IMG/VR virus record: IMGVR_UViG_3300050343_000164
Span: 1-53,887 of that record
DNA: 53,887 bases
From: a virus
Reading direction: 5' to 3' (one strand)
Part shown: positions 1 through 53,887 of the stretch, piece by piece
Numbering within the stretch: position 1 is the stretch's first letter
Layout: every line of letters starts with the position of its first letter
Made by a program: the position numbers and the translations under genes
The notes under the pieces: model-generated
The model's input: only the letters and a program-made list of their open reading frames with translations
Told to the model about the DNA's origin: nothing
Database searches by the model: none

Positions 1-399
1 GAACGTGCTGAGAAGCAGGAGCAAGAGTCAGGCGGCATCTACGGTCTCGATCTTGCACAGTCTGCAATCGACGACGTTGAGACCGACATGCCTCGCGAGC
101 GCATCAAGCAAGCTGTTCAGTCTGACTACGAGCTGTTGTTCACCACGCAGACTCTGATCATGACCGAGCTCGGTATCGACGGCCAAGCGTTCGACATCGA
201 CTTGTTGTTCTTCAATCCGTCCAGCCTCGACAAGCAAACGGATACGTGGGTCAACGCTACACCAGCTGACACCTACGACAGTGCCATGCTTGTCATGCAG
301 GAGATTGTCGACGAGCTCAAAGCGTCCGACTCCAAGACCCAGCTTGCTGGTTTCATGGCTAATCGCGCGGCAGCGTTAGAGGCACGTCTTGCCGCTTAG
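1..399 (+). CDS. Hypothetical protein, 5' end outside window
   Basis: The open frame runs from the first base of the window without a start codon, so the N-terminus lies upstream. About 132 residues are visible. They are mostly helical and acidic, and end in an Ala/Arg-rich helix. I recognise no domain. The first ATG in the frame is at 88, but in-frame coding continues upstream of it without a stop, so 88 is probably internal. A strong terminator follows 12 nt after the stop, so this is the last gene of a unit that starts off the left edge, possibly the small-gene block at the right edge if the molecule is circular. Confidence 0.7.
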   Translation, partial: ERAEKQEQESGGIYGLDLAQSAIDDVETDMPRERIKQAVQSDYELLFTTQTLIMTELGIDGQAFDIDLLFFNPSSLDKQTDTWVNATPADTYDSAMLVMQEIVDELKASDSKTQLAGFMANRAAALEARLAA

Positions 400-410
400 T
401 AGTTACTCCA

Positions 411-444
411 CCCCGGTGCCACTCGTTGGCATCGGGTTTTTTTT
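411..444 (+). terminator. Rho-independent terminator
   Basis: CCCGGTGCC and GGCATCGGG form a 9-bp stem (one G-T pair) around a 7-nt loop, followed by eight T. It sits 12 nt after the partial first CDS and separates it from the next block. Confidence 0.9.
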
Positions 445-471
445 CTTAACCCATAGAGGACTCAGCGTGCC

Positions 472-669
472 ATGAACCATGAAGACGAAGAAGAAGGCTT
501 CATCATCGAATTTGAAGCAGCAGACGAGCTCAAGGAACTACTTGTTGCTCAACAAAAGACCCTAATCGAAGCACAAGAGAGCATGCAGTTAGCAACGGAA
601 GCACTCAACACTGCCGAAGAAGTGATCTTAACTATCGTGCCTCAAACCAATCAGGACACGGACAAATGA
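472..669 (+). CDS. Small acidic coiled-coil protein, unknown function
   Basis: 65 residues. The N-terminus is very acidic (NHEDEEEGF) and is followed by a long amphipathic helix rich in Glu, Gln and Ala that could be a coiled coil. AGAGGA lies about 13 nt before the ATG. The gene is first after the terminator at 411-444 and overlaps the next start as ATGA, so it is translationally coupled to it. No family is recognised. Small acidic early phage proteins often target host factors, but nothing here shows that directly. Confidence 0.65.
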   Translation: MNHEDEEEGFIIEFEAADELKELLVAQQKTLIEAQESMQLATEALNTAEEVILTIVPQTNQDTDK

Positions 670-923
670 ACCAAGAATTTCCATTCGAAGAAATCCGCGA
701 CGAGTACGGCGACCTATTCAACAGTGTCGACGCTGCTATGGCTGCAGGTTTCACCCGCAATCAGGTCTGGTCTGTAGTTGACGCAGACTCAGACGACCCA
801 AATGTACACAGCATCTGGTGCTATGGCCCGCCACACCACTATGTCAATTTACTGGGTTACACCTGCACCAGAGAGAAACACGACGACGACACTTACTTTG
901 AGGAAGTAGTTTACCGTGACTAA
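666..923 (+). CDS. Hypothetical protein
   Basis: 85 residues, acidic, with aromatic clusters (IWCYGPPHHY) in the second half. It begins in an ATGA overlap with the gene before it and overlaps the next gene by 8 nt, typical of a coupled early phage operon. No recognised family, signal peptide or membrane segment. Confidence 0.65.
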   Translation: MNQEFPFEEIRDEYGDLFNSVDAAMAAGFTRNQVWSVVDADSDDPNVHSIWCYGPPHHYVNLLGYTCTREKHDDDTYFEEVVYRD

Positions 924-1233
924 TCTAAAGCAACGCATCTTAAACATGGACGCATACCACTCCGGCGATTACTTCGACGTATCGACAGTAGCCCAACGAT
1001 TTAAGGTCGGCTCAGTTGAAGTAAGAGACACGTTCCAAACAATGTGCAACCAGAGATTACTTGTTAAACGCGCACGCCAAGCTCGTTCAACAATCTATAT
1101 GCGCCCCTTCTACAACCGTTGGCTAAGTAAACCATGGGCCATGTATCACCCACCATGTCCCACGCCAGATGAACTGACACCAAACACCTCATTTATCTAC
1201 GGGAGTCCTGTGTATGACCAACATGAAACATGA
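916..1233 (+). CDS. Hypothetical protein, possible winged-helix fold
   Basis: 105 residues from a GTG start that overlaps the previous gene by 8 nt. Residues about 18-55 (FDVSTVAQRFKVGSVEVRDT, then a basic stretch with KRARQAR) look like a helix-turn-helix followed by a basic strand, so DNA binding is possible. This is inference from pattern only. The C-terminus is Pro-rich. It overlaps the next gene by 20 nt. Confidence 0.6.
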   Translation: MTNLKQRILNMDAYHSGDYFDVSTVAQRFKVGSVEVRDTFQTMCNQRLLVKRARQARSTIYMRPFYNRWLSKPWAMYHPPCPTPDELTPNTSFIYGSPVYDQHET

Positions 1234-1399
1234 TCCATGGACCAAGCTGACAGACATGGCAGCAGCACACATCGAGTCGTGCATCCGTGCAGAAAACAGA
1301 CCCGCTGTTGAGAAGCTACTGAGTGAGCTATGCAACAGCACCAAACTAAAACGAGATGTTTTGGTGGACTTTCTAAGCACTAAGCCAATCAAGGAGTGA
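1214..1399 (+). CDS. Hypothetical small protein
   Basis: 61 residues, helical, with no membrane segment or known motif. It overlaps the previous gene by 20 nt and ends 3 nt before the next start. A GGGAG lies at about the right distance before the ATG (1201-1205). Confidence 0.6.
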   Translation: MTNMKHDPWTKLTDMAAAHIESCIRAENRPAVEKLLSELCNSTKLKRDVLVDFLSTKPIKE

Positions 1400-1402
1400 C
1401 TT

Positions 1403-1708
1403 ATGATATTAGCAGGACTAATCGCAGCAGCCGGTCTGCTGTTCCTACTATTCAAATTTGGCATGCGCCGCATCATTAACTACGACATATACGTCGACTT
1501 GTTCGTCACCGTGCTGCTGATGTTCCTACTCGCAGGCACGTTCAGCGGCATGATGGCAGCACTCTTTGCTGGCCTGGTTGTCAGCGTCATGCTCTTCCTC
1601 ATGAAGCGCACCATGCGACATGAGTCATTCGGCATTATCAAGACTGACAAGTTTCCCTACCGCAAGCTGGGCTGGCGCGTGCATGAGCCACAAGGCGTAG
1701 CGTCGTGA
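1403..1708 (+). CDS. Small membrane protein, about three TM segments
   Basis: 101 residues. Hydrophobic stretches at about 2-18, 31-47 and 50-67 are separated by short basic or polar turns (FGMRRIINYD; MKRTMRHES). The C-terminal 30 residues are basic and soluble. AAGGAG is placed correctly before the ATG. Its start and its stop lie within a few bases of its neighbours. It lies far from the lysis genes in an early block, so a role at the host membrane, such as superinfection exclusion, is possible but unproven. Confidence 0.65.
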   Translation: MILAGLIAAAGLLFLLFKFGMRRIINYDIYVDLFVTVLLMFLLAGTFSGMMAALFAGLVVSVMLFLMKRTMRHESFGIIKTDKFPYRKLGWRVHEPQGVAS

Positions 1709-1839
1709 CACGCAAAGAGCTGATCGAGTCACTCATCCAATGGACCTACAAAACAGGTGTTGAATGGGAGTTCGGCTTCGAAGACGAAGGCTTCGTCAGC
1801 GTGATCTTCCCTTACGACGAGGAAGAAGACAATGAATGA
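1705..1839 (+). CDS. Short hypothetical protein, GTG start
   Basis: 44 residues from GTG. The start overlaps the stop of the membrane protein before it (GTGA), and the stop overlaps the next ATG by 8 nt. The peptide is acidic with a Glu/Asp-rich tail (PYDEEEDNE). I call it real because it fills an otherwise 123-nt gap in a perfectly coupled operon and keeps the acidic composition of its neighbours. No family recognised. Confidence 0.55.
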   Translation: MTRKELIESLIQWTYKTGVEWEFGFEDEGFVSVIFPYDEEEDNE

Positions 1840-2419
1840 AGAAACACATCGCACCGTGACAATTACAGCCGAGATGCACACCTCCTACTCCATCGAAGTC
1901 AACGTGCCTAGCTATTTAGACGACGACGATATTTGGCAAAAACTCGTCAGAGACGGACACCTTAACGGCAGCAACATGGTGTGCGACAACGATGGATGGG
2001 CAGATTATTGGACTTGGGGCGATATGTACGATTCAGACTTCAATCCCGTTGCTGACGACTATTCAGACTCCTTCCCAGAAATAACAGACTGCTGGGAAGA
2101 CCATATTGATTCGTACCCACCTCCATGGGAACGCCCCGTCATCGAAGCATTAATAGACGGCATTATTAAACGTGGCTTCTCTATTGAGATACGTTGCGGC
2201 ACGCGACGCATGTATGGCCCAGGCATCGACAAGCGTGAAATTTTTGCTGAACTTGCAGCTGGTGATGAGGATGTAATCGCCTTGCACAAAGACGGAAAAC
2301 ATTCCGGCGTCTTTCACCTTATTTACAACAACGGCTCAAAAAAAGATCCACGAGTAGTTATCCATGACTACTCGTGCCACGACTGGTGCGAAGAAATTAT
2401 GAAGGAGCTACCGCAATGA
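1832..2419 (+). CDS. Hypothetical protein
   Basis: 195 residues, strongly acidic, with many Trp and Tyr (GWADYWTWGDMYDSDF) in the first half. The second half (about 105-195) looks like a small alpha/beta domain. No catalytic motif is recognised. It starts inside the previous gene (8-nt overlap) and ends in an ATGA overlap with the next one. A GAGGAAGAAG stretch before the ATG may serve as SD. Confidence 0.6.
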   Translation: MNEETHRTVTITAEMHTSYSIEVNVPSYLDDDDIWQKLVRDGHLNGSNMVCDNDGWADYWTWGDMYDSDFNPVADDYSDSFPEITDCWEDHIDSYPPPWERPVIEALIDGIIKRGFSIEIRCGTRRMYGPGIDKREIFAELAAGDEDVIALHKDGKHSGVFHLIYNNGSKKDPRVVIHDYSCHDWCEEIMKELPQ

Positions 2420-2682
2420 CAAATGACATCGCTAAACAACTGCTCCAACAAATCAAAGAAATCAACGAGGCATATGCCATGCAGCTTGACCTATCAGACG
2501 GTCGCATGCCGTGTTCCATCACGGACGACCCACTCAACGACTATTCCCACTGGCATGACAAAACTGGTCCGTATGCACAGCACGAAGAAGAAGACTGCTT
2601 CGACGCTTACCGCAACGAGCGTGCCCCAGACCCTGACCCCAACGAACCTAACGACTACGAGAGCAAAAGCCATGGCTATTGA
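2416..2682 (+). CDS. Hypothetical acidic protein
   Basis: 88 residues. I chose the ATG at 2416 rather than the in-frame ATG at 2374, because it makes an ATGA junction with the gene before it and has AAGGAG upstream. A helical N-terminus is followed by a disordered Asp/Glu/Pro-rich C-terminus (PDPDPNEPNDYE). No family recognised. Confidence 0.6.
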   Translation: MTNDIAKQLLQQIKEINEAYAMQLDLSDGRMPCSITDDPLNDYSHWHDKTGPYAQHEEEDCFDAYRNERAPDPDPNEPNDYESKSHGY

Positions 2683-2947
2683 TCAAGAAGTATTAGACAC
2701 CGTAACAGATAAGCTCCGAGCAGCTGTTGAAGAGCTTTGGGAAAGCCGAGAAGCAAACGACATTGGCCCGGTAATAGGCGCTGCTTTATGCCACATGGGC
2801 GCATCAATGTACTTTTACTGCGAAGAAGACAAAGCAGTAGCAGCAGTCGCTGTCTTAGAAGCATGCACATTTGGCATTGAAGAAGCGCGCGCTTTTGCAA
2901 TGACCGATGCTTTAGAAAATAGCTGCAAAAGTCTAACGCTCCAGTGA
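2672..2947 (+). CDS. Hypothetical helical protein
   Basis: 91 residues from the ATG at 2672; a longer in-frame ORF runs upstream through the previous gene and is rejected. Ala/Glu-rich helices, with no TM segment. It overlaps the gene before by 11 nt. After its stop comes a short gap with the first, imperfect copy of the ATTAG-N5-CTAAT element. Confidence 0.55.
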   Translation: MAIDQEVLDTVTDKLRAAVEELWESREANDIGPVIGAALCHMGASMYFYCEEDKAVAAVAVLEACTFGIEEARAFAMTDALENSCKSLTLQ

Positions 2948-2987
2948 AGCAATTGCCCGAAATACCAGAACACCTGTGCGCCCTAAT

Positions 2988-3002
2988 ATTAGTAGGGCTA
3001 TT
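2988..3002 (+). promoter_or_regulatory. ATTAG-N5-CTAAT element, copy 1 (one mismatch)
   Basis: ATTAGTAGGGCTATT has one mismatch in the downstream half. It lies in the gap after the stop at 2947 and 36 nt before the start at 3039. It also sits in a wider inverted repeat, CCCTA-N7-TAGGG (2981-2997). It is the weakest member of the set. Confidence 0.45.
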
Positions 3003-3038
3003 TATTTTACTCATACAAGTATGGGAGCTAACAATTAT

Positions 3039-3233
3039 ATGAGTGATCTCCGATATCACATGTGCAACCAAGACCCCGAAGTTGACTACAGCTGGGAAGA
3101 ATATGACGCACGCGGCATTTACTTATGTCGCGTCTGCCCAAAATGCGTCAAAGCCAAACTCGCAACTTACCGCCCTGAAGTGTTGAACGACTCAAGCTAT
3201 TCAGCAGACGAGCCAATCGAGGAGGACATATGA
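3039..3233 (+). CDS. Small Cys-rich phage protein (two Cys pairs)
   Basis: 64 residues from the ATG at 3039, with GGGAG 11 nt upstream. In-frame ATGs at 3021 and 2976 lack an SD. The core DARGIYLCRVCPKCVKAKL carries a CxxCPxC cluster, followed by a YRPEVL segment and an acidic tail. I know this pattern from small uncharacterised proteins in many phages and prophages. The Cys residues suggest zinc binding. Overlaps the next gene as ATGA. Confidence 0.65.
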   Translation: MSDLRYHMCNQDPEVDYSWEEYDARGIYLCRVCPKCVKAKLATYRPEVLNDSSYSADEPIEEDI

Positions 3234-3430
3234 AATGTGAATGGTGCTCTGACGGCATTTTCTCTGATGAAGACCTTGCCGTGTGGCCCGAAGACGCCCC
3301 CGACGACATCAGCATATCCCCTACCACTGACCTCATGCTGTATCACAAGTGGTGTTTTGAATCGCTTATCAACGAAGAGCGGCAACAACAGCACATGAAG
3401 CATGCACCAGACAACATGGAGATCGCATGA
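3230..3430 (+). CDS. Small protein with possible zinc-binding Cys/His
   Basis: 66 residues. CEWC near the N-terminus (residues 3-6) and YHKWC about 35 residues later could form a CxxC...HxxC zinc site. Between them is an acidic stretch. It is coupled at both ends by ATGA overlaps. Function unknown. Confidence 0.6.
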   Translation: MKCEWCSDGIFSDEDLAVWPEDAPDDISISPTTDLMLYHKWCFESLINEERQQQHMKHAPDNMEIA

Positions 3431-3615
3431 ATAAATACAAAGTCGCTGTCATAGAAACAAGTTACTGGTATGTAACTGTCGAAGGCGAGACCGAATCAAT
3501 AGCGGCAGACAACGCTGTTGTGCTTTTCCAAGAAAACTATGACTCACTTTCAGAAGTCGGTGATGAGTACGTGCCGGGATTTTTAGAGGCACAAATAGAA
3601 GGAAGAGTCGCATGA
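3427..3615 (+). CDS. Hypothetical small protein
   Basis: 62 residues, probably a beta-rich small domain (KVAVIETSYWYVTVEGETES) followed by an acidic helix. ATGA overlaps on both sides. No recognised family. Confidence 0.6.
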   Translation: MNKYKVAVIETSYWYVTVEGETESIAADNAVVLFQENYDSLSEVGDEYVPGFLEAQIEGRVA

Positions 3616-3806
3616 TTAAGACACGCCAAGAAGCAATTCAGTGGTGCCTAACCCATCTACACCATCACATGCAGCACATCGTTACCGACCATGAACCACG
3701 AAACATGATTCAAATAGACCCTGCGGAGCTCACGCAGATTCTATCCGTTCTATCTAACGAGCAATTCTCACGAGGAGACATTAATGAGAACAATCCGACC
3801 CGCTGA
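3612..3806 (+). CDS. Hypothetical small protein
   Basis: 64 residues with a His-rich helix (LTHLHHHMQHI). It starts in an ATGA overlap and its 3' end overlaps the MoxR-type ATPase gene by 23 nt in another frame. It is the last gene of the small-gene block and links it translationally to the ATPase/VWA cassette. Confidence 0.55.
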   Translation: MIKTRQEAIQWCLTHLHHHMQHIVTDHEPRNMIQIDPAELTQILSVLSNEQFSRGDINENNPTR

Positions 3807-4785
3807 TCTTGCTAAGCAAGCAGCTAAAGCAGCCAAATCCGGCCAAGCCACAATGATCTGGGGCTCACCTGGCATCGGCAAATCCGAAATCGTTTATCAA
3901 ACTGGTAAAACGCTCAACGCTAAAGTCTTTGAAATTCGCGCAAATCTTTACGATCCAGTTGATGTACGCGGTGGCCTTAAAGTTGTCGAACAAATGGATG
4001 GTACTTACCGTACAAAATACGGCGTGCCAGAAGACTACCCAGACACAAACTACCAGGGAACCGTTGTGCTGTTTATTGATGACATCACACATGCACCAAA
4101 AGCAACACAAGCCGCACTCATGCAACTATTACTTATGGATCGCATTGGTACTTACCAGCTACCACCAAACACTATAAAAATTGCAGCTGGCAATAGAAGT
4201 TACGACCGTGCAGGCGCTGTCGGAATGACATCAGCAGTGCAAAGTCGTTTCCGACACTACACTTTAGAACCTCATATTGACGACTTCTGTGCTCACGCAC
4301 ACCAAATCGGTATGGACCCATCCATTCCTGCATTTCTACGTTATCGACCAAACCTACTTAACGACATGGATACAACCGAAAGTGCATTCCCAACACCACG
4401 CACTTGGTCATTTGTAAACGAAGCGCTGCCATTTATTGATGACGACGGCTTCTATGACGTTGCGTCATGTGTGGGCGACGGTGCAGCAGGCGAATACTTG
4501 ACCTTCCGTAAAATCTACCACGATCTACCTGACATTGATCAAATCATTCGCAGTCCTGGCAGTGTTCGTGTGCCTGACTCACCTAGTACGTTATATGCAG
4601 TAGCAGGCGCTTTGTCAGCTCGTGCAAGTCAGCAAGATATCAAGCCCATCATGACTTACCTGCGTCGTTTGCCTGCTGAGTATCAAGTCGTAGCAGTCAA
4701 AGACATATTAGGTAAAGACCGCACGCTTGCTACCGAACAAGCAGTACAGCAATACATTACCGACAACGCTTCAGTTATCTTCTAA
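3784..4785 (+). CDS. MoxR-type AAA+ ATPase
   Basis: 333 residues. Walker A is GSPGIGKSE at 27-35. Walker B is VVLFIDDI with D99 and D100, so the usual Glu is Asp. It is followed by a sensor-like IAAGNR and an SRF(R) arginine-finger region. This matches MoxR/AAA_5-type ATPases, which act as chaperones that remodel or load partner proteins and normally pair with a VWA protein. That partner is two genes downstream (5464-6582). AGGAGA precedes the ATG. In phages the substrate of such pairs is not known to me. Confidence 0.85.
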   Translation: MRTIRPADLAKQAAKAAKSGQATMIWGSPGIGKSEIVYQTGKTLNAKVFEIRANLYDPVDVRGGLKVVEQMDGTYRTKYGVPEDYPDTNYQGTVVLFIDDITHAPKATQAALMQLLLMDRIGTYQLPPNTIKIAAGNRSYDRAGAVGMTSAVQSRFRHYTLEPHIDDFCAHAHQIGMDPSIPAFLRYRPNLLNDMDTTESAFPTPRTWSFVNEALPFIDDDGFYDVASCVGDGAAGEYLTFRKIYHDLPDIDQIIRSPGSVRVPDSPSTLYAVAGALSARASQQDIKPIMTYLRRLPAEYQVVAVKDILGKDRTLATEQAVQQYITDNASVIF

Positions 4786-4795
4786 GGAGAACAAC

Positions 4796-5461
4796 ATGGC
4801 ATCAGTAAGATTAGGAAAAGATTTACGAAAAACAATCTTTAGGGCTGCAGAAAAAGCATATGACTCTACTGCAACCGAAGCAACAGTAGACAACGATATC
4901 CTCGAACAAATATGGAAAGGCATCGTTGATCACCCAACACATCAAGCTTACAGCAAGTATGTGGCAGACCACAAAAGAAGCACCGAGAATTTTCTTTATC
5001 AACAGATAAAAAAGACCGAATCAAACAGGCTTTGTGTCTCAGGCTACGGAGGAGAAAAAGAAGATCACCGAATTTACCTTGATCTACCGACAACTCGAAC
5101 CTCTTACATAGACTACGGCTATAACGCTCACCACGTCGAACTAAGCGATTTACATTTATCTTCTGTGCAATATCTTGCCATTAAAGACAAAATAAAAGCA
5201 GTTTCTGAAAAACGCGTACAAGCCGCAACAGACAAACAGCATTACCTACGCCAAATCAAAGCTCTGCTTGAAAGCTGTAACACACTTAAACAGTTACTCG
5301 ATACACAACCTTCAATGAGAGAGTTCGTAGACGACGAGCTGGTTCGTGACATGCACAAAAAAGTGACTCGCGAATCTCAAGCTAGAGAACGTCGTGAAAT
5401 TGCACAAGTCGACAGTGACCTTATTAATCAAGTGGTACTCACATCTAAACTGGTAGCTTAA
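4796..5461 (+). CDS. Uncharacterised protein between ATPase and VWA protein (Nmad5-like?)
   Basis: 221 residues from the ATG at 4796 (AAGGAG upstream, 10 nt after the ATPase stop). An in-frame ATG at 4727 lies inside the ATPase gene and is rejected. The N-terminus (VRLGKDLRKTIFRAAEKA) resembles the start of proteins grouped as Nmad5, a family proposed to be linked to nucleotide modification. I recall this only by pattern, so the name is weak. The centre is beta-rich; the C-terminal 80 residues are a helical, probably coiled-coil region. Its place inside the cassette makes it a candidate substrate or adaptor of the pair. Confidence 0.6.
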   Translation: MASVRLGKDLRKTIFRAAEKAYDSTATEATVDNDILEQIWKGIVDHPTHQAYSKYVADHKRSTENFLYQQIKKTESNRLCVSGYGGEKEDHRIYLDLPTTRTSYIDYGYNAHHVELSDLHLSSVQYLAIKDKIKAVSEKRVQAATDKQHYLRQIKALLESCNTLKQLLDTQPSMREFVDDELVRDMHKKVTRESQARERREIAQVDSDLINQVVLTSKLVA

Positions 5462-5463
5462 TT

Positions 5464-6582
5464 ATGGAACATGAATCATTAACCATGCAGCGTGTTACCT
5501 CAGCGCGTTCGCAGCTTATTCTCAACGAGCCATTCTTCGGCGTATTGAGTCTCAAGCTAAAAGTACGCGAACGCGATGATCTCAAAACAGCTGCAACAGA
5601 CGGTACTCACTTAGACTTCAACGCTAAATTTATAAACAAACTAACTGACATGGAACTGCAGGGCCTCATTGCACACGAAGTCATGCACTGTGTCAGTCAC
5701 CATATGACGCGACGGCAGGAACGCGATCCTATGCAGTGGAACATTGCAGCCGATCACGCAATCAACTTGTTTCTTTTAGATACAGGCTTCATCTTGCCCG
5801 AGGGTGGCGTACACGACGAGCAATATCGTGATATGACAGCCGAAGCAATCTACGAACAAGTTGACGAAGACGCAAAACCTTGTATTTGGGGCTTAGTTAA
5901 TGACGCAGGTGAAGCTGCTGTTGACGCAGACTCCGGTTCTGGCTTGGAAGTTTCATGGGATCTTGCAGTTCAACAAGCTGCCGAAGTTGCTAAAGCAGCA
6001 GGCAAGCTACCAGGCGGAGTCGAGCGTCTTATTGATCAGTTAGAAAAAGCACAGATCGACTTCAGACAATACTTATGGCCTTTCTTTACAGGCAACAGCA
6101 AAGATGATTTCACCTGGCGTCGCCCACACCGTGCTTACATTAGTGAAGACGAATATTTTCCATCAATGCACAGTGAGGCACCCGGTACATACGTCATCGG
6201 CATGGATACTTCTGGCTCAACGCACAATCAAATACACAAATTCCTATCTGAAATTTGCGCTATTCACGAAGACCTTAAACCAGAACGCATGGTATTTATC
6301 CAATGCGATACAGAAGTTGACGAAGCACGCATCGTCGATGTAACTGGTGATGAGGAACTAACCGATAGCATCCTCAATGTAGGCGGTGGCGGCGGCACGT
6401 TATTCCAACCAGTCTTTCGTTGGGTAGAGCAACAGCAAATCGAGCCGGAAGGCATGGTGTTCTTTACTGACTTAGCTCCAGCGGACAACTATCCCCCAGA
6501 GCCAGATTACCCTGTCTTGTGGGTTTCAACAGACGCTAATGAGGTCGCTCCTTGGGGCCAAACCACTTATCTGTTGCAATAA
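5464..6582 (+). CDS. Putative metallopeptidase with C-terminal VWA domain
   Basis: 372 residues. The N-terminal part holds a zinc-protease-like AHEVMHCVSHH (H71, E72, H75) in the context typical of the DUF2201 putative metallopeptidase family. The C-terminal part is VWA-like, with the MIDAS motif DTSGS (D248, S250, S252), a VFIQCD strand and VFFTDLAP. Such proteins pair with MoxR ATPases; here the ATPase is encoded at 3784-4785. Whether it cleaves anything is unknown. No clear SD precedes 5464; M9 (5488) is an alternative start. The dispersed element follows 4 nt after the stop. Confidence 0.85.
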   Translation: MEHESLTMQRVTSARSQLILNEPFFGVLSLKLKVRERDDLKTAATDGTHLDFNAKFINKLTDMELQGLIAHEVMHCVSHHMTRRQERDPMQWNIAADHAINLFLLDTGFILPEGGVHDEQYRDMTAEAIYEQVDEDAKPCIWGLVNDAGEAAVDADSGSGLEVSWDLAVQQAAEVAKAAGKLPGGVERLIDQLEKAQIDFRQYLWPFFTGNSKDDFTWRRPHRAYISEDEYFPSMHSEAPGTYVIGMDTSGSTHNQIHKFLSEICAIHEDLKPERMVFIQCDTEVDEARIVDVTGDEELTDSILNVGGGGGTLFQPVFRWVEQQQIEPEGMVFFTDLAPADNYPPEPDYPVLWVSTDANEVAPWGQTTYLLQ

Positions 6583-6585
6583 TAA

Positions 6586-6600
6586 ATTAGTGCGGCTAAT
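6586..6600 (+). promoter_or_regulatory. ATTAG-N5-CTAAT element, copy 2
   Basis: Perfect copy, ATTAGTGCGGCTAAT, starting 4 nt after the stop of the VWA gene and ending 26 nt before the next ATG (6626). It marks the start of a new transcription unit. Confidence 0.75.
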
Positions 6601-6606
6601 ATCGTG

Positions 6607-6622
6607 TATGCATTGAGGCATA
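6607..6622 (+). promoter_or_regulatory. Hairpin holding the Shine-Dalgarno of the next gene
   Basis: TATGC-ATTGAG-GCATA is a perfect 5-bp stem with a 6-nt loop. The SD GAGG (6615-6618) lies in the loop and first stem base, 7 nt before the ATG at 6626. It lacks an ANGGA core, so it is not an obvious CsrA site. Possible control of translation initiation. Confidence 0.4.
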
Positions 6623-6625
6623 GAT

Positions 6626-6964
6626 ATGAAACCAGCACAAAGCACGACGCTTTCAAGCGATACACAAGACTTTAAAAAATCTATTAGCAGCTTGATACAA
6701 GTCAACAAGTGTCATGTGACACCTGCTGATTGGGCTCGCATCTCAACACTCTACCCTTACGCATCAAGTGCTTGGGTAGCAGTTCCCAAAGAAGACGTGC
6801 GGTTCTTAGAGCTACTTGTCAGAGATGGCTGCTCCTATGCCTACGCATCGTTATTGCAGTCCTGTGATCGCAACAACATTGAGTGGATACATTTTTCCAA
6901 AGATTATCCACTCATACGGGGGCTAGAAGTTTTCACAGATGAGTGGCGAACCCAAACAGCTTAA
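6626..6964 (+). CDS. Hypothetical phage protein
   Basis: 112 residues. The central segment, TPADWARISTLYPYASSAWV followed by VRFLELLVRDGCSYAYASLL, looks like a compact conserved domain, but I cannot name it with confidence. It is the first gene after element copy 2, with its SD in a small hairpin. It overlaps the next gene by 26 nt. Position just ahead of the polymerase suggests a replication or early regulatory role. Confidence 0.6.
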   Translation: MKPAQSTTLSSDTQDFKKSISSLIQVNKCHVTPADWARISTLYPYASSAWVAVPKEDVRFLELLVRDGCSYAYASLLQSCDRNNIEWIHFSKDYPLIRGLEVFTDEWRTQTA

Positions 6965-7139
6965 ACAAAATGTTTTAGACCGCATACGCATCGAACAAGA
7001 AACAAAAGAGTTTTTAGAACGTGGCGGAAAAATCAAAAAAATGCCTAAGCACGCTAGTGCATGGGATGAAGACGCGGTTGAGTTTATCCCGCGCAAAATA
7101 CGAGGTAAAAAACGTGAGCAAGACGCTCCTGACTCTTGA
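6939..7139 (+). CDS. Small protein resembling the RNAP-binding region of SutA
   Basis: 66 residues, basic. The stretch EFLERGGKIKKMPKHAS resembles the FLxxGGKIxxIP core of the RNA-polymerase-binding region of Pseudomonas SutA, a small transcription factor. This is recognition by pattern over about 20 residues and is tentative. If right, the protein could bind host RNA polymerase and bias transcription. It overlaps both neighbours (26 nt each side) and shares the operon with DNA polymerase. Confidence 0.55.
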   Translation: MSGEPKQLKQNVLDRIRIEQETKEFLERGGKIKKMPKHASAWDEDAVEFIPRKIRGKKREQDAPDS

Positions 7140-8931
7140 TTTTGAGACTTACTACGACGTACAGGTTTCGCTACAAAAGATCTCTACAATGGAATACATC
7201 AGACACCCCATGTTCAAAGTGTGGGGTGTTGGCCTTCAAGTAGATGACGGCGAACCATACTGGGTGCCCGAAGACGAAGTTGAAGCTGCGCTTGCAGAGT
7301 TTGATTGGGATGACACTGCCCTTCTATGCCACAACACTCCGTTTGATGGCTTCATACTGACCCAATACTACAAAATCAAACCTGCCTATTACTACGACAC
7401 CGCAGCAATGGCACGAGGATGGTGGCCGGGACAAACAGCTTCTCTTAGAGCAACAAGCGAACGCTGCTTTCCACACGACGAAACTATGCGGAAAGGCACT
7501 GAGTTGGTAAACGCCAAAGGTATTTACGATTTGCCACCTGACATAGAAGAAGAGATAGCTGGTTACTGCAGGCAAGACGTTGCTTTGACTTACGCTATTT
7601 TCAAACAGCTAATAGAGGGATACCCACAAAGCGAGTTAGATCTTATAGATCTGACAACCACCATGTTCTGCGAGCCAATCCTGAAAATAGATAGGGAGCG
7701 GCTCACCATGTACCATGAAACAGAAGTCATGGCTGGTGAAACAGCAATCAGCAACAGTGGCTATTGTAAAAAGGTACTTGCCTCAAACCAAAAGTTTACC
7801 GCTGCAATCAAAGAAGATCTTGATATCACTGCCCCCACCAAAGTCAGCCCAACAACAGGCAAAGTAATACCTGCATTAGGCAAAAATGATGCTGGCTGGA
7901 AACAGATGCGCGCTATGTACCCAGAACACGAGCATGTGTGGGCTGGTCGAGTAGCGGTTAAATCCAGAATAAACGAGACAAGAGCAACACGCTTCCTGGC
8001 TGCAGCTGACCCCGTTACTGATACCCTGCCCGCTCCTTTGCGGTATTACGCAGCTCACACGGGCAGATTCGGAGGCACAGACAAACTTAATCTACAAAAC
8101 TTACCCAGAGGCAGTGAACTTCGTAAGTCTTTAATTGCCCCAGATGACCACCTTGTTTATGTCGCTGACCTGAGCAACATCGAAGCTCGCATGCTTGCAT
8201 GGCTTGCTGGTCAAGACGATTTATTAGCGCAGTTTGCTCACGGCGAAGACATCTACAGCAACTTTGCTGCAACTGTGTACAACAAGCCCATTGATAAGAA
8301 AGAACACCCTACCGAACGGTTTGTAGGCAAGACTGCAATCCTTGGTCTTGGTTACGGCATGGGTGCAAAGAAGTTCCAAGCAACACTTGCCGCCGGAGCA
8401 GCAGGTCCGTCGCTACAATTCTCAGACAGTCAAGCTGCGGGCGTAGTTACAAAGTATCGACAGTCCTATTACAAAATCCCAATACTTTGGAAACGCTTAG
8501 AAAACTTCTTAGCTATGTCACTGCAGCAACGCGGTACTTTGGATTACTCAGTATTACAATTTACTAATAATGAAATAATACTTCCAAACGCTATGTCATT
8601 GAAATATATGGACTTAAAAAACGAGGGAGGAGAATTAGTATATACAGGTAGAAACGGAAGAGAAAAGACCTATGGCGGAAGACTAACTGAGAACGTCGTC
8701 CAAGCCTTATCTAGAATCGTAATTACAGATGCAATGCTCAAACTAAGAAACGAATTAACCGAAGGTCAAGTTGCGCTAACTGTCCACGATGAAGTGGTAA
8801 TAGTTGCCCCAAATACTAACCCTGATGCTACAATGAATTCTATAATTGATATCTTGTGTACACCCCCGAACTGGGCAAAGGACTTGCCGCTAGACGCCGA
8901 AGGGGGATACGCCCATAACTACAGTAAATAA
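7114..8931 (+). CDS. DNA polymerase, family A, with 3'-5' exonuclease
   Basis: 605 residues from GTG 7114. An in-frame ATG at 7021 exists, but the DnaQ-like exonuclease begins right after the GTG (LLTLDFET, D9 and E11) and a GAGG SD is correctly placed. Exo II is about HNTPFDG, and Exo III is YCRQD (Y151, D155). Polymerase motif A is DLSNIEAR (D352, E357), motif B is R402...K406...Y414-G, motif C is HDE (558-560). It is the replicative polymerase of the phage and works with the primase/helicase two genes on. The normal fingers Tyr (Y414) is present. csrA follows 1 nt after the stop. Confidence 0.95.
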   Translation: MSKTLLTLDFETYYDVQVSLQKISTMEYIRHPMFKVWGVGLQVDDGEPYWVPEDEVEAALAEFDWDDTALLCHNTPFDGFILTQYYKIKPAYYYDTAAMARGWWPGQTASLRATSERCFPHDETMRKGTELVNAKGIYDLPPDIEEEIAGYCRQDVALTYAIFKQLIEGYPQSELDLIDLTTTMFCEPILKIDRERLTMYHETEVMAGETAISNSGYCKKVLASNQKFTAAIKEDLDITAPTKVSPTTGKVIPALGKNDAGWKQMRAMYPEHEHVWAGRVAVKSRINETRATRFLAAADPVTDTLPAPLRYYAAHTGRFGGTDKLNLQNLPRGSELRKSLIAPDDHLVYVADLSNIEARMLAWLAGQDDLLAQFAHGEDIYSNFAATVYNKPIDKKEHPTERFVGKTAILGLGYGMGAKKFQATLAAGAAGPSLQFSDSQAAGVVTKYRQSYYKIPILWKRLENFLAMSLQQRGTLDYSVLQFTNNEIILPNAMSLKYMDLKNEGGELVYTGRNGREKTYGGRLTENVVQALSRIVITDAMLKLRNELTEGQVALTVHDEVVIVAPNTNPDATMNSIIDILCTPPNWAKDLPLDAEGGYAHNYSK

Positions 8932-8932
8932 T

Positions 8933-9109
8933 ATGTCGCGACTGGTATTGACAAGGAAAGTCAACGATAAGGTCACCCTCTCCAAAGACGGTGAGCATGT
9001 CGCTACTGTAACAGTGGGTCGGATAGACCGAAACCAAGTCAGAATCGTATTCGAAGCAGACTCTAATGTAGAAATAACCCGAGAGCCTCGGGAAAAAAAG
9101 TCTGCCTAA
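8933..9109 (+). CDS. csrA: CsrA/RsmA-type RNA-binding translational regulator
   Basis: 58 residues, one base after the polymerase stop. LVLTRKV at 4-10 matches the first strand of CsrA (E. coli L4 and R6 correspond to L6 and R8). RNQVRI (33-38) matches GNQVRI. VEITRE keeps the RNA-binding Arg (R50, E. coli R44), although the usual His before it is Thr. There is about 4 residues of extra length in the loop after strand 1. CsrA dimers bind ANGGA sites, often in hairpin loops over an SD, and block or alter translation. No clear SD; translation is probably coupled to the polymerase. Possible phage targets are the leaders at 12418 and 45161. Confidence 0.9.
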   Translation: MSRLVLTRKVNDKVTLSKDGEHVATVTVGRIDRNQVRIVFEADSNVEITREPREKKSA

Positions 9110-9113
9110 CCAT

Positions 9114-9128
9114 ATTAGCGGGACTAAT
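9114..9128 (+). promoter_or_regulatory. ATTAG-N5-CTAAT element, copy 3
   Basis: Perfect copy, ATTAGCGGGACTAAT, 4 nt after the csrA stop and only 7 nt before the primase ATG. No separate SD is visible, so as RNA the loop would present the only purine-rich stretch (CGGGA) ahead of the start. Confidence 0.75.
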
Positions 9129-9135
9129 CTAAACT

Positions 9136-11634
9136 ATGAAGGTTACTTATCTTGGGGCCGCTAACGGCCTTAGACTGAGCAAACACTACGACGGTGAAAA
9201 TAAATTTACTCCTTACCCACATGTCAAAAAAGTAAACTCCTATCAGTATGACGTAGCGTCAATAGATGAGCTCTATAGCTCGGTTGTCGATAACGCAGCC
9301 ATTGGGAACTGTTTACTTAAAGGCAATCTAAAGCGAGAACTAGTAGAAGAAAGCCGTGCGGGCGCAAGCGACAAAGCATCGCCAAGCGGACTATTAGTTT
9401 TAGACTTTGACGGAATAAAGATTCCTGGCAGCAGCTTTGCACCTTACTGGAATATTGACAGTGACAAGTTCAAGCAAATAGCTGAAGCATTAATGAGATG
9501 CATGCCAGCTGAGTTGCAGAACGTAAGCTACATAGCACAAGCCTCATCAAGCATAGGCTTTAAGAACGACGCAATAAGCATGCATATAATTATGATGCTA
9601 GATGTACCGTTAGCTGCAAAAACAATCAAGCTTTGGCTGCAGCACGTCAACTACACGACTACGCTATTTGCAGATCAGTTAGAGCTAAGCGTTAACGGAC
9701 AGTCTCTAAAGTACCCGCTTGATATATCAGTAGCCGACAACAGCAAGCTTATCTTTATCGCGCCCCCAACCTTTACCGACAATAAGAACGATCCATTTAA
9801 CAGTGCGGACGATCGAATTGTATTAGTTAGCAAACAACACGATCAGCTGCAGCTTGCGTCGCTTGTTGCAAACCTTAGTCCTCAACAGGTCTATGAAAAA
9901 AGCCAAGTTATTAAGAACAAGCTGCGAGAAACTAGCGGGCTCAAAAAAGTTACTGAAAAAATTAAAGTAATGGACATCGATCGACAGCCGCAAGAAGTGC
10001 TATTAAACCCAGATCGAATGTCTATTGTGATTGCAGATACAACTAACACGCCGTACATCCGCTGCAACATAAACGGCGGAGACAGCAAAGCGTATTGGTT
10101 CAATCTTGATAACCCAATCTATATGCACAACTTTAAGGGCGAGCCGATATTTCTCATCGAACAAGCCGATAGCGATTTTTATCAGTCAATCTTTGACACG
10201 TTTGCTAGTGAGATGGAGAAAGAAGGCCGACCAGAGTATCCAGTTGTCTTTCGAGACTTCAATACCGACACGTATTGGAACGGGATTTATAACCCAAACA
10301 TCACTGAGTTTGAGGTGCTGAAGCCTACATCTCGACAATCAATTGAAGACTTTATGAGAACACACGGACGCCCTGCCCCAGACTTTGTGCCTGATGCAGA
10401 CATGTCGTTCGACCCAACAAACACAGGCCCAACAGTTGATCTCTCTACGATGCCTTATCGCATTAATACATTTAAACGCACAATGTATATGAACAACGCC
10501 ATCACACCAGAAGCTCCTATTGAGCTTGGCTACGTGACAACAATAGAAAACAAGTGCCCTACTATTTTCAAACTCATGCGACACATCCTCGGAGACGGAC
10601 AGCAAGAAGTAGAACGCTTCTTTAACTGGCTTGCTTATATCTACCAAACTAAAGAAAAAGCAAAAACTGCTTGGGTGTTAAGCGGAGTGCCTGGCACCGG
10701 GAAAGGCGTGTTTGCTTATCAAGTACTCCGTCCTTTATTTGGTGAAGAACAGGCTCCCGTTAAAACTCTAGAAAACCTTGAAGAGCAATTCAACTCATAC
10801 CTGCAGCGCGCACTAGTGTGTGTGGTAGATGAGTTTCATATGGCAAGCAGCACGGCTGCACAAAAGGTCGCAAACAAACTAAAGAATCAGATTACCGAGC
10901 CATCAGTAACAATACGTCGCATGCGATCAAATCAAGTTGAAGTCCCAAACTACACCAGCTTTATATTTTTAACGAACCATGTAGACGCAATTCGCATTGA
11001 ACCGGGCGATAGACGATACAACATCGCGCCTCGACAAGAAGAAAAACTGTTAGATAAGCATCCAGAAATAGTATCGGAATTTAAAAACATACCAAAAGAA
11101 TTGCTGCATTTCGCTGGCGCTTTAGAAACCTTTGCATACAACGAATCTCTTGTGCGAATGCCAGTAGACAACGAAGCAAAAAGACTTATGAAAACTGCAT
11201 CACTCAGCGTATTCGAGGAATTTTGCCAAGCGCTGCGCGAAGGATCTTTAGATTGGTTCAACGACGTATTAGATATACGCATCACAAATGTTATGAACTC
11301 AGGCGAAATTGACGCAGCACAACGCTTTGTTAAAAGCTGGGTGGCAGATGCTCACGCTAAAAACTACAGCATTATCCCCACTGACGCACTGCGAGTTGTA
11401 TTTAACGTACTGACTGAAGCGCGCCCGCCTCTGTCACCAATTGACTTTAAAAAGCGATTAACAAGAAACCGTGTGTCTGTGCAACGCAAGCGAGCAGCCG
11501 ACGCAGGCCGAGACGCGCACCCTATCCGAGGGGTAGTTGTAGACTGGAAGGCTAATCAGATGCAATTACAGTCGATTATTAAGGCTTATTTCACTAATGA
11601 AGACGATGCGCTCTTGCGTACCCGTGCTAATTAG
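9136..11634 (+). CDS. Primase-polymerase / SF3 helicase
   Basis: 832 residues. The N-terminal region has an archaeo-eukaryotic primase-like active site: LLVLDFDG (D90, D92) and SMHIIM (H150). The C-terminal region is a superfamily 3 helicase: Walker A GVPGTGKG (517-524, K523), Walker B CVVDEF (D565, E566), sensor FLTNH (N614) and arginines in PGDRRY (R626, R627). Such fusions unwind and prime phage DNA. The start has no conventional SD; the dispersed element ends 7 nt upstream, so the transcript might be nearly leaderless or coupled to csrA. The stop codon lies in element copy 4. Confidence 0.9.
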   Translation: MKVTYLGAANGLRLSKHYDGENKFTPYPHVKKVNSYQYDVASIDELYSSVVDNAAIGNCLLKGNLKRELVEESRAGASDKASPSGLLVLDFDGIKIPGSSFAPYWNIDSDKFKQIAEALMRCMPAELQNVSYIAQASSSIGFKNDAISMHIIMMLDVPLAAKTIKLWLQHVNYTTTLFADQLELSVNGQSLKYPLDISVADNSKLIFIAPPTFTDNKNDPFNSADDRIVLVSKQHDQLQLASLVANLSPQQVYEKSQVIKNKLRETSGLKKVTEKIKVMDIDRQPQEVLLNPDRMSIVIADTTNTPYIRCNINGGDSKAYWFNLDNPIYMHNFKGEPIFLIEQADSDFYQSIFDTFASEMEKEGRPEYPVVFRDFNTDTYWNGIYNPNITEFEVLKPTSRQSIEDFMRTHGRPAPDFVPDADMSFDPTNTGPTVDLSTMPYRINTFKRTMYMNNAITPEAPIELGYVTTIENKCPTIFKLMRHILGDGQQEVERFFNWLAYIYQTKEKAKTAWVLSGVPGTGKGVFAYQVLRPLFGEEQAPVKTLENLEEQFNSYLQRALVCVVDEFHMASSTAAQKVANKLKNQITEPSVTIRRMRSNQVEVPNYTSFIFLTNHVDAIRIEPGDRRYNIAPRQEEKLLDKHPEIVSEFKNIPKELLHFAGALETFAYNESLVRMPVDNEAKRLMKTASLSVFEEFCQALREGSLDWFNDVLDIRITNVMNSGEIDAAQRFVKSWVADAHAKNYSIIPTDALRVVFNVLTEARPPLSPIDFKKRLTRNRVSVQRKRAADAGRDAHPIRGVVVDWKANQMQLQSIIKAYFTNEDDALLRTRAN

Positions 11635-11644
11635 TTACACTAAT
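11630..11644 (+). promoter_or_regulatory. ATTAG-N5-CTAAT element, copy 4
   Basis: Perfect copy, ATTAGTTACACTAAT. It overlaps the stop codon of the primase gene and ends 10 nt before the ATG of the nuclease gene, again without an SD between. Nearly identical to copy 7 read on its coding strand (ATTAGTTGCACTAAT). Confidence 0.75.
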
Positions 11645-11654
11645 ACCTGACATT

Positions 11655-12422
11655 ATGTCGGACTTCAATATGACCGTTGCCAAGACACAATCAACTCGCC
11701 CTGACGCTGACAAAATCATGTCAGACAAGCCACCATTAGGCCCTGTCCGTGCATGGTCATACTCAGCACTTAAAGTATTTGAAGAGTGCCCTCACCGCAC
11801 ATTTCTATCTCGTGTCAAAAAAATAAAAGAGCCCTCTAGCCCTGCTGCAGACCGAGGCACGCAAATACACCAAGAAGCCGAAGACTATGTAAACGGTACG
11901 TTAGGTGAATTCCCAAGTAACTTAGAAAAATTTAAAGACGACTTCGAAACTCTACGAGCATTGTTTGCTGAAGCAAAAGTAGAACTCGAAGGCGACTGGG
12001 CTTTCACAGAAGAATGGGAAATATGCGGTTGGATGGAGAGTAGAACATGGGCTCGCATCAAACTCGATGCTTTAGTAAGAGAAGACGAGCAAAGCGCACG
12101 AGTCATCGACTACAAAACTGGCAAGAAATGGGGCAATGAAATTGGTCACAGCCAGCAAGCTTTGCTTTATGCCATTGCTACTTTTGTCAGATACCCATCG
12201 ATTGAGTTTGTGCAAACCGAACTGTGGTACTTAGATAAAGGTGAAACAACCGTTAAAACCTTCACAAGAGCAGAAGCAACACAGTTTCTTCCTGGCTTCC
12301 ACGCTCGCGCTACTCGCATGACAAGTGAATTTAATTTTGAGCCGTCGCCCTCAAAATCAGCATGCCGATGGTGCTCCTATAGAAAAGGCGATAACCCCGA
12401 GTGTGAATGGGGTATTGGCTAA
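11655..12422 (+). CDS. PD-(D/E)XK nuclease, Cas4/RecB-like
   Basis: 255 residues. Order of motifs: SYSALKVFEECP (C45), RGTQIH (H72), KLDAL (D138), IDYKTGK (D152, K154), and at the C-terminus CRWC and a further Cys (C237, C240, C250). This is the layout of Cas4/AddB-type nucleases, where four Cys hold a 4Fe-4S cluster. It likely processes phage DNA ends during replication or recombination. It follows the primase and shares the operon with the SNF2-type helicase downstream. There is no CRISPR array in the window. Confidence 0.88.
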   Translation: MSDFNMTVAKTQSTRPDADKIMSDKPPLGPVRAWSYSALKVFEECPHRTFLSRVKKIKEPSSPAADRGTQIHQEAEDYVNGTLGEFPSNLEKFKDDFETLRALFAEAKVELEGDWAFTEEWEICGWMESRTWARIKLDALVREDEQSARVIDYKTGKKWGNEIGHSQQALLYAIATFVRYPSIEFVQTELWYLDKGETTVKTFTRAEATQFLPGFHARATRMTSEFNFEPSPSKSACRWCSYRKGDNPECEWGIG

Positions 12423-12436
12423 CAACGGAGGTTAGC
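12418..12436 (+). promoter_or_regulatory. SD-sequestering hairpin with ACGGA loop, candidate CsrA site
   Basis: GCTAAC-AACGGAG-GTTAGC: a perfect 6-bp stem with a 7-nt loop. The SD GGAGG (12427-12431) lies in the loop and first stem base, 6 nt before the ATG. The loop contains ACGGA, which fits the ANGGA core bound by CsrA. The 5' arm overlaps the end of the nuclease gene. Confidence 0.7.
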
Positions 12437-12437
12437 A

Positions 12438-13235
12438 ATGAAGCAACAATTATTAGCTGCGATTGCAGCAAGCTTACTAATATCTGGATGTGCGTCTTCG
12501 ACAACTCAATATTACGAAGCAGTACAAGCTGCTGCACAGGCAAACGCTGCTGCTTCACAAGCAAAATTTGATGCCTTAGCACAAATAGCAAGCGCTGGAG
12601 ACGGACAAGCAGCATCTGCTGCAGTAATGGCTCTTGCACTGACGCAAACGCCTGTTGTAACTCCCCAACCACAACAATCAGAAGCTTTGAAGTGGGCTTC
12701 GGTGCTCGCAACTCCCATAAGCTCGCTTGGTATGATGTGGTTACAAACTGATTCTGCTAACACGATGGCCGAATACAACGCAGAAGTTGACTTAGCACGC
12801 ATCTCTGCAGACTCAGTCAATCAACAAGCGCTATACGGCTCCTTTGTTTCGTCCAACCAGATCACTGGTGACGTTGCCACGGCTGGTATGACTGCGATGG
12901 GCAACGTGGACTACACCCCCTTCGTTAATGGCATGGTCTCGCTGGGTGAGGCTGGGCTTAATTCCAACGTCTCCATCGCCACGGTCGGTTTAAACACGGC
13001 TGGCGAGCTTGGTGTTACCGGCATGAACAACCTAACCAACTTAGGTGCCGCTGGGATGACGGCTATACAAACCGTGGGAACAGAGGGGTTTGACGCACTA
13101 AATGCCTCCACTGCCGCGTGGCTTAACTACTCCGCAACAAGGGATACGACCTTTGCGGGGATGATGGCTACTGAACAGAGCGGATGCGTTGTTACAGCAA
13201 ATGCTGAAGGTCAAATAGTAGTGACCTGCCCTTAG
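12438..13235 (+). CDS. Phage lipoprotein, Ala/Gly/Thr-rich
   Basis: 265 residues. A type II signal peptide ends in the lipobox LISGC (C18), so the mature protein should be lipid-anchored in the host envelope. The rest is Ala/Gln-rich, then Gly/Thr/Asn-rich low complexity with repeated GMT/GLN/GVT-type turns, and a C-terminal segment with two Cys (SGCVVTANAEG). An early lipoprotein could serve in superinfection exclusion or envelope interaction; that is inference. Its SD is enclosed in a hairpin (12418-12436), and a terminator follows at 13285, so it forms a separately controllable step. Confidence 0.75.
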   Translation: MKQQLLAAIAASLLISGCASSTTQYYEAVQAAAQANAAASQAKFDALAQIASAGDGQAASAAVMALALTQTPVVTPQPQQSEALKWASVLATPISSLGMMWLQTDSANTMAEYNAEVDLARISADSVNQQALYGSFVSSNQITGDVATAGMTAMGNVDYTPFVNGMVSLGEAGLNSNVSIATVGLNTAGELGVTGMNNLTNLGAAGMTAIQTVGTEGFDALNASTAAWLNYSATRDTTFAGMMATEQSGCVVTANAEGQIVVTCP

Positions 13236-13284
13236 CAATTACATATTCCTAAACAAACTGCAGACCCCCTGGGTCACTCCTATT

Positions 13285-13311
13285 GACCTCGCTTATGCGG
13301 GGTCTTTTTTT
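13285..13311 (+). terminator. Rho-independent terminator with upstream alternative hairpin
   Basis: GACCTCGC-TTAT-GCGGGGTC (8 bp, one T-G) followed by seven T. Just upstream, GACCC-CCT-GGGTC (13263-13275) forms another hairpin, and GACCCC (13263-13268) could instead pair with GGGGTC of the terminator (13299-13304). The two foldings exclude each other. Confidence 0.85.
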
Positions 13312-13324
13312 ATCTGAGGTATTT

Positions 13325-13495
13325 ATGAAAAAACTAGTCAAAGCACTGCAATACATCGGCATAACTGGTCTCTCCTTTGTGCTTTTTTACAGTATCTATC
13401 TCATGTTTATAAGCGTTACCACTTTTGTATTACCAATCTTTTTTCTAATAGCGTTAGTCGTCGTTGTCGGTCTTCAACTAGAGAAAGAAGAATGA
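13325..13495 (+). CDS. Small membrane protein, two TM segments
   Basis: 56 residues from ATG 13325 (TGAGG upstream). An in-frame ATG at 13283 lies in the terminator and is rejected. Two hydrophobic stretches at about 11-30 and 34-50, short basic N-terminus and charged C-terminus (LEKEE). Size and topology fit a small holin-like protein, but it sits in the early region, away from the lysin. First gene after the terminator. Confidence 0.6.
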   Translation: MKKLVKALQYIGITGLSFVLFYSIYLMFISVTTFVLPIFFLIALVVVVGLQLEKEE

Positions 13496-13707
13496 TTTGG
13501 CTATCTCGGTTAATTACAGCAATAGAAGTATTTCTTTTTATCAAAGCCATGCAAAAAAAGAGAGAGGCGCAATGCTCAACAGCAAAGGACGAGTCACCGA
13601 ATGCTTCTTCATCAGAGAAGACGGAACACACATCCAGTACGAGCTCGCAACAGACCCACCAGAAGCAGCCTTCTGGTCAACCTACAAGCTCAAGCCAGGA
13701 CATATAA
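13492..13707 (+). CDS. Possible small membrane-anchored protein, doubtful
   Basis: Begins in an ATGA overlap with the gene before and has a hydrophobic N-terminus (IWLSRLITAIEVFLFIKAM), so translation initiation here is plausible. Beyond residue 27 the frame overlaps the better supported gene at 13572-13889 and its Ser/Thr/Gln-rich composition looks like an out-of-frame reading. It may be a real short anchor with a junk tail, or not a gene. Confidence 0.3.
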   Translation: MIWLSRLITAIEVFLFIKAMQKKREAQCSTAKDESPNASSSEKTEHTSSTSSQQTHQKQPSGQPTSSSQDI

Positions 13708-13889
13708 AAGTTGTTGGTAAATACGATCGAAAAATTAAAAGCGAACTAGCAAAGGAAATATGTAATGACATCAATCGCCGTGAAGCTAAAGTCACCAAGC
13801 AGCCGATCGAGAACAAGATACTTAAAAAGCGTCAAGCCGCCCGCGCTAAACATGCTAAAGCCGGGAAAAAACAACAAGAAGCTCGGTAA
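13572..13889 (+). CDS. Hypothetical basic protein
   Basis: 105 residues from ATG 13572, with GAGAGG upstream. An in-frame ATG at 13497 is rejected. The N-terminal half looks like a small beta-rich domain (GRVTECFFIREDGTHIQYEL). The C-terminal third is strongly basic (ILKKRQAARAKHAKAGKKQQ), suggesting nucleic acid binding. It overlaps the next gene by 38 nt. Confidence 0.55.
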   Translation: MLNSKGRVTECFFIREDGTHIQYELATDPPEAAFWSTYKLKPGHIKVVGKYDRKIKSELAKEICNDINRREAKVTKQPIENKILKKRQAARAKHAKAGKKQQEAR

Positions 13890-14463
13890 CAAGATAACCA
13901 AAGGGAAATGGAAAGGTCACCCTATGTACTCACTGACCTTAGAAGAACGCAACTCTTGTCCGGCTCATTGCGAGCAATGGGATAACTGCTACGGCAACAA
14001 CATGCCGTTCGCGCTGCGCTATGACCATGCTCATCCAGACTTCTATCTAATGCTGGAGCAGCAGATAGCGTCTCTTGCCATGAAGCATGAAGCAGGTTTC
14101 GTGATTCGGCTGCATGTACTAGGTGACTTTCACAGCACGGAGTACGTTGGCTGGTGGCGCAGCATGCTTAAAAAATACAAACCATTACACATCTACGGCT
14201 ACACACATCAGAGATCTTTTTCTGAGACTGGTTACGCCATAGTAAAAATGAACCGTAAATACGAGGAGAAATGCCGTGTTCGCTTTTCAGATGATACTTC
14301 TACTTTTTTTAGCACGCGAGTCGTCAAAGGAAGACCTGATGACTACACCTTTGGCAGAACAGATACACCCTGCCCTGAGCAAGCAAAACGCTTAAATAGC
14401 TGCGCTGAATGCACTATTTGTTGGGAATCTCGCGACCAAAGGGTTGTATTTTTCGAGCACTAG
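13852..14463 (+). CDS. Cys-rich phage protein of the GP88/DUF7227 type
   Basis: 203 residues from ATG 13852; an in-frame ATG at 13765 is deeper inside the previous gene. Signature: MYSLTLEERNSCPAHC then DNCYGNNMPFA, a central IRLHVLGDF, and a C-terminal cluster CPEQ...CAECTIC. I know this pattern from uncharacterised phage families (GP88/DUF7227-like). The spaced Cys suggest an Fe-S or zinc site. The alpha/beta core with LGDF would suit a radical-SAM-like or hydrolase fold, but I cannot decide. Weak SD. The dispersed element begins 1 nt after the stop. Confidence 0.65.
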   Translation: MLKPGKNNKKLGNKITKGKWKGHPMYSLTLEERNSCPAHCEQWDNCYGNNMPFALRYDHAHPDFYLMLEQQIASLAMKHEAGFVIRLHVLGDFHSTEYVGWWRSMLKKYKPLHIYGYTHQRSFSETGYAIVKMNRKYEEKCRVRFSDDTSTFFSTRVVKGRPDDYTFGRTDTPCPEQAKRLNSCAECTICWESRDQRVVFFEH

Positions 14464-14464
14464 T

Positions 14465-14479
14465 ATTAGTCTGGCTAAT
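14465..14479 (+). promoter_or_regulatory. ATTAG-N5-CTAAT element, copy 5
   Basis: Perfect copy, extended to TATTAGTCTGGCTAATA. It lies directly after the stop of the Cys-rich protein gene and 22 nt before the ATG at 14501, which has its own AGGAGGA SD downstream of the element. Confidence 0.75.
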
Positions 14480-14500
14480 ACATAACCGTCAGGAGGACAC

Positions 14501-14665
14501 ATGCGGATCAAAGTCGAGCTTCACCTCGATGACTACGAATGGGATGGCCGCACTCTCCTTTTAAAACTAACTCCTGCTGACGAATACATCGATGGCGAAG
14601 ACCCTGACCCCGAAGAAGTCATTGTCGAAGTGCCTGAAAAAACATTGAAAGTAATTGGAAAATAA
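14501..14665 (+). CDS. Short acidic hypothetical protein
   Basis: 54 residues with a strong SD (AGGAGGA) 4 nt upstream. Beta-rich, acidic (YIDGEDPDPEEVIVEVPEK). It is the first gene of the unit that continues into the helicase. No family recognised. Confidence 0.65.
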   Translation: MRIKVELHLDDYEWDGRTLLLKLTPADEYIDGEDPDPEEVIVEVPEKTLKVIGK

Positions 14666-14681
14666 ACATGAGACATAAAAC

Positions 14682-16031
14682 ATGCAAAAGCCATTTGAGC
14701 ATCAAGACGCAACCACACAGTTCATCCTCAATAATCCCAGAGTTCTCGTCACAAGTGATCCAGGCACAGGCAAAACACGCTCTGTACTCGACGCTTACGC
14801 TAAACGGCGTGAAGGTAAGCTTCTCGTCATCGCACCCCTCAGTATCCTCGGAGCCAGCTGGGGAGACGACTGCACAAAGTTTCAGCCAAAGCTAAAGTAC
14901 ACGCTGGCATATGCTCGTAATCGTGCTCAAGCGTTCAAAGAAGACGTAGACATTGTCATTACAAATCATGACGCCGTTAAGTGGCTAGTTAAAAACGACC
15001 ATCTACTCGATGGTTTCGACACTCTATGTATTGACGAGTTTACTGCGTTCAAAAACAAAGACAGCCAGCGCAGCAAAGCTATGGCTAAGCTTGCTAATAA
15101 GTTCGAATACCGCATTGCAATGTCTGGCACACCAAATAGCAACACCATACTAGACATATGGCACCCCACTTTCCTTGTAGATGGTGGCGAGCGCTTAGGA
15201 CATCGCTTCTTTGCGTTCCGTAACGAAGTATGCAGCCCGGTATTCAATGGTTTCGCCAACATCTGGCAAGACAAACCTGAAGCCCAGGAGATGGTTGCTG
15301 CAGCTATTAAAGATATCAACGTGCGGTATCAGCTTGAGAAGTGTTTGGACATGCCAGAACAGTCAGTCCACACCATGCTCGTCGATCTGCCACCAAAGAT
15401 ACTAGAGCAATACAACACGCTAGCAGAGGACTCAGTGCTGTATACCGGCAAAGGCACAGTTAACGCTATCCATGCTGGTGCCAAGGTTAAAAAGCTCCTA
15501 CAGCTCTGTTCTGGCGCTGTTTACGATGACAATGGTGCAGCTCTCGTGGTGCATGATGCACGATACCAGCTAGTGCTTGACCTAATACAAGCACGCGACC
15601 ACTCGCTAGTTGCCTTCAACTGGCGGCATGAGCGCGAGAAGCTAACAGAGCTCGTTGACAAAGCTGGCATCAAGTACGCATTCATCGATGGCAGCACCCC
15701 AGCCAACAAACGCAAAGACATTGTTGACCATATGCAATCTGGTCAACTGCAAGTTGTGTTCGCGCACCCACAATCCGCCGGACACGGCCTCACTCTAACC
15801 CGAGCCACATCGGTTATCTGGGCGTCCCCCACTTACAACGCTGAGCACTACCAGCAATTTAATCGACGGATTTACCGTGCCGGTCAAACCAACAAGACCG
15901 AGGTTATCCAAATTGCAGCCCGCGATACCTGGGAGCCTGACGTTTACGAAAAACTGCAGACAAAGCTTGGGCGAATGGAAGACTTGCTAAACGTACTAAA
16001 CAGACTAAACGAACTAAGGAAAACAGCATGA
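14682..16031 (+). CDS. SNF2-type superfamily 2 helicase
   Basis: 449 residues. Motif I is DPGTGKT (26-32, K31), motif II is IDEFTAF (D118, E119), motif III is MSGTP, and the C-terminal RecA lobe has HGLTLTRA and QQFNRRIYRAGQ (motif VI). The size and motif II form match compact phage SNF2-like helicases, which act in replication, recombination or branch migration. Its stop overlaps the next start (ATGA-like). It forms a unit with the coiled-coil protein and ssDNA-binding protein downstream. Confidence 0.9.
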   Translation: MQKPFEHQDATTQFILNNPRVLVTSDPGTGKTRSVLDAYAKRREGKLLVIAPLSILGASWGDDCTKFQPKLKYTLAYARNRAQAFKEDVDIVITNHDAVKWLVKNDHLLDGFDTLCIDEFTAFKNKDSQRSKAMAKLANKFEYRIAMSGTPNSNTILDIWHPTFLVDGGERLGHRFFAFRNEVCSPVFNGFANIWQDKPEAQEMVAAAIKDINVRYQLEKCLDMPEQSVHTMLVDLPPKILEQYNTLAEDSVLYTGKGTVNAIHAGAKVKKLLQLCSGAVYDDNGAALVVHDARYQLVLDLIQARDHSLVAFNWRHEREKLTELVDKAGIKYAFIDGSTPANKRKDIVDHMQSGQLQVVFAHPQSAGHGLTLTRATSVIWASPTYNAEHYQQFNRRIYRAGQTNKTEVIQIAARDTWEPDVYEKLQTKLGRMEDLLNVLNRLNELRKTA

Positions 16032-16393
16032 ATTTAGGTGAACTCATTGAAGAGCGCGTCGCTAATAAAAAAGCCATAGACGAAATCAACACGCGCCTAA
16101 AAGAACTCAATCAAGAAAAAAGTGATTTGGACTACAAGCTCGTCTCAACGCTAGACGATACAGGTCAAATCAAAGCAGCCAACGACGCCGCATCCGTCTC
16201 CATCAAAGAAGAGACCGTGCCGACTGTCGTCGATTGGGACAAGTTTTTCGATTGGCTTAGTGAAACTAAGAACTTCGAAATTATGCAACGCCGTTTATCG
16301 AGTATCGCATGCAGAGAACTGTGGGCTTTAGGCGTTGATATACCTGGTGTGGAGCAACGCGATCTTCGCAAAATATTAATGCGAATTACTTAA
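16028..16393 (+). CDS. Conserved phage coiled-coil protein
   Basis: 121 residues. The N-terminal 45 residues form a coiled coil (INTRLKELNQEKSDLDYKL), followed by an SVSIKEETVP strand and VDWDKFFDW, then helices and VEQRDLRK. I recognise this as a common phage ORF between the helicase and the ssDNA-binding protein, of unknown function. Start overlaps the helicase stop by 4 nt. Confidence 0.7.
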   Translation: MNLGELIEERVANKKAIDEINTRLKELNQEKSDLDYKLVSTLDDTGQIKAANDAASVSIKEETVPTVVDWDKFFDWLSETKNFEIMQRRLSSIACRELWALGVDIPGVEQRDLRKILMRIT

Positions 16394-16414
16394 TAGAAAA
16401 CAGGAAACTTAAAC

Positions 16415-17104
16415 ATGAACGATATGGCAATTATTTCAGACAAAATCCCAGCTCACCTCAAAGATACCTTTGAAGGTATTGGCCGTGGTAACGAGAATGT
16501 TGGCAACAACATCATTATCCCACAAGTCGTACAGATCCATCCCATGTCAAAAGTAGTGGCAGAAGGTGACGGTGACTGGCGACCAGGTGACTTCCGCAAC
16601 ATCGTCACTGGAGAGCGATTTGAGAAAGGGTTCACCTGTCTCAACATTACTGTCTTGTGTTACTGGACAGTAAAGCCCTCCTTCGGCGCGCAAGTCTCTG
16701 ACTATCGTGCGTACCATTTCGAGACGGAAGCGCAAGCTCACGAGCACCTAGCTAGCAACGAAGATGCTAACAAAGATAACTATGAGATCTTTGAGAATCA
16801 CGCGCATATGGTGCTTATGAAGGATGCCAAGACAGGCAAACTAGCTGAGCAGCCTGTCATGTTCCATCTAAACAAGAGCAAAGCTAAGATCTCTAAGCTC
16901 TGGAACACCAACCTTCGTAACATCGGCGGCGACCGTTTTGCCACTGTGTGGGACGTAAAGTCGGTGGTTGTAGCCTCTAAAGCAACAGGCGGCTCTGGAT
17001 ACCAAAACATCCAGATCGACAAAGCAGGCTGGGCTACAAAAGAGGACTACGAAAGCGCAATAGCTATTTACGAGCAGTATGCAAATACACCGTTTGATAA
17101 ATAA
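16415..17104 (+). CDS. Probable single-stranded DNA-binding protein
   Basis: 229 residues. Its layout, with NIIIPQVVQIHP, then DFRNIVTGE, a beta-rich centre with many aromatics, and KISKLWNTNLRNIGGDRFAT, resembles phage proteins listed as possible ssDNA-binding proteins. It sits between helicase and nuclease genes, the usual place. Unlike bacterial SSB it lacks a clear acidic tail (ends TPFDK). AGGAAAC precedes the ATG. Confidence 0.6.
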   Translation: MNDMAIISDKIPAHLKDTFEGIGRGNENVGNNIIIPQVVQIHPMSKVVAEGDGDWRPGDFRNIVTGERFEKGFTCLNITVLCYWTVKPSFGAQVSDYRAYHFETEAQAHEHLASNEDANKDNYEIFENHAHMVLMKDAKTGKLAEQPVMFHLNKSKAKISKLWNTNLRNIGGDRFATVWDVKSVVVASKATGGSGYQNIQIDKAGWATKEDYESAIAIYEQYANTPFDK

Positions 17105-17110
17105 GCTTGT

Positions 17111-17527
17111 GTGAACGAGCACGGCTTCATAAAAGCCGTGCATCGGCACCTTCCAGCTGAACTGTATCGATGGAAAATCCATGATACATATACCGGCGGC
17201 GTTCCCGACGCTTACTATTGTGGACCCGCCGGTTCCCTATGGGTTGAGTACAAATACATCAAGCTTCCAAAGCGAGAAAGTACGATTGTCACTTATTGCA
17301 CGACAGAACAGCAACGTGTGTGGTTGACAAAGATGCAGAAGTACGGACAATTAACCACGCTAATAATTGGTTGGGATAAACACGCGACTCTTATTGATCC
17401 CCAGCTAATTAATAGTCCTCTCAATAGTGGCGAACTACAAAGACGAGGTATTACTTTTAAGGAAATCGCCCAGCAAATAGAAACAACATGTATGTCAGGA
17501 GGATATATACATGGGAACACTACCTAA
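17111..17527 (+). CDS. VRR-NUC-like PD-(D/E)XK endonuclease
   Basis: 138 residues from GTG. The core GGVPDAYYCG, then SLWVEYKYIK, gives the D...ExK signature of VRR-NUC/Holliday-junction-resolvase-like nucleases, followed by TTEQQRVWLTKM. It probably resolves or trims phage DNA intermediates. It overlaps the XRE regulator by 17 nt, so the regulator is translationally coupled to the replication genes. Confidence 0.8.
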   Translation: MNEHGFIKAVHRHLPAELYRWKIHDTYTGGVPDAYYCGPAGSLWVEYKYIKLPKRESTIVTYCTTEQQRVWLTKMQKYGQLTTLIIGWDKHATLIDPQLINSPLNSGELQRRGITFKEIAQQIETTCMSGGYIHGNTT

Positions 17528-18098
17528 AGCCGTGATCAATCTCCGTAGAATTTGGGAGGCTAAAAAAGATCACTTAGAAGTAACGCAAGCCCAAGCTGCT
17601 CAAAAGCTAGGATGGACGCAAGGCGCATTTAGCCAATACCTTAATAACATAACTGATCTACATCCTGACGCCGTAGCAAAGCTAGCTAATTTCCTTGAGG
17701 TTGACCCACACGAAATCGACCCCGCGTTTAACCCAATAGAAGCTACTCGCTTTAAAGTCCCCATCCTCTACATCCATCCAAAAACACCAGCCAACTACTC
17801 AGAAGTTACGTATAGAAGACGAATAGTCGCAACCGTAGCTGAAGAAAACTACAAGGCAATCTGCGCTATTAGATTAGAAAAAGACCTGCGCCCCATAGGC
17901 TTCAAAGGCCAAATGACGCTGTGCTCAAATATGTTCAAACTAAAAACTCCCAGGCTAACGCCCGGTCGCGTACCAGAATTTTATATCATCAAACGTAAAA
18001 ATAGCGACCCGCTTGAAGTAGTAAAAATCAGTGAATGCCCACCTGACAAAGAGCTAGAAGCAAAGCTGCTGCCACTGCTTACTTACGTCATTAATTAA
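17511..18098 (+). CDS. XRE-family transcriptional regulator, possible phage repressor
   Basis: 195 residues. The N-terminal HTH (about 20-66: TQAQAAQKLGWTQGAFSQYL) is of the XRE/Cro-CI type. The C-terminal half is beta-rich and could be a LexA-like dimerisation domain, but I see no convincing Ser/Lys autocleavage dyad. A strong SD (AGGAGG) precedes the ATG. It is transcribed with the replication genes and not divergently as in lambda. Three inverted repeats follow its stop. It is the best candidate for the protein that binds the dispersed ATTAG-N5-CTAAT sites, but this is inference. Confidence 0.8.
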   Translation: MGTLPKAVINLRRIWEAKKDHLEVTQAQAAQKLGWTQGAFSQYLNNITDLHPDAVAKLANFLEVDPHEIDPAFNPIEATRFKVPILYIHPKTPANYSEVTYRRRIVATVAEENYKAICAIRLEKDLRPIGFKGQMTLCSNMFKLKTPRLTPGRVPEFYIIKRKNSDPLEVVKISECPPDKELEAKLLPLLTYVIN

Positions 18099-18113
18099 TT
18101 TTAAATTACGACC

Positions 18114-18132
18114 GCTAATATGTTGCATTAGC
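18114..18132. promoter_or_regulatory. Inverted repeat with everted half-sites
   Basis: GCTAAT-ATGTTGC-ATTAGC: the same half-sites as the dispersed element but in the opposite order. It lies 15 nt after the regulator stop, in an AT-rich gap. Confidence 0.5.
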
Positions 18133-18133
18133 A

Positions 18134-18146
18134 GATACCATGTATC
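18134..18146. promoter_or_regulatory. Short perfect inverted repeat
   Basis: GATAC-CAT-GTATC, directly between the everted repeat and element copy 6. Possible second operator type. Confidence 0.4.
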
Positions 18147-18149
18147 ATT

Positions 18150-18164
18150 ATTAGCGGGTCTAAT
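18150..18164 (+). promoter_or_regulatory. ATTAG-N5-CTAAT element, copy 6
   Basis: Perfect copy, ATTAGCGGGTCTAAT, 17 nt before the ATG at 18182 and ahead of the DUF3310/excisionase operon. Confidence 0.75.
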
Positions 18165-18181
18165 GACTACATGAGGTAGCA

Positions 18182-18409
18182 ATGTCAGACGCAGTAGAAA
18201 ACCCTCCCCACTACAATACTGGAAGCATCGAATGCATTAAAGCAATCGAAGCTTCTATGTCCCCTATTGAATTCCAAGGCTATTGCAAAGGCAACTGCCT
18301 AAAATATCTTTGGCGCTACCAATATAAAAGCAAGCCCCTTGAAGACTTAAACAAAGCAAACTGGTATTTAAATAAACTCATAACCTCTACGACGGAGCAA
18401 CAAAAATGA
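18182..18409 (+). CDS. DUF3310 protein
   Basis: 75 residues. NPPHYNTGSIECIKAIEAS, then EFQGYCKGNCLKYLWRYQYK and DLNKANWYLNKLI is the typical DUF3310 pattern, also present in T7 gp1.7-type nucleotide kinases. The stand-alone domain is common in phages and its own activity is not clear. First gene after element copy 6; ATGA overlap with the next. Confidence 0.85.
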   Translation: MSDAVENPPHYNTGSIECIKAIEASMSPIEFQGYCKGNCLKYLWRYQYKSKPLEDLNKANWYLNKLITSTTEQQK

Positions 18410-18633
18410 AACATTTACATAGACTTAGGTGGGGTGCTTCTTGGGAGCATTTTAGAGAAACCGTACTACGAATTTGGAGCAGATCTAATTTCGAAGCACA
18501 AGACACATTTTGGACCAGCAAAATCGTTCTCCCCTGTATATTTGTTAAAGGCGTAATTTCTCGTGGCGACAGATCAACTTGGACTTGCGAAGCAAGAGCA
18601 ATTGAGGAGGCGGAGAAATGGAAGCTTTGTTGA
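18406..18633 (+). CDS. Hypothetical protein
   Basis: 75 residues, basic and Trp-rich (five or more Trp). No recognised domain. Overlaps both neighbours (4 and 16 nt), so it is coupled between DUF3310 and the excisionase-like gene. Confidence 0.55.
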   Translation: MKHLHRLRWGASWEHFRETVLRIWSRSNFEAQDTFWTSKIVLPCIFVKGVISRGDRSTWTCEARAIEEAEKWKLC

Positions 18634-18827
18634 TTGAAAAGTATGGTCCTTTTATGGACCTACCGGAGATAGCTAGCTTGTTAAAAGTAGAAGCTAGATC
18701 TATCTATAGCCAAATAAATCGAGGAAAACTCGATTTGCCACATATCAAACACGGCAAAAAATACCTGTTTCCCACCCCAGAAGTCGCAGCCTTTTTAGAG
18801 TCCAAAATAACTAATTACCCTCTATAG
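18618..18827 (+). CDS. Excisionase-like HTH protein
   Basis: 69 residues. FMDLPEIASLLKVEARSIYS, then INRGKLDLPHIKHGKKYLF and PEVAAFLE is the MerR/excisionase-type winged helix (HTH_17-like). The gene runs convergently into the integrase and overlaps its 3' end by 17 nt. It probably directs excision with the integrase, though small HTH proteins of this type can also be plain regulators. Confidence 0.75.
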   Translation: MEALLIEKYGPFMDLPEIASLLKVEARSIYSQINRGKLDLPHIKHGKKYLFPTPEVAAFLESKITNYPL

Positions 18828-19857
18828 CAGCAAGCACCTGCCCCGGCTTCAGTTGAGTGTAGCGTTTAAGTGTGTCCCAAGATTTATGGCCGGACACCAG
18901 CGCTACTTGTTCTATCGTTAACTTTTGCTCAAACAAACGACTACACGCTTCGTGCCGAAGATCGTGAAAGTGCAGGTCTGGACATCCTGCTATTTGCGCT
19001 ACATCTGCAAACTTGTCTGACACAGCACCAGCAGTAGCAACCTGGCAGAAGACTCTTCCGCGCTGCTTGCTGCATAGCCATAGACCATGAAGCAGGGTCC
19101 ATGTCTCATGGAGCATGGGGATTGTTTCATCGTTGCCTTCTTTCTCTTGCGGATCTTTGCGATCACGAATGGTAAGCGTGCGGTTCTCGAAGTCTACGTC
19201 TTCCCATGTCTGCCGATGAATCTCAGCAAGTCGCATAGCATTGTGAACGGCAATAACAATGAAGTGCGAGATCCAGTGACCTTTGGCTGCTTCCATTAGC
19301 TTTTCGTACTCACCAGAGGCGAGCCTACGTGAACGCTTGCGACTAGGGCCTACCAACTTCATCTTTGCAAGCGCGTAGCGCGCGTCTCTCACGGGGTTTG
19401 TTTCAAAAGGCATGCCCCATGAGATGCGAGCAAACTCGACGAGCTCCGCCATATATTGAAGCTGAGTATTAAGCGTGCTTCGTGCAACACCCTTCTTGTC
19501 GTCTGTTCCCAACCTACGTTGACGACCATACTCCAACACTTTCTCTACTGTAATTTCATGCAGCTTGTAGTGACCGATTTCGCGTTGCGTCAACCGATAA
19601 GTAGAAATTTTGGACTCGCAGAAATTGTTAAGGGGGTGGACTTCTTCGATGTAGCGATCGATCAGCTGGCCGAACGTCGTCTTCTTTTCAGATCTCTGTT
19701 TGCGTGCCAGCAAAGCGCCGGACTCAATGTCCGCTTCTGTCCGCTTCGCCCACTGACGAGCTTCGGTTTTTGTGTCAAAAGTTCTGCTGACCGCTGGATA
19801 CCCAGCTTTGCGAATTTCGGCGTAAAACCGTCCGTTCCGATTGCGGATTGATGCCAT
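18811..19857 (-). CDS. int: Tyrosine recombinase (phage integrase)
   Basis: 348 residues. An N-terminal arm-binding domain (about 1-55: NRNGRFYAEIRKAGYP) precedes a SAM-like core-binding domain (about 60-150) and the catalytic domain with R209, K234 or nearby, H298, R301, H324 and Y333 (HDLRH, GHKSW, KRYTQL). All catalytic residues are present, so it should be active. The attP region with arm-type repeats lies directly upstream of its start, and the excisionase-like gene converges on its 3' end. Confidence 0.95.
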   Translation of the reverse strand: MASIRNRNGRFYAEIRKAGYPAVSRTFDTKTEARQWAKRTEADIESGALLARKQRSEKKTTFGQLIDRYIEEVHPLNNFCESKISTYRLTQREIGHYKLHEITVEKVLEYGRQRRLGTDDKKGVARSTLNTQLQYMAELVEFARISWGMPFETNPVRDARYALAKMKLVGPSRKRSRRLASGEYEKLMEAAKGHWISHFIVIAVHNAMRLAEIHRQTWEDVDFENRTLTIRDRKDPQEKEGNDETIPMLHETWTLLHGLWLCSKQRGRVFCQVATAGAVSDKFADVAQIAGCPDLHFHDLRHEACSRLFEQKLTIEQVALVSGHKSWDTLKRYTQLKPGQVLAAIEGN

Positions 19858-19872
19858 GTCTTCCTCATGAAG

Positions 19873-19890
19873 TGCGTCAAAAGTGCGTCA
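19873..19890 (+). repeat. TGCGTCA pair, arm-type site (left arm)
   Basis: Two TGCGTCA copies (19873-19879 and 19884-19890) within TGCGTCAAAAGTGCGTCATT. The same paired arrangement recurs at 20076-20094 on the other side of the tRNA-like core. Confidence 0.6.
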
Positions 19891-19959
19891 TTGCACGAGG
19901 AAAACGATAGCAAGATTTTTTATGTCTGTAAAACAGTGACTTACAAACACCAATTTGAA

Positions 19960-19979
19960 TGGAGGCTCGGGTCGGAATC
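19960..19979 (-). other. attP core: 3' end of a tRNA (likely tRNA-Cys)
   Basis: On the minus strand the 20 bases GATTCCGACCCGAGCCTCCA read as the end of a T-loop, the T-stem strand CCGAC, the acceptor strand CCGAGCC, discriminator T and CCA. U73 followed by CCA is typical of tRNA-Cys (and tRNA-Gly) in gammaproteobacteria. No complete tRNA is present. Integration here would rebuild the 3' end of the host tRNA gene. Confidence 0.7.
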
Positions 19980-20021
19980 TTGCCGTAAGTTGTTGTTTTA
20001 CAACTACTTACTGTTACTTAG

Positions 20022-20071
20022 TACTGCATAGTACATATTGGATTACTGCATGCTACTGCATGCTACTGCAT
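20022..20071 (+). repeat. Four direct copies of TACTGCAT
   Basis: Copies begin at 20022, 20044, 20054 and 20064; the last three are spaced exactly 10 bp, one helical turn. They lie on one side of the attP core and may bind the integrase arm domain, the excisionase-like protein or a host bending protein. Confidence 0.55.
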
Positions 20072-20075
20072 AAAC

Positions 20076-20094
20076 TGCGTCAAAAATTGCGTCA
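20076..20094 (+). repeat. TGCGTCA pair, arm-type site (right arm)
   Basis: Two TGCGTCA copies (20076-20082 and 20088-20094), same orientation and nearly the same spacing as the pair at 19873. A further TGCGTCA at 20107 lies inside the next gene's coding end. Confidence 0.6.
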
Positions 20095-20625
20095 TTACCA
20101 AGAGATTGCGTCAAGTTCTGTTTCAGTTGTAGCAGCGTCTATCTCTGCGCGTAAACCGCGCGCTTTGACATGACAGGCGTTTACATGCGCCCCTAATGCC
20201 TGCCCAATCTGCTGTAACTCTGTAGCGTTGAACGTCTGACTAGAGTTATCTGCCAGAGTCCAGTCCATCTCTGTCGTATTATCTAAAGCAGCAAGTTGAA
20301 CTGCGCCCTGGATACGCCTTTGGGATACTTCATTGCAGTCAAACGTAAAGCCATCCCATTCAAATAAACCAAACTCTTTAGAGTCTCGCTCTGCCTTAAC
20401 TAACCACCATTTCTCTTCCTTAGCCGCTTCTAGATCAAAAACAGCCACAAGCCGCGCAACATTTTCATCTTCAAAGTATTGCGGCTCGTACTTCAATAAG
20501 GGATTGTCATCCAGCTCTACTTCTTGCCATTCCACCCAGCCATCTGGGGGCGGTTCCACCATTCTTGTTTGTGGACTACCCTCGGGAACGCCCTCTTCGT
20601 TTATCCAAACATACTTTGTTTTCAC
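20095..20625 (-). CDS. Tail-fibre-associated protein with DUF4376-like C-terminus
   Basis: 176 residues. The C-terminal ~110 residues (FDCNEVSQRRIQGAVQLAAL, a W-x-LADN stretch, FNATELQQIGQAL, TETELDAI) match the DUF4376 pattern found in phage proteins next to fibres, often as fibre assembly or tip proteins. The N-terminal part is Pro/Trp/Glu-rich. It is the last virion gene, one nucleotide after the tail tip gene's stop, and next to attP. Confidence 0.75.
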   Translation of the reverse strand: MKTKYVWINEEGVPEGSPQTRMVEPPPDGWVEWQEVELDDNPLLKYEPQYFEDENVARLVAVFDLEAAKEEKWWLVKAERDSKEFGLFEWDGFTFDCNEVSQRRIQGAVQLAALDNTTEMDWTLADNSSQTFNATELQQIGQALGAHVNACHVKARGLRAEIDAATTETELDAISW

Positions 20626-20626
20626 T

Positions 20627-22966
20627 TTACACCACGCCTATAGTGTGACCGCTATATCTCATCGTTGAAGATCTACTCAAGTTAGTAGTGCCGTTGTCGT
20701 TGTCATTTGCCATCGCTACAGACACCCTAAATTGCACATCTACGTTGTGAGTAGTACCTGTGCCGCCTGCAAATGGCAAATCCATCCACGAGCTACCGCC
20801 GCCTGCTGACCTTGCTCTCAAAGTGTTTACTGTTGTGTAGCCTGTCCAGCTATTAGAAGCTTGGGTTCTAGTGGTTCTTGCTCTCCACTCTAGCTTGACG
20901 TGTGCCGTGTCTGTTCTGTATTTAGCAGAAAAGCACCCGCTAATAGTGGCCTCATGATATATCGCGGCTTCAGAGTTTTGCTCGCAGATAACTGTAAACA
21001 TGGTTCTAAAGTCAGACGCTGCTGGCGGATAATTAAAAGATGGCCCTGTTGTAATGTTTGCAAAGCTATTAAAAGAGTTAATCGTGTTTACATCACCCGT
21101 CAAATCTGTGACGTACAGCGTCCCGATTTGAGCAGATTCTATAGAAGCATTTCTTATGTATGTGCTCGCGTAGTTAGGGGCAAGCTGCGGGGGCGTTCTT
21201 GAAATGCCCACTGATAAATATGAAATATTCCCACTAGTGTTAAGGTTTCCAAATACCATTTCCGCAAATTTAGCGTTAAAGCTGTTGGGCACAGTAATTT
21301 GACCAACTGCAAAATACTGCTGTGTGCTTGAGTCTAACTGCACATTTAATTGTGTTGGACCAGTGCCGTTACCGCCAGCATAAACAGGCGTGACAGAGCC
21401 GCTAGTTGACGTTGGGTCTGAGGACGAAAAAAACCTAGCGCCCAGCCGCATACCTGCATTTGCGGTTCCGCCTGGATTGCCTACCGCGTAAACGTAAAGC
21501 TTCTCTCCCTTTACAACAGGAAATCTTTGCGTGGTCTGCCGAAAATACTGGCCTGAAGAACAATAAGCGATTCCGCTAGATATAAACGGAGAGCCTACAT
21601 AGGCAGTCCATCCATCTCCGTTTTCATTGAATTTACCGTTGTAAACAAGCTCTCCGCCGGAGCCAGTGCGAAGACCGCCAGCATCTAAAAGAACCGTGTT
21701 GTCACTCGCCTTAACTGTGATGCCTTTCAGCTCAGCCGCTTCACAGTGCATGATGCCGTTAGCATTAACAGAAAAATTACTGACGCGAGCAGTGCCACTG
21801 ACAGACCAGTTCGACGGATCATTCCCAAATTGATTAAAGGTTCCAATGTTAAACGTACCGCCATGTATTGCAGGCGCTCGTATCAAGGTACTCGACAAAA
21901 CGTAATCTGCAGTAACGCTGCCCGCAATCAAATCAAGTATTTTCGCTCTACTAACGAACAAGTCGCGTATGTACACCCCCGCAGGAATGTTTACGACTTC
22001 GCCACTGTCTAGCGTTATATTCCGAGAGTTAGTTTCTATCTGAAATGGTGTGTAACTATTTGATGGGTTACTGTTCGTTTGGCCGACGTTATATGTAGCA
22101 GGATTTATAACAGCAAAGCGATCTGCAGCAACTACAAAAGACGAGGTGGGCGTACCGTTTACAAGCTCACTTGACAAGCCATACCCAGATACCCAAGTTC
22201 CGCCGTTAAAGTTAGTTTGAATCTTTACGGAGTACTGCGCCTCAAGGCCAGTTATGTCCTCCCCTACGTCAACAAGCGACTGATTTGTATTAGTAGGCAA
22301 GTTCGAAATTGGCGTCCGTAAACTTTGCACCAACTGAGAGCTTGTTATAGAGTTATCCAGTACGTTGAGCAAAAAATTTACGTTTGGCGTAAAGGTCACT
22401 GATAAGCCAGAGTTTGCGTGAAACGGGCCTCTTACACCGTCTGTATTAACGTGTCTCGCCCAGTAATAATAAGTTATATTATTTGTCACCGTACCGACAT
22501 AATCGGTGTAAGCACTTCCAGACGAAGAGCCTATTAGAACAGCCGTGGTAATATTATTAGCTGAGTTTCTATATAACTCAGTAAAACTATGTCCGCGATA
22601 GTCATCGCCAGGATAATTCCAAAATAAACCAGCATTCGATAGGCCAGCGATAACAGAAAAATTAGTCGGGGCGGGGGGCGTCTGATCAGTCCCGCCCGTA
22701 GTCGGCGGCGGGTCAAAATCAGAGCCCGGATTATTTGGGTCGTAAGGGCGATTTAGCAAATCAACTGCTAAGCCGCTGTCTATTAACTCGCGCAGCGTAA
22801 TAGCTCGGTCACGAGCGTCGCCTTTTCGACCGAGTCTAATTTCAAGCGCCTCAGACAGGCTAGTAAGATACTTTTGCAGGGACGGCGACGCGTCTGCTGG
22901 CGGCTTGGGGATACCAGGTACTTTTGTGGGATAATTAGTCCGCTGCTTACGACGACCGTCTGTCAT
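20627..22966 (-). CDS. Tail tip / receptor-binding protein, J-type C-terminal domains
   Basis: 779 residues. A Pro-rich linker at about 75-95 leads to a fibronectin type III-like domain (about 95-195, with TYYYWARHVN). At about 225-330 a segment with ITGLEAQYSVKIQTN and VAADRFAVINP has the DUF1983 pattern of lambda J-like tail tip proteins. The remaining 400 residues are beta-rich, Gly/Ser/Thr-rich, and likely include carbohydrate-binding and trimerising parts. The host-range determinant probably lies here. It overlaps the hub-like gene upstream by 4 nt. Confidence 0.8.
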   Translation of the reverse strand: MTDGRRKQRTNYPTKVPGIPKPPADASPSLQKYLTSLSEALEIRLGRKGDARDRAITLRELIDSGLAVDLLNRPYDPNNPGSDFDPPPTTGGTDQTPPAPTNFSVIAGLSNAGLFWNYPGDDYRGHSFTELYRNSANNITTAVLIGSSSGSAYTDYVGTVTNNITYYYWARHVNTDGVRGPFHANSGLSVTFTPNVNFLLNVLDNSITSSQLVQSLRTPISNLPTNTNQSLVDVGEDITGLEAQYSVKIQTNFNGGTWVSGYGLSSELVNGTPTSSFVVAADRFAVINPATYNVGQTNSNPSNSYTPFQIETNSRNITLDSGEVVNIPAGVYIRDLFVSRAKILDLIAGSVTADYVLSSTLIRAPAIHGGTFNIGTFNQFGNDPSNWSVSGTARVSNFSVNANGIMHCEAAELKGITVKASDNTVLLDAGGLRTGSGGELVYNGKFNENGDGWTAYVGSPFISSGIAYCSSGQYFRQTTQRFPVVKGEKLYVYAVGNPGGTANAGMRLGARFFSSSDPTSTSGSVTPVYAGGNGTGPTQLNVQLDSSTQQYFAVGQITVPNSFNAKFAEMVFGNLNTSGNISYLSVGISRTPPQLAPNYASTYIRNASIESAQIGTLYVTDLTGDVNTINSFNSFANITTGPSFNYPPAASDFRTMFTVICEQNSEAAIYHEATISGCFSAKYRTDTAHVKLEWRARTTRTQASNSWTGYTTVNTLRARSAGGGSSWMDLPFAGGTGTTHNVDVQFRVSVAMANDNDNGTTNLSRSSTMRYSGHTIGVV

Positions 22967-24750
22967 GCTTGTTTAATCTCATCCATTGTTTGAGCAAGAC
23001 AGAGCTCTCGAACGGGATGCTGCGACTCAACCTGCGCCTCCCACTGACGTGCAGTAACAGCCGGTAATCTCATAATTGGCTCGTGCAAGCTAGCACTGGA
23101 CGCTGTGCTGGGCGTAGTAGGGGACAAAATATACGCGCTGCCGCTGCTCTGTAAGTAGTAGTCGGCTATGAGAGTGTCGTCGGCCCAAACTTTAAGGCGC
23201 AACACATCGGTATAATTTACTCCAGCAGGTGCAGGGTAACTGTCCGCATACACTCCGACCCAAGCCATACTTGTGGGCTGTGGCATAACTAGCTTTTTTG
23301 ATTTCCAGCGCAGCTTGTTTGTCGAAGCAGCCCCTCGATACTTTCGCACGCGTCTGCTCGCCGTCGAGCTCTGCGCGTCAAGTATATATAACTCTCCACT
23401 TTCACTATCCGGCCAAGCAGCATAGACAGTATTTTCAGTGCTAATTGTAGAAATAGCGGCCTCGTCTGCACGAGGATCATAAACCCAGCCTTTGTGATCG
23501 GAGCCATCGTCATAAAATGCAACGTATGTGCCTTCGTGCTTAAAAGCTTTTATAGCAGTAGGTGCAAAGTCATCGCGCCACTGAGCGGGAGAAATTAACC
23601 CCTTGGTTACAACGCGCCCCTCCGTACTATAAATAGCGCATAAGCCGTCTGGGCTCGCGTACAAAATGTACTCGCCCATATCCACGACTGAGTCCCGATT
23701 AACACATGCTTGCGCTAGATCTATTTGCAGCGCGCTCATTGCGCTAGGGTCTACGCCGGTCACAAAATAAGGCTTGCCCTTTGTTAAACAAACCACTCCA
23801 TTAGCGGTAGCACCTATAGCTACAATGTCTTCCTCTAAAGTAATCCGGTAAGAGATAGGCCAAGCGTGCGGCAAATATGGCTCACTTAGACAAAGACGCT
23901 TGCCAGTGAAGCCAGCAAAAACGCCATTGGCTACCGCCGTCAGCCCTTTCAGCGGCCCCTCGGGATATAACGAAGTATTATCATCTGGCGGACCTATCCA
24001 GGTAGCAGATGGTAAAACTTCTTGTAAGGTCGCCGCGTCTTTCGAATCTGAGTAAGCAGTCTGAGAATAAGGCACGTCGTCGACAAACTGAAACGTCGTG
24101 GCAGTAGAGCCCGTATTTGATCGATATATCCGCTTCCGCGAAAAATTTATAGATCCAGACGCGCCGCCATAGTTAGGGATGCTAAAAGATGCGGACTGCT
24201 TGCTTGGGCCAATGGTAGCCTCAACCGCAGTAGTCGGAGAGCTAGGCGGTCCTTCTTCGCCATAAGCAGTCACAAACGTGTAGACATATGACACGTCCTC
24301 AGCAGTAACGGTATCATCGAGAGTGCCGGTTAGCGCCACGGAACCCATATCTTCTGCAGCCGGAACCCCTAGCCGCCATGACGACTCGGGGAAAGGTGCC
24401 GAGCCATCACCCTCAATGACTGTCTGCACGCTCATTTTTGGAAAGGCTTCTCCTGTCCAATAGATACGCTCATATGTATCGCCGGGTATTGGGCCTTCAA
24501 TTACATTGACGTTAGCTGAGTTAAACTGCAGCCATCGATTAGTAACGCTGTTTTCGTAGTAATAGAACGAGAGAACTAAAGCCCCCGAAGAAGTAAACGT
24601 GTGCTCTACCGAGCCTTCTTTTTTAATCGGCACTAAAGAGCCTGACTCAAAATCGATGTTCTCTGCGATCTGCCCAAACTGCTCGGCCAGCAGATTAGGC
24701 GCTACTCCCGGTGCTATGCCGCTGAACCTGTCTCTCTTAAAGTAAGCCAT
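22963..24750 (-). CDS. Virion structural protein, tail hub/propeller-like
   Basis: 595 residues. The N-terminus (FKRDRFSGIAPGVAPNLL) and the centre, with repeated beta-blade-like segments (GKRLCLSEPYLPHAWP, VVCLTKGKPYFVTGVDP, YILYASPDGLCAIY, WVYDPRA), resemble a family of podovirus and prophage structural proteins that I take to be a propeller-type tail hub. The exact role is inferred. Start preceded by a short gap after the XhlA-like gene; ATGA overlap with the tail tip gene. Confidence 0.7.
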   Translation of the reverse strand: MAYFKRDRFSGIAPGVAPNLLAEQFGQIAENIDFESGSLVPIKKEGSVEHTFTSSGALVLSFYYYENSVTNRWLQFNSANVNVIEGPIPGDTYERIYWTGEAFPKMSVQTVIEGDGSAPFPESSWRLGVPAAEDMGSVALTGTLDDTVTAEDVSYVYTFVTAYGEEGPPSSPTTAVEATIGPSKQSASFSIPNYGGASGSINFSRKRIYRSNTGSTATTFQFVDDVPYSQTAYSDSKDAATLQEVLPSATWIGPPDDNTSLYPEGPLKGLTAVANGVFAGFTGKRLCLSEPYLPHAWPISYRITLEEDIVAIGATANGVVCLTKGKPYFVTGVDPSAMSALQIDLAQACVNRDSVVDMGEYILYASPDGLCAIYSTEGRVVTKGLISPAQWRDDFAPTAIKAFKHEGTYVAFYDDGSDHKGWVYDPRADEAAISTISTENTVYAAWPDSESGELYILDAQSSTASRRVRKYRGAASTNKLRWKSKKLVMPQPTSMAWVGVYADSYPAPAGVNYTDVLRLKVWADDTLIADYYLQSSGSAYILSPTTPSTASSASLHEPIMRLPAVTARQWEAQVESQHPVRELCLAQTMDEIKQA

Positions 24751-24757
24751 TTATTAT

Positions 24758-24964
24758 TTACCGAGTAAGTAGAGTGAAAATAACGCCTGCCATACCGCTG
24801 ATTAAAGTAATACCCAGCAAAAACATGTTTTTGTTCATGCCCGCTAGCTGAGTGTCTATGTTGTCTAGACGATTGAAGATGGTTTTAGATCGCTCTTCAC
24901 ACATTGCTTCATGAGTCATGATTCGGTTAATCGCCTCCCAGTATTTTTGATCTTCCATTATCAA
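24758..24964 (-). CDS. Small membrane protein, XhlA-like
   Basis: 68 residues: an N-terminal coiled coil (about 8-45, ERSKTIFNRLDNIDTQL) and one C-terminal TM segment (about 46-66). This is the layout of XhlA/hemolysin-type proteins that assist phage lysis or anchor to the membrane. First gene after element copy 7. M3 (24958) is an alternative start. Confidence 0.65.
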   Translation of the reverse strand: MIMEDQKYWEAINRIMTHEAMCEERSKTIFNRLDNIDTQLAGMNKNMFLLGITLISGMAGVIFTLLTR

Positions 24965-24992
24965 CTCGCCCTTTCTGTAATACGTTCCGTGT

Positions 24993-25007
24993 ATTAGTGC
25001 AACTAAT
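24993..25007 (-). promoter_or_regulatory. ATTAG-N5-CTAAT element, copy 7
   Basis: Perfect copy; on the coding (minus) strand it reads ATTAGTTGCACTAAT. It lies 28 nt upstream of the start at 24964, in the 57-nt gap that separates the tail hub/tip unit from the genes before it. Confidence 0.75.
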
Positions 25008-25021
25008 TTTACCAGACAAAG

Positions 25022-25276
25022 CTATAGATCTGTATCTTTGTGGCAGCATAGCGCTTCGCAAAATTTCTCGTCCTGCTCCCAGGATTTTCTGCAGTGGTCA
25101 TGCTGCCAAAAAAACAGGGTATTTATTATTCTGTGCGTAAAAAACCAGCCTGGCTCGTCTCTGCTACAGTAGGCTCTAGCGCTCAGAGTCATGTTGGGGT
25201 GCCCCCCAATAGCAGCATTCAGTAGCTGGCTGATCGCCGCCAGAATATTTATCAGGTAATCCTTTACCCAGTTCAT
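25022..25276 (-). CDS. Conserved small phage protein
   Basis: 84 residues. The pattern PNMTLSARAYCS followed by a hydrophobic stretch (INTLFFWQ) and DHCRKSW is one I know from many phages, near lysis or fibre genes, where it is often given unreliable enzyme names. No enzymatic motif is visible. Six Cys/His may bind metal. Overlaps the next gene upstream by 4 nt. Confidence 0.6.
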   Translation of the reverse strand: MNWVKDYLINILAAISQLLNAAIGGHPNMTLSARAYCSRDEPGWFFTHRIINTLFFWQHDHCRKSWEQDEKFCEALCCHKDTDL

Positions 25277-25482
25277 GCCGCCTCCTGATCATCTCCTGCT
25301 AGAGAGCCAACTAAATTTTTTGTGAACACATCCTGCGCCACAGCTAACTGATCTAAGGAGAATCGCAATGATGACGATTTCTTCTGAAGATCTTGGATCT
25401 GACTGAGGAGGTATTTTTGCTCATCAGTCAACGAATCGAGGTCGTGTTCAACACCATCAATAGTGATTGTTTCTTCTGCCAT
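25273..25482 (-). CDS. Small protein, DUF6447-like
   Basis: 69 residues. ETITIDGVEHDLDSLTDEQK followed by a coiled coil (LLSQIQDLQKKSSSLRFSL) matches the DUF6447-like pattern of small phage structural or accessory proteins. AGGAGAGG-type SD is present before the ATG. Function unknown. Confidence 0.65.
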   Translation of the reverse strand: MAEETITIDGVEHDLDSLTDEQKYLLSQIQDLQKKSSSLRFSLDQLAVAQDVFTKNLVGSLAGDDQEAA

Positions 25483-25511
25483 TTTTCCTCTCCTTGGATT
25501 TAAACTCTTAG

Positions 25512-26003
25512 TTACAACGTCCCAGCTAACACAAACAAATCATCAATCTCTTCTTCTGACATTCCTAGTGCAGGCATAAGACCTACAACGAGGGGAGACA
25601 GTCGCTCTACTTCAGAGCCATATTCCCACTGTATTTCAGCGGCTTCTTTTTCACCCTCTGGTAAGCCTGCAATTGCCGCATCAACGCTAGACAACAGCCC
25701 TTGCTGTAGTAACGCCAGCCTAGCTTGCCGCATTGTTACAACCATTTCTGGACGATACTCTTCTGGTGTAGCATCTCGTCCTATCCACGTTTGCCACCAC
25801 TCTCCGTCACGGTTTTCAATAGTACCCGCCTGAACAACATCAAAACCTTCTGGGTAATCATCTTGATTTAAAACATAAACACCAAAATCAACAAGAGATT
25901 CTGCGGAAGGTGGAAACGTAAAAGAAACATTAGGATTAGCAGAACGTAACTCCTCAAAACTATAACGAACCGGAGTACCGTCTTGTATTTTTACATAACT
26001 CAT
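25512..26003 (-). CDS. Probable tail fibre accessory protein
   Basis: 163 residues. The N-terminal region (VKIQDGTPVRYSFEELRSANPNVSF up to about residue 60, cited here in parts) and the ATPEEYRPEMVVTMRQARLA segment have the look of phage fibre-assembly-type proteins, followed by helices with IEWEYG-like WEYGS. It lies directly downstream of two fibre genes, where chaperones are usually encoded. The name is by pattern and position. Confidence 0.55.
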   Translation of the reverse strand: MSYVKIQDGTPVRYSFEELRSANPNVSFTFPPSAESLVDFGVYVLNQDDYPEGFDVVQAGTIENRDGEWWQTWIGRDATPEEYRPEMVVTMRQARLALLQQGLLSSVDAAIAGLPEGEKEAAEIQWEYGSEVERLSPLVVGLMPALGMSEEEIDDLFVLAGTL

Positions 26004-26018
26004 TTGTAGCCTCTTGTC

Positions 26019-26684
26019 TTAAACGCGGTCAAAGGTATTACCAAAAGTTCCACCAATTCCGTTCCCTTGCCTTGTTCTCTCTCTAAGCTCCTTGTACCAA
26101 GTTGCCGTACTAGGGGTGGGGTATGTCGCTCTGTAAGTACCCGCAAGATCAGAAAGATCAGGAAAATTGCCTTGAAATGTTCCATAGCCGCCTCCTGCAC
26201 CACCATATACGTTAGTGCTGGAGGCATCGCTCGAGCCAGTGCCTAGTAGAACTAAATTAGAGGTACTACCTCTTCCCCCCGCTTGAACCCATAATTTAAT
26301 ATTGCCAACAGATACATCGGCCGTTAAATAAAAAGTATTAAAACGCCCTATATACGGAGTAATGACTACTTCTACTTTTGCGGCTGACGGGCGGTTTGTA
26401 GACCAGCTTTCCGCCCCGCTGTAAGCTCTAGCCCTCATCTTTACTGTTGTTCCGTCACCGTATACACCCCAAGACATTCCCCTACTCGCACCAGCTTCCA
26501 TAATAAGCCCACGGTCGCTTAGGGTCGTAAACTCTGTATCAAGGGCCATGCAAAAATCTTGGCTGTTGCTAGATAATCCAGCGCGTAGGCTAGGGAAACT
26601 TGTTACCGTTGCGGTAGGAGAGCCGTAAGGAGACTCGTAATCAAAACCTGAACCCGCCGCTCTGAGCATTCTACTTCTTAGCAT
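26019..26684 (-). CDS. Probable receptor-binding or fibre tip protein
   Basis: 221 residues, beta-rich with Ser/Gly/Thr-rich sequence. Several strands (TVKMRARAYSG, KVEVVITPYIGRFNTFYLT, NIKLWVQAGG) suggest a lectin-like jelly roll. It overlaps the fibre gene upstream at the start codon. No sequence family recognised; role inferred from neighbours. Confidence 0.55.
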   Translation of the reverse strand: MLRSRMLRAAGSGFDYESPYGSPTATVTSFPSLRAGLSSNSQDFCMALDTEFTTLSDRGLIMEAGASRGMSWGVYGDGTTVKMRARAYSGAESWSTNRPSAAKVEVVITPYIGRFNTFYLTADVSVGNIKLWVQAGGRGSTSNLVLLGTGSSDASSTNVYGGAGGGYGTFQGNFPDLSDLAGTYRATYPTPSTATWYKELRERTRQGNGIGGTFGNTFDRV

Positions 26685-28282
26685 TAGGCAGTGCCTACAA
26701 ACGCGCCATACAGCGTCCCATCAAGATGCCATAGCTCAATGAAGTTATGTTCATTATTTACAAGTACGGGCGCAGACCCGCCAATCCATGAAATTGTGGG
26801 CCAAGTTGCAGTGGAATTAAAAACGGGAGTAATTCTCAGCGTTACAAACTCGCCATTGGAAAGTGACTCAGTAAACGTGGCGTTACTCTGCATACTCTTG
26901 TACTGCATAGTGCCGTTAGCAGGGTCAATTAAGGTTCCTGTTAGACTGTATTGCTGTTCTTCTATACCCTTTCTAAATTCTACGGCTCCTTCGTCAATAC
27001 GCATGACTTCTGCGCCGTGAGTCTCAAATGCGATTAGTTTGTTAAGTGTAGTACCGCTAGAGTTATAGTCGCTAATTGAAACTTTACCCGAGCCAGAGCC
27101 GTCATAACCAAACCTTGCTCGACCACCTTGATAAAAAGTGAACGCGCTATTGTCATAATTGCCTGTGCCACCAGTAACACTTATGCCACCTCCATCAGCA
27201 GTTGTAACGTCTAAATCGCCAGAAGTAATCTTTACGTCGCCACCTGCGTTAATTCTTAGCTCGCTTCCATCAGACGTTAGAAGTCTAATGCCCCCAGTAG
27301 TCTCTTCATTTTTGATGTAGAAATCATCACCACTGGAGGCTATGCCCATGTAAGCATGACGGTCAGTGCCACGCTCAAACTCCACATAAAGGGGGCCATC
27401 GTCGGTAGAGCGTAAGGTCAGTATGCTGTCATCTGTGCCTTCTAGCTCAAGATGAGATGCGGTTAAATTACCCGCGAATGTTGCGTTGCCGCTGCTGTTA
27501 ATACTAAACCGCGTTGTGTAGTTACCAGTGCTTGCGTCAAAGCTTCGCCAGTATGCGGCCCCCGCGCTTCCATAGGTGTAATATGCGCTCGCGGTGTTGT
27601 CTGCGGCTCCACTAGAGACCCAACCGACGTGCGTATTCCCGCCGTTCGCATCTTTTAAACTCCAGATTGCTTTCCCGCTACTGATGCCGCCTGATCCAAA
27701 ACCAAACGTGATGTTGTTGTTTGAGTCGATCTTGATCTGAGTGCTTGTCGCGAGGTCTTCGATGCCTGTAGAGGTTAGGCTACCAGTAACAATCAAGTCT
27801 TCGCCGGTCGTAATTCTTCCGTTCGAGTCTAAAGAGAAAGCGGTAGTGCCTGTGTCTACTTGCCGAAATGTTGTTGCGGTAACAATGCCATCAACCTGAA
27901 GGTCGTTATGAATTCGAGTCTTGCCGGTGCCCACAGTCATGTGAGTGTAAACTGAGTTGTGAACCCGAAATACACCCTCGCAGGTGACATCATCAAACGT
28001 AACATTAGTGTCTTCCATCGCTACGTCTGTCAGGGTTAGTGGCCCGAAAACAGCGTCAGCTCTTGTAATGTTTAAAGATTTACTCGAAGACTGCCAAGTT
28101 ATCGTGCTGATTGCTTGAGAGGTAGTAGGAATAGACCAGACTGAAGGGACGGCATTTACCCACGCCCCCGCAAGACTGCTGTACCCCAAGATATGAGTTC
28201 CCGCGAGGGTGCCAGTGTTAATCTCAACATCAGTAAGAATCCCATCCGATGCAGAGTTATTGTTGAGCTTTGTGAGCGCCAT
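26684..28282 (-). CDS. Tail fibre protein
   Basis: 532 residues of Ser/Thr/Gly/Asn-rich beta sequence with repeated short units such as SNGRITTGED, SGNATFAGNL and GGDVKITSGDLDV, typical of triple beta-helix fibres. The N-terminal ALTKLNNNSASDG resembles the attachment end of other marine phage fibres. It shares a 21-bp identical DNA segment with the upstream S74 fibre gene. No autoproteolytic chaperone is visible in this one. Start overlaps the S74 gene's stop. Confidence 0.75.
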   Translation of the reverse strand: MALTKLNNNSASDGILTDVEINTGTLAGTHILGYSSLAGAWVNAVPSVWSIPTTSQAISTITWQSSSKSLNITRADAVFGPLTLTDVAMEDTNVTFDDVTCEGVFRVHNSVYTHMTVGTGKTRIHNDLQVDGIVTATTFRQVDTGTTAFSLDSNGRITTGEDLIVTGSLTSTGIEDLATSTQIKIDSNNNITFGFGSGGISSGKAIWSLKDANGGNTHVGWVSSGAADNTASAYYTYGSAGAAYWRSFDASTGNYTTRFSINSSGNATFAGNLTASHLELEGTDDSILTLRSTDDGPLYVEFERGTDRHAYMGIASSGDDFYIKNEETTGGIRLLTSDGSELRINAGGDVKITSGDLDVTTADGGGISVTGGTGNYDNSAFTFYQGGRARFGYDGSGSGKVSISDYNSSGTTLNKLIAFETHGAEVMRIDEGAVEFRKGIEEQQYSLTGTLIDPANGTMQYKSMQSNATFTESLSNGEFVTLRITPVFNSTATWPTISWIGGSAPVLVNNEHNFIELWHLDGTLYGAFVGTA

Positions 28283-30144
28283 TAATTAGCCTCCAACGCA
28301 GAGAGTCGGGTCTGTAAGTCTTCGATGATTGCTTGCTGTTCTTGGATGGCTTTGGTCAACAGAGGAACTAGCTTGCTTTGGTCTATGCCTTGGTATTGGG
28401 GAACCTCGCGCGTTCCCATGACAGCGTCCTCAATGGTATTTCCCATGTCGTCTAAAACTGCCGGAGTAATTTCATACTCCTCATTTCTCATGCCGTCTTT
28501 TTCGCCTGATACCGCCTCCGGTACTACCTCAGAAACTTCGTGGGCAATAAAGCCATCTACTGTTACGTTGGCGTCAGCAGTAAAATTGAACTGATACACA
28601 GGAATCTGCTTTAGTCGGTCTACCGCGTTATCTAAGTTGACTATATTTTCTTTTAGTCGGTAGTCAGAACTGGTGTTGTAGCTAGTGGAGCTTGCAGAAG
28701 TGGTGATACCTCCAATATTGGTGCCACCCCTATAAAACAATACGCAGTTTTGGTTCGCGGTTGTATCACTCGATCTGATGTAAAGTATGGGGAATCCACC
28801 CGAAACATCGGTAGCCTCAAAAGTAGCGGCGCACCCTCGAACTGTGTTTTTAACGGTAAATCTTTCTTGGGCACTCCCGTTAAATATATTGGTGTTATGG
28901 CCGACCCTCAGACCGCCAGTTTCGTCTATCTTCATTACCTGATTCGCGGGTGAAGTCGTATTCTGAAAAACAAAGGAACCTGCGACTGAGTTTCCAGCAA
29001 GAAAGCTCATGATCTTACTGCCATTGCTACTATCGTTCCTCACAGAAGCATTGCCAGCTTGGTCTTGATACAGGATAAAGTTGTGACCTGCATTAACATT
29101 CCTTAAATCCATCCGCGCCCAATTAGCCGCTGAGTTATCAGACTCAACAACTATCCCTCTTCCGTAGGCGGACGATCCCTTTACCACTAATTTATCGTGA
29201 GCAGATGAAAACGTCGCAGTGTTAATACCCACGTTGTTACCAGAGAACGTAGCGCTGCCATTGTTTTTTATGGAGAACTTTTCTCCAAGGTGAGTGTCAA
29301 TGGTTAATCTGACTACTCCAGAGCCATCCGTTTTTACCTTGTGTTGAAATCCGTAGGTGTTCCAGTTGGTTGTAGCCCCCGTCCATCCAGAAGTTCCAGC
29401 GATAAGGTATGCAGAATCTACGTTAGATGAGAAGCTCGTACCGTCTGTTCTTACTGCGTCACTAATTACGGAGCCTGTAGAGGTTAGGCTACCTACAGTC
29501 ACAGCATTAGTAGTCGTAGCACCGTTATCAGTTATCGCATCTAGGTTTACCGCAGAAGTTAGCTTCGCAGGTGAGACTGTATTGTCGCTTGGCTCACCAA
29601 TATCAAGTGTCTTTGCTAGATCTACGATGTAGTCGATACTATCAGCGCTAGTCAAAGCGGATGCGAAGGTCAGCGTACTGCCGCTAATAGTAAATGCGTC
29701 AGTAGGCTCTTGAGTGACACCGTTTAGCGACACGACGAGCGCGTTGACGTTAGAGGGAGAGTAGGCAACCCCGCCAACCGCCATGCTATAACTCGCCGTG
29801 GCAGATGCGGTAAGCGAATCCAGCTTGACTACATCTGTTCCCGTTAACGCCTGCTCAAGAAGTCCGGCAGTAACGCGCAGTTCGGCCTTATCCGCCGACG
29901 CAAACGCTCTAGCCGTTGTCCCTTCCTGCGCCCTAACAACTGTTAGCGTGTTCCCAGAAATGGCCGTTACCTTAACGATCTCTAATACATCAGGATCTGC
30001 AACCGTAATAAGGGTGCATAGCGTATGATCGCCAGACCCCAATGTCGGCCACGCAGCAGCATCCACTACAGCAATGCTAGTAGCGGATGAGGTAATGCCT
30101 GAAGAGAGTGTAGTCTTGGCGTTATTGCTAAACTTAACCGCCAT
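28282..30144 (-). CDS. Tail fibre with C-terminal S74 intramolecular chaperone
   Basis: 620 residues. The N-terminal ~180 residues are an attachment region (KFSNNAKTTLSSGITSSATS; VSLNGVTQEP). The middle is a beta-rich shaft with repeats. The C-terminal ~130 residues are a Peptidase_S74 domain: SDYRLKEN with S493 as the likely nucleophile, FIAHEVSEVVPEAV, LVPLLTKAIQEQQ and a terminal coiled coil. Such domains trimerise the fibre and then cleave themselves off just before the Ser. Release should leave a fibre of about 492 residues. Confidence 0.92.
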   Translation of the reverse strand: MAVKFSNNAKTTLSSGITSSATSIAVVDAAAWPTLGSGDHTLCTLITVADPDVLEIVKVTAISGNTLTVVRAQEGTTARAFASADKAELRVTAGLLEQALTGTDVVKLDSLTASATASYSMAVGGVAYSPSNVNALVVSLNGVTQEPTDAFTISGSTLTFASALTSADSIDYIVDLAKTLDIGEPSDNTVSPAKLTSAVNLDAITDNGATTTNAVTVGSLTSTGSVISDAVRTDGTSFSSNVDSAYLIAGTSGWTGATTNWNTYGFQHKVKTDGSGVVRLTIDTHLGEKFSIKNNGSATFSGNNVGINTATFSSAHDKLVVKGSSAYGRGIVVESDNSAANWARMDLRNVNAGHNFILYQDQAGNASVRNDSSNGSKIMSFLAGNSVAGSFVFQNTTSPANQVMKIDETGGLRVGHNTNIFNGSAQERFTVKNTVRGCAATFEATDVSGGFPILYIRSSDTTANQNCVLFYRGGTNIGGITTSASSTSYNTSSDYRLKENIVNLDNAVDRLKQIPVYQFNFTADANVTVDGFIAHEVSEVVPEAVSGEKDGMRNEEYEITPAVLDDMGNTIEDAVMGTREVPQYQGIDQSKLVPLLTKAIQEQQAIIEDLQTRLSALEAN

Positions 30145-30158
30145 CTAATAACTCCTTT

Positions 30159-30581
30159 TTAACTAACGGTCACTGCCCAGCTAATCGTCATAGAATCAGA
30201 CGCGCCTTTGTTTACAACACTGAATACTGTTCGGCAGAGCATTGAGCCGCCTGACGAAGCGTTGAACAAACCTGCTTCAGTGACTGCACCAGTGCCGTTT
30301 CCTGCGGCAAAGGTGGCGGAATAAGTAACAACCGCACCAGAGGCGCTGGACGTAGCCGACTGCCGGTCAAGCTCACTACCCAGCGCGGTGTCTCCAGCCG
30401 CCGCCGCAGTAGATCCGCTACCGATTGCCATGTTGTCCATCACATCAGCAGACGTACCAATCATGCGAGCGGCAACAAATTCCTTGCCAGCAGTCACAAC
30501 CAAGTTGTCAACTTCCTGCACTACGTTGTCGTTAATTGAAATGATGAGCCGTCCGGTCATCTTCATGTCGTCTTGAAACAT
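30159..30581 (-). CDS. Fibre-associated structural protein
   Basis: 140 residues from the ATG at 30581, which has AGGAGAAACGAA upstream. An in-frame ATG at 30653 would extend it into the previous gene and is rejected. MKMTGRLIISINDNVVQEVD and a beta-rich Ala/Ser/Gly body (IGTSADVMDNMAIGSGSTAA; TEAGLFNASSGG) resemble small phage structural proteins that sit at the base of fibres. Inferred role only. Confidence 0.65.
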   Translation of the reverse strand: MFQDDMKMTGRLIISINDNVVQEVDNLVVTAGKEFVAARMIGTSADVMDNMAIGSGSTAAAAGDTALGSELDRQSATSSASGAVVTYSATFAAGNGTGAVTEAGLFNASSGGSMLCRTVFSVVNKGASDSMTISWAVTVS

Positions 30582-30591
30582 TTCGTTTCTC

Positions 30592-31512
30592 CTACTCGTT
30601 GAATGCAAACGCATTGAATGCGCCGTTGTTGAATAAACTGCTTGAGCCATCACCTAACGCCACTAGGCTTACTGTGATCACCTCAGAAACGCCAAAAACG
30701 TCAGAAAAACTGGTGTCGAAATCAATTGCTGGAGAGTCACTTGGTGAAACACTATCGGATGGGCCGAGAGTAGAATCAAAAGCAAGGCTGTCCCCTACAG
30801 AAAGTGTCTCCGCTAACGAAGAGGCCATCTGTCTGGACAGCGCCTCCTGCATTTGCAGTGTGTCCGCTACAGATTTTTGAGCGGAGTAAGACAGGTTTTC
30901 CGTGACGCCAAAGACGTTGCCCTTGTCGAGATTCGTTTCTTTGAACAGATCTCCAATGCTCGCCAAGTCATCCATCGTAAATGCGTCTGAGAAGGATCTG
31001 ACAAAAGCCATGGTCTTGGTGAGCGACTCGGACATGGAGAGAGAATCGTCTTTGTTAAGCTCTGGTGTCACAGAAGGCGCATCAGAAACAGACAGACTGT
31101 CCGCTTGGGATGAACCAAAGCTGACGCTGTGTATTTCAGTAATCGATGCCGCATCGGTAAAGGCGCGGCTATAATCTATCGTTATACTAAGAACGTCCGT
31201 GACGTTAAAAATATCGCTCTCTGACTTGCTCACTGACTGCGCCAGTAGCTCCGTTATACCAAAGGAATCAGAAGCTGTTTTTGTAACCGTCAGGCTGGCT
31301 AGCTCCGCAACAGATAGCGAGTCCGCAAAGTATCGGTTGAGAGACTCAGCGACAACAAGGTAGCTCGCCGCCAAACCGATATATTCGAGGCCAGCCTGTA
31401 TATCTGCAAAGCTAACTCTGAGACTTGTGTTTACTGAACCCGAGGCGAAAGAAATTGCCGCCTTAGAAGCGGAAGCGCGTACTCTAGAAAATGAGTAGGA
31501 CGCTCTTAGCAT
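30592..31512 (-). CDS. Structural protein made of about eleven 18-residue repeats
   Basis: 306 residues. From about residue 65 to 290 the chain consists of degenerate repeats of about 18 residues with the form S-x4-K-S-x-S-D-S-L-x-V-x-E-x-L (for example KSESDIFNVTDVL, NKDDSLSMSESL, KSVADTLQMQEAL, TSFSDVFGVSEVI). The regular hydrophobic spacing suggests a fibrous shaft. The C-terminus (NNGAFNAFAFNE) is a short hydrophobic cap. It lies between the BppU-like gene and the fibre genes, so it is likely a virion spike or collar fibre. Confidence 0.7.
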   Translation of the reverse strand: MLRASYSFSRVRASASKAAISFASGSVNTSLRVSFADIQAGLEYIGLAASYLVVAESLNRYFADSLSVAELASLTVTKTASDSFGITELLAQSVSKSESDIFNVTDVLSITIDYSRAFTDAASITEIHSVSFGSSQADSLSVSDAPSVTPELNKDDSLSMSESLTKTMAFVRSFSDAFTMDDLASIGDLFKETNLDKGNVFGVTENLSYSAQKSVADTLQMQEALSRQMASSLAETLSVGDSLAFDSTLGPSDSVSPSDSPAIDFDTSFSDVFGVSEVITVSLVALGDGSSSLFNNGAFNAFAFNE

Positions 31513-31889
31513 CAGTCAAAATCTTCTCTAATCTTCAACTTCAGTAGGTCATTGACGGTCTGCTTGCCGCCACCGCTATAACTGATCTCAACCTCTGCCT
31601 CAAACAGACCCGCCTCGTTAAGGGTTCCAGAAGGAAAGTTAGTGAACGCTTTACCGTCTGTTGCTGGACTGGGAACTACCATCGTTAGTGTGCTGGCAAC
31701 TGTGGTTGAGCCAACCTTGCGGATACGCATAACAACCGTCGCGCCCGTCAGGTTAATCGGGTCCCAGGTGGCAGAATTGTTGGGGTCTAGGGCTTGCCCA
31801 GCCGCAGCTTTATTTGAGTCGCGCAGAGTCACAGTGACCTCTGGAAGCGTATCTCCCACCACTAGATTAATTGTGTCTGAGTACGCCAT
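31512..31889 (-). CDS. BppU N-terminal-like structural protein
   Basis: 125 residues. INLVVGDTLPEVTVTLRDSN, then PINLTGATVVMRIRK and FEAEVEISYSGG match the beta-sandwich pattern seen in BppU N-terminal and related phage attachment domains. Likely a connector between tail and fibres. First gene after element copy 8; overlaps the repeat protein at its 3' end. Confidence 0.65.
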   Translation of the reverse strand: MAYSDTINLVVGDTLPEVTVTLRDSNKAAAGQALDPNNSATWDPINLTGATVVMRIRKVGSTTVASTLTMVVPSPATDGKAFTNFPSGTLNEAGLFEAEVEISYSGGGKQTVNDLLKLKIREDFD

Positions 31890-31911
31890 AGTTAATCCTC
31901 TGCAACATTAT

Positions 31912-31926
31912 ATTACCACTACTAAT
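31912..31926 (-). promoter_or_regulatory. ATTAG-N5-TAAT element, copy 8
   Basis: On the coding (minus) strand ATTAGTAGTGGTAAT, with G for C at the first base of the downstream half. It is 22 nt upstream of the start at 31889, in the 42-nt gap that separates the fibre unit from the lysis genes. Confidence 0.7.
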
Positions 31927-31931
31927 AAAGT

Positions 31932-32279
31932 TTAGTAAGCCCAAACCACTGGTTCTGCGTTACGAATATCGACGTGAACAAAGGTCTTAGCTACTCCGAT
32001 GCCCCCAAAACCAAGGTCAAGGGCGTGTTGAATAATCGCTCTACGCTGCGCGCCGTTACTTATGGCAATATCTGCAGCAATTCCTTGAGCGTGAGTACCG
32101 GGAGTCTGCTTAGCAGCCTCGATACTGTGTCTTGCCGACCTAAATCCTGACGTTACTTTGAATGAAAAGCCGCATCGCGCTCTCAGCTCATCCAAACTAA
32201 ACAGAAACTCAGGTTTCATGTCGTTCTCACCTGTCTCTGAGCAATCAAACTCAGCTATGTCAAAGTATCGATAAGTCAC
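31932..32279 (-). CDS. Endolysin, peptidase M15-type
   Basis: 115 residues. FKVTSGFRS (S44, R47), HAQGIAAD (H63, D70) and VHVDIR (H102) are the substrate-binding and zinc-binding motifs of M15A D-Ala-D-Ala carboxypeptidase-like enzymes, which cut peptide cross-links of peptidoglycan. No signal peptide, so export relies on the two holin candidates directly upstream. It begins in an overlap with the small holin gene. Confidence 0.88.
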   Translation of the reverse strand: MTYRYFDIAEFDCSETGENDMKPEFLFSLDELRARCGFSFKVTSGFRSARHSIEAAKQTPGTHAQGIAADIAISNGAQRRAIIQHALDLGFGGIGVAKTFVHVDIRNAEPVVWAY

Positions 32280-32476
32280 TCTTTTCGTCCCGACCCCAGA
32301 AATAATCCAAAAGCGCCCGTGAGCGCTCCCGTCATGACACTCACTAATGATGCTTGCTGCGTGTCGGGGTCAGGCAACGACATGAACCAGTCCAACGTGT
32401 TCCATGTCATAGCCATCATCGTCAAAATTAATAATCTTGGGATGATTCTCCACCTGTCAAACGTCTCAGGGCTCAT
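32276..32476 (-). CDS. Small holin-like membrane protein
   Basis: 66 residues with two hydrophobic stretches (about 12-30 and 43-61) and charged ends (SGRKE). Overlaps the lysin by 4 nt downstream and the 3-TM holin by 4 nt upstream. Size, topology and position fit a second holin or a pinholin. Confidence 0.65.
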   Translation of the reverse strand: MSPETFDRWRIIPRLLILTMMAMTWNTLDWFMSLPDPDTQQASLVSVMTGALTGAFGLFLGSGRKE

Positions 32477-32874
32477 TTGTCGCGATGCACCCCTTTAAAC
32501 TTTTCATATGTTCGAAGCCCGCCGAGCCCCAGCATCCCTAACAACACGGTCATCAGACTCTGCATATCAAAAGTCGGTAAGGCCGGAACTTCAGAACCTG
32601 TGTAAGCAGTCCAAAACAGGGTTACGGGCAGTCCCAGAAAGTGCCAAAACAGGGCTAGCGCGCAGGTCCAGCCGACAAAGGGTCTCCAGCCAGCAACGAA
32701 CAGTGACTTGTGCGCTGCTTCAGTCTTGTTTACCTCAAGCTGCCCTTTTGCCAGCTCATGTGCATGTCGCTCAGACATGGTGGCGATCTCATGCGCCAGC
32801 CTGTTGCGCTCATCCGCGTCAGGGATGAACTTATCTAGTAGCGTGCTGACTGGTCCTATAAGTGTTTCAAGCAT
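32473..32874 (-). CDS. Holin, 3TM type
   Basis: 133 residues from ATG 32874, preceded by AGGGGG at about 7 nt; an in-frame ATG at 32898 has a weaker SD. An amphipathic N-terminus (LIGPVSTLLDKFIPDADERN) is followed by a basic helix and hydrophobic segments after AGWRPFVGW. The WRPFVGW motif is typical of the GTA-type 3TM holin family. Lies just after the giant ejection protein gene. Confidence 0.75.
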   Translation of the reverse strand: MLETLIGPVSTLLDKFIPDADERNRLAHEIATMSERHAHELAKGQLEVNKTEAAHKSLFVAGWRPFVGWTCALALFWHFLGLPVTLFWTAYTGSEVPALPTFDMQSLMTVLLGMLGLGGLRTYEKFKGVHRDK

Positions 32875-32882
32875 AAGGCCCC

Positions 32883-35800
32883 CTATAACTGGCTCCATAT
32901 TGGGAATAGGCGATTGTTAAAAGTCCTATCTACGCGCCATCCGTTCTGAAATGCCTCTTCAATGGTTTCTGCGGTAGGCCCAAGCAAACTAAATATGGCT
33001 GAGTTACCCCACTCTGCGTTTTGATGCGCCATACGAGCCATGCTCATAGGCCCCAAGAAGCCAGACTTGTCGACGATCTCGTACCAGTAATCATCCCAAT
33101 CCATTTTGTCGGAACGGAAATACTTGTCGTCAGCTTCTTTTCCCGGCAACAACCACGCCAGCCCGTTCTTAGCATGCTCACGCAGCTCCATACCCATCAT
33201 GGCAAGCGGCATCGTTGCCACTGCGGTGAGCAACAGAATTGCTGAAACTGCTGTCAACTGCGCCATTCCAGTTGTGTCATTGGTCCGAGCGTTTGCCTCG
33301 CGCAGCACACCGGCCATAATAGTTTTGTAATAGCTATAGAAATACGCCTTTAGCTGCCACGCTAATGCGAAACGGGGATCAGAAGCCCACACAGGGCGCT
33401 CTGCAGCGTTGGGGCGCATGATTGATGACTCTACAAAACGAGCCAGCGCGTCGCGCACCTTAGCGCCTTCGGGAGTATCGAAACTTTTGTTTTCGTTCCA
33501 CGCCAAAATCTCTTCAGCGGTGACGCCGAGCTCTTCTAGGTAGCGAGCAGAGTTCGGATTATTAAACTCGTTACGCGCGTGGTTCGTCAGAAATTGCACG
33601 CCCATGTTGGAAGCGAACTCACGGCTGAACTTGGTAAAAAAATCAAGGCCAATAAGTTTAAAGAAACCATCTGACAGCTCACGCACAAACGGGTCCATAT
33701 AGTCTTGCTCTGCCTGCGTTACCCATGCGTTTGCTACCGTCTCGCTAGTAACAACCCCTATGTCCCTGGCAAGTTGCTGTGCTTCTTGCCGATTTTTTAC
33801 GGTCGCAACAATTTCTTTGAAGCCAACCCACAGCCCGCTAAATTCCTTGTGGTTGATAATTGGGCCAGCAAGATCGGGCAGCGACGCAATAGTGGCGAAC
33901 GGCAGGATCGTAATGAACTGTATGAACTGGCCCCAACTGTTCAGCTTACGCATCCAAGGGGCTATCGGCTGCTTTTGGTAGCCCAGGTAACTACTAATCA
34001 CGTCCTCGGCGGTCTTACGATCTTCGTCTGATAACGCCGCTAGTCTCGCTTGCAGCGCCTCCGGTCCACCAGTCGCTTTGTTAAACTCAACGCGCTTAAT
34101 TACATGGCGCATGTAGTCAATAAATGCAGCGTCTGGAGAGTTTACGAAGCCGTAAAAATCGAGAAGCTCGCGGTCGATGTTTGCGGTCAGCTTAATTGCC
34201 TGCTCCACCGCAGCTGCCGGGTTCGTCGGGTCTATTGCGGGCTCTTCTTCAACAGACTGACCGAGCTTCACAAGGCGGTCGATTGCTTTATCGATTTTCT
34301 TCGCGGCCTCCGCTCTCTTTTTTGGCGTGTCTAACGTGGGGTCGTTATCAAGCAGCAGCTGCTTGAACACCTCTCGCCGCTCTATAAGCTCAGACAGATT
34401 TAGCGAAACCGGGAAATAATCAGGCCGCTTGCCGACGCCCGTGTTACTAGGCTCAACGTATTCGTCGTAGAAAGTCTCCAGGTAATCGCGGATCTGGCGA
34501 GCCACGCCTGTCAATTCAGCGGTGGATTTTGAGCTAAAAGCGCGCTCGAAACCGGCCTTAACTTCAGGCGAGCTCATGTCACCAATCTCACGCTCGAAGC
34601 GGTTTTTCCAACGACCAATAGTGACGTTGGTTGCTCGCAGAAACCCCAGCTTGCCTCGTGCCGCCAGATCCTGTGCTCGAACATAGAACATATTAGCAAC
34701 CTCGTCCCCAGCAATTTTCCGAAGAATGTTATCTGCAGGGAGTAGTAAGGTACGGATCGCACTTGCAAGATTGCTTTTTGTAACCTTGCTGTAGGCTCGT
34801 GCAACAGATCGCGCCCCTGGTATGTCTTGTGTCTGTTCCACAATGTCGGGAATCAGTGTCTGTTGCAGGGTTGTGGTGTTCGCTGTCTCGGTATGCACAA
34901 CTCCTGAATCCAGTACGCCGTCGATGTACTGCTCAAACGTCTCGTTGACCACGTCGTAATTAGCAAACGTGCGTTTGAAATTAACGCGGGTGATGCTGTT
35001 AAACAGATCTTTTAGGCGTCTCGCCAATTTCTTAAAGTGGCGCTCTGTTAAATTGCGAGCCTGTCGATTTATATACTGCTTCGTGGCCCAGCGAGCCACT
35101 TGGTCCGCGTACCATTCTTCAAAACCGAGAAGTTTTGCTGTTGTCGCGTTTTGACCGGCTCGATACGCTTCATAGCTCTTATATTTAGGACTATTTTTGT
35201 AGGCTTCTTCTAGCCTCTTTCGCAATGCAGGATTAGCCATGCCTTTGCTTTGCTCTTGGCGGAACAGCGCGTGGCCCAGTTCGTGCGCTACAGTCAGCGC
35301 GTCTTGCATAGAATTGCCGGTCTCTCTTATAACAATTGTGTTGGTCTGACTGTCGTAAAACCCGTACACAGCGGCTCTCGCTGCAAGCTTTGTACGCATG
35401 TTGATGATCGCGGCTGCAACACTCGGTGGATACTGATTTCGTATGTCAGCGTCAGACATACTTTGCAGCATAGAAAAACTAACAATCAGGGGGCGCTCTT
35501 CTAGGTTGAGCTGCTCCTGCAACTGGTCATGGATTGCCTTGACCAAAGGGTCACTCTGCCATGTCGCGGTTGGACGATTTGCTCGCGTTGGATCGACAGG
35601 TGTCTGAGTTGACGGGGCGGCACCTGTGCGGCGATCTGGTCCACCGCCAAACCGCTCGTCGCGAGTAGGCTCTTGGAGGGAGACCTCCTCGGTTTCCATT
35701 TCCGTACTAGCGGCTCGCTGTGCTACGTCGTTGGGGTTTTCTTCGGATGTGTTACGAGCGTCTAGCTCAGGATCGAAGTCTCGGCGGATCGTCTCAGTTT

Positions 35801-37940
35801 GCCCCCGCTCAAAATCAGTGGGCAGCGAGTCATCGTTCGTTGTATCTCGCTCAACTGTTTCCTCTACTTCCGAAGCAAGCTCAGCGCCGCGCGGAGTGCG
35901 ATTCATCATGGAGCTAATTCGCCGTCCCCCGTCCTCACGACCCTTGTCGCCTGGGCCAAGCGCCACTACCGCGTCTAGCCCTTTGAACTGTCCGTTTGAC
36001 TCGTAATTAGCGGCGTCAAGGAAGCTCACGCCGTTCTTGTCTTGCAAGTCATAGCCTTCAATCGCGAGGTCCGCAAACATCTCGGCCATGCCTGCGCGCT
36101 GTGCGTTAAGGTTTCCGCCTGCGCCCGTAAATTGAGTGCCCTCTCGCCCCTCTACAAGCAAGCGACCAGCGTTTACCAAAGAAACAAGGCTGACCTCGGC
36201 AGTAGTACCATCTGGCCTAACAAGTACAGCGTTTCGAAACTTCTGCGGTGCTCCCTGCGCGTAGCCAACCTGCCGCTCAAGAAACTGCTGTAACGGAAGC
36301 CGCTCGATTTTTCCGTCGCGCTCAAAACGATACAGCTTGTCGAAATCCTGTCGGACAACTTCGAACTTGCCGTCGCGCTCGACAATGGACACGATCGAAC
36401 TTGGGTTTGATTTTTGCTCAGCAACTGCAGTTTCAAGCAGCTTCTGAGAAAACTGCTCTACGCGAGCGTCGTTACCAAACTCGGTAACAAAGGCTTCTCT
36501 CGCAGCCTGCTCGCCAGGAAATAGCTCGCCAGGATTGCGGCGAGCATAGCTAGCGACAATAGTCTCTTCGCCTTCGTCAACCTGAGACGCCGCGTCAACC
36601 TCGTCATCAATCTCCATAGAGCGGAGACCCTCATCCTCAACCTTTTGCTTGCGCGCTTCAAGGGCTTGGTCCGCTGATACCACGCGATACTGGTTGATGG
36701 GCGAAAGCTGTTCTGCTGCAGTTTTTGCTGCTTCGAGGTTAGCTGCGGTGGTCAGCTCTGCAGAGACTACGTTGCCTCTGTAATCTAGTGCCTCTACCAC
36801 CAAATCAGCACCATCTACTTTCTCGGACGTATACCCCAGTGCTACCGCTAGCGACTGTTCGTCAGCACCCGACTTAACAACCTCGTCTGCTAAGGCTTCG
36901 TTTTTAGTAACGATAGTCCCACGGCCCGGTATGTATCGAGCGTAGAAGACTTTGCCGTCTTCTTCATACCGACCGTCTTCTGGGAAGCGCTCTCTGCCCT
37001 GCTCTCCCGCGATCCAAACCGCGTTTTTTGTACTGTTACTATCATGGAGAGCGTCAAGCTGAGCATCAAGGTCAACCTTTGGCTCAGGGGTGGTTACTCC
37101 CGTATCGGTTTCACCAAACTGCTCCGCGTTAATATCTTCATTAACGCGCTGTTCTTGTGACTCATAAAGCTTTTCCTGTGCCTTAGCAAAGATACGCTTA
37201 GACTCACCGGCTGCTGCGCCCAAAGTGCCACCGGCTCCGCCTGCCGCACCACCACCAATAATGCCAGCGAACACGGATTCAGCTAAACGAAGCTTCGCTT
37301 CCTCGGCGGTAAACTCAGGATCTAAATCAAATCGATTAGCTACGCTAATACCTTCTTGCACAAACTCAGTCGCACCTTCGATTGCTCCACCCTTTACAAC
37401 AGCACCACCAATGTCAGAAGCCAATCGATTGAAGATGCCGCCTTCCTTGGCAGCGCGTTTACTGGCTACGTTCCCCACCAGCTTGAGCAAACCTACCTCA
37501 CCCAAAACTCCTACAGCGGCTTGCGGCGCACCAATAACTGCCGCTCTGAATGCCTGCATTGGATCTAGCTCCTTGCCGGAATCCAATGCTTCGGACAAAT
37601 TGCTGCCCGACAGTGGCGCATACTCCGACGCAAACGCGCCCCCGAGTGCTCCGCGCCGAAAGTACTTATACATCTCGTCTGCAAGCTGACTCTCATCTGG
37701 AGTAGCGACGCCCTTTGCTACTCTTTTTAATGAGTCAGAAACAACGCGCTTGGCCGCGCTACGGCCCGTTGCTGACAGGACTCCTCGCCCCGCTACTGCT
37801 GCGATGCCGCCTATCCCTGCGCCTGCAATCGAACTGATTGCGGAAGGGAGAACCTGCCCGCCCGCTTTGAATGCCTGTGTGACTAAACCGCCAAAAGTCG
37901 GCTGATCGAGAAACTCCTCAAAGGACTCAACGCCCTCCAT
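32883..37940 (-). CDS. Giant internal (ejection) virion protein with metallopeptidase motif
   Basis: 1685 residues in this frame. Glycine/alanine-rich hydrophobic stretches near the N-terminus (GAGIGGIAAVAGRG; FAGIIGGGAAGGAGG) could insert in membranes. A zincin motif VAHELGHALF (H886, E887, H890) is followed about 45 residues later by EEWYAD, a likely third ligand. The C-terminal third has helical and hydrophobic parts (MAQLTAVSAILLLTAVATM). Size and place after the adaptors fit a DNA-ejection protein that also digests something, perhaps envelope or internal protein. Its ATG lacks a well-placed SD and is probably not the real start: see the N-terminal fragment at 37883-38158. Confidence 0.8.
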   Translation of the reverse strand: MEGVESFEEFLDQPTFGGLVTQAFKAGGQVLPSAISSIAGAGIGGIAAVAGRGVLSATGRSAAKRVVSDSLKRVAKGVATPDESQLADEMYKYFRRGALGGAFASEYAPLSGSNLSEALDSGKELDPMQAFRAAVIGAPQAAVGVLGEVGLLKLVGNVASKRAAKEGGIFNRLASDIGGAVVKGGAIEGATEFVQEGISVANRFDLDPEFTAEEAKLRLAESVFAGIIGGGAAGGAGGTLGAAAGESKRIFAKAQEKLYESQEQRVNEDINAEQFGETDTGVTTPEPKVDLDAQLDALHDSNSTKNAVWIAGEQGRERFPEDGRYEEDGKVFYARYIPGRGTIVTKNEALADEVVKSGADEQSLAVALGYTSEKVDGADLVVEALDYRGNVVSAELTTAANLEAAKTAAEQLSPINQYRVVSADQALEARKQKVEDEGLRSMEIDDEVDAASQVDEGEETIVASYARRNPGELFPGEQAAREAFVTEFGNDARVEQFSQKLLETAVAEQKSNPSSIVSIVERDGKFEVVRQDFDKLYRFERDGKIERLPLQQFLERQVGYAQGAPQKFRNAVLVRPDGTTAEVSLVSLVNAGRLLVEGREGTQFTGAGGNLNAQRAGMAEMFADLAIEGYDLQDKNGVSFLDAANYESNGQFKGLDAVVALGPGDKGREDGGRRISSMMNRTPRGAELASEVEETVERDTTNDDSLPTDFERGQTETIRRDFDPELDARNTSEENPNDVAQRAASTEMETEEVSLQEPTRDERFGGGPDRRTGAAPSTQTPVDPTRANRPTATWQSDPLVKAIHDQLQEQLNLEERPLIVSFSMLQSMSDADIRNQYPPSVAAAIINMRTKLAARAAVYGFYDSQTNTIVIRETGNSMQDALTVAHELGHALFRQEQSKGMANPALRKRLEEAYKNSPKYKSYEAYRAGQNATTAKLLGFEEWYADQVARWATKQYINRQARNLTERHFKKLARRLKDLFNSITRVNFKRTFANYDVVNETFEQYIDGVLDSGVVHTETANTTTLQQTLIPDIVEQTQDIPGARSVARAYSKVTKSNLASAIRTLLLPADNILRKIAGDEVANMFYVRAQDLAARGKLGFLRATNVTIGRWKNRFEREIGDMSSPEVKAGFERAFSSKSTAELTGVARQIRDYLETFYDEYVEPSNTGVGKRPDYFPVSLNLSELIERREVFKQLLLDNDPTLDTPKKRAEAAKKIDKAIDRLVKLGQSVEEEPAIDPTNPAAAVEQAIKLTANIDRELLDFYGFVNSPDAAFIDYMRHVIKRVEFNKATGGPEALQARLAALSDEDRKTAEDVISSYLGYQKQPIAPWMRKLNSWGQFIQFITILPFATIASLPDLAGPIINHKEFSGLWVGFKEIVATVKNRQEAQQLARDIGVVTSETVANAWVTQAEQDYMDPFVRELSDGFFKLIGLDFFTKFSREFASNMGVQFLTNHARNEFNNPNSARYLEELGVTAEEILAWNENKSFDTPEGAKVRDALARFVESSIMRPNAAERPVWASDPRFALAWQLKAYFYSYYKTIMAGVLREANARTNDTTGMAQLTAVSAILLLTAVATMPLAMMGMELREHAKNGLAWLLPGKEADDKYFRSDKMDWDDYWYEIVDKSGFLGPMSMARMAHQNAEWGNSAIFSLLGPTAETIEEAFQNGWRVDRTFNNRLFPIWSQL

Positions 37941-38158
37941 AGCAGAGAGGCTGTGTACTCCTCGTTTTGACGAGCTTGGAAGATATTTTCTGCAGCGGCT
38001 TCGTCCGCCCCGACAAGCGTCTGTGCGAGCGCTTGAAAGTAGTCGATGTCGGTAGCGAGACCTTCGGCACCCGCCTGTACAGACCTAGAAAAAACCTCCG
38101 TAAGAGGCATTTCTCGCACCAGTCTGCCATTTTCAATTTTTGGGGGTTTAGAGGCCAA
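37883..38158 (-). CDS. N-terminal fragment of the giant ejection protein, frameshifted
   Basis: 91 residues from a TTG (AGGA about 9 nt upstream). Up to about residue 71 (VGADEAAAENIFQARQNEEY) the sequence looks like a normal structural protein. After that it runs through a CTCTCT stretch (37944-37949) into an unlike tail. Removing one CT, or a -1 shift, joins it in frame to the 1685-residue protein (EEYTASAMEGVES). The joined protein would have 1757 residues. This may be a real mutation, a sequencing error, or recoding. Confidence 0.6.
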   Translation of the reverse strand: MASKPPKIENGRLVREMPLTEVFSRSVQAGAEGLATDIDYFQALAQTLVGADEAAAENIFQARQNEEYTASLLWRALSPLRSFSISRLLAV

Positions 38159-38163
38159 CGTCT

Positions 38164-38805
38164 TTATTCCTGACCGGGTGCGTTTTTCGCTATGACCGCG
38201 AGCTCAAGTATCCTGTAGACGTTCTCATTCAAATCTTTTAGTACGCGTGGCCTGACCATTTCGTCAAGTGTCTCGCCATAGGCGTCGGTATATGTAAAGC
38301 CGATTATTAATCCTTCGCTGTTAAACTTCCCATTGACTCGTGCGAGGTCAAAGTCGGTGGTGTCTATGTTCTCGCCCGTAGCATCACCCCGAAATAACGA
38401 TTCCCACGTCTCGGATAAACCCCCCTCCTCTTCCGCTGCATAAACAGCCAATATCTGACTAGCTATAGGCTTGAGGGCATTCAGCGCGTACTTAGCTGCG
38501 CTTGGATTCTTTGCAAAAAATGGCTCTGCTTCTACAAAGAACTGAGTAAGGGCAGGCATAAACCTCTCAACAGCCTGTGGGTCTAACACGCCATCTTCGT
38601 CTCGTTCATCATTAAACGCTGTTACCAGATCGCCCCCGATCTTTGATGCGGTAGCTGCATCGGTAAAGTCTTGGGTTTTTATAGCTTGCATAAGACGGGC
38701 GAAGCTAGTGTCTGCGTTCTGCTGTTGTATAGCCGCCGTAGTTGCGTCTTTCGCGGACATTGATGTTGTGCCTGTCTCAAAGAGATTGTTAATTTCAGCC
38801 AGCAT
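38164..38805 (-). CDS. C-terminal fragment of an internal virion protein, frameshifted
   Basis: 213 residues, helical, Ala/Glu-rich, no membrane segment. Its ATG has no SD and lies inside the upstream gene. A single missing A near 38817 (or a -1 shift) would join it to the upstream frame as QTALTQRQMLAEINNL, giving one protein of 670 residues over 38164-40175. I therefore regard this as the C-terminal part of that protein and not a separate gene. Confidence 0.6.
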   Translation of the reverse strand: MLAEINNLFETGTTSMSAKDATTAAIQQQNADTSFARLMQAIKTQDFTDAATASKIGGDLVTAFNDERDEDGVLDPQAVERFMPALTQFFVEAEPFFAKNPSAAKYALNALKPIASQILAVYAAEEEGGLSETWESLFRGDATGENIDTTDFDLARVNGKFNSEGLIIGFTYTDAYGETLDEMVRPRVLKDLNENVYRILELAVIAKNAPGQE

Positions 38806-40175
38806 CTGTCGTTGAGTAGCGCGGTCTGGAGCCCTGTCATTACTTGTGCCACCGACATGGCTGCGATCATGGCTACCCGAGCCATGGCACGGTCTTTACT
38901 GTTTTTAAGGCTTGCCAAGTCAGCGACAGTTTCCACGCCTGCTTGCTGCAGCTGTGTTGCTATCGCCGCTTGCTCCTCTGGCGAGACAGTAATTTCGCCG
39001 GACATAACCTTCTCTACTACCTGATCAGTCGGCATGTCCTTGGTTTGTTCAACCACTTTATCGACAGACGCCTGCTGCTCAGGGGTGTCCATGGTGAATG
39101 TTGCGGGTTCGAGTTCGGCCATCTCTGCTTTCAAGCCGGTAATCTTGTCTTTGCGCTGTTGAATAGCGGGATGCTCAAGCTCCCCGTTCGCTCCCTGGCG
39201 TCGTGGCTTAACACCACGTTCCTCGAAGTCTGCTTGAACTTGGGCAAGGTCGGCCTCCGCAGCTGCTATTTCGTCAGGTAGCTGACTTCTTCGCCGCTCA
39301 GCGCGTGTGTTGTTTAGTCTTTCGCGAGCGTCGAGCCCCCGTTGCTCTTGCTCGCCCATAACTGCAAGCGGACCTCGGCTTGGGCGCGGGGCTTGCGTAG
39401 GCTCCTCATCAGGAGTCATAGTATTTTCTGGCGCTGGAGTTTCGGATTCAGCGGGCGGCTCACCGGATGCAACGGAATCAATAAACTTCTGCTTCTCAGC
39501 TGGGTCCTTAATCTGTGCAGCGCCTGCTACTACGCCTCTTCTTGTTGCTATTTGTTGCTCAGGGGGCAAGCCTGCTATCGCTTCTTCAACCCCCCTGTAG
39601 TCAGCAGTCACGATGCCTTCAGCCGCAAGTGCCGTAGCATTATCAAATTTCGTTTGATACCTCAATGTGTCCGCTAAGGCTTCATTCGTTACGTCGACAA
39701 ATTGTTCAAGGGTTTTAAATGAAGCAACTGGAGCATTCGGGTCGTTACTGCCGTCCAACGTGATAACGCCAAATGAGCCGTCCTCATTGGAAGTCTGAAT
39801 AACCCATTCGTCGTTTGGTCCTTTGGTCCACCTAGCATCTACTACTGAGGGATCAATTAAGCCATTCGATCTGGCAATACCAAGCGCCACACTTCTAGCC
39901 TGAGCATCGCCAGCTTCTAGCCCCGCAGCTAATCTTTTGCCGTCGATGCGAGTTTTAGTGTCGTTCCAAAACCCCGCGTTATCAATTAACGTCATGGTGC
40001 CATTCGCGGCGTCTACGTCTAGTCGCTCTCGTTCTTCAGTAGCTAGACGCGCCCCCTGTTGTTCGTTGAGGACAAGCTGCCGTTCCGCGCGTTCGCTAGC
40101 TTCGCGCCTAGCAAAAGCCGCGCTGCCCTGAGCCGCGCCCATGCCAAAACCTGCTAACCCATCTAAAACGCTCAT
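38679..40175 (-). CDS. Internal virion protein (N-terminal part), frameshifted near its end
   Basis: 498 residues. Gly/Ala-rich N-terminus (GLAGFGMGAAQGSAAFARRE), long helical and Ala/Glu/Gln-rich body, a coiled coil around residues 290-345. Only about the first 455 residues look genuine. The last 45 (with many Cys, Arg and Gln: CWLKLTISLRQAQHQCP) have the composition of an out-of-frame reading and overlap the 38164-38805 frame. Probably the second ejection protein, next to the giant one. Confidence 0.7.
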   Translation of the reverse strand: MSVLDGLAGFGMGAAQGSAAFARREASERAERQLVLNEQQGARLATEERERLDVDAANGTMTLIDNAGFWNDTKTRIDGKRLAAGLEAGDAQARSVALGIARSNGLIDPSVVDARWTKGPNDEWVIQTSNEDGSFGVITLDGSNDPNAPVASFKTLEQFVDVTNEALADTLRYQTKFDNATALAAEGIVTADYRGVEEAIAGLPPEQQIATRRGVVAGAAQIKDPAEKQKFIDSVASGEPPAESETPAPENTMTPDEEPTQAPRPSRGPLAVMGEQEQRGLDARERLNNTRAERRRSQLPDEIAAAEADLAQVQADFEERGVKPRRQGANGELEHPAIQQRKDKITGLKAEMAELEPATFTMDTPEQQASVDKVVEQTKDMPTDQVVEKVMSGEITVSPEEQAAIATQLQQAGVETVADLASLKNSKDRAMARVAMIAAMSVAQVMTGLQTALLNDRCWLKLTISLRQAQHQCPRKTQLRRLYNSRTQTLASPVLCKL

Positions 40176-40184
40176 AGTTTTTCC

Positions 40185-40796
40185 TTACAGTAAAAACGCG
40201 CCGAGAATTGCTGCCGACCCTAAACTACCAATCAGCCCATAGGTCTGAGCTTTTGAGGCGGCTTTAGCTTGCGTATATGCGTTGTTCCGAGCAGTTGCGT
40301 CGGCAGCGGCAGATCCCATCTGCTGCAGAGACGAGCGATTTACGCCCTGCCCAATATTAATAAGGTCCGATAATGTTCTCTGGTTCGCGTCGCGTTGTGC
40401 TAAGCGGGCATCCGAGATAGATTGAATCCCACCGAGCGTGTTACTGCGCCCCAGACTACGCTGCATCTCTTGCTGCTGCGCTGGTGTAAGACTTGCGCCG
40501 TAGCGACTGATATTGCGCTGTGCAACATCACTTGCCATCTGCTGGGCACCCGCCACGTCCTCGCGCGCCTGATCGATGAGGCCAGTATCATTTTGCGCTT
40601 GATTGATCAGATCCTCTTCAAACTGCCCGTATTCATTGACGTAGTCGAGATACTGCTGGCGAGTCATGTCAGCGTAGGTCTTGTCGGGATCGCTCACTGT
40701 TGGGATCTGCCCGTTTGTATAGGGGTTTCCGCCAGTGTTGGGATTGCCGCCGCGCCTTATAGCCGCTACATCTGGGATGTTTCCGATTGACATCAC
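40185..40796 (-). CDS. Internal virion protein, small
   Basis: 203 residues. N-terminal Gly/Asn/Pro-rich part, then long helices rich in Gln and Ala, and a C-terminal hydrophobic segment (YGLIGSLGSAAILGAFLL) that could insert in membranes. The layout and position match internal/ejection proteins of podoviruses. It starts at the last base of the gene upstream. Confidence 0.65.
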   Translation of the reverse strand: MMSIGNIPDVAAIRRGGNPNTGGNPYTNGQIPTVSDPDKTYADMTRQQYLDYVNEYGQFEEDLINQAQNDTGLIDQAREDVAGAQQMASDVAQRNISRYGASLTPAQQQEMQRSLGRSNTLGGIQSISDARLAQRDANQRTLSDLINIGQGVNRSSLQQMGSAAADATARNNAYTQAKAASKAQTYGLIGSLGSAAILGAFLL

Positions 40797-41383
40797 TATA
40801 CCCCTCTTGGAGCCGTTGGAGTTTCCAACACATCAAGCGTGTTGGTGATTAATTTGCTCGCAGTGCCGTCTCCAAAATAACCTGCTTCATTGGCTCCCCT
40901 AACCGTCGCGCCTAGCAACTGACCGCCAGCTTTGTACTTAGCAGCGGAAACCTCCTGGTTGGCTCTCGCTTTTGTTAATGCCTCAGATCTGCCAAGTCGG
41001 GAAGCTTGTGCTAGGCCAACTTGTGCCTCTCCTGCTTGCCCCCTAGCGGTCGCAAGAACGCCGGTCTTCATGCGGTTCTCGATGCCTTTGGCGGCGGCAG
41101 TAGCTTGACCTAACTGACCTTGTATCGCAGCGGAACGATCGCCCGCTGCATTGACTCTCTGCGTCTCTTGAAAGCCTCCACCGGACAGCGCTTGCTGCGT
41201 GTCGGCGTTGGCCCTGCCTCGCAAGGTAGTCTTGTAATCGTCAGTCATAGACTTGTCGCGCATCTGCTTTAGCAGTGGGTCGTACAACTGTTTAAAACGG
41301 TCGTACTCCGCTTTCGCCACGCCCGCTGAAACTTTTTCAGCTTCTGAGGGCTTGTAGTCTTGCTGTTTCGGTCCGCATCCCAT
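40796..41383 (-). CDS. Internal virion protein, small
   Basis: 195 residues, helical, Ala/Gln/Gly-rich, starting MGCGPKQQDYKPSEAEK, a start I know from ejection-type proteins of related phages. Probably packaged in the virion with the larger ejection proteins. Two nucleotides separate it from the acetyltransferase gene. Confidence 0.65.
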   Translation of the reverse strand: MGCGPKQQDYKPSEAEKVSAGVAKAEYDRFKQLYDPLLKQMRDKSMTDDYKTTLRGRANADTQQALSGGGFQETQRVNAAGDRSAAIQGQLGQATAAAKGIENRMKTGVLATARGQAGEAQVGLAQASRLGRSEALTKARANQEVSAAKYKAGGQLLGATVRGANEAGYFGDGTASKLITNTLDVLETPTAPRGV

Positions 41384-41385
41384 AT

Positions 41386-41901
41386 CTAAACTCTCTTCAC
41401 CATTGTTGCCCCTGCGTATTCATAGCCCGAGGCTTCTAGCTTCTCTTCAGTGCGCCGTGTCTTCACGCGGCTCGTTATATCAAACACCAGCGCTTTCGCA
41501 GACTCGTGAATGGCCCAAGACTCAAAAGCAGCCAGCAAAAAAGAAAAACCTCCATGTTCACGCGCCTCTGGCAGGACAAAACAAGTTTCTTCATACGCGA
41601 CCAAGTCTTCGCCAAAAAAGGTTGGGCCAAGCGACGCAAACAACGCGCCGACCGGGGTGCCGTGGTGCTCAAGCAGAAATATTCTTTTGTCTGGCCTAAT
41701 CGTATACTCATCAAATCGAGCCCAAAGCTTCTCTTCATTTAAGTCCATGTGTGAGTACACTGACTCACGCCACATAACCTCCCCGATCAACAACATTGTC
41801 GGGAAGTCTTCGCGCTGCGCTTCCCTAACAAGCAGCCCGCTACTTGCTTTCTCTTCCGTATCGGTTTTTTGAGTGCTTCGGGGAGCGGTACAACCCTCCA
41901 T
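41386..41901 (-). CDS. GNAT-family N-acetyltransferase
   Basis: 171 residues. VREAQREDFPTMLLIGEVMW (beta1-alpha1), a central strand IFLLEHHGTPVGALFASLG, then the acceptor/CoA-binding region with FVLPEAREHGGFSFLLAAFE and final strands. The pyrophosphate-binding R/Q-x-x-G-x-G/A is replaced by EHGGFS, so it is a divergent GNAT. Such genes are common between adaptors and ejection proteins in marine podoviruses; the substrate is unknown. The 5' end overlaps the adaptor gene by 62 nt, so the true start may be further in. Confidence 0.75.
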   Translation of the reverse strand: MEGCTAPRSTQKTDTEEKASSGLLVREAQREDFPTMLLIGEVMWRESVYSHMDLNEEKLWARFDEYTIRPDKRIFLLEHHGTPVGALFASLGPTFFGEDLVAYEETCFVLPEAREHGGFSFLLAAFESWAIHESAKALVFDITSRVKTRRTEEKLEASGYEYAGATMVKRV

Positions 41902-42529
41902 AATTCACCTTCCTGGCTATTGGCATATCTTCATGGCGCGATCTGCGCTCGGCTTCTTGAATACTCTGCTGAAAAAGGGTGCCGTATACCTGTGCGCCAC
42001 CAAAATCAGTCCAATCCTTACTGGGCATCCGCAACAGGCGGAACAGTGCCCCCTGTACAATTGCGTCGCGGTAATCAGTCATAACGCCGTCATCACAGGC
42101 GGTAGACGTATATGTTGGCTTCAGTTGAGCTCGCAGGATGACCGCCTGTGACTCTGTGGCGTTTGGGACTGGAGCGAGCCAGAACGCGGCCTGCGTCACC
42201 TTCACAAAATACTTTGGCGTACCCGCATTACTCGCGTCCCGCCACTTCGGTAAACGCTGCTCTAGCAACCCCGTAGAGATAGGCTCTAAGTCGTGCCCTT
42301 GATGCGTTACCCACAGTATTTTATGCGTGACCGCCCCGCTTGGTGGCTCCAAGTCGTACTCGTAAATGTTAGCGACCGTTGTGACAGGGTCTAGCTCCTG
42401 CTGATACACAGGCGCTTTCTCGCACAGCTCGATTGCCGCTGCGCGGATGTTGTTTTCTATTAGGGTGTCAGGACAGCCCGGCACCATCGGCATTATTTCA
42501 GGGAGCAGCGTCTCGTAAGTTGTAGCCAT
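41840..42529 (-). CDS. Head-tail adaptor / tail tubular-like protein
   Basis: 229 residues. YETLLPEIMPMVPGCPDTLI, then IRAAAIELCEKAPVYQQELDP (cited in part) and AQLKPTYTSTACDD, and a helical end with RDAIVQGALFRLL are typical of phage adaptor proteins that sit under the portal. Two nucleotides after the other adaptor gene. Basic C-terminus. Confidence 0.75.
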   Translation of the reverse strand: MATTYETLLPEIMPMVPGCPDTLIENNIRAAAIELCEKAPVYQQELDPVTTVANIYEYDLEPPSGAVTHKILWVTHQGHDLEPISTGLLEQRLPKWRDASNAGTPKYFVKVTQAAFWLAPVPNATESQAVILRAQLKPTYTSTACDDGVMTDYRDAIVQGALFRLLRMPSKDWTDFGGAQVYGTLFQQSIQEAERRSRHEDMPIARKVNYGGLYRSPKHSKNRYGRESK

Positions 42530-42531
42530 AG

Positions 42532-43212
42532 TTATACTCCCGGCCTTGCGCTATCAGCGTTAGGGCTCGTCACGACATCGATCTGCCCCTTACCCGCAAC
42601 AGCCGTCGTAAACAACTGGTAGTGACCACCTGCGCGCTGAGCGTTACCTGCGTACTCAGAATCTTTCATGAAAGCCATGTATAAGACGTAATTCATTACG
42701 GCTGTGCCGAAGATGTCAGGTATTGCAAGGTTGTCACTTGCGCCGACAGTCGCTGGGTTTGCTGAGTAAACGATCTCGATGTAAGCGTTACCACTTACCC
42801 CAGGATAGACGTAGTAGTTACGGGGGTTCTCATCGTTATAAACATAATGCTTCACTTGAGTCCCGTGTTTTGCATCCCCAGTTACAGCCGGGTCATGCCA
42901 GCTAGGAGTCTGCGCGTCCAGAATCTCCTCGGAAACTAGTCTAATAGTTCTGCCGCCCGTTCCATTTGACGCAGCGGACATGTTTCGAACAACCCGAAGC
43001 AACCGATTGCCTGAGCTAGGAATGTCCTGCTTAGTACCAGTGGCAAGTGTGACGGTGGTGTTAGTAGCAGTAGAGTCAGGTTTAATCAGCGCAATTTCAC
43101 GCTGCGCGTCATTAACCCACAGTATTAACTCAGCCTCGGGCCATCGAATGCCACTGGCGTCCTGTATCACCGATTGCACTCTGTCTATAACGCTTGCTAC
43201 TGTGACACTCAT
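42532..43212 (-). CDS. Phage adaptor protein, DUF6682-like
   Basis: 226 residues. IDRVQSVIQDASGIRWPEAE, LILWVNDAQREIALIKPDS and the YIEIVYSANP / MNYVLYMAFMKDSEYAGN segments match the adaptor family I associate with DUF6682. It likely forms part of the connector between portal and tail. Followed directly by the second adaptor. Confidence 0.8.
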   Translation of the reverse strand: MSVTVASVIDRVQSVIQDASGIRWPEAELILWVNDAQREIALIKPDSTATNTTVTLATGTKQDIPSSGNRLLRVVRNMSAASNGTGGRTIRLVSEEILDAQTPSWHDPAVTGDAKHGTQVKHYVYNDENPRNYYVYPGVSGNAYIEIVYSANPATVGASDNLAIPDIFGTAVMNYVLYMAFMKDSEYAGNAQRAGGHYQLFTTAVAGKGQIDVVTSPNADSARPGV

Positions 43213-43226
43213 ATAGACCCTTCGCT

Positions 43227-43580
43227 TTAAGAGTTAAGAGCTTGCTCCCAAGCCTCTTCACGTTCTGTCGTAGTGACAGAACGCCCTGCATACTTGTTTA
43301 CGACGGTAGCTTTTGGCGTTCCATCTGCTTTGAAATCACCAGGGTTCGCCGCCTCGATAATATCTTCCATAACTTGAGCCAACGTCTTCTCGGCCCCGGT
43401 CTCTTCTTCCGGTGCAGCTACCGGCGTTTCTTTTAATGAGTCCGACACGATGTCCGCGCCCATAACCAATGCTGCTTTCCCGATTTCCTCGCCTACTTCA
43501 CGAGGTACGCCAGCTTCGAATAGCACTACGGCCCCAGACAGAGTGGCGACTCTGAGAGGCTCCTTGCAAATAATCTTCAT
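43227..43580 (-). CDS. Small head-associated protein
   Basis: 117 residues. VATLSGAVVLFEAGVPREVG and GKAALVMGADIV form a small beta domain I know from phage genes between capsid and adaptors. The C-terminal part (about 60-117) is acidic, then has DFKADGTPKATVV and a terminal helix. Probably a minor head or head-tail protein. Confidence 0.65.
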   Translation of the reverse strand: MKIICKEPLRVATLSGAVVLFEAGVPREVGEEIGKAALVMGADIVSDSLKETPVAAPEEETGAEKTLAQVMEDIIEAANPGDFKADGTPKATVVNKYAGRSVTTTEREEAWEQALNS

Positions 43581-43588
43581 GAAAAATC

Positions 43589-43972
43589 CTATTTAGTCTT
43601 AGTGGTGTATTTTTTGCCGTTCCAAGTAAAAGTCTTGTAGCCCTTTTTTCTTGCGGCTGCGAAAGCAGATCTAAAGTCCTTCGCCGCTGTGGAATCTTTT
43701 CTAAACGTCTTATAAGTGCCAGCCTTGGTCTTCACGCCGCCCGTAACATCTTGTGACTTGCTTTGCGCGACAGCCCTAGGATTACGCTTGCCCCCTTTTG
43801 TTTCGGGTGCCGGTGATGCATCGTAGTTACGATTAGTCTTTGTATTTGCACTTCCAGAGCTAGCAGCAGCTTTTGCAATTCCGCTGGAGTACCTCTTGGG
43901 TGATCTTGGTTCAACCCTCGCCTTAGAACGAGTAGCTGCTCTTCTTTGTCTGCGTCTAGTACCAGGATTCAT
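43589..43972 (-). CDS. Basic virion-associated protein
   Basis: 127 residues, very basic. The N-terminal 90 residues are Lys/Arg/Ser-rich and probably disordered. The C-terminal motif (DFRSAFAAARKKGYKTFTWN, then GKKYTTK) is a short conserved element of many phage proteins next to the capsid. Possibly DNA-associated in the head. Follows the capsid terminator, so it depends on read-through. Confidence 0.65.
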   Translation of the reverse strand: MNPGTRRRQRRAATRSKARVEPRSPKRYSSGIAKAAASSGSANTKTNRNYDASPAPETKGGKRNPRAVAQSKSQDVTGGVKTKAGTYKTFRKDSTAAKDFRSAFAAARKKGYKTFTWNGKKYTTKTK

Positions 43973-43983
43973 ATAGCTATCCT

Positions 43984-44007
43984 TAAAAAAGCCCCCCGAA
44001 GGGGGCG
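43984..44007 (-). terminator. Rho-independent terminator after the capsid gene
   Basis: On the minus strand GCCCCC-TTCG-GGGGGC, a very stable UUCG tetraloop hairpin, then six T. It begins 8 nt after the capsid stop. Genes further down must be reached by read-through or another promoter, which would give excess capsid mRNA. Confidence 0.9.
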
Positions 44008-44014
44008 ATCATTA

Positions 44015-45160
44015 TTACTGAGCGGTATCGAGGCAGATGACTCCAAAGTCTTCTACGCCGCCGTTTACGTCGCTGTTGTACTTAGGCTTGCGAAGACCGA
44101 AGATCTTGCCTACCGAAATACCCAGCTGGTTACCGTAGTCAAAGGTATCTTCTACGATATCGGGCAGACCAATGTCAGCCATAGCCAGTGCTTGAGCGCC
44201 GACAAACAGGGCTCGTGCTCCGTCGATGTTTGCGTCCGCGCCCCACTTGTAGCCAGCTGCACCAGCGTTGCTAGAAGCACCGGACGTTGCGCCTTCGGTT
44301 GAAAAGACGTGTCGGAACTCATGGACCATGACGCCATCAACCATCAGGCTAGAGGAACCAGCAAACAACTCGTTGTTGGGTCCACGAACACCTGCGTTAC
44401 GGACGTTAGCTAGGAAGTCTGAGTCCAGCTTCAGACTAGCCATCTGCTGTGGAGTAACAAACAGGTGGAACACCTCTTGGTTACCCGCAGCTCGCATACC
44501 ACGAATAAAGTTATCCTTGGCGTAAGCCTTCAGATTCACAATGTGGCTATAAGCAAGCTTGTCCGTAGCTGTGATTGCAGTCGTGTCACCAGCTAGAAGG
44601 TTTGAACCGCTGATGCGTCGGTGCCGGTTGGTGGTAGGAGCAGAGACATCTGAAGCAAACTCCAGGTCTACCAGCTCGTGTCCAGCAGTACCGGAAGTAG
44701 TTCGCAATCCGCCGTTAGTCTTCGACGTATAAGCAACACCTGACAACGTCAAGAACGCCAGCTGGTCCATACGGTCAGCCATGGCATATGCCAACATGTC
44801 GCGTGAAGTCTCACGGAAGTTAACGATCGTCTTCTGATCGGCAACTCGGCCAGCAATACGGTTCGCGAAGCGCAACTGATCCAGCTCAATGGTGATGTCA
44901 TACGCGCGGAGGGCTTCTTCGTTACCTTCCAGAGTATTGTCACCAGTGATACCGTCTCCAGTCATGTCAGCGAGCAGCGTCAAGTTAGCCTTGGTGCCTT
45001 TCTCCGACTTGGTAAGCTCAGTAATCCGCTGAACAGCAGCGTTCTGACCAGTACCAGCGAACTGGTTAATGAAAGAAGCGTTACGAGCAACGCGCCAAAA
45101 ATCACGGGACCACGCCTGAAGCTGGTCACCCGAGAGTGTTCCAAAGTTAGTATTAGCCAT
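44015..45160 (-). CDS. Major capsid protein, N4 gp56-like
   Basis: 381 residues. An N-terminal FWRVARNASFINQFAGTG and TLLADMTGDGITGDNTLEGN, then ELDQLRFANRIAGRVADQ, FHLFVTPQQMASLKLD, VMVHEFRHVF and ALFVGAQALAMADIG are the hallmarks of the N4 gp56-type capsid family (HK97 fold). Own terminator directly downstream and a 255-nt gap upstream with a structured leader and a dispersed element. Strong SD (AAAGGAG) that is complementary to a hairpin loop in the leader. Confidence 0.92.
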   Translation of the reverse strand: MANTNFGTLSGDQLQAWSRDFWRVARNASFINQFAGTGQNAAVQRITELTKSEKGTKANLTLLADMTGDGITGDNTLEGNEEALRAYDITIELDQLRFANRIAGRVADQKTIVNFRETSRDMLAYAMADRMDQLAFLTLSGVAYTSKTNGGLRTTSGTAGHELVDLEFASDVSAPTTNRHRRISGSNLLAGDTTAITATDKLAYSHIVNLKAYAKDNFIRGMRAAGNQEVFHLFVTPQQMASLKLDSDFLANVRNAGVRGPNNELFAGSSSLMVDGVMVHEFRHVFSTEGATSGASSNAGAAGYKWGADANIDGARALFVGAQALAMADIGLPDIVEDTFDYGNQLGISVGKIFGLRKPKYNSDVNGGVEDFGVICLDTAQ

Positions 45161-45415
45161 TTTTTGGCTCCTTTAGTGCATAGATAAAAGTTGATGGCAC
45201 AGCGCCACCGTTTTTAGCCGACTTAAAGGAGCGGCTAATCCGTATCTCCGTATCGTGGAGCGACGAACTAGCGCTTATTAACGAGGGGCGACCTCGGCTT
45301 GTTTTACGCCTGTGCAGGCGAAGACGTTTTTAGCGTGACCGACACGATCAGATATCGTTCTGATGGACGAACCTATCATGTATATTAGCGTGGGTAATAA
45401 TATGAAGCAAGCCAT
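45161..45415 (-). promoter_or_regulatory. Structured 5' leader of the capsid gene
   Basis: 255 nt without a gene. Read on the minus strand: element copy 9 (45384-45398), hairpin CGCCT-GCAC-AGGCG (45307-45320), hairpin CGAGG-TCGCC-CCTCG (45282-45296), two ACGGA (45247-45251, 45239-45243), hairpin TTAGCCG-N11-CGGCTAA (45214-45238), hairpin GGTGGC-GCTGT-GCCATC (45193-45209; its G-U pair exists only in minus-strand RNA), then the SD. The loop of the third hairpin plus one stem base, GCTCCTTTA, is complementary to TAAAGGAGC at the SD (45167-45175). Confidence 0.65.
45384..45398 (+). promoter_or_regulatory. ATTAG-N5-TAAT element, copy 9 (reversed relative to capsid)
   Basis: On the plus strand ATTAGCGTGGGTAAT. 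Unlike the other copies, its conserved half faces away from the downstream gene (capsid, minus strand). It lies 17 nt past the end of the HNH-like small gene and 223 nt upstream of the capsid start. Confidence 0.65.
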
Positions 45416-45646
45416 TTATACCCTGTAACTACCACGATTCTTCTTCCTGCTTACAACAGTGGTGTTGCTGCTTTTGTTGTTTCGTGGATTACCATCTTTA
45501 TGATGCACGTCTTTCTTGTCACCTTTTTTAACCTTTCCTTTTGCTAAAGCAGCTCGGCGCGCTTTGTTGCGGGCGGCACGACGCTTCTTCTCCGCGTCTG
45601 TCTTGTGATACTCATACTCTTTTTTGTAGTTACGCGTGTTAGCCAT
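45416..45646 (-). CDS. Small basic HNH-like phage protein
   Basis: 76 residues from ATG 45646 (AGGTGAGG upstream); an in-frame start at 45727 is rejected. The N-terminal NYKKEYEYHK and a Lys/Arg-rich helix are followed by KKDVHHKDGNPRNNKSSNTT, which resembles the HNH His-His-x-D-G-N-x-x-N core without a full nuclease domain. Small proteins of this kind sit next to capsid genes in many phages. They may bind DNA; nuclease activity is doubtful. Confidence 0.7.
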   Translation of the reverse strand: MANTRNYKKEYEYHKTDAEKKRRAARNKARRAALAKGKVKKGDKKDVHHKDGNPRNNKSSNTTVVSRKKNRGSYRV

Positions 45647-45650
45647 GACC

Positions 45651-46046
45651 TCACCTGTGTCGAGATGTTTTCTTTGCAATCTTCTTCGGCTGAGAAGAAA
45701 ACTGCTTCCCTTTGGCGGTGTCAGCACGCTTCTTACGGGACGTAGCGGCGTATTCTTTCTTACTTAGAGACTCACGGGCTTTTTTCGGTAAGTACCGCTC
45801 GCCGGTAGCCTTGCTGCCCTGGGTGCTGTTCTTCCCGCTCTTAGTGCCCCACTTCTCTTTTGTCCACTTTGAAAGAGACTTCTGAGCTTCTGTCTTGGGG
45901 CCTGTATAACCCCCACCGGATTTTTTATACCGCTGCGTAGCCAGTTGCGCCTTCCTAGCGCTCCACTGCCCCGGCTTCCCGCCTTTAGAACCAGCTTTTA
46001 CTGATGCAACGATGCGCTTCCATTTCGGCTCATCTTTTCGGGCCAT
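45651..46046 (-). CDS. Basic phage protein, DUF5872-like
   Basis: 131 residues from ATG 46046 (AGGAG 11 nt upstream). KWKRIVASVKAGSKGGKPG, QWSARKAQLATQRYKKSGGG and LSKWTKEKWGT match the DUF5872 pattern: small basic proteins found in phages. The C-terminal half is Lys/Ser-rich with YLPKKARESL. Probably binds nucleic acid. Sits in the cluster of basic genes between scaffold and capsid. Confidence 0.7.
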   Translation of the reverse strand: MARKDEPKWKRIVASVKAGSKGGKPGQWSARKAQLATQRYKKSGGGYTGPKTEAQKSLSKWTKEKWGTKSGKNSTQGSKATGERYLPKKARESLSKKEYAATSRKKRADTAKGKQFSSQPKKIAKKTSRHR

Positions 46047-46050
46047 TGGT

Positions 46051-46170
46051 TCAGTAGCTCCTGCGCTTGGCCTTGGCTTTGGGCTTAGCCTTTGCCTTTG
46101 CCTTGGCCTTAGCTGCCGCTGCGCGTCCTGCTTTCGTGTACGGATACTTCTTTCCACCTACGTTTGGCAT
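46051..46170 (-). CDS. Lys/Ala-rich mini-protein
   Basis: 39 residues: MPNVGGKKYPYTKAGRAAA followed by a run of alternating Ala-Lys. The GGKKYPYT start is a pattern I know from tiny phage proteins near capsid genes. The codons for the Ala-Lys run are imperfect repeats of GCCAAG/GCAAAG. It fills the gap between DUF5872-like and DUF6321-like genes. Too short for most gene finders. Confidence 0.65.
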   Translation of the reverse strand: MPNVGGKKYPYTKAGRAAAAKAKAKAKAKPKAKAKRRSY

Positions 46171-46172
46171 AG

Positions 46173-46484
46173 CTAGCTCCCTTTTTTCCACTTGTTTGAG
46201 GGTGATTTAGTCTTGCTGGGTGACCATTTGACCTTGTCGGCCCAATACGCGGCTGACATCTTTCCTTTAGCGATGTTTTTACCGTGACGTGACTTAAATG
46301 CCTTCCTCTGCCCCGCCGTTTGGTTGGTTTTGACGCCCTGTTGACCAAAACGAATGGTTTTGACCTGATCACCTTCCTTCGCCACCACGATGTGCGACTT
46401 TTTCGGGTGAGACGGGGTGCGTTTCGGCTTGTTGAAGCCAGATACACCCGCTCGCTTTAGTCGAGAGTCTTTTTCACTAGGCAT
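46173..46484 (-). CDS. Basic phage protein, DUF6321-like
   Basis: 103 residues. DSRLKRAGVSGFNKPKRTPS, HPKKSHIVVAKEGDQVKTIR, FGQQGV, FKSRHGKNIAKGKMSAAYWA match the DUF6321 pattern of many phages and environmental viruses. Function unknown; probably nucleic acid binding because of its charge. Starts at the last base of the scaffold-like gene. Confidence 0.75.
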   Translation of the reverse strand: MPSEKDSRLKRAGVSGFNKPKRTPSHPKKSHIVVAKEGDQVKTIRFGQQGVKTNQTAGQRKAFKSRHGKNIAKGKMSAAYWADKVKWSPSKTKSPSNKWKKGS

Positions 46485-47515
46485 TACAAGAGATCTCCTC
46501 GCAATCGTTTGATGGTTGCATCAGGAAGCGCGTTAAACTCGTCTTCCGTCATGTTGCTAATGTCCAACGCCTTCTCCCCGCGTGCAGCAGAGCTCTCCCC
46601 AGGTAACTCGGGCGGTTGCGACTTAGCTGCTTTGAGCTTTTTGTTTACCTCGGCCCGCTTTTTGGCAACTTCGTCCTGCATAGGAGCCGCTGTTTGCGTC
46701 AAAGTGGACTCCTGCGCGACATCAGTAACCAAATCGTGGTCCTTAATGACGAAACTGGCAGCTTTTGACAGTGCGTCTACCGCCTCGAAGCCCTGAACGA
46801 TGAATGCGTCGCGCAAATCGATGACTTCTTGAGTGAAATCGGCGTTATATTCGGCGGCGTTCTGATCAAACACCGGGAAATTAGCCTCTAGCTCGTTCGC
46901 AGCAGCCTGTAACGCGGTCGCCTGTGCGTTTTGCGACACTGTTTGCTGCATCTTCTGGCCCATGTCGAACTCAAGCTGGGTTTTTTCGGCGGTACGGATC
47001 TGCTGTCGGAGCTGCACAGCCTCTGCTTCCTTGCCGTCGAGCAGTAAGTTCATGTACTCGCGCTCTTTCGCGTCAAAGTCATAGGAATCAGGCGCATCCG
47101 CAGCGGGTTCTTGCGCTTTCTTCATGTCCTCAACCTGCTTCTGAAGCGCTTTTTGCTTCGCAAGCACCTCATCTAGCCGCGATTTCGGCACCATGGGCTT
47201 ACTAGTAGTAACGTCGGGCTCCTGGGCGGGCTCCGGCGCTGCTTCTTCAGCAACAACTTCTTCAGTTTCCTCGGCTACGGGCTCCTCTTCGGCTGCCGTT
47301 TCCTCTGCTTCTTCGGCTTCTTCGGCTTCGGCGACTACCTCTTCCTCGACCGCTTCCTCAACCTCTTCGGCTTCGGCAACCGGCTCTTCCGTGGGCTCAT
47401 CGCCCAAACCGAAATTCAGATCAAGTGTTTCATTCTGCTCTGTGGCTTTATCGGCACCGGGCATAGCATCAAAAACGGTGTCGAACTGATCGGTTGGGGT
47501 ATCTTTCTTCGCCAT
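46484..47515 (-). CDS. Probable capsid scaffolding protein
   Basis: 343 residues. A very acidic Glu/Ala/Val-rich N-terminal region (about 30-100), a coiled coil (SRLDEVLAKQKALQKQVEDM), helices, and a basic helical C-terminus (KKRAEVNKKLKAAK; KRLRGDLL). Between portal and capsid genes, this is the profile of a scaffolding protein. Recognition is by composition and position rather than by motif. Confidence 0.75.
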   Translation of the reverse strand: MAKKDTPTDQFDTVFDAMPGADKATEQNETLDLNFGLGDEPTEEPVAEAEEVEEAVEEEVVAEAEEAEEAEETAAEEEPVAEETEEVVAEEAAPEPAQEPDVTTSKPMVPKSRLDEVLAKQKALQKQVEDMKKAQEPAADAPDSYDFDAKEREYMNLLLDGKEAEAVQLRQQIRTAEKTQLEFDMGQKMQQTVSQNAQATALQAAANELEANFPVFDQNAAEYNADFTQEVIDLRDAFIVQGFEAVDALSKAASFVIKDHDLVTDVAQESTLTQTAAPMQDEVAKKRAEVNKKLKAAKSQPPELPGESSAARGEKALDISNMTEDEFNALPDATIKRLRGDLL

Positions 47516-47526
47516 AAGGCAATCTC

Positions 47527-49698
47527 CTATTGGGGGTTACGAAAATTCGGTACATCTGTTTGCTTCGGACGGGCTGCTTGCTTCTTGGCTGATGTCTGCA
47601 TAGCCGTAGCAGCCATACGCGTTGCAGCATTCGTTTCCGACTGACTGCGACGTGTCTCGTTTGTAAGGTCAGCAAGCTCGCGTCGTAACATCAGCTCCTG
47701 TTCCTTCATACTCATCTTGCCTTGCAGCTCAGCGACTCTGACCTGCGGATCAACCTCGGCGATATCCTGAACCTTGGCAGCGTTGAGTGCGGCTTCGGTC
47801 TGCGTCTTCTTAACGTCTGCGTCGAGCTGCGCGATCTCAAGCTGCAACTTCTGAATAGCCATCTGTTGCTGCATCGCCATAACCTCGGCCTGCTCCGGTG
47901 TAGGCGGCTCAGCACCAGTAATCTGACGGATACGCTTAGCGAGCTCACCCTTCTTGGCGAGGTGGCTATATTCAATAATCGCGTCATCAGGAATAGCCAC
48001 GCCCACTTGGCGAAGGTTGAGGGCTTCAGCGAACTGAACCTCATCAAACGAGTCGCGCGCAGGTGCAGTAGCAATAACTACGTCGTACTCACCAAGGGTC
48101 AAGTCATTGAGAATCTGACCTTCGGGGGTCATCTCGTTAACTACCATAGGCTCTCTAGGTTTCAGCGGGTCACTGTCGTCTGTGACCATAATGATGCGCT
48201 GCTCGGTATAGAACGCTTGCACCAGATCGAGCACCTTTTCGGCTAGGTACTGTCGGGACTTACGCAAGTTATCTAGCGGCACCTGAATCATTACCACGCC
48301 ACGATTCTGCTTGGCTTGTATAGCTACGCCCGACACTTCGGCGCTGTCTGATCCCAACATGCTGTCGTTGATGCCAGAAATCGTCTTAATGTTGAGCGCT
48401 GCCTTCTGGCTGATACGGTCTAAGCCGGTCGGGATCTGGTTGGGTTGGATCTTTGTCGGCGGTGATGAGCCACGGTTGTATTCGACAACCAGGCCCGTCT
48501 CTGCGCCATGCTCTTCCAAGTCGTCAGCGGACATACCTACCAGCGACCCGCTCTCTACCATCCAGCCACTATTAGCTGTGGTATTAACGATATGCAGCTC
48601 TTGGCTGGCGATCTTGTTTAGCTGCTCCTGCGGTGAGAGCAAGTTTCGCACCATGCCGAATGGTCGCCCTCGGCGGAAATACGCGAAGAAAGGCACGATG
48701 GTGAGATCGTTATACGGGCTCCAGTCATCATGCAGCACGATGTGGTCGCATGTCACAGTCCACCTGACTCGCCGCTTCACCTTACTAATAATGTCTAGAC
48801 CGTACTGCTTGGCGAACTTCTTGGCCTTAGCGTCAGACCAGTTCTCTGGTACATCTCTCGTGTCGCCTGTATTAGGGTCCACGTAGCAGTCAACACGGTG
48901 CATGCGTTTGTGCTGGCGCTCGATGACTCGCAAGGATCTGACGTTGCGGTACTCGTCTTCGCCGGGCACACCTGCGCCGAAATAGTCGTCTGCAGAGTCT
49001 GTATCACCGAAACGATTCTCCTCGTACTCAATGGAATCCCTGCCGAATCCAGACCCGTTCTCAGCAATGAAGCGCAAATCCTCGGCCTTCTTCTTGCCGT
49101 ACAGCTCTTCGATCTCGTCCAGAGTCATCCACTTAGTCTCGAATACTTCGTTCCAGCTCTTGGGGTCTGAGTCCTTGGCGTCTGGGTCAATCAGAATATC
49201 GAGTGGGTCTTTGGCGGTTATGCGAATCTCGCCTTCAACGTGATCGCTGAAGTCCATGCGGACATCAAAATAGCCACGGCCATCGAGGATCAAACCGTCA
49301 CTAAATACCTGCTGCTCGACCCAATCTAACTTGTTGTTGTCAGCAATCTGCATGTACAGCTTGGTCAGGGTCTGGGCAACGTCCATTTCTCCTGCACGGC
49401 GAGGCTTAAACTGCACGTCTGCTCGGCGTGTGGACTGCTCGCCTAGTACCGTATTAACAGTTGGCAAAATTGTATTAATAGTAAGAGCTGGTCGCCCTTC
49501 ATTATCTAGGGCATGCAGATCATCCAAGTCCCACTGATCGCCGCGATAGAAGGCATCGCACTTCTTCGCCATGTCGATATATTCAAGGTGGCCGTTATCA
49601 CGCGCTCGGATATAACGATCCCACTGCTTAGAAGCTACTTCCTGTTGCTCAGCCGCCGTCATCCTTGACAGTTTCTTTTTATAACTCATGCTATGCAC
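47527..49698 (-). CDS. Portal protein, P22-like
   Basis: 723 residues from GTG 49698; an ATG at 49689 is an equally good start. RALTINTILPTVNTVLGEQS-like segment (RPALTINTILPTV, then GEQSTRRADV), DILIDPDAKDSDPKSW, RYFRRGRPFG-like FFAYFRRGRPFG and the C-terminal long coiled coil with Gln/Ala/Glu-rich helices fit P22 gp1-type portals. It forms the packaging ring together with the terminase, whose gene it overlaps by 8 nt. Confidence 0.9.
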   Translation of the reverse strand: MHSMSYKKKLSRMTAAEQQEVASKQWDRYIRARDNGHLEYIDMAKKCDAFYRGDQWDLDDLHALDNEGRPALTINTILPTVNTVLGEQSTRRADVQFKPRRAGEMDVAQTLTKLYMQIADNNKLDWVEQQVFSDGLILDGRGYFDVRMDFSDHVEGEIRITAKDPLDILIDPDAKDSDPKSWNEVFETKWMTLDEIEELYGKKKAEDLRFIAENGSGFGRDSIEYEENRFGDTDSADDYFGAGVPGEDEYRNVRSLRVIERQHKRMHRVDCYVDPNTGDTRDVPENWSDAKAKKFAKQYGLDIISKVKRRVRWTVTCDHIVLHDDWSPYNDLTIVPFFAYFRRGRPFGMVRNLLSPQEQLNKIASQELHIVNTTANSGWMVESGSLVGMSADDLEEHGAETGLVVEYNRGSSPPTKIQPNQIPTGLDRISQKAALNIKTISGINDSMLGSDSAEVSGVAIQAKQNRGVVMIQVPLDNLRKSRQYLAEKVLDLVQAFYTEQRIIMVTDDSDPLKPREPMVVNEMTPEGQILNDLTLGEYDVVIATAPARDSFDEVQFAEALNLRQVGVAIPDDAIIEYSHLAKKGELAKRIRQITGAEPPTPEQAEVMAMQQQMAIQKLQLEIAQLDADVKKTQTEAALNAAKVQDIAEVDPQVRVAELQGKMSMKEQELMLRRELADLTNETRRSQSETNAATRMAATAMQTSAKKQAARPKQTDVPNFRNPQ

Positions 49699-51355
49699 TC
49701 ATCGCTGATTTTGAGGCACGCTCTGGCCCCACCATGTGTTCCAGTCGATCTCGCCAAGAGGGCGGCTTTACGACTGGTGCTTGGTACGTCGAAAACTCGG
49801 ACATCATCAGACCGAGCCATGCAAGTGCATCGACTTGGTCATCGTGGACCCCATTGGGGAAACGCAGCATCTCTGCTATCAGTGGTCCAGTGAAAACTTC
49901 ATTCCTGGGAAAGAACACCATCCCCTGCTGCATACGTCCCTGTATCGCTCTAGCTCTTGCTTCCTTATCGCGGCGTCCGGTCTTCAAGTCCTTGAAGTAC
50001 GCCTCGTACAAACCACGCTCTCGGACACGTTTCTCTAGAAACGGCCCCAGTGCCATCTCGATATGGCCCTTTTCGATTCCTACGATGCTGGGCTTCCACG
50101 ACTCGTAGAGGTCTAGGATCTGCTCCACCAATTCAAAGCCATCGAACTTCCCGCGCACTACATCAATTACAAACAGTCGATCCTGCTCGTCTACGCCGAT
50201 AACCATGCCGACTGAGAAGTCGTTACGATCGCGCTTACCAATCGCCAAGTCCCATGCTGCGTAGTAGCGCATCTGGTTGTAGTCGAGATCCTCTGGGTCG
50301 TAGTACTGGATCATCTGACGTGTGAAATAGTCACCGTCATCGGCCACCGGATTCTGCTGGTAGAGGGCCGACCAATCTCTCGGTCCAACGGCTCTCTGTA
50401 TCTGTTCGAGAGCTGGCACGTCGTAGCGTTCGGGATGCAGGGCCTCTCCGTACTGCCTGAACTCTTCGTCTTCTTCTGCGATGGCTGGGTATTTAACGAC
50501 GGCCCACTCGTCTCCGCCTTCCGCCCCGGCTTTGAGTAGTCGTCCAGCCAGATCGTCATCGTGCCACCGAGTGAGAATGACCAGTACGCCACCGCCAGGA
50601 GCGAGGCGTGTATAAGCAGTCGACGTATACCAGTCCCAGTTAGCGTCGCGATTATTCTGACTTTCAGCGTCTTCACGGTTCTTTACAGGATCGTCGATGA
50701 CAAGGACGTGTGCGCCCTTACCAGTGATACCGCCACCGACACCAGCAGCAACGTAGCCACCGCCTCCAGTAGTAAGCCATGCCTCCGCACTTTGGGAGTC
50801 TTTGTCCAGACGCGTCTGAAAAGCGGTTTTATATGTTGGCTCACGAAGGAGTTGACGGACTTTCCTACTAAAGCCCATCGCAAGCGAACCCGAATACGAA
50901 CAAGAGATAAATTCATGCTCAGGATGCCTGCCGAGATGCCAAGCCGGGAACGAAACTGACGCCAGCGTACTTTTTCCATGGCGAGGTGGCATAAAGAGCA
51001 TAAGTCTTGGACTCTTCTTTTCAGCCACGTCGCGACTGAACTGCTCCAGCCGTTGGCAGATGTCTTTATGGACCCAACCAGCTTGGTAATCGGCGTTAAA
51101 CCGCTCGACAAAAGGGAGGAGACGCTTTCGTGTGAGGATGCGTAACGCCAGCTCTGCTTTAGCTTTTTGTTCAAGTGTGCCCTCCCTCGGCTCCGGTTCG
51201 TAGACTTCTGTCTCTGAAAGTTGTGGTGCTGGTAGCGCTTCTGCCATAGCGGCTAAGCAGTAAACGCAGGTGTCGATTATGTCGTTTGCAAACAGCGTTT
51301 CTGGCTGCAGTGTTTTGCAGTTAGAACACTCACGTTTAATAATTTCATTCGGCAA
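49691..51355 (-). CDS. terL: Terminase large subunit with N-terminal zinc-ribbon-like motif
   Basis: 554 residues from TTG (GGAG 7 nt upstream). ATPase: Walker A PPRHGKS (123-129), Walker B VLVIDDP (D221, D222), and an LTRWHDDDL coupling region. Nuclease: AWDLAIG (D369), IVGIEKG (E428), HDDQVDALA (D505, D509). It cuts and pumps DNA into the head. Unusual: the first 35 residues carry CSNC and CVYC (C10, C13, C30, C33), which look like a treble-clef or zinc ribbon added to the normal terminase. Overlaps both the small subunit and portal genes. Confidence 0.95.
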   Translation of the reverse strand: MPNEIIKRECSNCKTLQPETLFANDIIDTCVYCLAAMAEALPAPQLSETEVYEPEPREGTLEQKAKAELALRILTRKRLLPFVERFNADYQAGWVHKDICQRLEQFSRDVAEKKSPRLMLFMPPRHGKSTLASVSFPAWHLGRHPEHEFISCSYSGSLAMGFSRKVRQLLREPTYKTAFQTRLDKDSQSAEAWLTTGGGGYVAAGVGGGITGKGAHVLVIDDPVKNREDAESQNNRDANWDWYTSTAYTRLAPGGGVLVILTRWHDDDLAGRLLKAGAEGGDEWAVVKYPAIAEEDEEFRQYGEALHPERYDVPALEQIQRAVGPRDWSALYQQNPVADDGDYFTRQMIQYYDPEDLDYNQMRYYAAWDLAIGKRDRNDFSVGMVIGVDEQDRLFVIDVVRGKFDGFELVEQILDLYESWKPSIVGIEKGHIEMALGPFLEKRVRERGLYEAYFKDLKTGRRDKEARARAIQGRMQQGMVFFPRNEVFTGPLIAEMLRFPNGVHDDQVDALAWLGLMMSEFSTYQAPVVKPPSWRDRLEHMVGPERASKSAMSA

Positions 51356-51881
51356 CAGATGGCTCCAAGTAAGCCGTTTCTTTACCCGCGATCTTGATCA
51401 GCTCTTCATCAGACAGGCGTTCCAGCTGCTTAGCCGTTGCGTTTATCTGCACATTTACTTGAGCTTGCGGTTCCTGCTGCACGAGGCCGTGCAACTTAAC
51501 CAGTGAATCTGTTGTGTTCTTCATCTCCGTGGCATTTGATGAAGCGGTGTACGCCTCCATATACATGCCGTGAGCATTGGTAATTGTGAACTTCACCGTC
51601 TCCCGCGCCTGTTCGCGGAAGTAGTCGAGCGCTTTTTTCATCTCGGGGCGACGCATGGCTTTCAACGCGCAGTCATAGTTCTTGTAACCTGCAGCACGAG
51701 ACCCTGCCCTGATGGACATTCCTGATGCAACCAGCATGACGAGCTTTTCCTGCTGCACGGTTAATGTTCCATGATGCACGCCCATGTAAGGCATATGCGC
51801 TTGGAATTCGGTGTGAGTAAGATCAACCCCGTCTTTAATGGAGTCGATGCTTTCCTCCTGTAGTTGCGCCCGTGATTTCAT
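51345..51881 (-). CDS. terS: Terminase small subunit
   Basis: 178 residues. A HTH-like segment (LTVQQEKLVMLVASGMSIRA, then AAGYKN and ALKAMRRPEMKKALDY) is typical of small terminase subunits, followed by helices for oligomerisation (TSNATEM-like AYTASSNATEM; DSLVKLHGL) and a C-terminal part with LERLSDEELIKIAG. It recognises the packaging site. The N-terminus overlaps the upstream gene by 47 nt and has no clear SD. Confidence 0.8.
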   Translation of the reverse strand: MKSRAQLQEESIDSIKDGVDLTHTEFQAHMPYMGVHHGTLTVQQEKLVMLVASGMSIRAGSRAAGYKNYDCALKAMRRPEMKKALDYFREQARETVKFTITNAHGMYMEAYTASSNATEMKNTTDSLVKLHGLVQQEPQAQVNVQINATAKQLERLSDEELIKIAGKETAYLEPSVAE

Positions 51882-52113
51882 TTTTTAAATCGTCGTCCAA
51901 CCAAACAAACATAGGTGCGCGTTCACCCAGGTCAGCTATATCTAGCTCCTGTAGAAACGCCCACAACGAGAGCTCGTAACCACGGCTCTGCAATAGTTCT
52001 TCAACGCGTGCGGCATCGTACACAAGTACCTCTTGGCCGCTTTCTCTTAGTCCGATTCCAACAAGGGCTTCTAAAAGCCCCTCTACCGCATACGCTTCAG
52101 TGTGATCGGACAT
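51835..52113 (-). CDS. Hypothetical protein upstream of terminase
   Basis: 92 residues, acidic, helical (AVEGLLEALVGIGLRESGQE; ELLQSRGYELSLWAFLQEL). No recognised family. First gene after element copy 10 and head of the terminase-portal-scaffold unit; overlaps terS by 47 nt. Confidence 0.6.
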   Translation of the reverse strand: MSDHTEAYAVEGLLEALVGIGLRESGQEVLVYDAARVEELLQSRGYELSLWAFLQELDIADLGERAPMFVWLDDDLKNEITGATTGGKHRLH

Positions 52114-52121
52114 ACCTATAT

Positions 52122-52136
52122 ATTACCCCCACTAAT
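52122..52136 (-). promoter_or_regulatory. ATTAG-N5-TAAT element, copy 10
   Basis: On the coding (minus) strand ATTAGTGGGGGTAAT, 8 nt upstream of the start at 52113 and just after the HNH gene stop (52139). It marks the start of the packaging/head unit. Confidence 0.7.
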
Positions 52137-52138
52137 AT

Positions 52139-52615
52139 TTAATCACAAGCGTAGTCGTGTATTGTCTTGACCCACCACCAGAACATGTCAGTGGACAAGG
52201 TGTGTCGCATAATGTTGATTCGATACGCAACAAGACGCACGTTCTCCCTGGAGTAACCTTCGTCGTTGTTTAGGCGGTCTATAGATGCGTTGAACTCTTT
52301 CTTTCCTGACCCGTCGAGGTGATGAGTCAGCGCTACACCTGATACCGCACACTTGCCATCCTGCAAATCCCACTGCTGCAACACTTCTTCTGCGGTCAAC
52401 GAGAAACTGTGTGTGTTCCTGCGCGTGCTTCTTAGCTTCGCGAAAAGATTCCTGAGATATGCCTCATGCGAGCCGCCCATGTTTTCGTAGCGTTTGCGGT
52501 TTTTCTGCAGCATGCGGCATGGCGTACATTTCTTGCGCCATGTTCCAGTTGGGTATTGCTCAAATTTAGTGTCTGGTAGCTTTTCTTTACACGTCGTACA
52601 GATCCGTAATCCCAC
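52139..52615 (-). CDS. HNH-type endonuclease
   Basis: 158 residues. N-terminal zinc ribbon (CTTCKEKLP...CTPCR). The C-terminal half has CAVSGVALTHHLDG, then ASIDRLNNDEGYSRENVRLV and a helical end, the usual form of phage HNH endonucleases with IDRxxxxxGYxxxNVRLV. HNH proteins encoded beside terminase genes help TerL cut DNA during packaging in many phages. It reads out of the divergent region. Confidence 0.8.
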   Translation of the reverse strand: MGLRICTTCKEKLPDTKFEQYPTGTWRKKCTPCRMLQKNRKRYENMGGSHEAYLRNLFAKLRSTRRNTHSFSLTAEEVLQQWDLQDGKCAVSGVALTHHLDGSGKKEFNASIDRLNNDEGYSRENVRLVAYRINIMRHTLSTDMFWWWVKTIHDYACD

Positions 52616-52884
52616 GGCCTGTCCCTCAAAGTAGCTTACCTAGGAAGATAGGGCCTTAAAAAAATATTGCAAAAAAAAAATTTGAAAACTATTTCTGAAT
52701 CGCTCACGCATTGTCTCCCTTGCCGGGTTGTCCCGCTCCCCTTTCCCCTTTTCCGTTTTTGGAACCTTGTTTCATGTCGATATACATGAACCTTGTCTGT
52801 CAGTAACCCCTTTCGACGCTCGCTTCGCTCTCGCCGCTCATTAATGTTTGTGAGCTATGACGCTCAATTACTTGGAGATACACC
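52616..52884. promoter_or_regulatory. Divergent intergenic region
   Basis: 269 nt without a gene between the leftward HNH/late genes and the rightward small-gene block. It holds long A runs (52660-52685), a pyrimidine-rich stretch (52715-52765), a repeated GAACCTTGT (52762-52770 and 52788-52796), and the perfect inverted repeat at 52771-52790. Likely divergent promoters and operators. Confidence 0.55.
52771..52790. promoter_or_regulatory. Perfect 7-bp inverted repeat, operator candidate
   Basis: TTCATGT-CGATAT-ACATGAA, a 20-bp near-palindrome, flanked on both sides by GAACCTTGT direct repeats. It differs from the dispersed ATTAG element, so it would need another regulator. Confidence 0.55.
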
Positions 52885-53085
52885 ATGCTTGGAGATTACT
52901 CAGTTACCTTCACCGATGAGGTGCTCAACCACGACGCTCCCGATCAACTGGCCCTTCCGTTTGGTCAGCTTGAATCAGAGTTCAACGACTACGCAGACTT
53001 CTTCAGTGCTTGCTTCATGCACTCCGACGACCCGCTGCAATCCTTCATCCGCCATGAACTCAACTGCATGGAGCATAACTCATGA
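52885..53085 (+). CDS. Small acidic hypothetical protein
   Basis: 66 residues, acidic with many aromatics (FNDYADFFSACF). TTGGAG precedes the ATG at the right distance. First gene rightward of the divergent region; ATGA overlap with the next. No family recognised. Confidence 0.65.
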   Translation: MLGDYSVTFTDEVLNHDAPDQLALPFGQLESEFNDYADFFSACFMHSDDPLQSFIRHELNCMEHNS

Positions 53086-53342
53086 AGCAGCTCGAACTGG
53101 ACCTCACAAACTGGGATTACGTGGACAACTGGCCTCACTCAGCAGACCCTTACTTCGAAGTTGACTGTGAAGAAGAAGTGGTTATCGAGAGAGCTATCGC
53201 TGTCTGTTACATCATCGAGGGACACGACAAGCTCTTTGAGACCCGCGAAGACGCCGAGCAACACCGCGACTTCCTCTGCATGACCTACGGTTACCAAGAC
53301 GGCTGGCCTATCAGCGCCGTTTCATTCGAATACGCTCAATAA
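53082..53342 (+). CDS. Small acidic hypothetical protein
   Basis: 86 residues, acidic, with two strands (EEEVVIERAIAVCYII) and aromatic residues. ATGA-coupled to the gene before it. No family recognised. Similar in style to the small genes at 472-3806. Confidence 0.65.
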   Translation: MKQLELDLTNWDYVDNWPHSADPYFEVDCEEEVVIERAIAVCYIIEGHDKLFETREDAEQHRDFLCMTYGYQDGWPISAVSFEYAQ

Positions 53343-53352
53343 GGAGATCATC

Positions 53353-53562
53353 ATGAGATTCCACAACTTCGACATCCCACGCACCGAGTCAATGCAACAA
53401 GCCTTTGACTTCATGGGTCTTGATGAAGACCAGCAACGCGAAGCAACCGCCGAGGTATACAAGATGGCTGTCACCGCTTCCGCTCACGACATCGTCGACA
53501 CCGTCAAGCGCAACCCCGGCAAGTTCCTCACTGCCTTCATCGCTGGCGCAATCACCTTCTAA
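53353..53562 (+). CDS. Small hypothetical protein
   Basis: 69 residues, helical, acidic in the first half, hydrophobic at the C-terminus (FLTAFIAGAITF). Preceded by GGAGATCATC, an SD-spacer that is repeated exactly before the next gene. No family recognised. Confidence 0.65.
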   Translation: MRFHNFDIPRTESMQQAFDFMGLDEDQQREATAEVYKMAVTASAHDIVDTVKRNPGKFLTAFIAGAITF

Positions 53563-53574
53563 TTGGAGATCATC

Positions 53575-53676
53575 ATGAAAGAACTCGTTAATCACCTGCT
53601 CGCTACGGCGTTAGGCATGGCTCTTGCCTTCATCGTAGTCCCTTACATCATCATGCCTATGATCAATGGAGCATGA
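53575..53676 (+). CDS. 33-residue membrane peptide
   Basis: A single TM helix covers most of the peptide (LATALGMALAFIVVPYIIMP). GGAG with the same ATCATC spacer as the upstream gene precedes the ATG, so translation is well supported despite the small size. Confidence 0.6.
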   Translation: MKELVNHLLATALGMALAFIVVPYIIMPMINGA

Positions 53677-53679
53677 CTC

Positions 53680-53769
53680 ATGATTCAGTTCGCAATTCTC
53701 ATGGGGGTCTTATTGGCCCCTGTGTTTCTCAGCATGGTTCTTGTCAATCTGGAGGATCGGGGTGAATAG
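53680..53769 (+). CDS. 29-residue membrane peptide
   Basis: A hydrophobic stretch (FAILMGVLLAPVFLSMVLV) followed by an acidic tail. Starts 3 nt after the stop of the previous membrane peptide; SD weak (GGAG at 53668-53671). The pair resembles two-component small membrane proteins of phages. Evidence is moderate. Confidence 0.45.
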   Translation: MIQFAILMGVLLAPVFLSMVLVNLEDRGE

Positions 53770-53887
53770 CCCCCTTACTCACAGCTCAATTCACTATCAT
53801 CGCGTGCCATTCATGCACCATGATCCGTGATTCATGCCGCGTGTGACGGGGGACATCGGCGAGATGGGGTGTGTGCCATGTGTGCCA
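53770..53887 (+). other. Right end of window, no gene assigned
   Basis: 118 nt. A short GTG frame (53762-53830) could encode 22 residues but has no distinctive features. The last 17 nt contain a short direct repeat (GTGTGCCAT-GTGTGCCA). The sequence is cut by the window edge. Confidence 0.4.

What the first reader, a model, noticed from the sequence alone, without database searches (positions are those of the whole stretch)
12418..12436. Perfect hairpin with ACGGA loop enclosing the SD of the lipoprotein gene
GCTAAC-AACGGAG-GTTAGC holds SD and GGA in a 7-nt loop, 1-2 nt before the ATG. This is the textbook form of a high-affinity CsrA site, in a phage that carries csrA 3.3 kb upstream on the same strand. 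Inference: CsrA represses the lipoprotein, perhaps delaying an envelope-exclusion function.
Basis: partly seen in the sequence, partly recalled or inferred. Interest (0 to 1): 0.7.

Follow-up and report, generated by a model that had tools for sequence, protein, structure and literature searches.

The report
Stop-codon hairpin at phage lipoprotein start
A small RNA hairpin really does sit over the ribosome-binding site of a phage lipoprotein gene and is kept in four relatives, but half of it is just the end of the previous gene, so it looks like an ordinary gene-junction structure, and control by the phage's CsrA protein remains possible but unproven.

Summary
The hairpin is real: GCTAAC-AACGGAG-GTTAGC at 12418-12436, one base before the ATG at 12438. 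The phage does carry csrA (8933-9109), and its RNA-binding residues are conserved in relatives. The lipoprotein follows the nuclease gene in only four other viral lineages found, and all four keep a GGA-loop hairpin there. Three facts weaken the CsrA reading. (1) The 5' arm is the nuclease's last codon plus its TAA stop; the same GCTAAC occurs in 18 of 63 relatives that have no lipoprotein there. (2) The loop GGAG is the Shine-Dalgarno, so its conservation needs no CsrA; there is no two-sided compensatory change, and one relative breaks a stem pair. (3) csrA is found in nearly all relatives whether or not they have the lipoprotein; GGA-loop hairpins are not enriched at gene starts in the window; and the site misses the strict CsrA consensus (7-nt loop, no ACA). 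Best reading: an ordinary intercistronic hairpin spanning stop codon and ribosome-binding site, giving at most modest translational coupling to the nuclease. CsrA repression stays open at about 20%. Noticed on the way, and more striking: a dispersed palindrome, ATTAG-N5-CTAAT, at gene junctions across this integrase-bearing phage, which looks like a repressor operator set.

The parts
12418..12436 (+). Intercistronic hairpin GCTAAC-AACGGAG-GTTAGC
   Evidence: Sequence; -6.7 kcal/mol; 96.7% of pair cells kept in 5 lineages
12420..12422 (+). TAA stop codon of the nuclease, inside the 5' arm
   Evidence: ORF table
12427..12431 (+). Shine-Dalgarno GGAGG; its GGA is the candidate CsrA motif
   Evidence: Sequence, 6 nt before ATG; invariant in 5 lineages
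12438..13235 (+). Putative lipoprotein, 265 aa, lipobox LISGC; family seen only in viral contigs, no Pfam or PHROG match
11655..12422 (+). PD-(D/E)XK (RecB/Cas4-like) nuclease, upstream gene
   Evidence: PF12705 E=8e-22, phrog_69
8933..9109 (+). csrA, 58 aa
   Evidence: PF02599 34.9 bits over the cut-off; RNA-binding residues conserved
12486..12488 (+). Second GGA (AUAUCUGGAUGU), 56 nt downstream; encodes the Gly of the lipobox Gly-Cys
   Evidence: Sequence; GGA kept in 4 of 5 lineages, GGT in G004
13285..13311 (+). Intrinsic terminator after the lipoprotein; the matching terminator directly follows the nuclease in close relatives lacking the lipoprotein
   Evidence: Sequence and empty-site comparison

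Best explanation
It is an ordinary intercistronic hairpin. The end of the nuclease gene (TTAGCTAAC in relatives, itself a near-palindrome) pairs with the Shine-Dalgarno spacer of the inserted lipoprotein gene (GGAGGTTAGC). Its likely effect is modest: in the free mRNA it hides the end of the Shine-Dalgarno and the spacer, and a ribosome finishing the nuclease at the TAA in the 5' arm opens it, so lipoprotein translation is partly coupled to nuclease translation. Shown: sequence, gene order, overlap with the stop codon, predicted stability, retention in four relatives. Inferred: the coupling. CsrA is not needed for any of this.
For: The stop codon lies in the 5' arm and the genes are 15 nt apart on the same strand. 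The hairpin is kept in five lineages whose two clades are near saturation at four-fold sites (37-51% identity between clades), with 29 of 30 pair cells standard. The single breaking change, in G004, strengthens an alternative register of the same arms. Opening energy is 5.9-8.7 kcal/mol in all five; lipoprotein homologues elsewhere range from 0.8 to 7.6, mostly lower. The 5' arm GCTAAC is present in 18 of 63 lipoprotein-less nuclease ends, including the empty site G005, so it predates or is independent of any lipoprotein control. A 6-bp GGA-loop hairpin at a gene start is expected 0.18 times per genome.
Against: Stability (-3.7 to -6.7 kcal/mol) is near the level at which structure at a ribosome-binding site is thought to start to matter (own knowledge, MS2 coat-gene work), so coupling may be slight or absent. 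Opening energy ranks only 18th of 76 in the window. There is no two-sided compensatory change. Spacers of other genes are also well conserved: 7 of 25 leaders, this one included, match as well or better between the window and G003.
Confidence: 0.45

Rival explanations
1. CsrA site: the phage (or host) CsrA dimer binds GGA in the loop, perhaps bridging to the second GGA 56 nt downstream, and blocks ribosome binding to the lipoprotein mRNA until CsrA is titrated or diluted.
For: csrA is present with L4/R6/R44-type residues conserved. The loop contains ANGGA in all five lineages, even where the N changes (ACGGA, AGGGA). It overlaps the Shine-Dalgarno, as in known targets, and the spacing to a second GGA is within the 10-63 nt bridging range (PMC7652899). 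Lipoprotein leaders outside this gene order mostly lack such a hairpin, and no csrA was found on the contigs tested.
Against: GGA is the Shine-Dalgarno and the 5' arm is coding sequence plus stop. The loop has 7 nt not 6, ACA is absent, and the stem has 6 bp where SELEX winners mostly had 4 or fewer. csrA occurs in nearly all relatives, which mostly lack the lipoprotein after the nuclease. GGA-loop hairpins are not enriched at the window's gene starts. The second GGA is forced by the lipobox and lost in G004. The contrast with other lipoprotein leaders is confounded by the different gene junction, and many of those contigs are fragments.
Confidence: 0.22
2. No function: a by-product of junction history. 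TTAGCTAA is a palindrome, so the short direct repeat TTAGC (GTGTTAGCTAAC then GGAGGTTAGC) left or kept at the insertion point automatically pairs with GCTAA.
For: Relatives show the TTAGC direct repeat at the nuclease end and in the spacer. The empty site G005 already has TTAGCTAACAAC. Chance rate at gene starts is 0.18 per genome. Spacer conservation is within the range of other leaders.
Against: Retention across two clades near saturation at four-fold sites, and maintenance of one or other pairing register in all five.
Confidence: 0.3

Closest known systems
CsrA/RsmA sites over the Shine-Dalgarno (E. coli glgC; RsmE-hcnA ANGGAN hairpin; P. aeruginosa pslA)
   Same: GGA in a hairpin loop overlapping the Shine-Dalgarno, with a csrA gene in the same genome
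   Different: 7-nt loop, ACA missing, 6-bp stem, second GGA fixed by the lipobox codons, no binding evidence, and the GGA is itself the Shine-Dalgarno
Intercistronic translational-coupling structures (e.g. phage MS2 coat to replicase; E. coli IF3-L35-L20 operon)
   Same: Upstream stop codon and downstream ribosome site share one structure that a translating ribosome would open
   Different: Short local hairpin of moderate stability; coupling not shown here
Phage-borne csrA/rsmA genes (catalogued in PMC7366521 and PMC8450108)
   Same: Small CsrA homologue in a phage genome with the conserved arginine R44
   Different: This lineage lies between DNA polymerase and primase and found no tblastn match (E<=0.01) among 50,697 isolate-phage records

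Membership tests
CsrA binding site | GGA unpaired in a hairpin loop | tested here: met
   Loop AACGGAG; kept in 5 of 5 lineages
CsrA binding site | ANGGAN hexaloop closed by the stem (high-affinity form) | tested here: not met
   ACGGAG is present but with an extra A: 7-nt loop. Extra loop bases can lower RsmE affinity (PMC7652899)
CsrA binding site | SELEX consensus RUACARGGAUGU, with ACA and GGA 100% conserved | tested here: not met
   AACAACGGAGGU matches 7 of 12 and ACA is absent at its place (sequence; consensus)
[quoted passage not shown]
   GGA is part of the Shine-Dalgarno GGAGG
CsrA binding site | Second site 10-63 nt away for dimer bridging | tested here: inconclusive
   GGA at 12486-12488, 56 nt on, but it encodes lipobox Gly and is GGT in G004
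CsrA binding site | Stem conserved by compensatory change | tested here: inconclusive
   0 two-sided changes, 1 pair with G-C to G-U, 1 broken cell; 5 sequences only
CsrA binding site | Bound by CsrA with an effect on translation | not testable with these tools
   Needs gel shift and reporter
CsrA protein family (8933-9109) | PF02599 match with R44 and the beta-1 LxLTR strand | tested here: met
   34.9 bits against cut-off 27; R44 50/50, R6 48/50
Translational-coupling hairpin | Upstream stop codon inside or next to the structure that covers the downstream ribosome site | tested here: met
   TAA 12420-12422 in the 5' arm; Shine-Dalgarno and spacer in loop and 3' arm
Translational-coupling hairpin | Structure strong enough to limit independent initiation | tested here: inconclusive
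   -3.7 to -6.7 kcal/mol; opening energy ranks 18 of 76
Translational-coupling hairpin | Downstream translation depends on upstream translation | not testable with these tools
   Needs reporter

The most novel reading that the evidence does not exclude
A temperate phage uses its own CsrA to control translation of one of its own genes at a stop/Shine-Dalgarno hairpin: a phage-internal Csr regulon that couples lipoprotein output both to nuclease translation and to CsrA level.
Probability: 0.18. Interest if true: 0.6.

Novelty: new member of a known kind. Interest (0 to 1): 0.22.

Why it matters
Phage csrA genes have been catalogued, and host targets such as CRISPR-Cas have been proposed (PMC8450108). 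In the passages read here I saw no phage-gene target of a phage CsrA. If this hairpin were one, it would give the gene family a testable role. As it stands it is a warning that GGA in a Shine-Dalgarno hairpin next to a phage csrA is weak evidence, because the Shine-Dalgarno itself supplies the GGA and the neighbouring gene can supply an arm.

Tried and rejected
DNA-pattern scans of viral contigs with one arm fixed returned the same four lipoprotein relatives plus unrelated Shine-Dalgarno matches. The csrA-primase junction also has a GGA-loop hairpin (9114-9128), first taken as a second CsrA site; rejected because it belongs to a dispersed palindrome family whose loop usually lacks GGA in relatives. 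No Rfam match (no CsrB/RsmY-type decoy) in the window. Nuclease and lipoprotein searches of genome contigs found no prophage relative, so the host is unknown and no further covariation could be had. Two family searches failed on a wrong csrA coordinate and were repeated (then 15, 16).

Full report
The observation. The sequence at 12418-12436 is GCTAAC AACGGAG GTTAGC, followed by one base and the ATG at 12438 of a 265-aa ORF with a lipobox. Alone it folds at -6.7 kcal/mol with 97% of the ensemble in that structure; in 121 nt of context it is part of the best structure, though the region as a whole is no more stable than shuffles (z -0.8).

Is it more than chance? A 6-bp perfect stem with GGA in a 4-9 nt loop in the 30 nt before a start is expected 0.18 times among 76 called genes (observed 1; 16% of shuffle sets reach it). 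At 4, 5 or 5-with-GU stems the window is not significantly enriched either. The opening energy of this ribosome site (6.7 kcal/mol) is 18th of 76. The hairpin is therefore not statistically remarkable on its own, and there is no sign of a genome-wide set of GGA hairpins.

csrA. The upstream gene is at 8933-9109 (58 aa, PF02599 34.9 bits over the cut-off of 27). In 50 distinct homologues from this phage group (window included), R44 (the arginine essential for RNA binding according to PMC7652899 and PMC7366521) is invariant, as are I at position 42 and A36; L4 is 47/50 and R6 48/50. It is very probably a working RNA-binding protein. It sits between DNA polymerase and primase in nearly every relative whose contig covers the place, and found no tblastn match at E<=0.01 among 50,697 isolate-phage records.

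Relatives of the junction. Of the 80 nuclease loci kept from viral contigs, only a handful have the lipoprotein after it. With the window this makes five distinct lineages: window, G001 (L018), G002 (L002), G003 (L053), G004 (L017). Further scans found no more. All five keep the hairpin and GGA: the relatives read AGCTAACAACGGAGGTTAGCC (G002), the same ending TTAGTC (G001), AGCTAACAAGGGAGGTTAGCC (G003) and AGCTAACAACGGAGGCTAGTT (G004). On the alignment 29 of 30 pair cells are standard. One pair shows G-C to G-U, one cell is broken (A-C in G004), and none changes on both sides. The G004 change strengthens a shifted register (UUAGCU with GGCUAG) that all five can also form. The two clades are near saturation at four-fold sites of the nuclease (37-51% identical), so the retention means something. 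Other Shine-Dalgarno spacers of these phages are also conserved, however: 7 of 25 leaders, including this one, match as well or better between the window and G003.

Why the 5' arm proves little. Among 63 distinct nuclease ends without the lipoprotein, 18 end in exactly GCTAAC. The empty-site relative G005 reads GTGTTAGCTAACAACAAAG and then, after about 25 nt, the same kind of terminator that follows the lipoprotein in the window. The lipoprotein gene is thus a discrete insertion or deletion between the nuclease stop and the terminator, and the 5' arm belongs to the nuclease. Since TTAGCTAA is a palindrome, a TTAGC in the new gene's spacer pairs with it automatically.

Why the loop proves little. 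GGAG is the Shine-Dalgarno. The best-defined CsrA sites have an ANGGAN hexaloop, the ACA motif, stems mostly of four pairs or fewer, and often a second site 10-63 nt away (PMC7652899). Here the loop has seven bases, ACA is missing, the stem has six pairs, and the second GGA, 56 nt on, encodes the lipobox Gly and is lost in G004.

Does csrA track the hairpin? Homologues of the lipoprotein are common elsewhere in viruses; in L003 the gene lies directly before the terminase large subunit and portal genes. Those leaders mostly lack a GGA-loop hairpin of six pairs (two exceptions, L377 and L431), and no csrA was found on the 24 such contigs tested. That fits CsrA control, but it is confounded: the other leaders have a different upstream gene, and many contigs are fragments. 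In the other direction csrA is kept by dozens of relatives that lack the lipoprotein after the nuclease, so this site cannot be the general reason csrA is kept.

Mechanism. The most economical account is an intercistronic hairpin that at most modestly couples lipoprotein translation to nuclease translation: the ribosome that stops at the TAA in the 5' arm opens it. Shown: overlap of stop, hairpin and ribosome site; retention. Inferred: coupling. Translational coupling through intercistronic structure is well known in phages, for example MS2 (PMC9894550). CsrA could act on top of this, and CsrA control combined with coupling is known (iraD, PMC7652899), but nothing here requires it.

Side finding. 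The junction downstream of csrA carries ATTAG-N5-CTAAT. This palindrome occurs 8 times perfectly and 14 times with up to one mismatch in the window, against 1.3 expected and in none of 100 shuffles. Ten of the 14 lie between called genes although 94% of the window is coding; it is at the same junctions in relatives, with arms fixed and the five middle bases free. At the csrA-primase junction 29 of 51 relatives have it with at most one mismatch. The arm centres are 10 bp apart, one helix turn. The window also has an HTH_3/HTH_31 protein (17511-18098), with two sites just after it, and a tyrosine integrase (18811-19857). I read this as the operator, or stoperator-like, set of a temperate phage repressor. 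That is an inference, not tested.

Noticed in passing
window 1408, 2988, 6586, 9114, 11630, 14465, 17350, 18105, 18150, 24993, 31912, 37335, 45384, 52122: Dispersed 15-bp palindrome ATTAG-N5-CTAAT, mostly at gene junctions (14 with up to 1 mismatch against 1.3 expected, 0 of 100 shuffles). Arms are fixed and middle bases free at the same junctions in relatives. Looks like a repressor operator or stoperator set.
   Followed up: partly
window 17511-18098 and 18811-19857: HTH_3/HTH_31 repressor-like gene and tyrosine integrase: probably a temperate phage; two of the palindromes lie just after the HTH gene.
   Followed up: partly
window 12438-13235; L001-L044, L375-L446: The lipoprotein belongs to a virus family with a conserved N-terminal part (about residues 18-173) and a variable repeat-rich C-terminal part. 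214 viral hits but none in genomes of 84,980 bacterial and archaeal species by the pattern scan; directly upstream of terminase large subunit and portal genes in L003. Function unknown.
   Followed up: partly
window 12438-13235 against G001 and G002: The lipoprotein is only 64-69% identical between phages whose neighbouring nuclease and primase are about 98% identical: an allele-swapped or fast-evolving gene in a conserved operon.
   Followed up: no
window 8933-9109 and relatives: csrA is kept between DNA polymerase and primase in nearly all relatives of this phage group, with the RNA-binding residues conserved, yet its targets are unknown.
   Followed up: partly

What the first reader, a model, noticed from the sequence alone, without database searches (positions are those of the whole stretch)
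45161..45240. Capsid leader: a hairpin loop complementary to the capsid Shine-Dalgarno
In minus-strand RNA, TTAGCCG-N11-CGGCTAA (45238 to 45214) forms a 7-bp hairpin whose loop plus closing base reads GCTCCTTTA. This is a perfect 9-nt complement of TAAAGGAGC at 45175-45167, the SD of the major capsid gene. The RNA can thus form a local hairpin with a kissing contact, or a long stem that hides the SD. A further hairpin between them has a G-U pair that works only in minus-strand RNA. A 9-nt match at this exact spot is unlikely by chance. Inference: a translational switch for the capsid gene.
Basis: partly seen in the sequence, partly recalled or inferred. Interest (0 to 1): 0.78.

Follow-up and report, generated by a model that had tools for sequence, protein, structure and literature searches.

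The report
Folded RNA leader of capsid gene

Summary
The hairpin and the 9-nt complement to the Shine-Dalgarno (SD) are in the sequence as described. They are the 3' end of something larger: a conserved structured RNA (45371-45214, minus) that, by its position just downstream of a conserved promoter, should form the 5' leader of the major capsid mRNA of KPP25-like phages. Across 64 diverse relatives 96% of base-pair cells are paired, against 30-45% when partners are slid; 26 of 32 pairs show double changes. G-U outnumbers A-C cells 99 to 15, so it works as sense-strand RNA. In 221 of 221 testable loci it lies just upstream of the capsid start. Rfam has no match. The same pseudoknot module occurs in the capsid leaders of cultured phage KPP25 and a Motiliproteus provirus. 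Most likely it is a cis-acting leader bound by a protein, with a shielded 5' end. The structure is shown; the function is inferred.

The parts
45382..45410 (-). Predicted sigma70-type promoter: -35 TTGCTT (45410-45405), 17-nt spacer, -10 TAATAT (45387-45382); predicted start about 45375
   Evidence: Similar promoter found in 119 of 128 relatives, 17-nt spacer in 106; -10 lies 7-13 nt before PK1 in 113 of the 119
45214..45371 (-). Conserved structured RNA core (158 nt): predicted 5' leader of the capsid mRNA
   Evidence: 64-sequence structural alignment A3, covariance model R1 172 bits (the window is among the sequences the model was built from), phylogeny-aware covariation, G-U 99 v A-C 15
45347..45369 (-). 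PK1: CGU (45369-45367) pairs with loop ACG (45358-45356); stem P1 45364-45360 with 45351-45347
   Evidence: CGU:ACG 93, CGC:GCG 12, CGU:GCG 11, no CGC:ACG; CUUG:CAAG in L234/L265; P1 pairs covary beyond the phylogenetic null
45334..45346 (-). Hairpin P2 (CGUG/CACG), followed by a UUAAAAA-type linker
   Evidence: 45344:45336 and 45343:45337 covary; UA, GC, CG, AU and CG, GC, GU types
45307..45320 (-). Hairpin P3 (CGCC/GGCG), followed by a UWAAA-type linker
   Evidence: 99.2% of cells paired; CG/UA double changes
45282..45296 (-). Hairpin P4 (CGAGG/CCUCG), followed by a UWAA-type linker
   Evidence: 97.8% of cells paired; changes on both sides at all 5 pairs
45246..45265 (-). PK2: CGU (45265-45263) pairs with loop ACG (45256-45254); stem P5 45260-45257 with 45249-45246
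   Evidence: P5 pairs covary; CGU:ACG in 119 parsed leaders and CGC:GCG in L210
45214..45238 (-).
   Evidence: 96.4% of cells paired in its inner six pairs, four with double changes; AGCC/GGCU to AGUC/GACU, AUC/GAU, ACC/GGU in relatives
45193..45209 (-). Variable hairpin P7: hairpin kept, sequence not; usually not a terminator
   Evidence: stem in 114 of 122 regions parsed, mean z -2.4, but some parsed regions also include P6; only 18 of 122 have a U-rich tail
45167..45175 (-). SD of the capsid gene with 9-nt complement to the P6 loop (not conserved)
44015..45160 (-). Major capsid gene (Phage_capsid_3)
   Evidence: Pfam PF13252 E=2e-48, phrog_334 major head protein E=6e-82; 53% identical to KPP25

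Best explanation
The element is a conserved, cis-acting, structured leader of the capsid mRNA. Shown: a sense-strand RNA fold of two H-type pseudoknots, three hairpins and the hairpin P6, found only upstream of the capsid gene. Predicted: transcription starts a few bases before PK1, so the mRNA's 5' end is closed by a pseudoknot. Inferred: the repeated modules (CGU/ACGAUA pseudoknots, UUAAA-type linkers, CNCC...AAGU loop), whose unpaired bases are conserved, are a binding site for a phage or host protein that sets how much capsid is made, and the closed 5' end protects the transcript from 5'-end-dependent decay. The SD is not controlled by direct pairing with the P6 loop.
For: Structure: 95.9% of cells paired v 30-45% slid, covariation score 0.418 v at most 0.10 slid; all 8 pairs at the top of a phylogeny-aware test are Watson-Crick pairs of P1, P2 or P5; pseudoknot covariation. 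RNA, not DNA: G-U 99 v A-C 15. Non-coding: core length varies in all three phases and frames are closed. Selected: 73% pairwise identity in the core v 50% at capsid third codon positions and 36% in the spacer. Cis role: one copy, always before the capsid where testable, one match in the window. Predicted 5' end at PK1. Ancient: the pseudoknot descriptor recurs in the KPP25 leader (CGC:GCG) and a Motiliproteus provirus, 0 of 200 shuffles matching either; weaker in Pasteurella testudinis and phiA008. RppH and RNase E need single-stranded 5' ends, which explains why 5' structures stabilise mRNA (PMC3997798).
Against: No transcript data: promoter and start are predictions. No ligand identified. 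Pseudoknots are 3 bp each and rest on few independent changes. Constraint on unpaired bases could reflect tertiary packing rather than protein binding.
Confidence: 0.5

Rival explanations
1. Purely structural 5' stabiliser: the folded leader only blocks 5'-end-dependent decay and keeps capsid mRNA long-lived; no specific ligand.
For: PK1 sits at the predicted mRNA 5' end; 5' secondary structures stabilise mRNA (PMC3997798).
Against: A 5' hairpin would be enough; about 160 nt with many near-invariant unpaired bases is far more than shielding needs.
Confidence: 0.22
2. One reading: P6 loop or GCUCC pairs with the SD and hides it, alternating with P6.
For: 9-nt complement and pseudoknot-free MFE in the window; loop-SD pairing probability above 0.5 in 26 of 64 relatives.
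Against: Complementarity not above permutation (P=0.36) and loop changes not compensated in the SD; enforced P1-P6 nearly abolishes the pairing.
Confidence: 0.07
3. Target of the phage-encoded CsrA homologue, which binds GGA in the leader and at the SD.
For: CsrA homologue at 8933-9109 and in 14 of 26 relative contigs, including all 11 searched of at least 46 kb; in the more distant BcepMigl and LASTA a gene annotated CsrA-like is directly upstream of the capsid gene.
Against: The only recurrent GGA of the core (ACGGA) is GGG or GGU in 31 of 125 leaders, among them L133 and L138, whose contigs encode CsrA; KPP25, phiA008 and AP1 records have no match to the CsrA model.
Confidence: 0.08
4. A separate trans-acting RNA (for assembly, packaging or host control) processed from the leader.
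For: Compact, conserved, own predicted promoter; phage RNAs such as the phi29 packaging RNA exist (general knowledge).
Against: Never found away from the capsid start; no conserved terminator.
Confidence: 0.1
5. A DNA site (packaging, replication or transcription-factor site).
For: Located in the head gene cluster.
Against: G-U 99 v A-C 15 and compensatory pairs show selection on sense RNA.
Confidence: 0.02

Closest known systems
T4/T2/RB69 gene 32 mRNA leader (pseudoknot plus UUAA(A) repeats, gp32 autogenous repression; PMC3014915)
   Same: Phage mRNA leader; pseudoknot upstream of the start; UUAA(A) repeats 3' of it; single gene target
   Different: Controls an ssDNA-binding protein, not capsid; one pseudoknot and an unstructured repeat tract; no sequence relation shown
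STAXI motif (RF01728; PMC2864571)
   Same: Repeated pseudoknot units in tandem
   Different: Near ssb, topoisomerase, antirestriction or integrase genes in Enterobacteriales; the model gave no match to this leader at E up to 5
5'-terminal stabilising structures such as ompA and papA 5' stem-loops (references in PMC3997798; ompA from general knowledge)
   Same: Structure at the (here predicted) 5' end of an abundant mRNA
   Different: Those are simple stem-loops; this is about 160 nt with conserved loops
manA and wcaG motifs of marine metagenomes and cyanophages (PMC2864571)
   Same: Structured leader RNAs in marine phages
   Different: Near metabolic and photosynthetic genes; no Rfam match here

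Membership tests
Known Rfam family | Match to a covariance model at gathering score | tested here: not met
   No match in the whole window at gathering; nothing relevant in 45120-45480 at E up to 5
STAXI (RF01728) | Match to the model of tandem pseudoknot units | tested here: not met
STAXI (RF01728) | Location near DNA-manipulation genes | tested here: not met
   Every testable locus precedes the capsid gene
T4 gene 32-type autogenous pseudoknot leader | Pseudoknot upstream of the regulated start codon | tested here: met
   PK1 and PK2 by covariation
T4 gene 32-type autogenous pseudoknot leader | Downstream gene encodes a single-stranded-nucleic-acid-binding protein | tested here: not met
   Major capsid protein
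T4 gene 32-type autogenous pseudoknot leader | The gene product binds and represses its own mRNA | not testable with these tools
   Needs binding and reporter assays
CsrA/RsmA target leader | Conserved GGA sites in the leader besides the SD | tested here: not met
   ACGGA in 94 of 125 only; SD GGA in 130 of 130 is uninformative
5'-terminal mRNA-stabilising structure | Structure within a few nt of the mRNA 5' end | tested here: inconclusive
   Predicted from promoter position; start not mapped

The most novel reading that the evidence does not exclude
A new family of tandem-pseudoknot RNAs in phage capsid mRNAs that is bound by a head protein (capsid, scaffold or a partner) and feeds back on capsid synthesis, so that shell protein output is matched to assembly; the same RNA logic, with CGC:GCG pseudoknots, would operate in cultured phage KPP25.
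Probability: 0.17. Interest if true: 0.85.

Novelty: new variant of a known kind. Interest (0 to 1): 0.62.

Why it matters
Tailed phages must make hundreds of capsid subunits in a set ratio to other head proteins; known controls are mostly promoters, start-site strength and gene order (general knowledge). A large, conserved, pseudoknotted leader restricted to the major capsid gene, in many uncultured marine phages and in some form in a cultured Pseudomonas phage, would be a distinct layer of control and can be tested in reporters. A 2010 review could name the T4-type gene 32 leader as perhaps the only viral pseudoknot used for translational autoregulation (PMC3014915). It is also a warning: a perfect 9-nt complement between an anti-SD-like loop and an SD can arise from two separately constrained motifs.

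Tried and rejected
(2) Alternative long helix GCUAGUUCGU/ACGGAUUAGC, part of the pseudoknot-free MFE: it competes with P6 and PK2; RNAalifold finds it on A1 but distant relatives (L253, L258, L245, L212) do not keep it by eye while P6 and PK2 pairs are kept, and L210 changes CGU and ACG together inside PK2. (3) Intrinsic terminator or attenuator at P7: only 18 of 122 have a U-rich tail. (4) Known ribozyme, riboswitch or other Rfam RNA: none. (5) Coding leader peptide: no conserved frame. (6) CsrA sponge or target: GGA not conserved in the core. (7) Extra pairing of the P2 loop with its downstream linker: seen by eye in some sequences only, not among the covarying pairs. (8) First pattern scan failed because I miscounted the spacer; repeated correctly. 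(9) A weak model hit in a bacterial genome (L321) lies inside a predicted 273-aa ORF with no capsid relative nearby and is taken as chance. (10) Literature searches found no description of a structured capsid leader in these phages; the library is partial.

Full report
WHAT WAS CLAIMED AND WHAT IS THERE. The minus strand holds TTAGCCG-N11-CGGCTAA at 45238-45214, and GCTCCTTTA there is the exact complement of TAAAGGAGC at 45175-45167, just before the capsid ATG at 45160. A third hairpin at 45209-45193 has one G-U pair. So the letters are as described. The pseudoknot-free minimum-energy fold of the leader does pair the loop strand with the SD. Rfam has no match in the window and none of relevance at relaxed threshold in the leader.

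RELATIVES. The capsid (Pfam Phage_capsid_3; PHROG major head protein) is 53% identical to that of Pseudomonas phage KPP25. IMG/VR holds hundreds of closer relatives. I extracted 130 distinct leaders of at least 215 nt. They show a conserved block from 45371 to 45214. An exact core pattern occurs once per locus in 226 loci; all 221 that reach far enough downstream have the KPP25-like capsid start 81-107 nt after the pattern start. Some of these loci are overlapping pieces of the same contigs, so this is a count of loci, not of independent viruses.

STRUCTURE. On A3, counting P1-P6 and PK1, 95.9% of 2042 cells are standard pairs; sliding partners by 1-3 columns gives 30-45%; 26 of 32 pairs show changes on both sides; no shuffle of 500 reaches any of the five measures. 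In a separate test on 125 sequences, with columns evolved independently along the tree, the eight pairs listed (E below 0.5 per alignment, six of them at most 0.07) are all Watson-Crick pairs of P1, P2 or P5. PK1 is CGU:ACG in 93, CGC:GCG in 12 and CGU:GCG in 11 of 123 leaders parsed; the mismatch CGC:ACG was not seen. L234 and L265 have CUUG:CAAG at PK1 (read). PK2 has CGU:ACG in 119 and CGC:GCG in L210. P6 is kept through several double changes.

RNA, SENSE STRAND, NOT CODING. G-U cells are 99 and A-C cells 15, as expected for RNA read from the capsid strand and not for DNA or the other strand. The core is 73% identical between random pairs, against 50% at capsid third codon positions, 36% in the spacer and 46% in the promoter region. 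Core length varies in all three phases and frames are closed.

TRANSCRIPTION. A sigma70-like promoter lies directly upstream in 119 of 128 leaders, with a 17-nt spacer in 106; the -10 element usually ends 7-13 nt before PK1. With a usual start 6-8 nt after the -10 (general knowledge), PK1 is at or near the 5' end. This is prediction; no transcript data were available.

REACH. A descriptor for the pseudoknot module (CGY, stem, RCG loop) finds two in the window leader, two modules (three overlapping hits) in the KPP25 leader with CGC:GCG, and two in a Motiliproteus coralliicola provirus (0 of 200 shuffles for KPP25 and Motiliproteus; for the window 1% with the loose descriptor and none with the strict one); one each in Pasteurella testudinis and phiA008 (about 3%); none in AP1 or KLEP18-1 (sequences). 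The covariance model itself matches close relatives (bits 72-172) and the Motiliproteus leader only marginally (E=0.037). So the architecture probably reaches KPP25, but homology there rests on the module and position, not on the model.

I paired each P6 loop with its own SD and with SDs of other relatives. Mean longest complement is 4.73 for own and 4.69 for permuted (P=0.36); 9 nt is reached by 3 of 124, against 1.3% of all combinations. Twenty distinct combinations have lost CUCC in the loop but keep GGAG in the SD. In pseudoknot-free ensembles the loop pairs with the SD with probability above 0.5 in 26 of 64 relatives, and enforcing P1-P6 nearly removes it. So the long stem is thermodynamically possible in the window's lineage but not maintained by selection.

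MECHANISM. Shown: a conserved sense-strand RNA fold restricted to the capsid leader. Inferred: it acts in cis on capsid expression. Structures at the 5' end slow decay because RppH and RNase E need single-stranded 5' ends (PMC3997798). But that would not need about 160 nt with near-invariant unpaired bases, so I favour a protein-binding leader with a shielded 5' end. The nearest functional parallel is the T4 gene 32 leader, where gp32 binds a pseudoknot and is thought to spread over UUAA(A) repeats (PMC3014915); the parallel is of layout only. Tandem pseudoknots also define the STAXI motif (PMC2864571), which does not match by model or gene context.

CsrA. The window encodes a CsrA homologue at 8933-9109. 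It is found in 14 of 26 relative contigs, including all 11 searched that are 46 kb or longer; shorter contigs may simply not reach it. In the more distant BcepMigl and LASTA a gene annotated CsrA-like lies directly before the capsid gene. However, the recurrent GGA in the core is lost in 31 of 125 leaders, and KPP25, phiA008 and AP1 give no CsrA match. I keep CsrA as a rival.

LIMITS. Structure is from comparative analysis only. MAFFT misaligns parts of PK2 in a few lineages, so PK2 was counted by a motif parser, which failed or misparsed a handful of leaders. Counts are of sequences, not independent events. The P7 count mixes in P6 for some leaders. The literature library is partial.

Noticed in passing
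8933-9109 (+): CsrA/RsmA-family protein (58 aa, PF02599 E=4e-9) between a family A DNA polymerase gene and a DUF5906/VapE-like gene; found in 14 of 26 relative contigs searched
   Followed up: partly
L290 872-1066, L291 869-1078: In Burkholderia phage BcepMigl and Klebsiella phage LASTA a gene annotated CsrA-like lies directly upstream of the major capsid gene; a paper on the related phage JC1 reports a CsrA peptide in virions (PMC9144972)
   Followed up: partly
45381-45401 (-): The promoter consensus has an imperfect inverted repeat ATTAG-N-CTAAT overlapping the -10 element in many relatives, possibly an operator
   Followed up: no
45416-45658 (-): Small HNH-like protein (PF13392 E=3e-6) just upstream of the capsid leader; HNH genes also lie by the capsid gene in Paracoccus phage KLEP18-1 and Rhizobium phage RHph_Y1_10
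   Followed up: no
L086 2790-2997: Paracoccus phage KLEP18-1 capsid leader holds a P3-like TTCGCCCGCGCAGGCGTTAA and a hairpin with a CCCC..AAGT loop before the SD; a possible distant relative that the descriptor does not recognise
   Followed up: partly
L007 1-491: A near relative lacks the stretch from P6 to just before the SD, either a real deletion or an assembly error
   Followed up: no
45193-45209 (-): Hairpin P7 is retained in shape but not in sequence between P6 and the SD in most relatives; function unknown
   Followed up: partly
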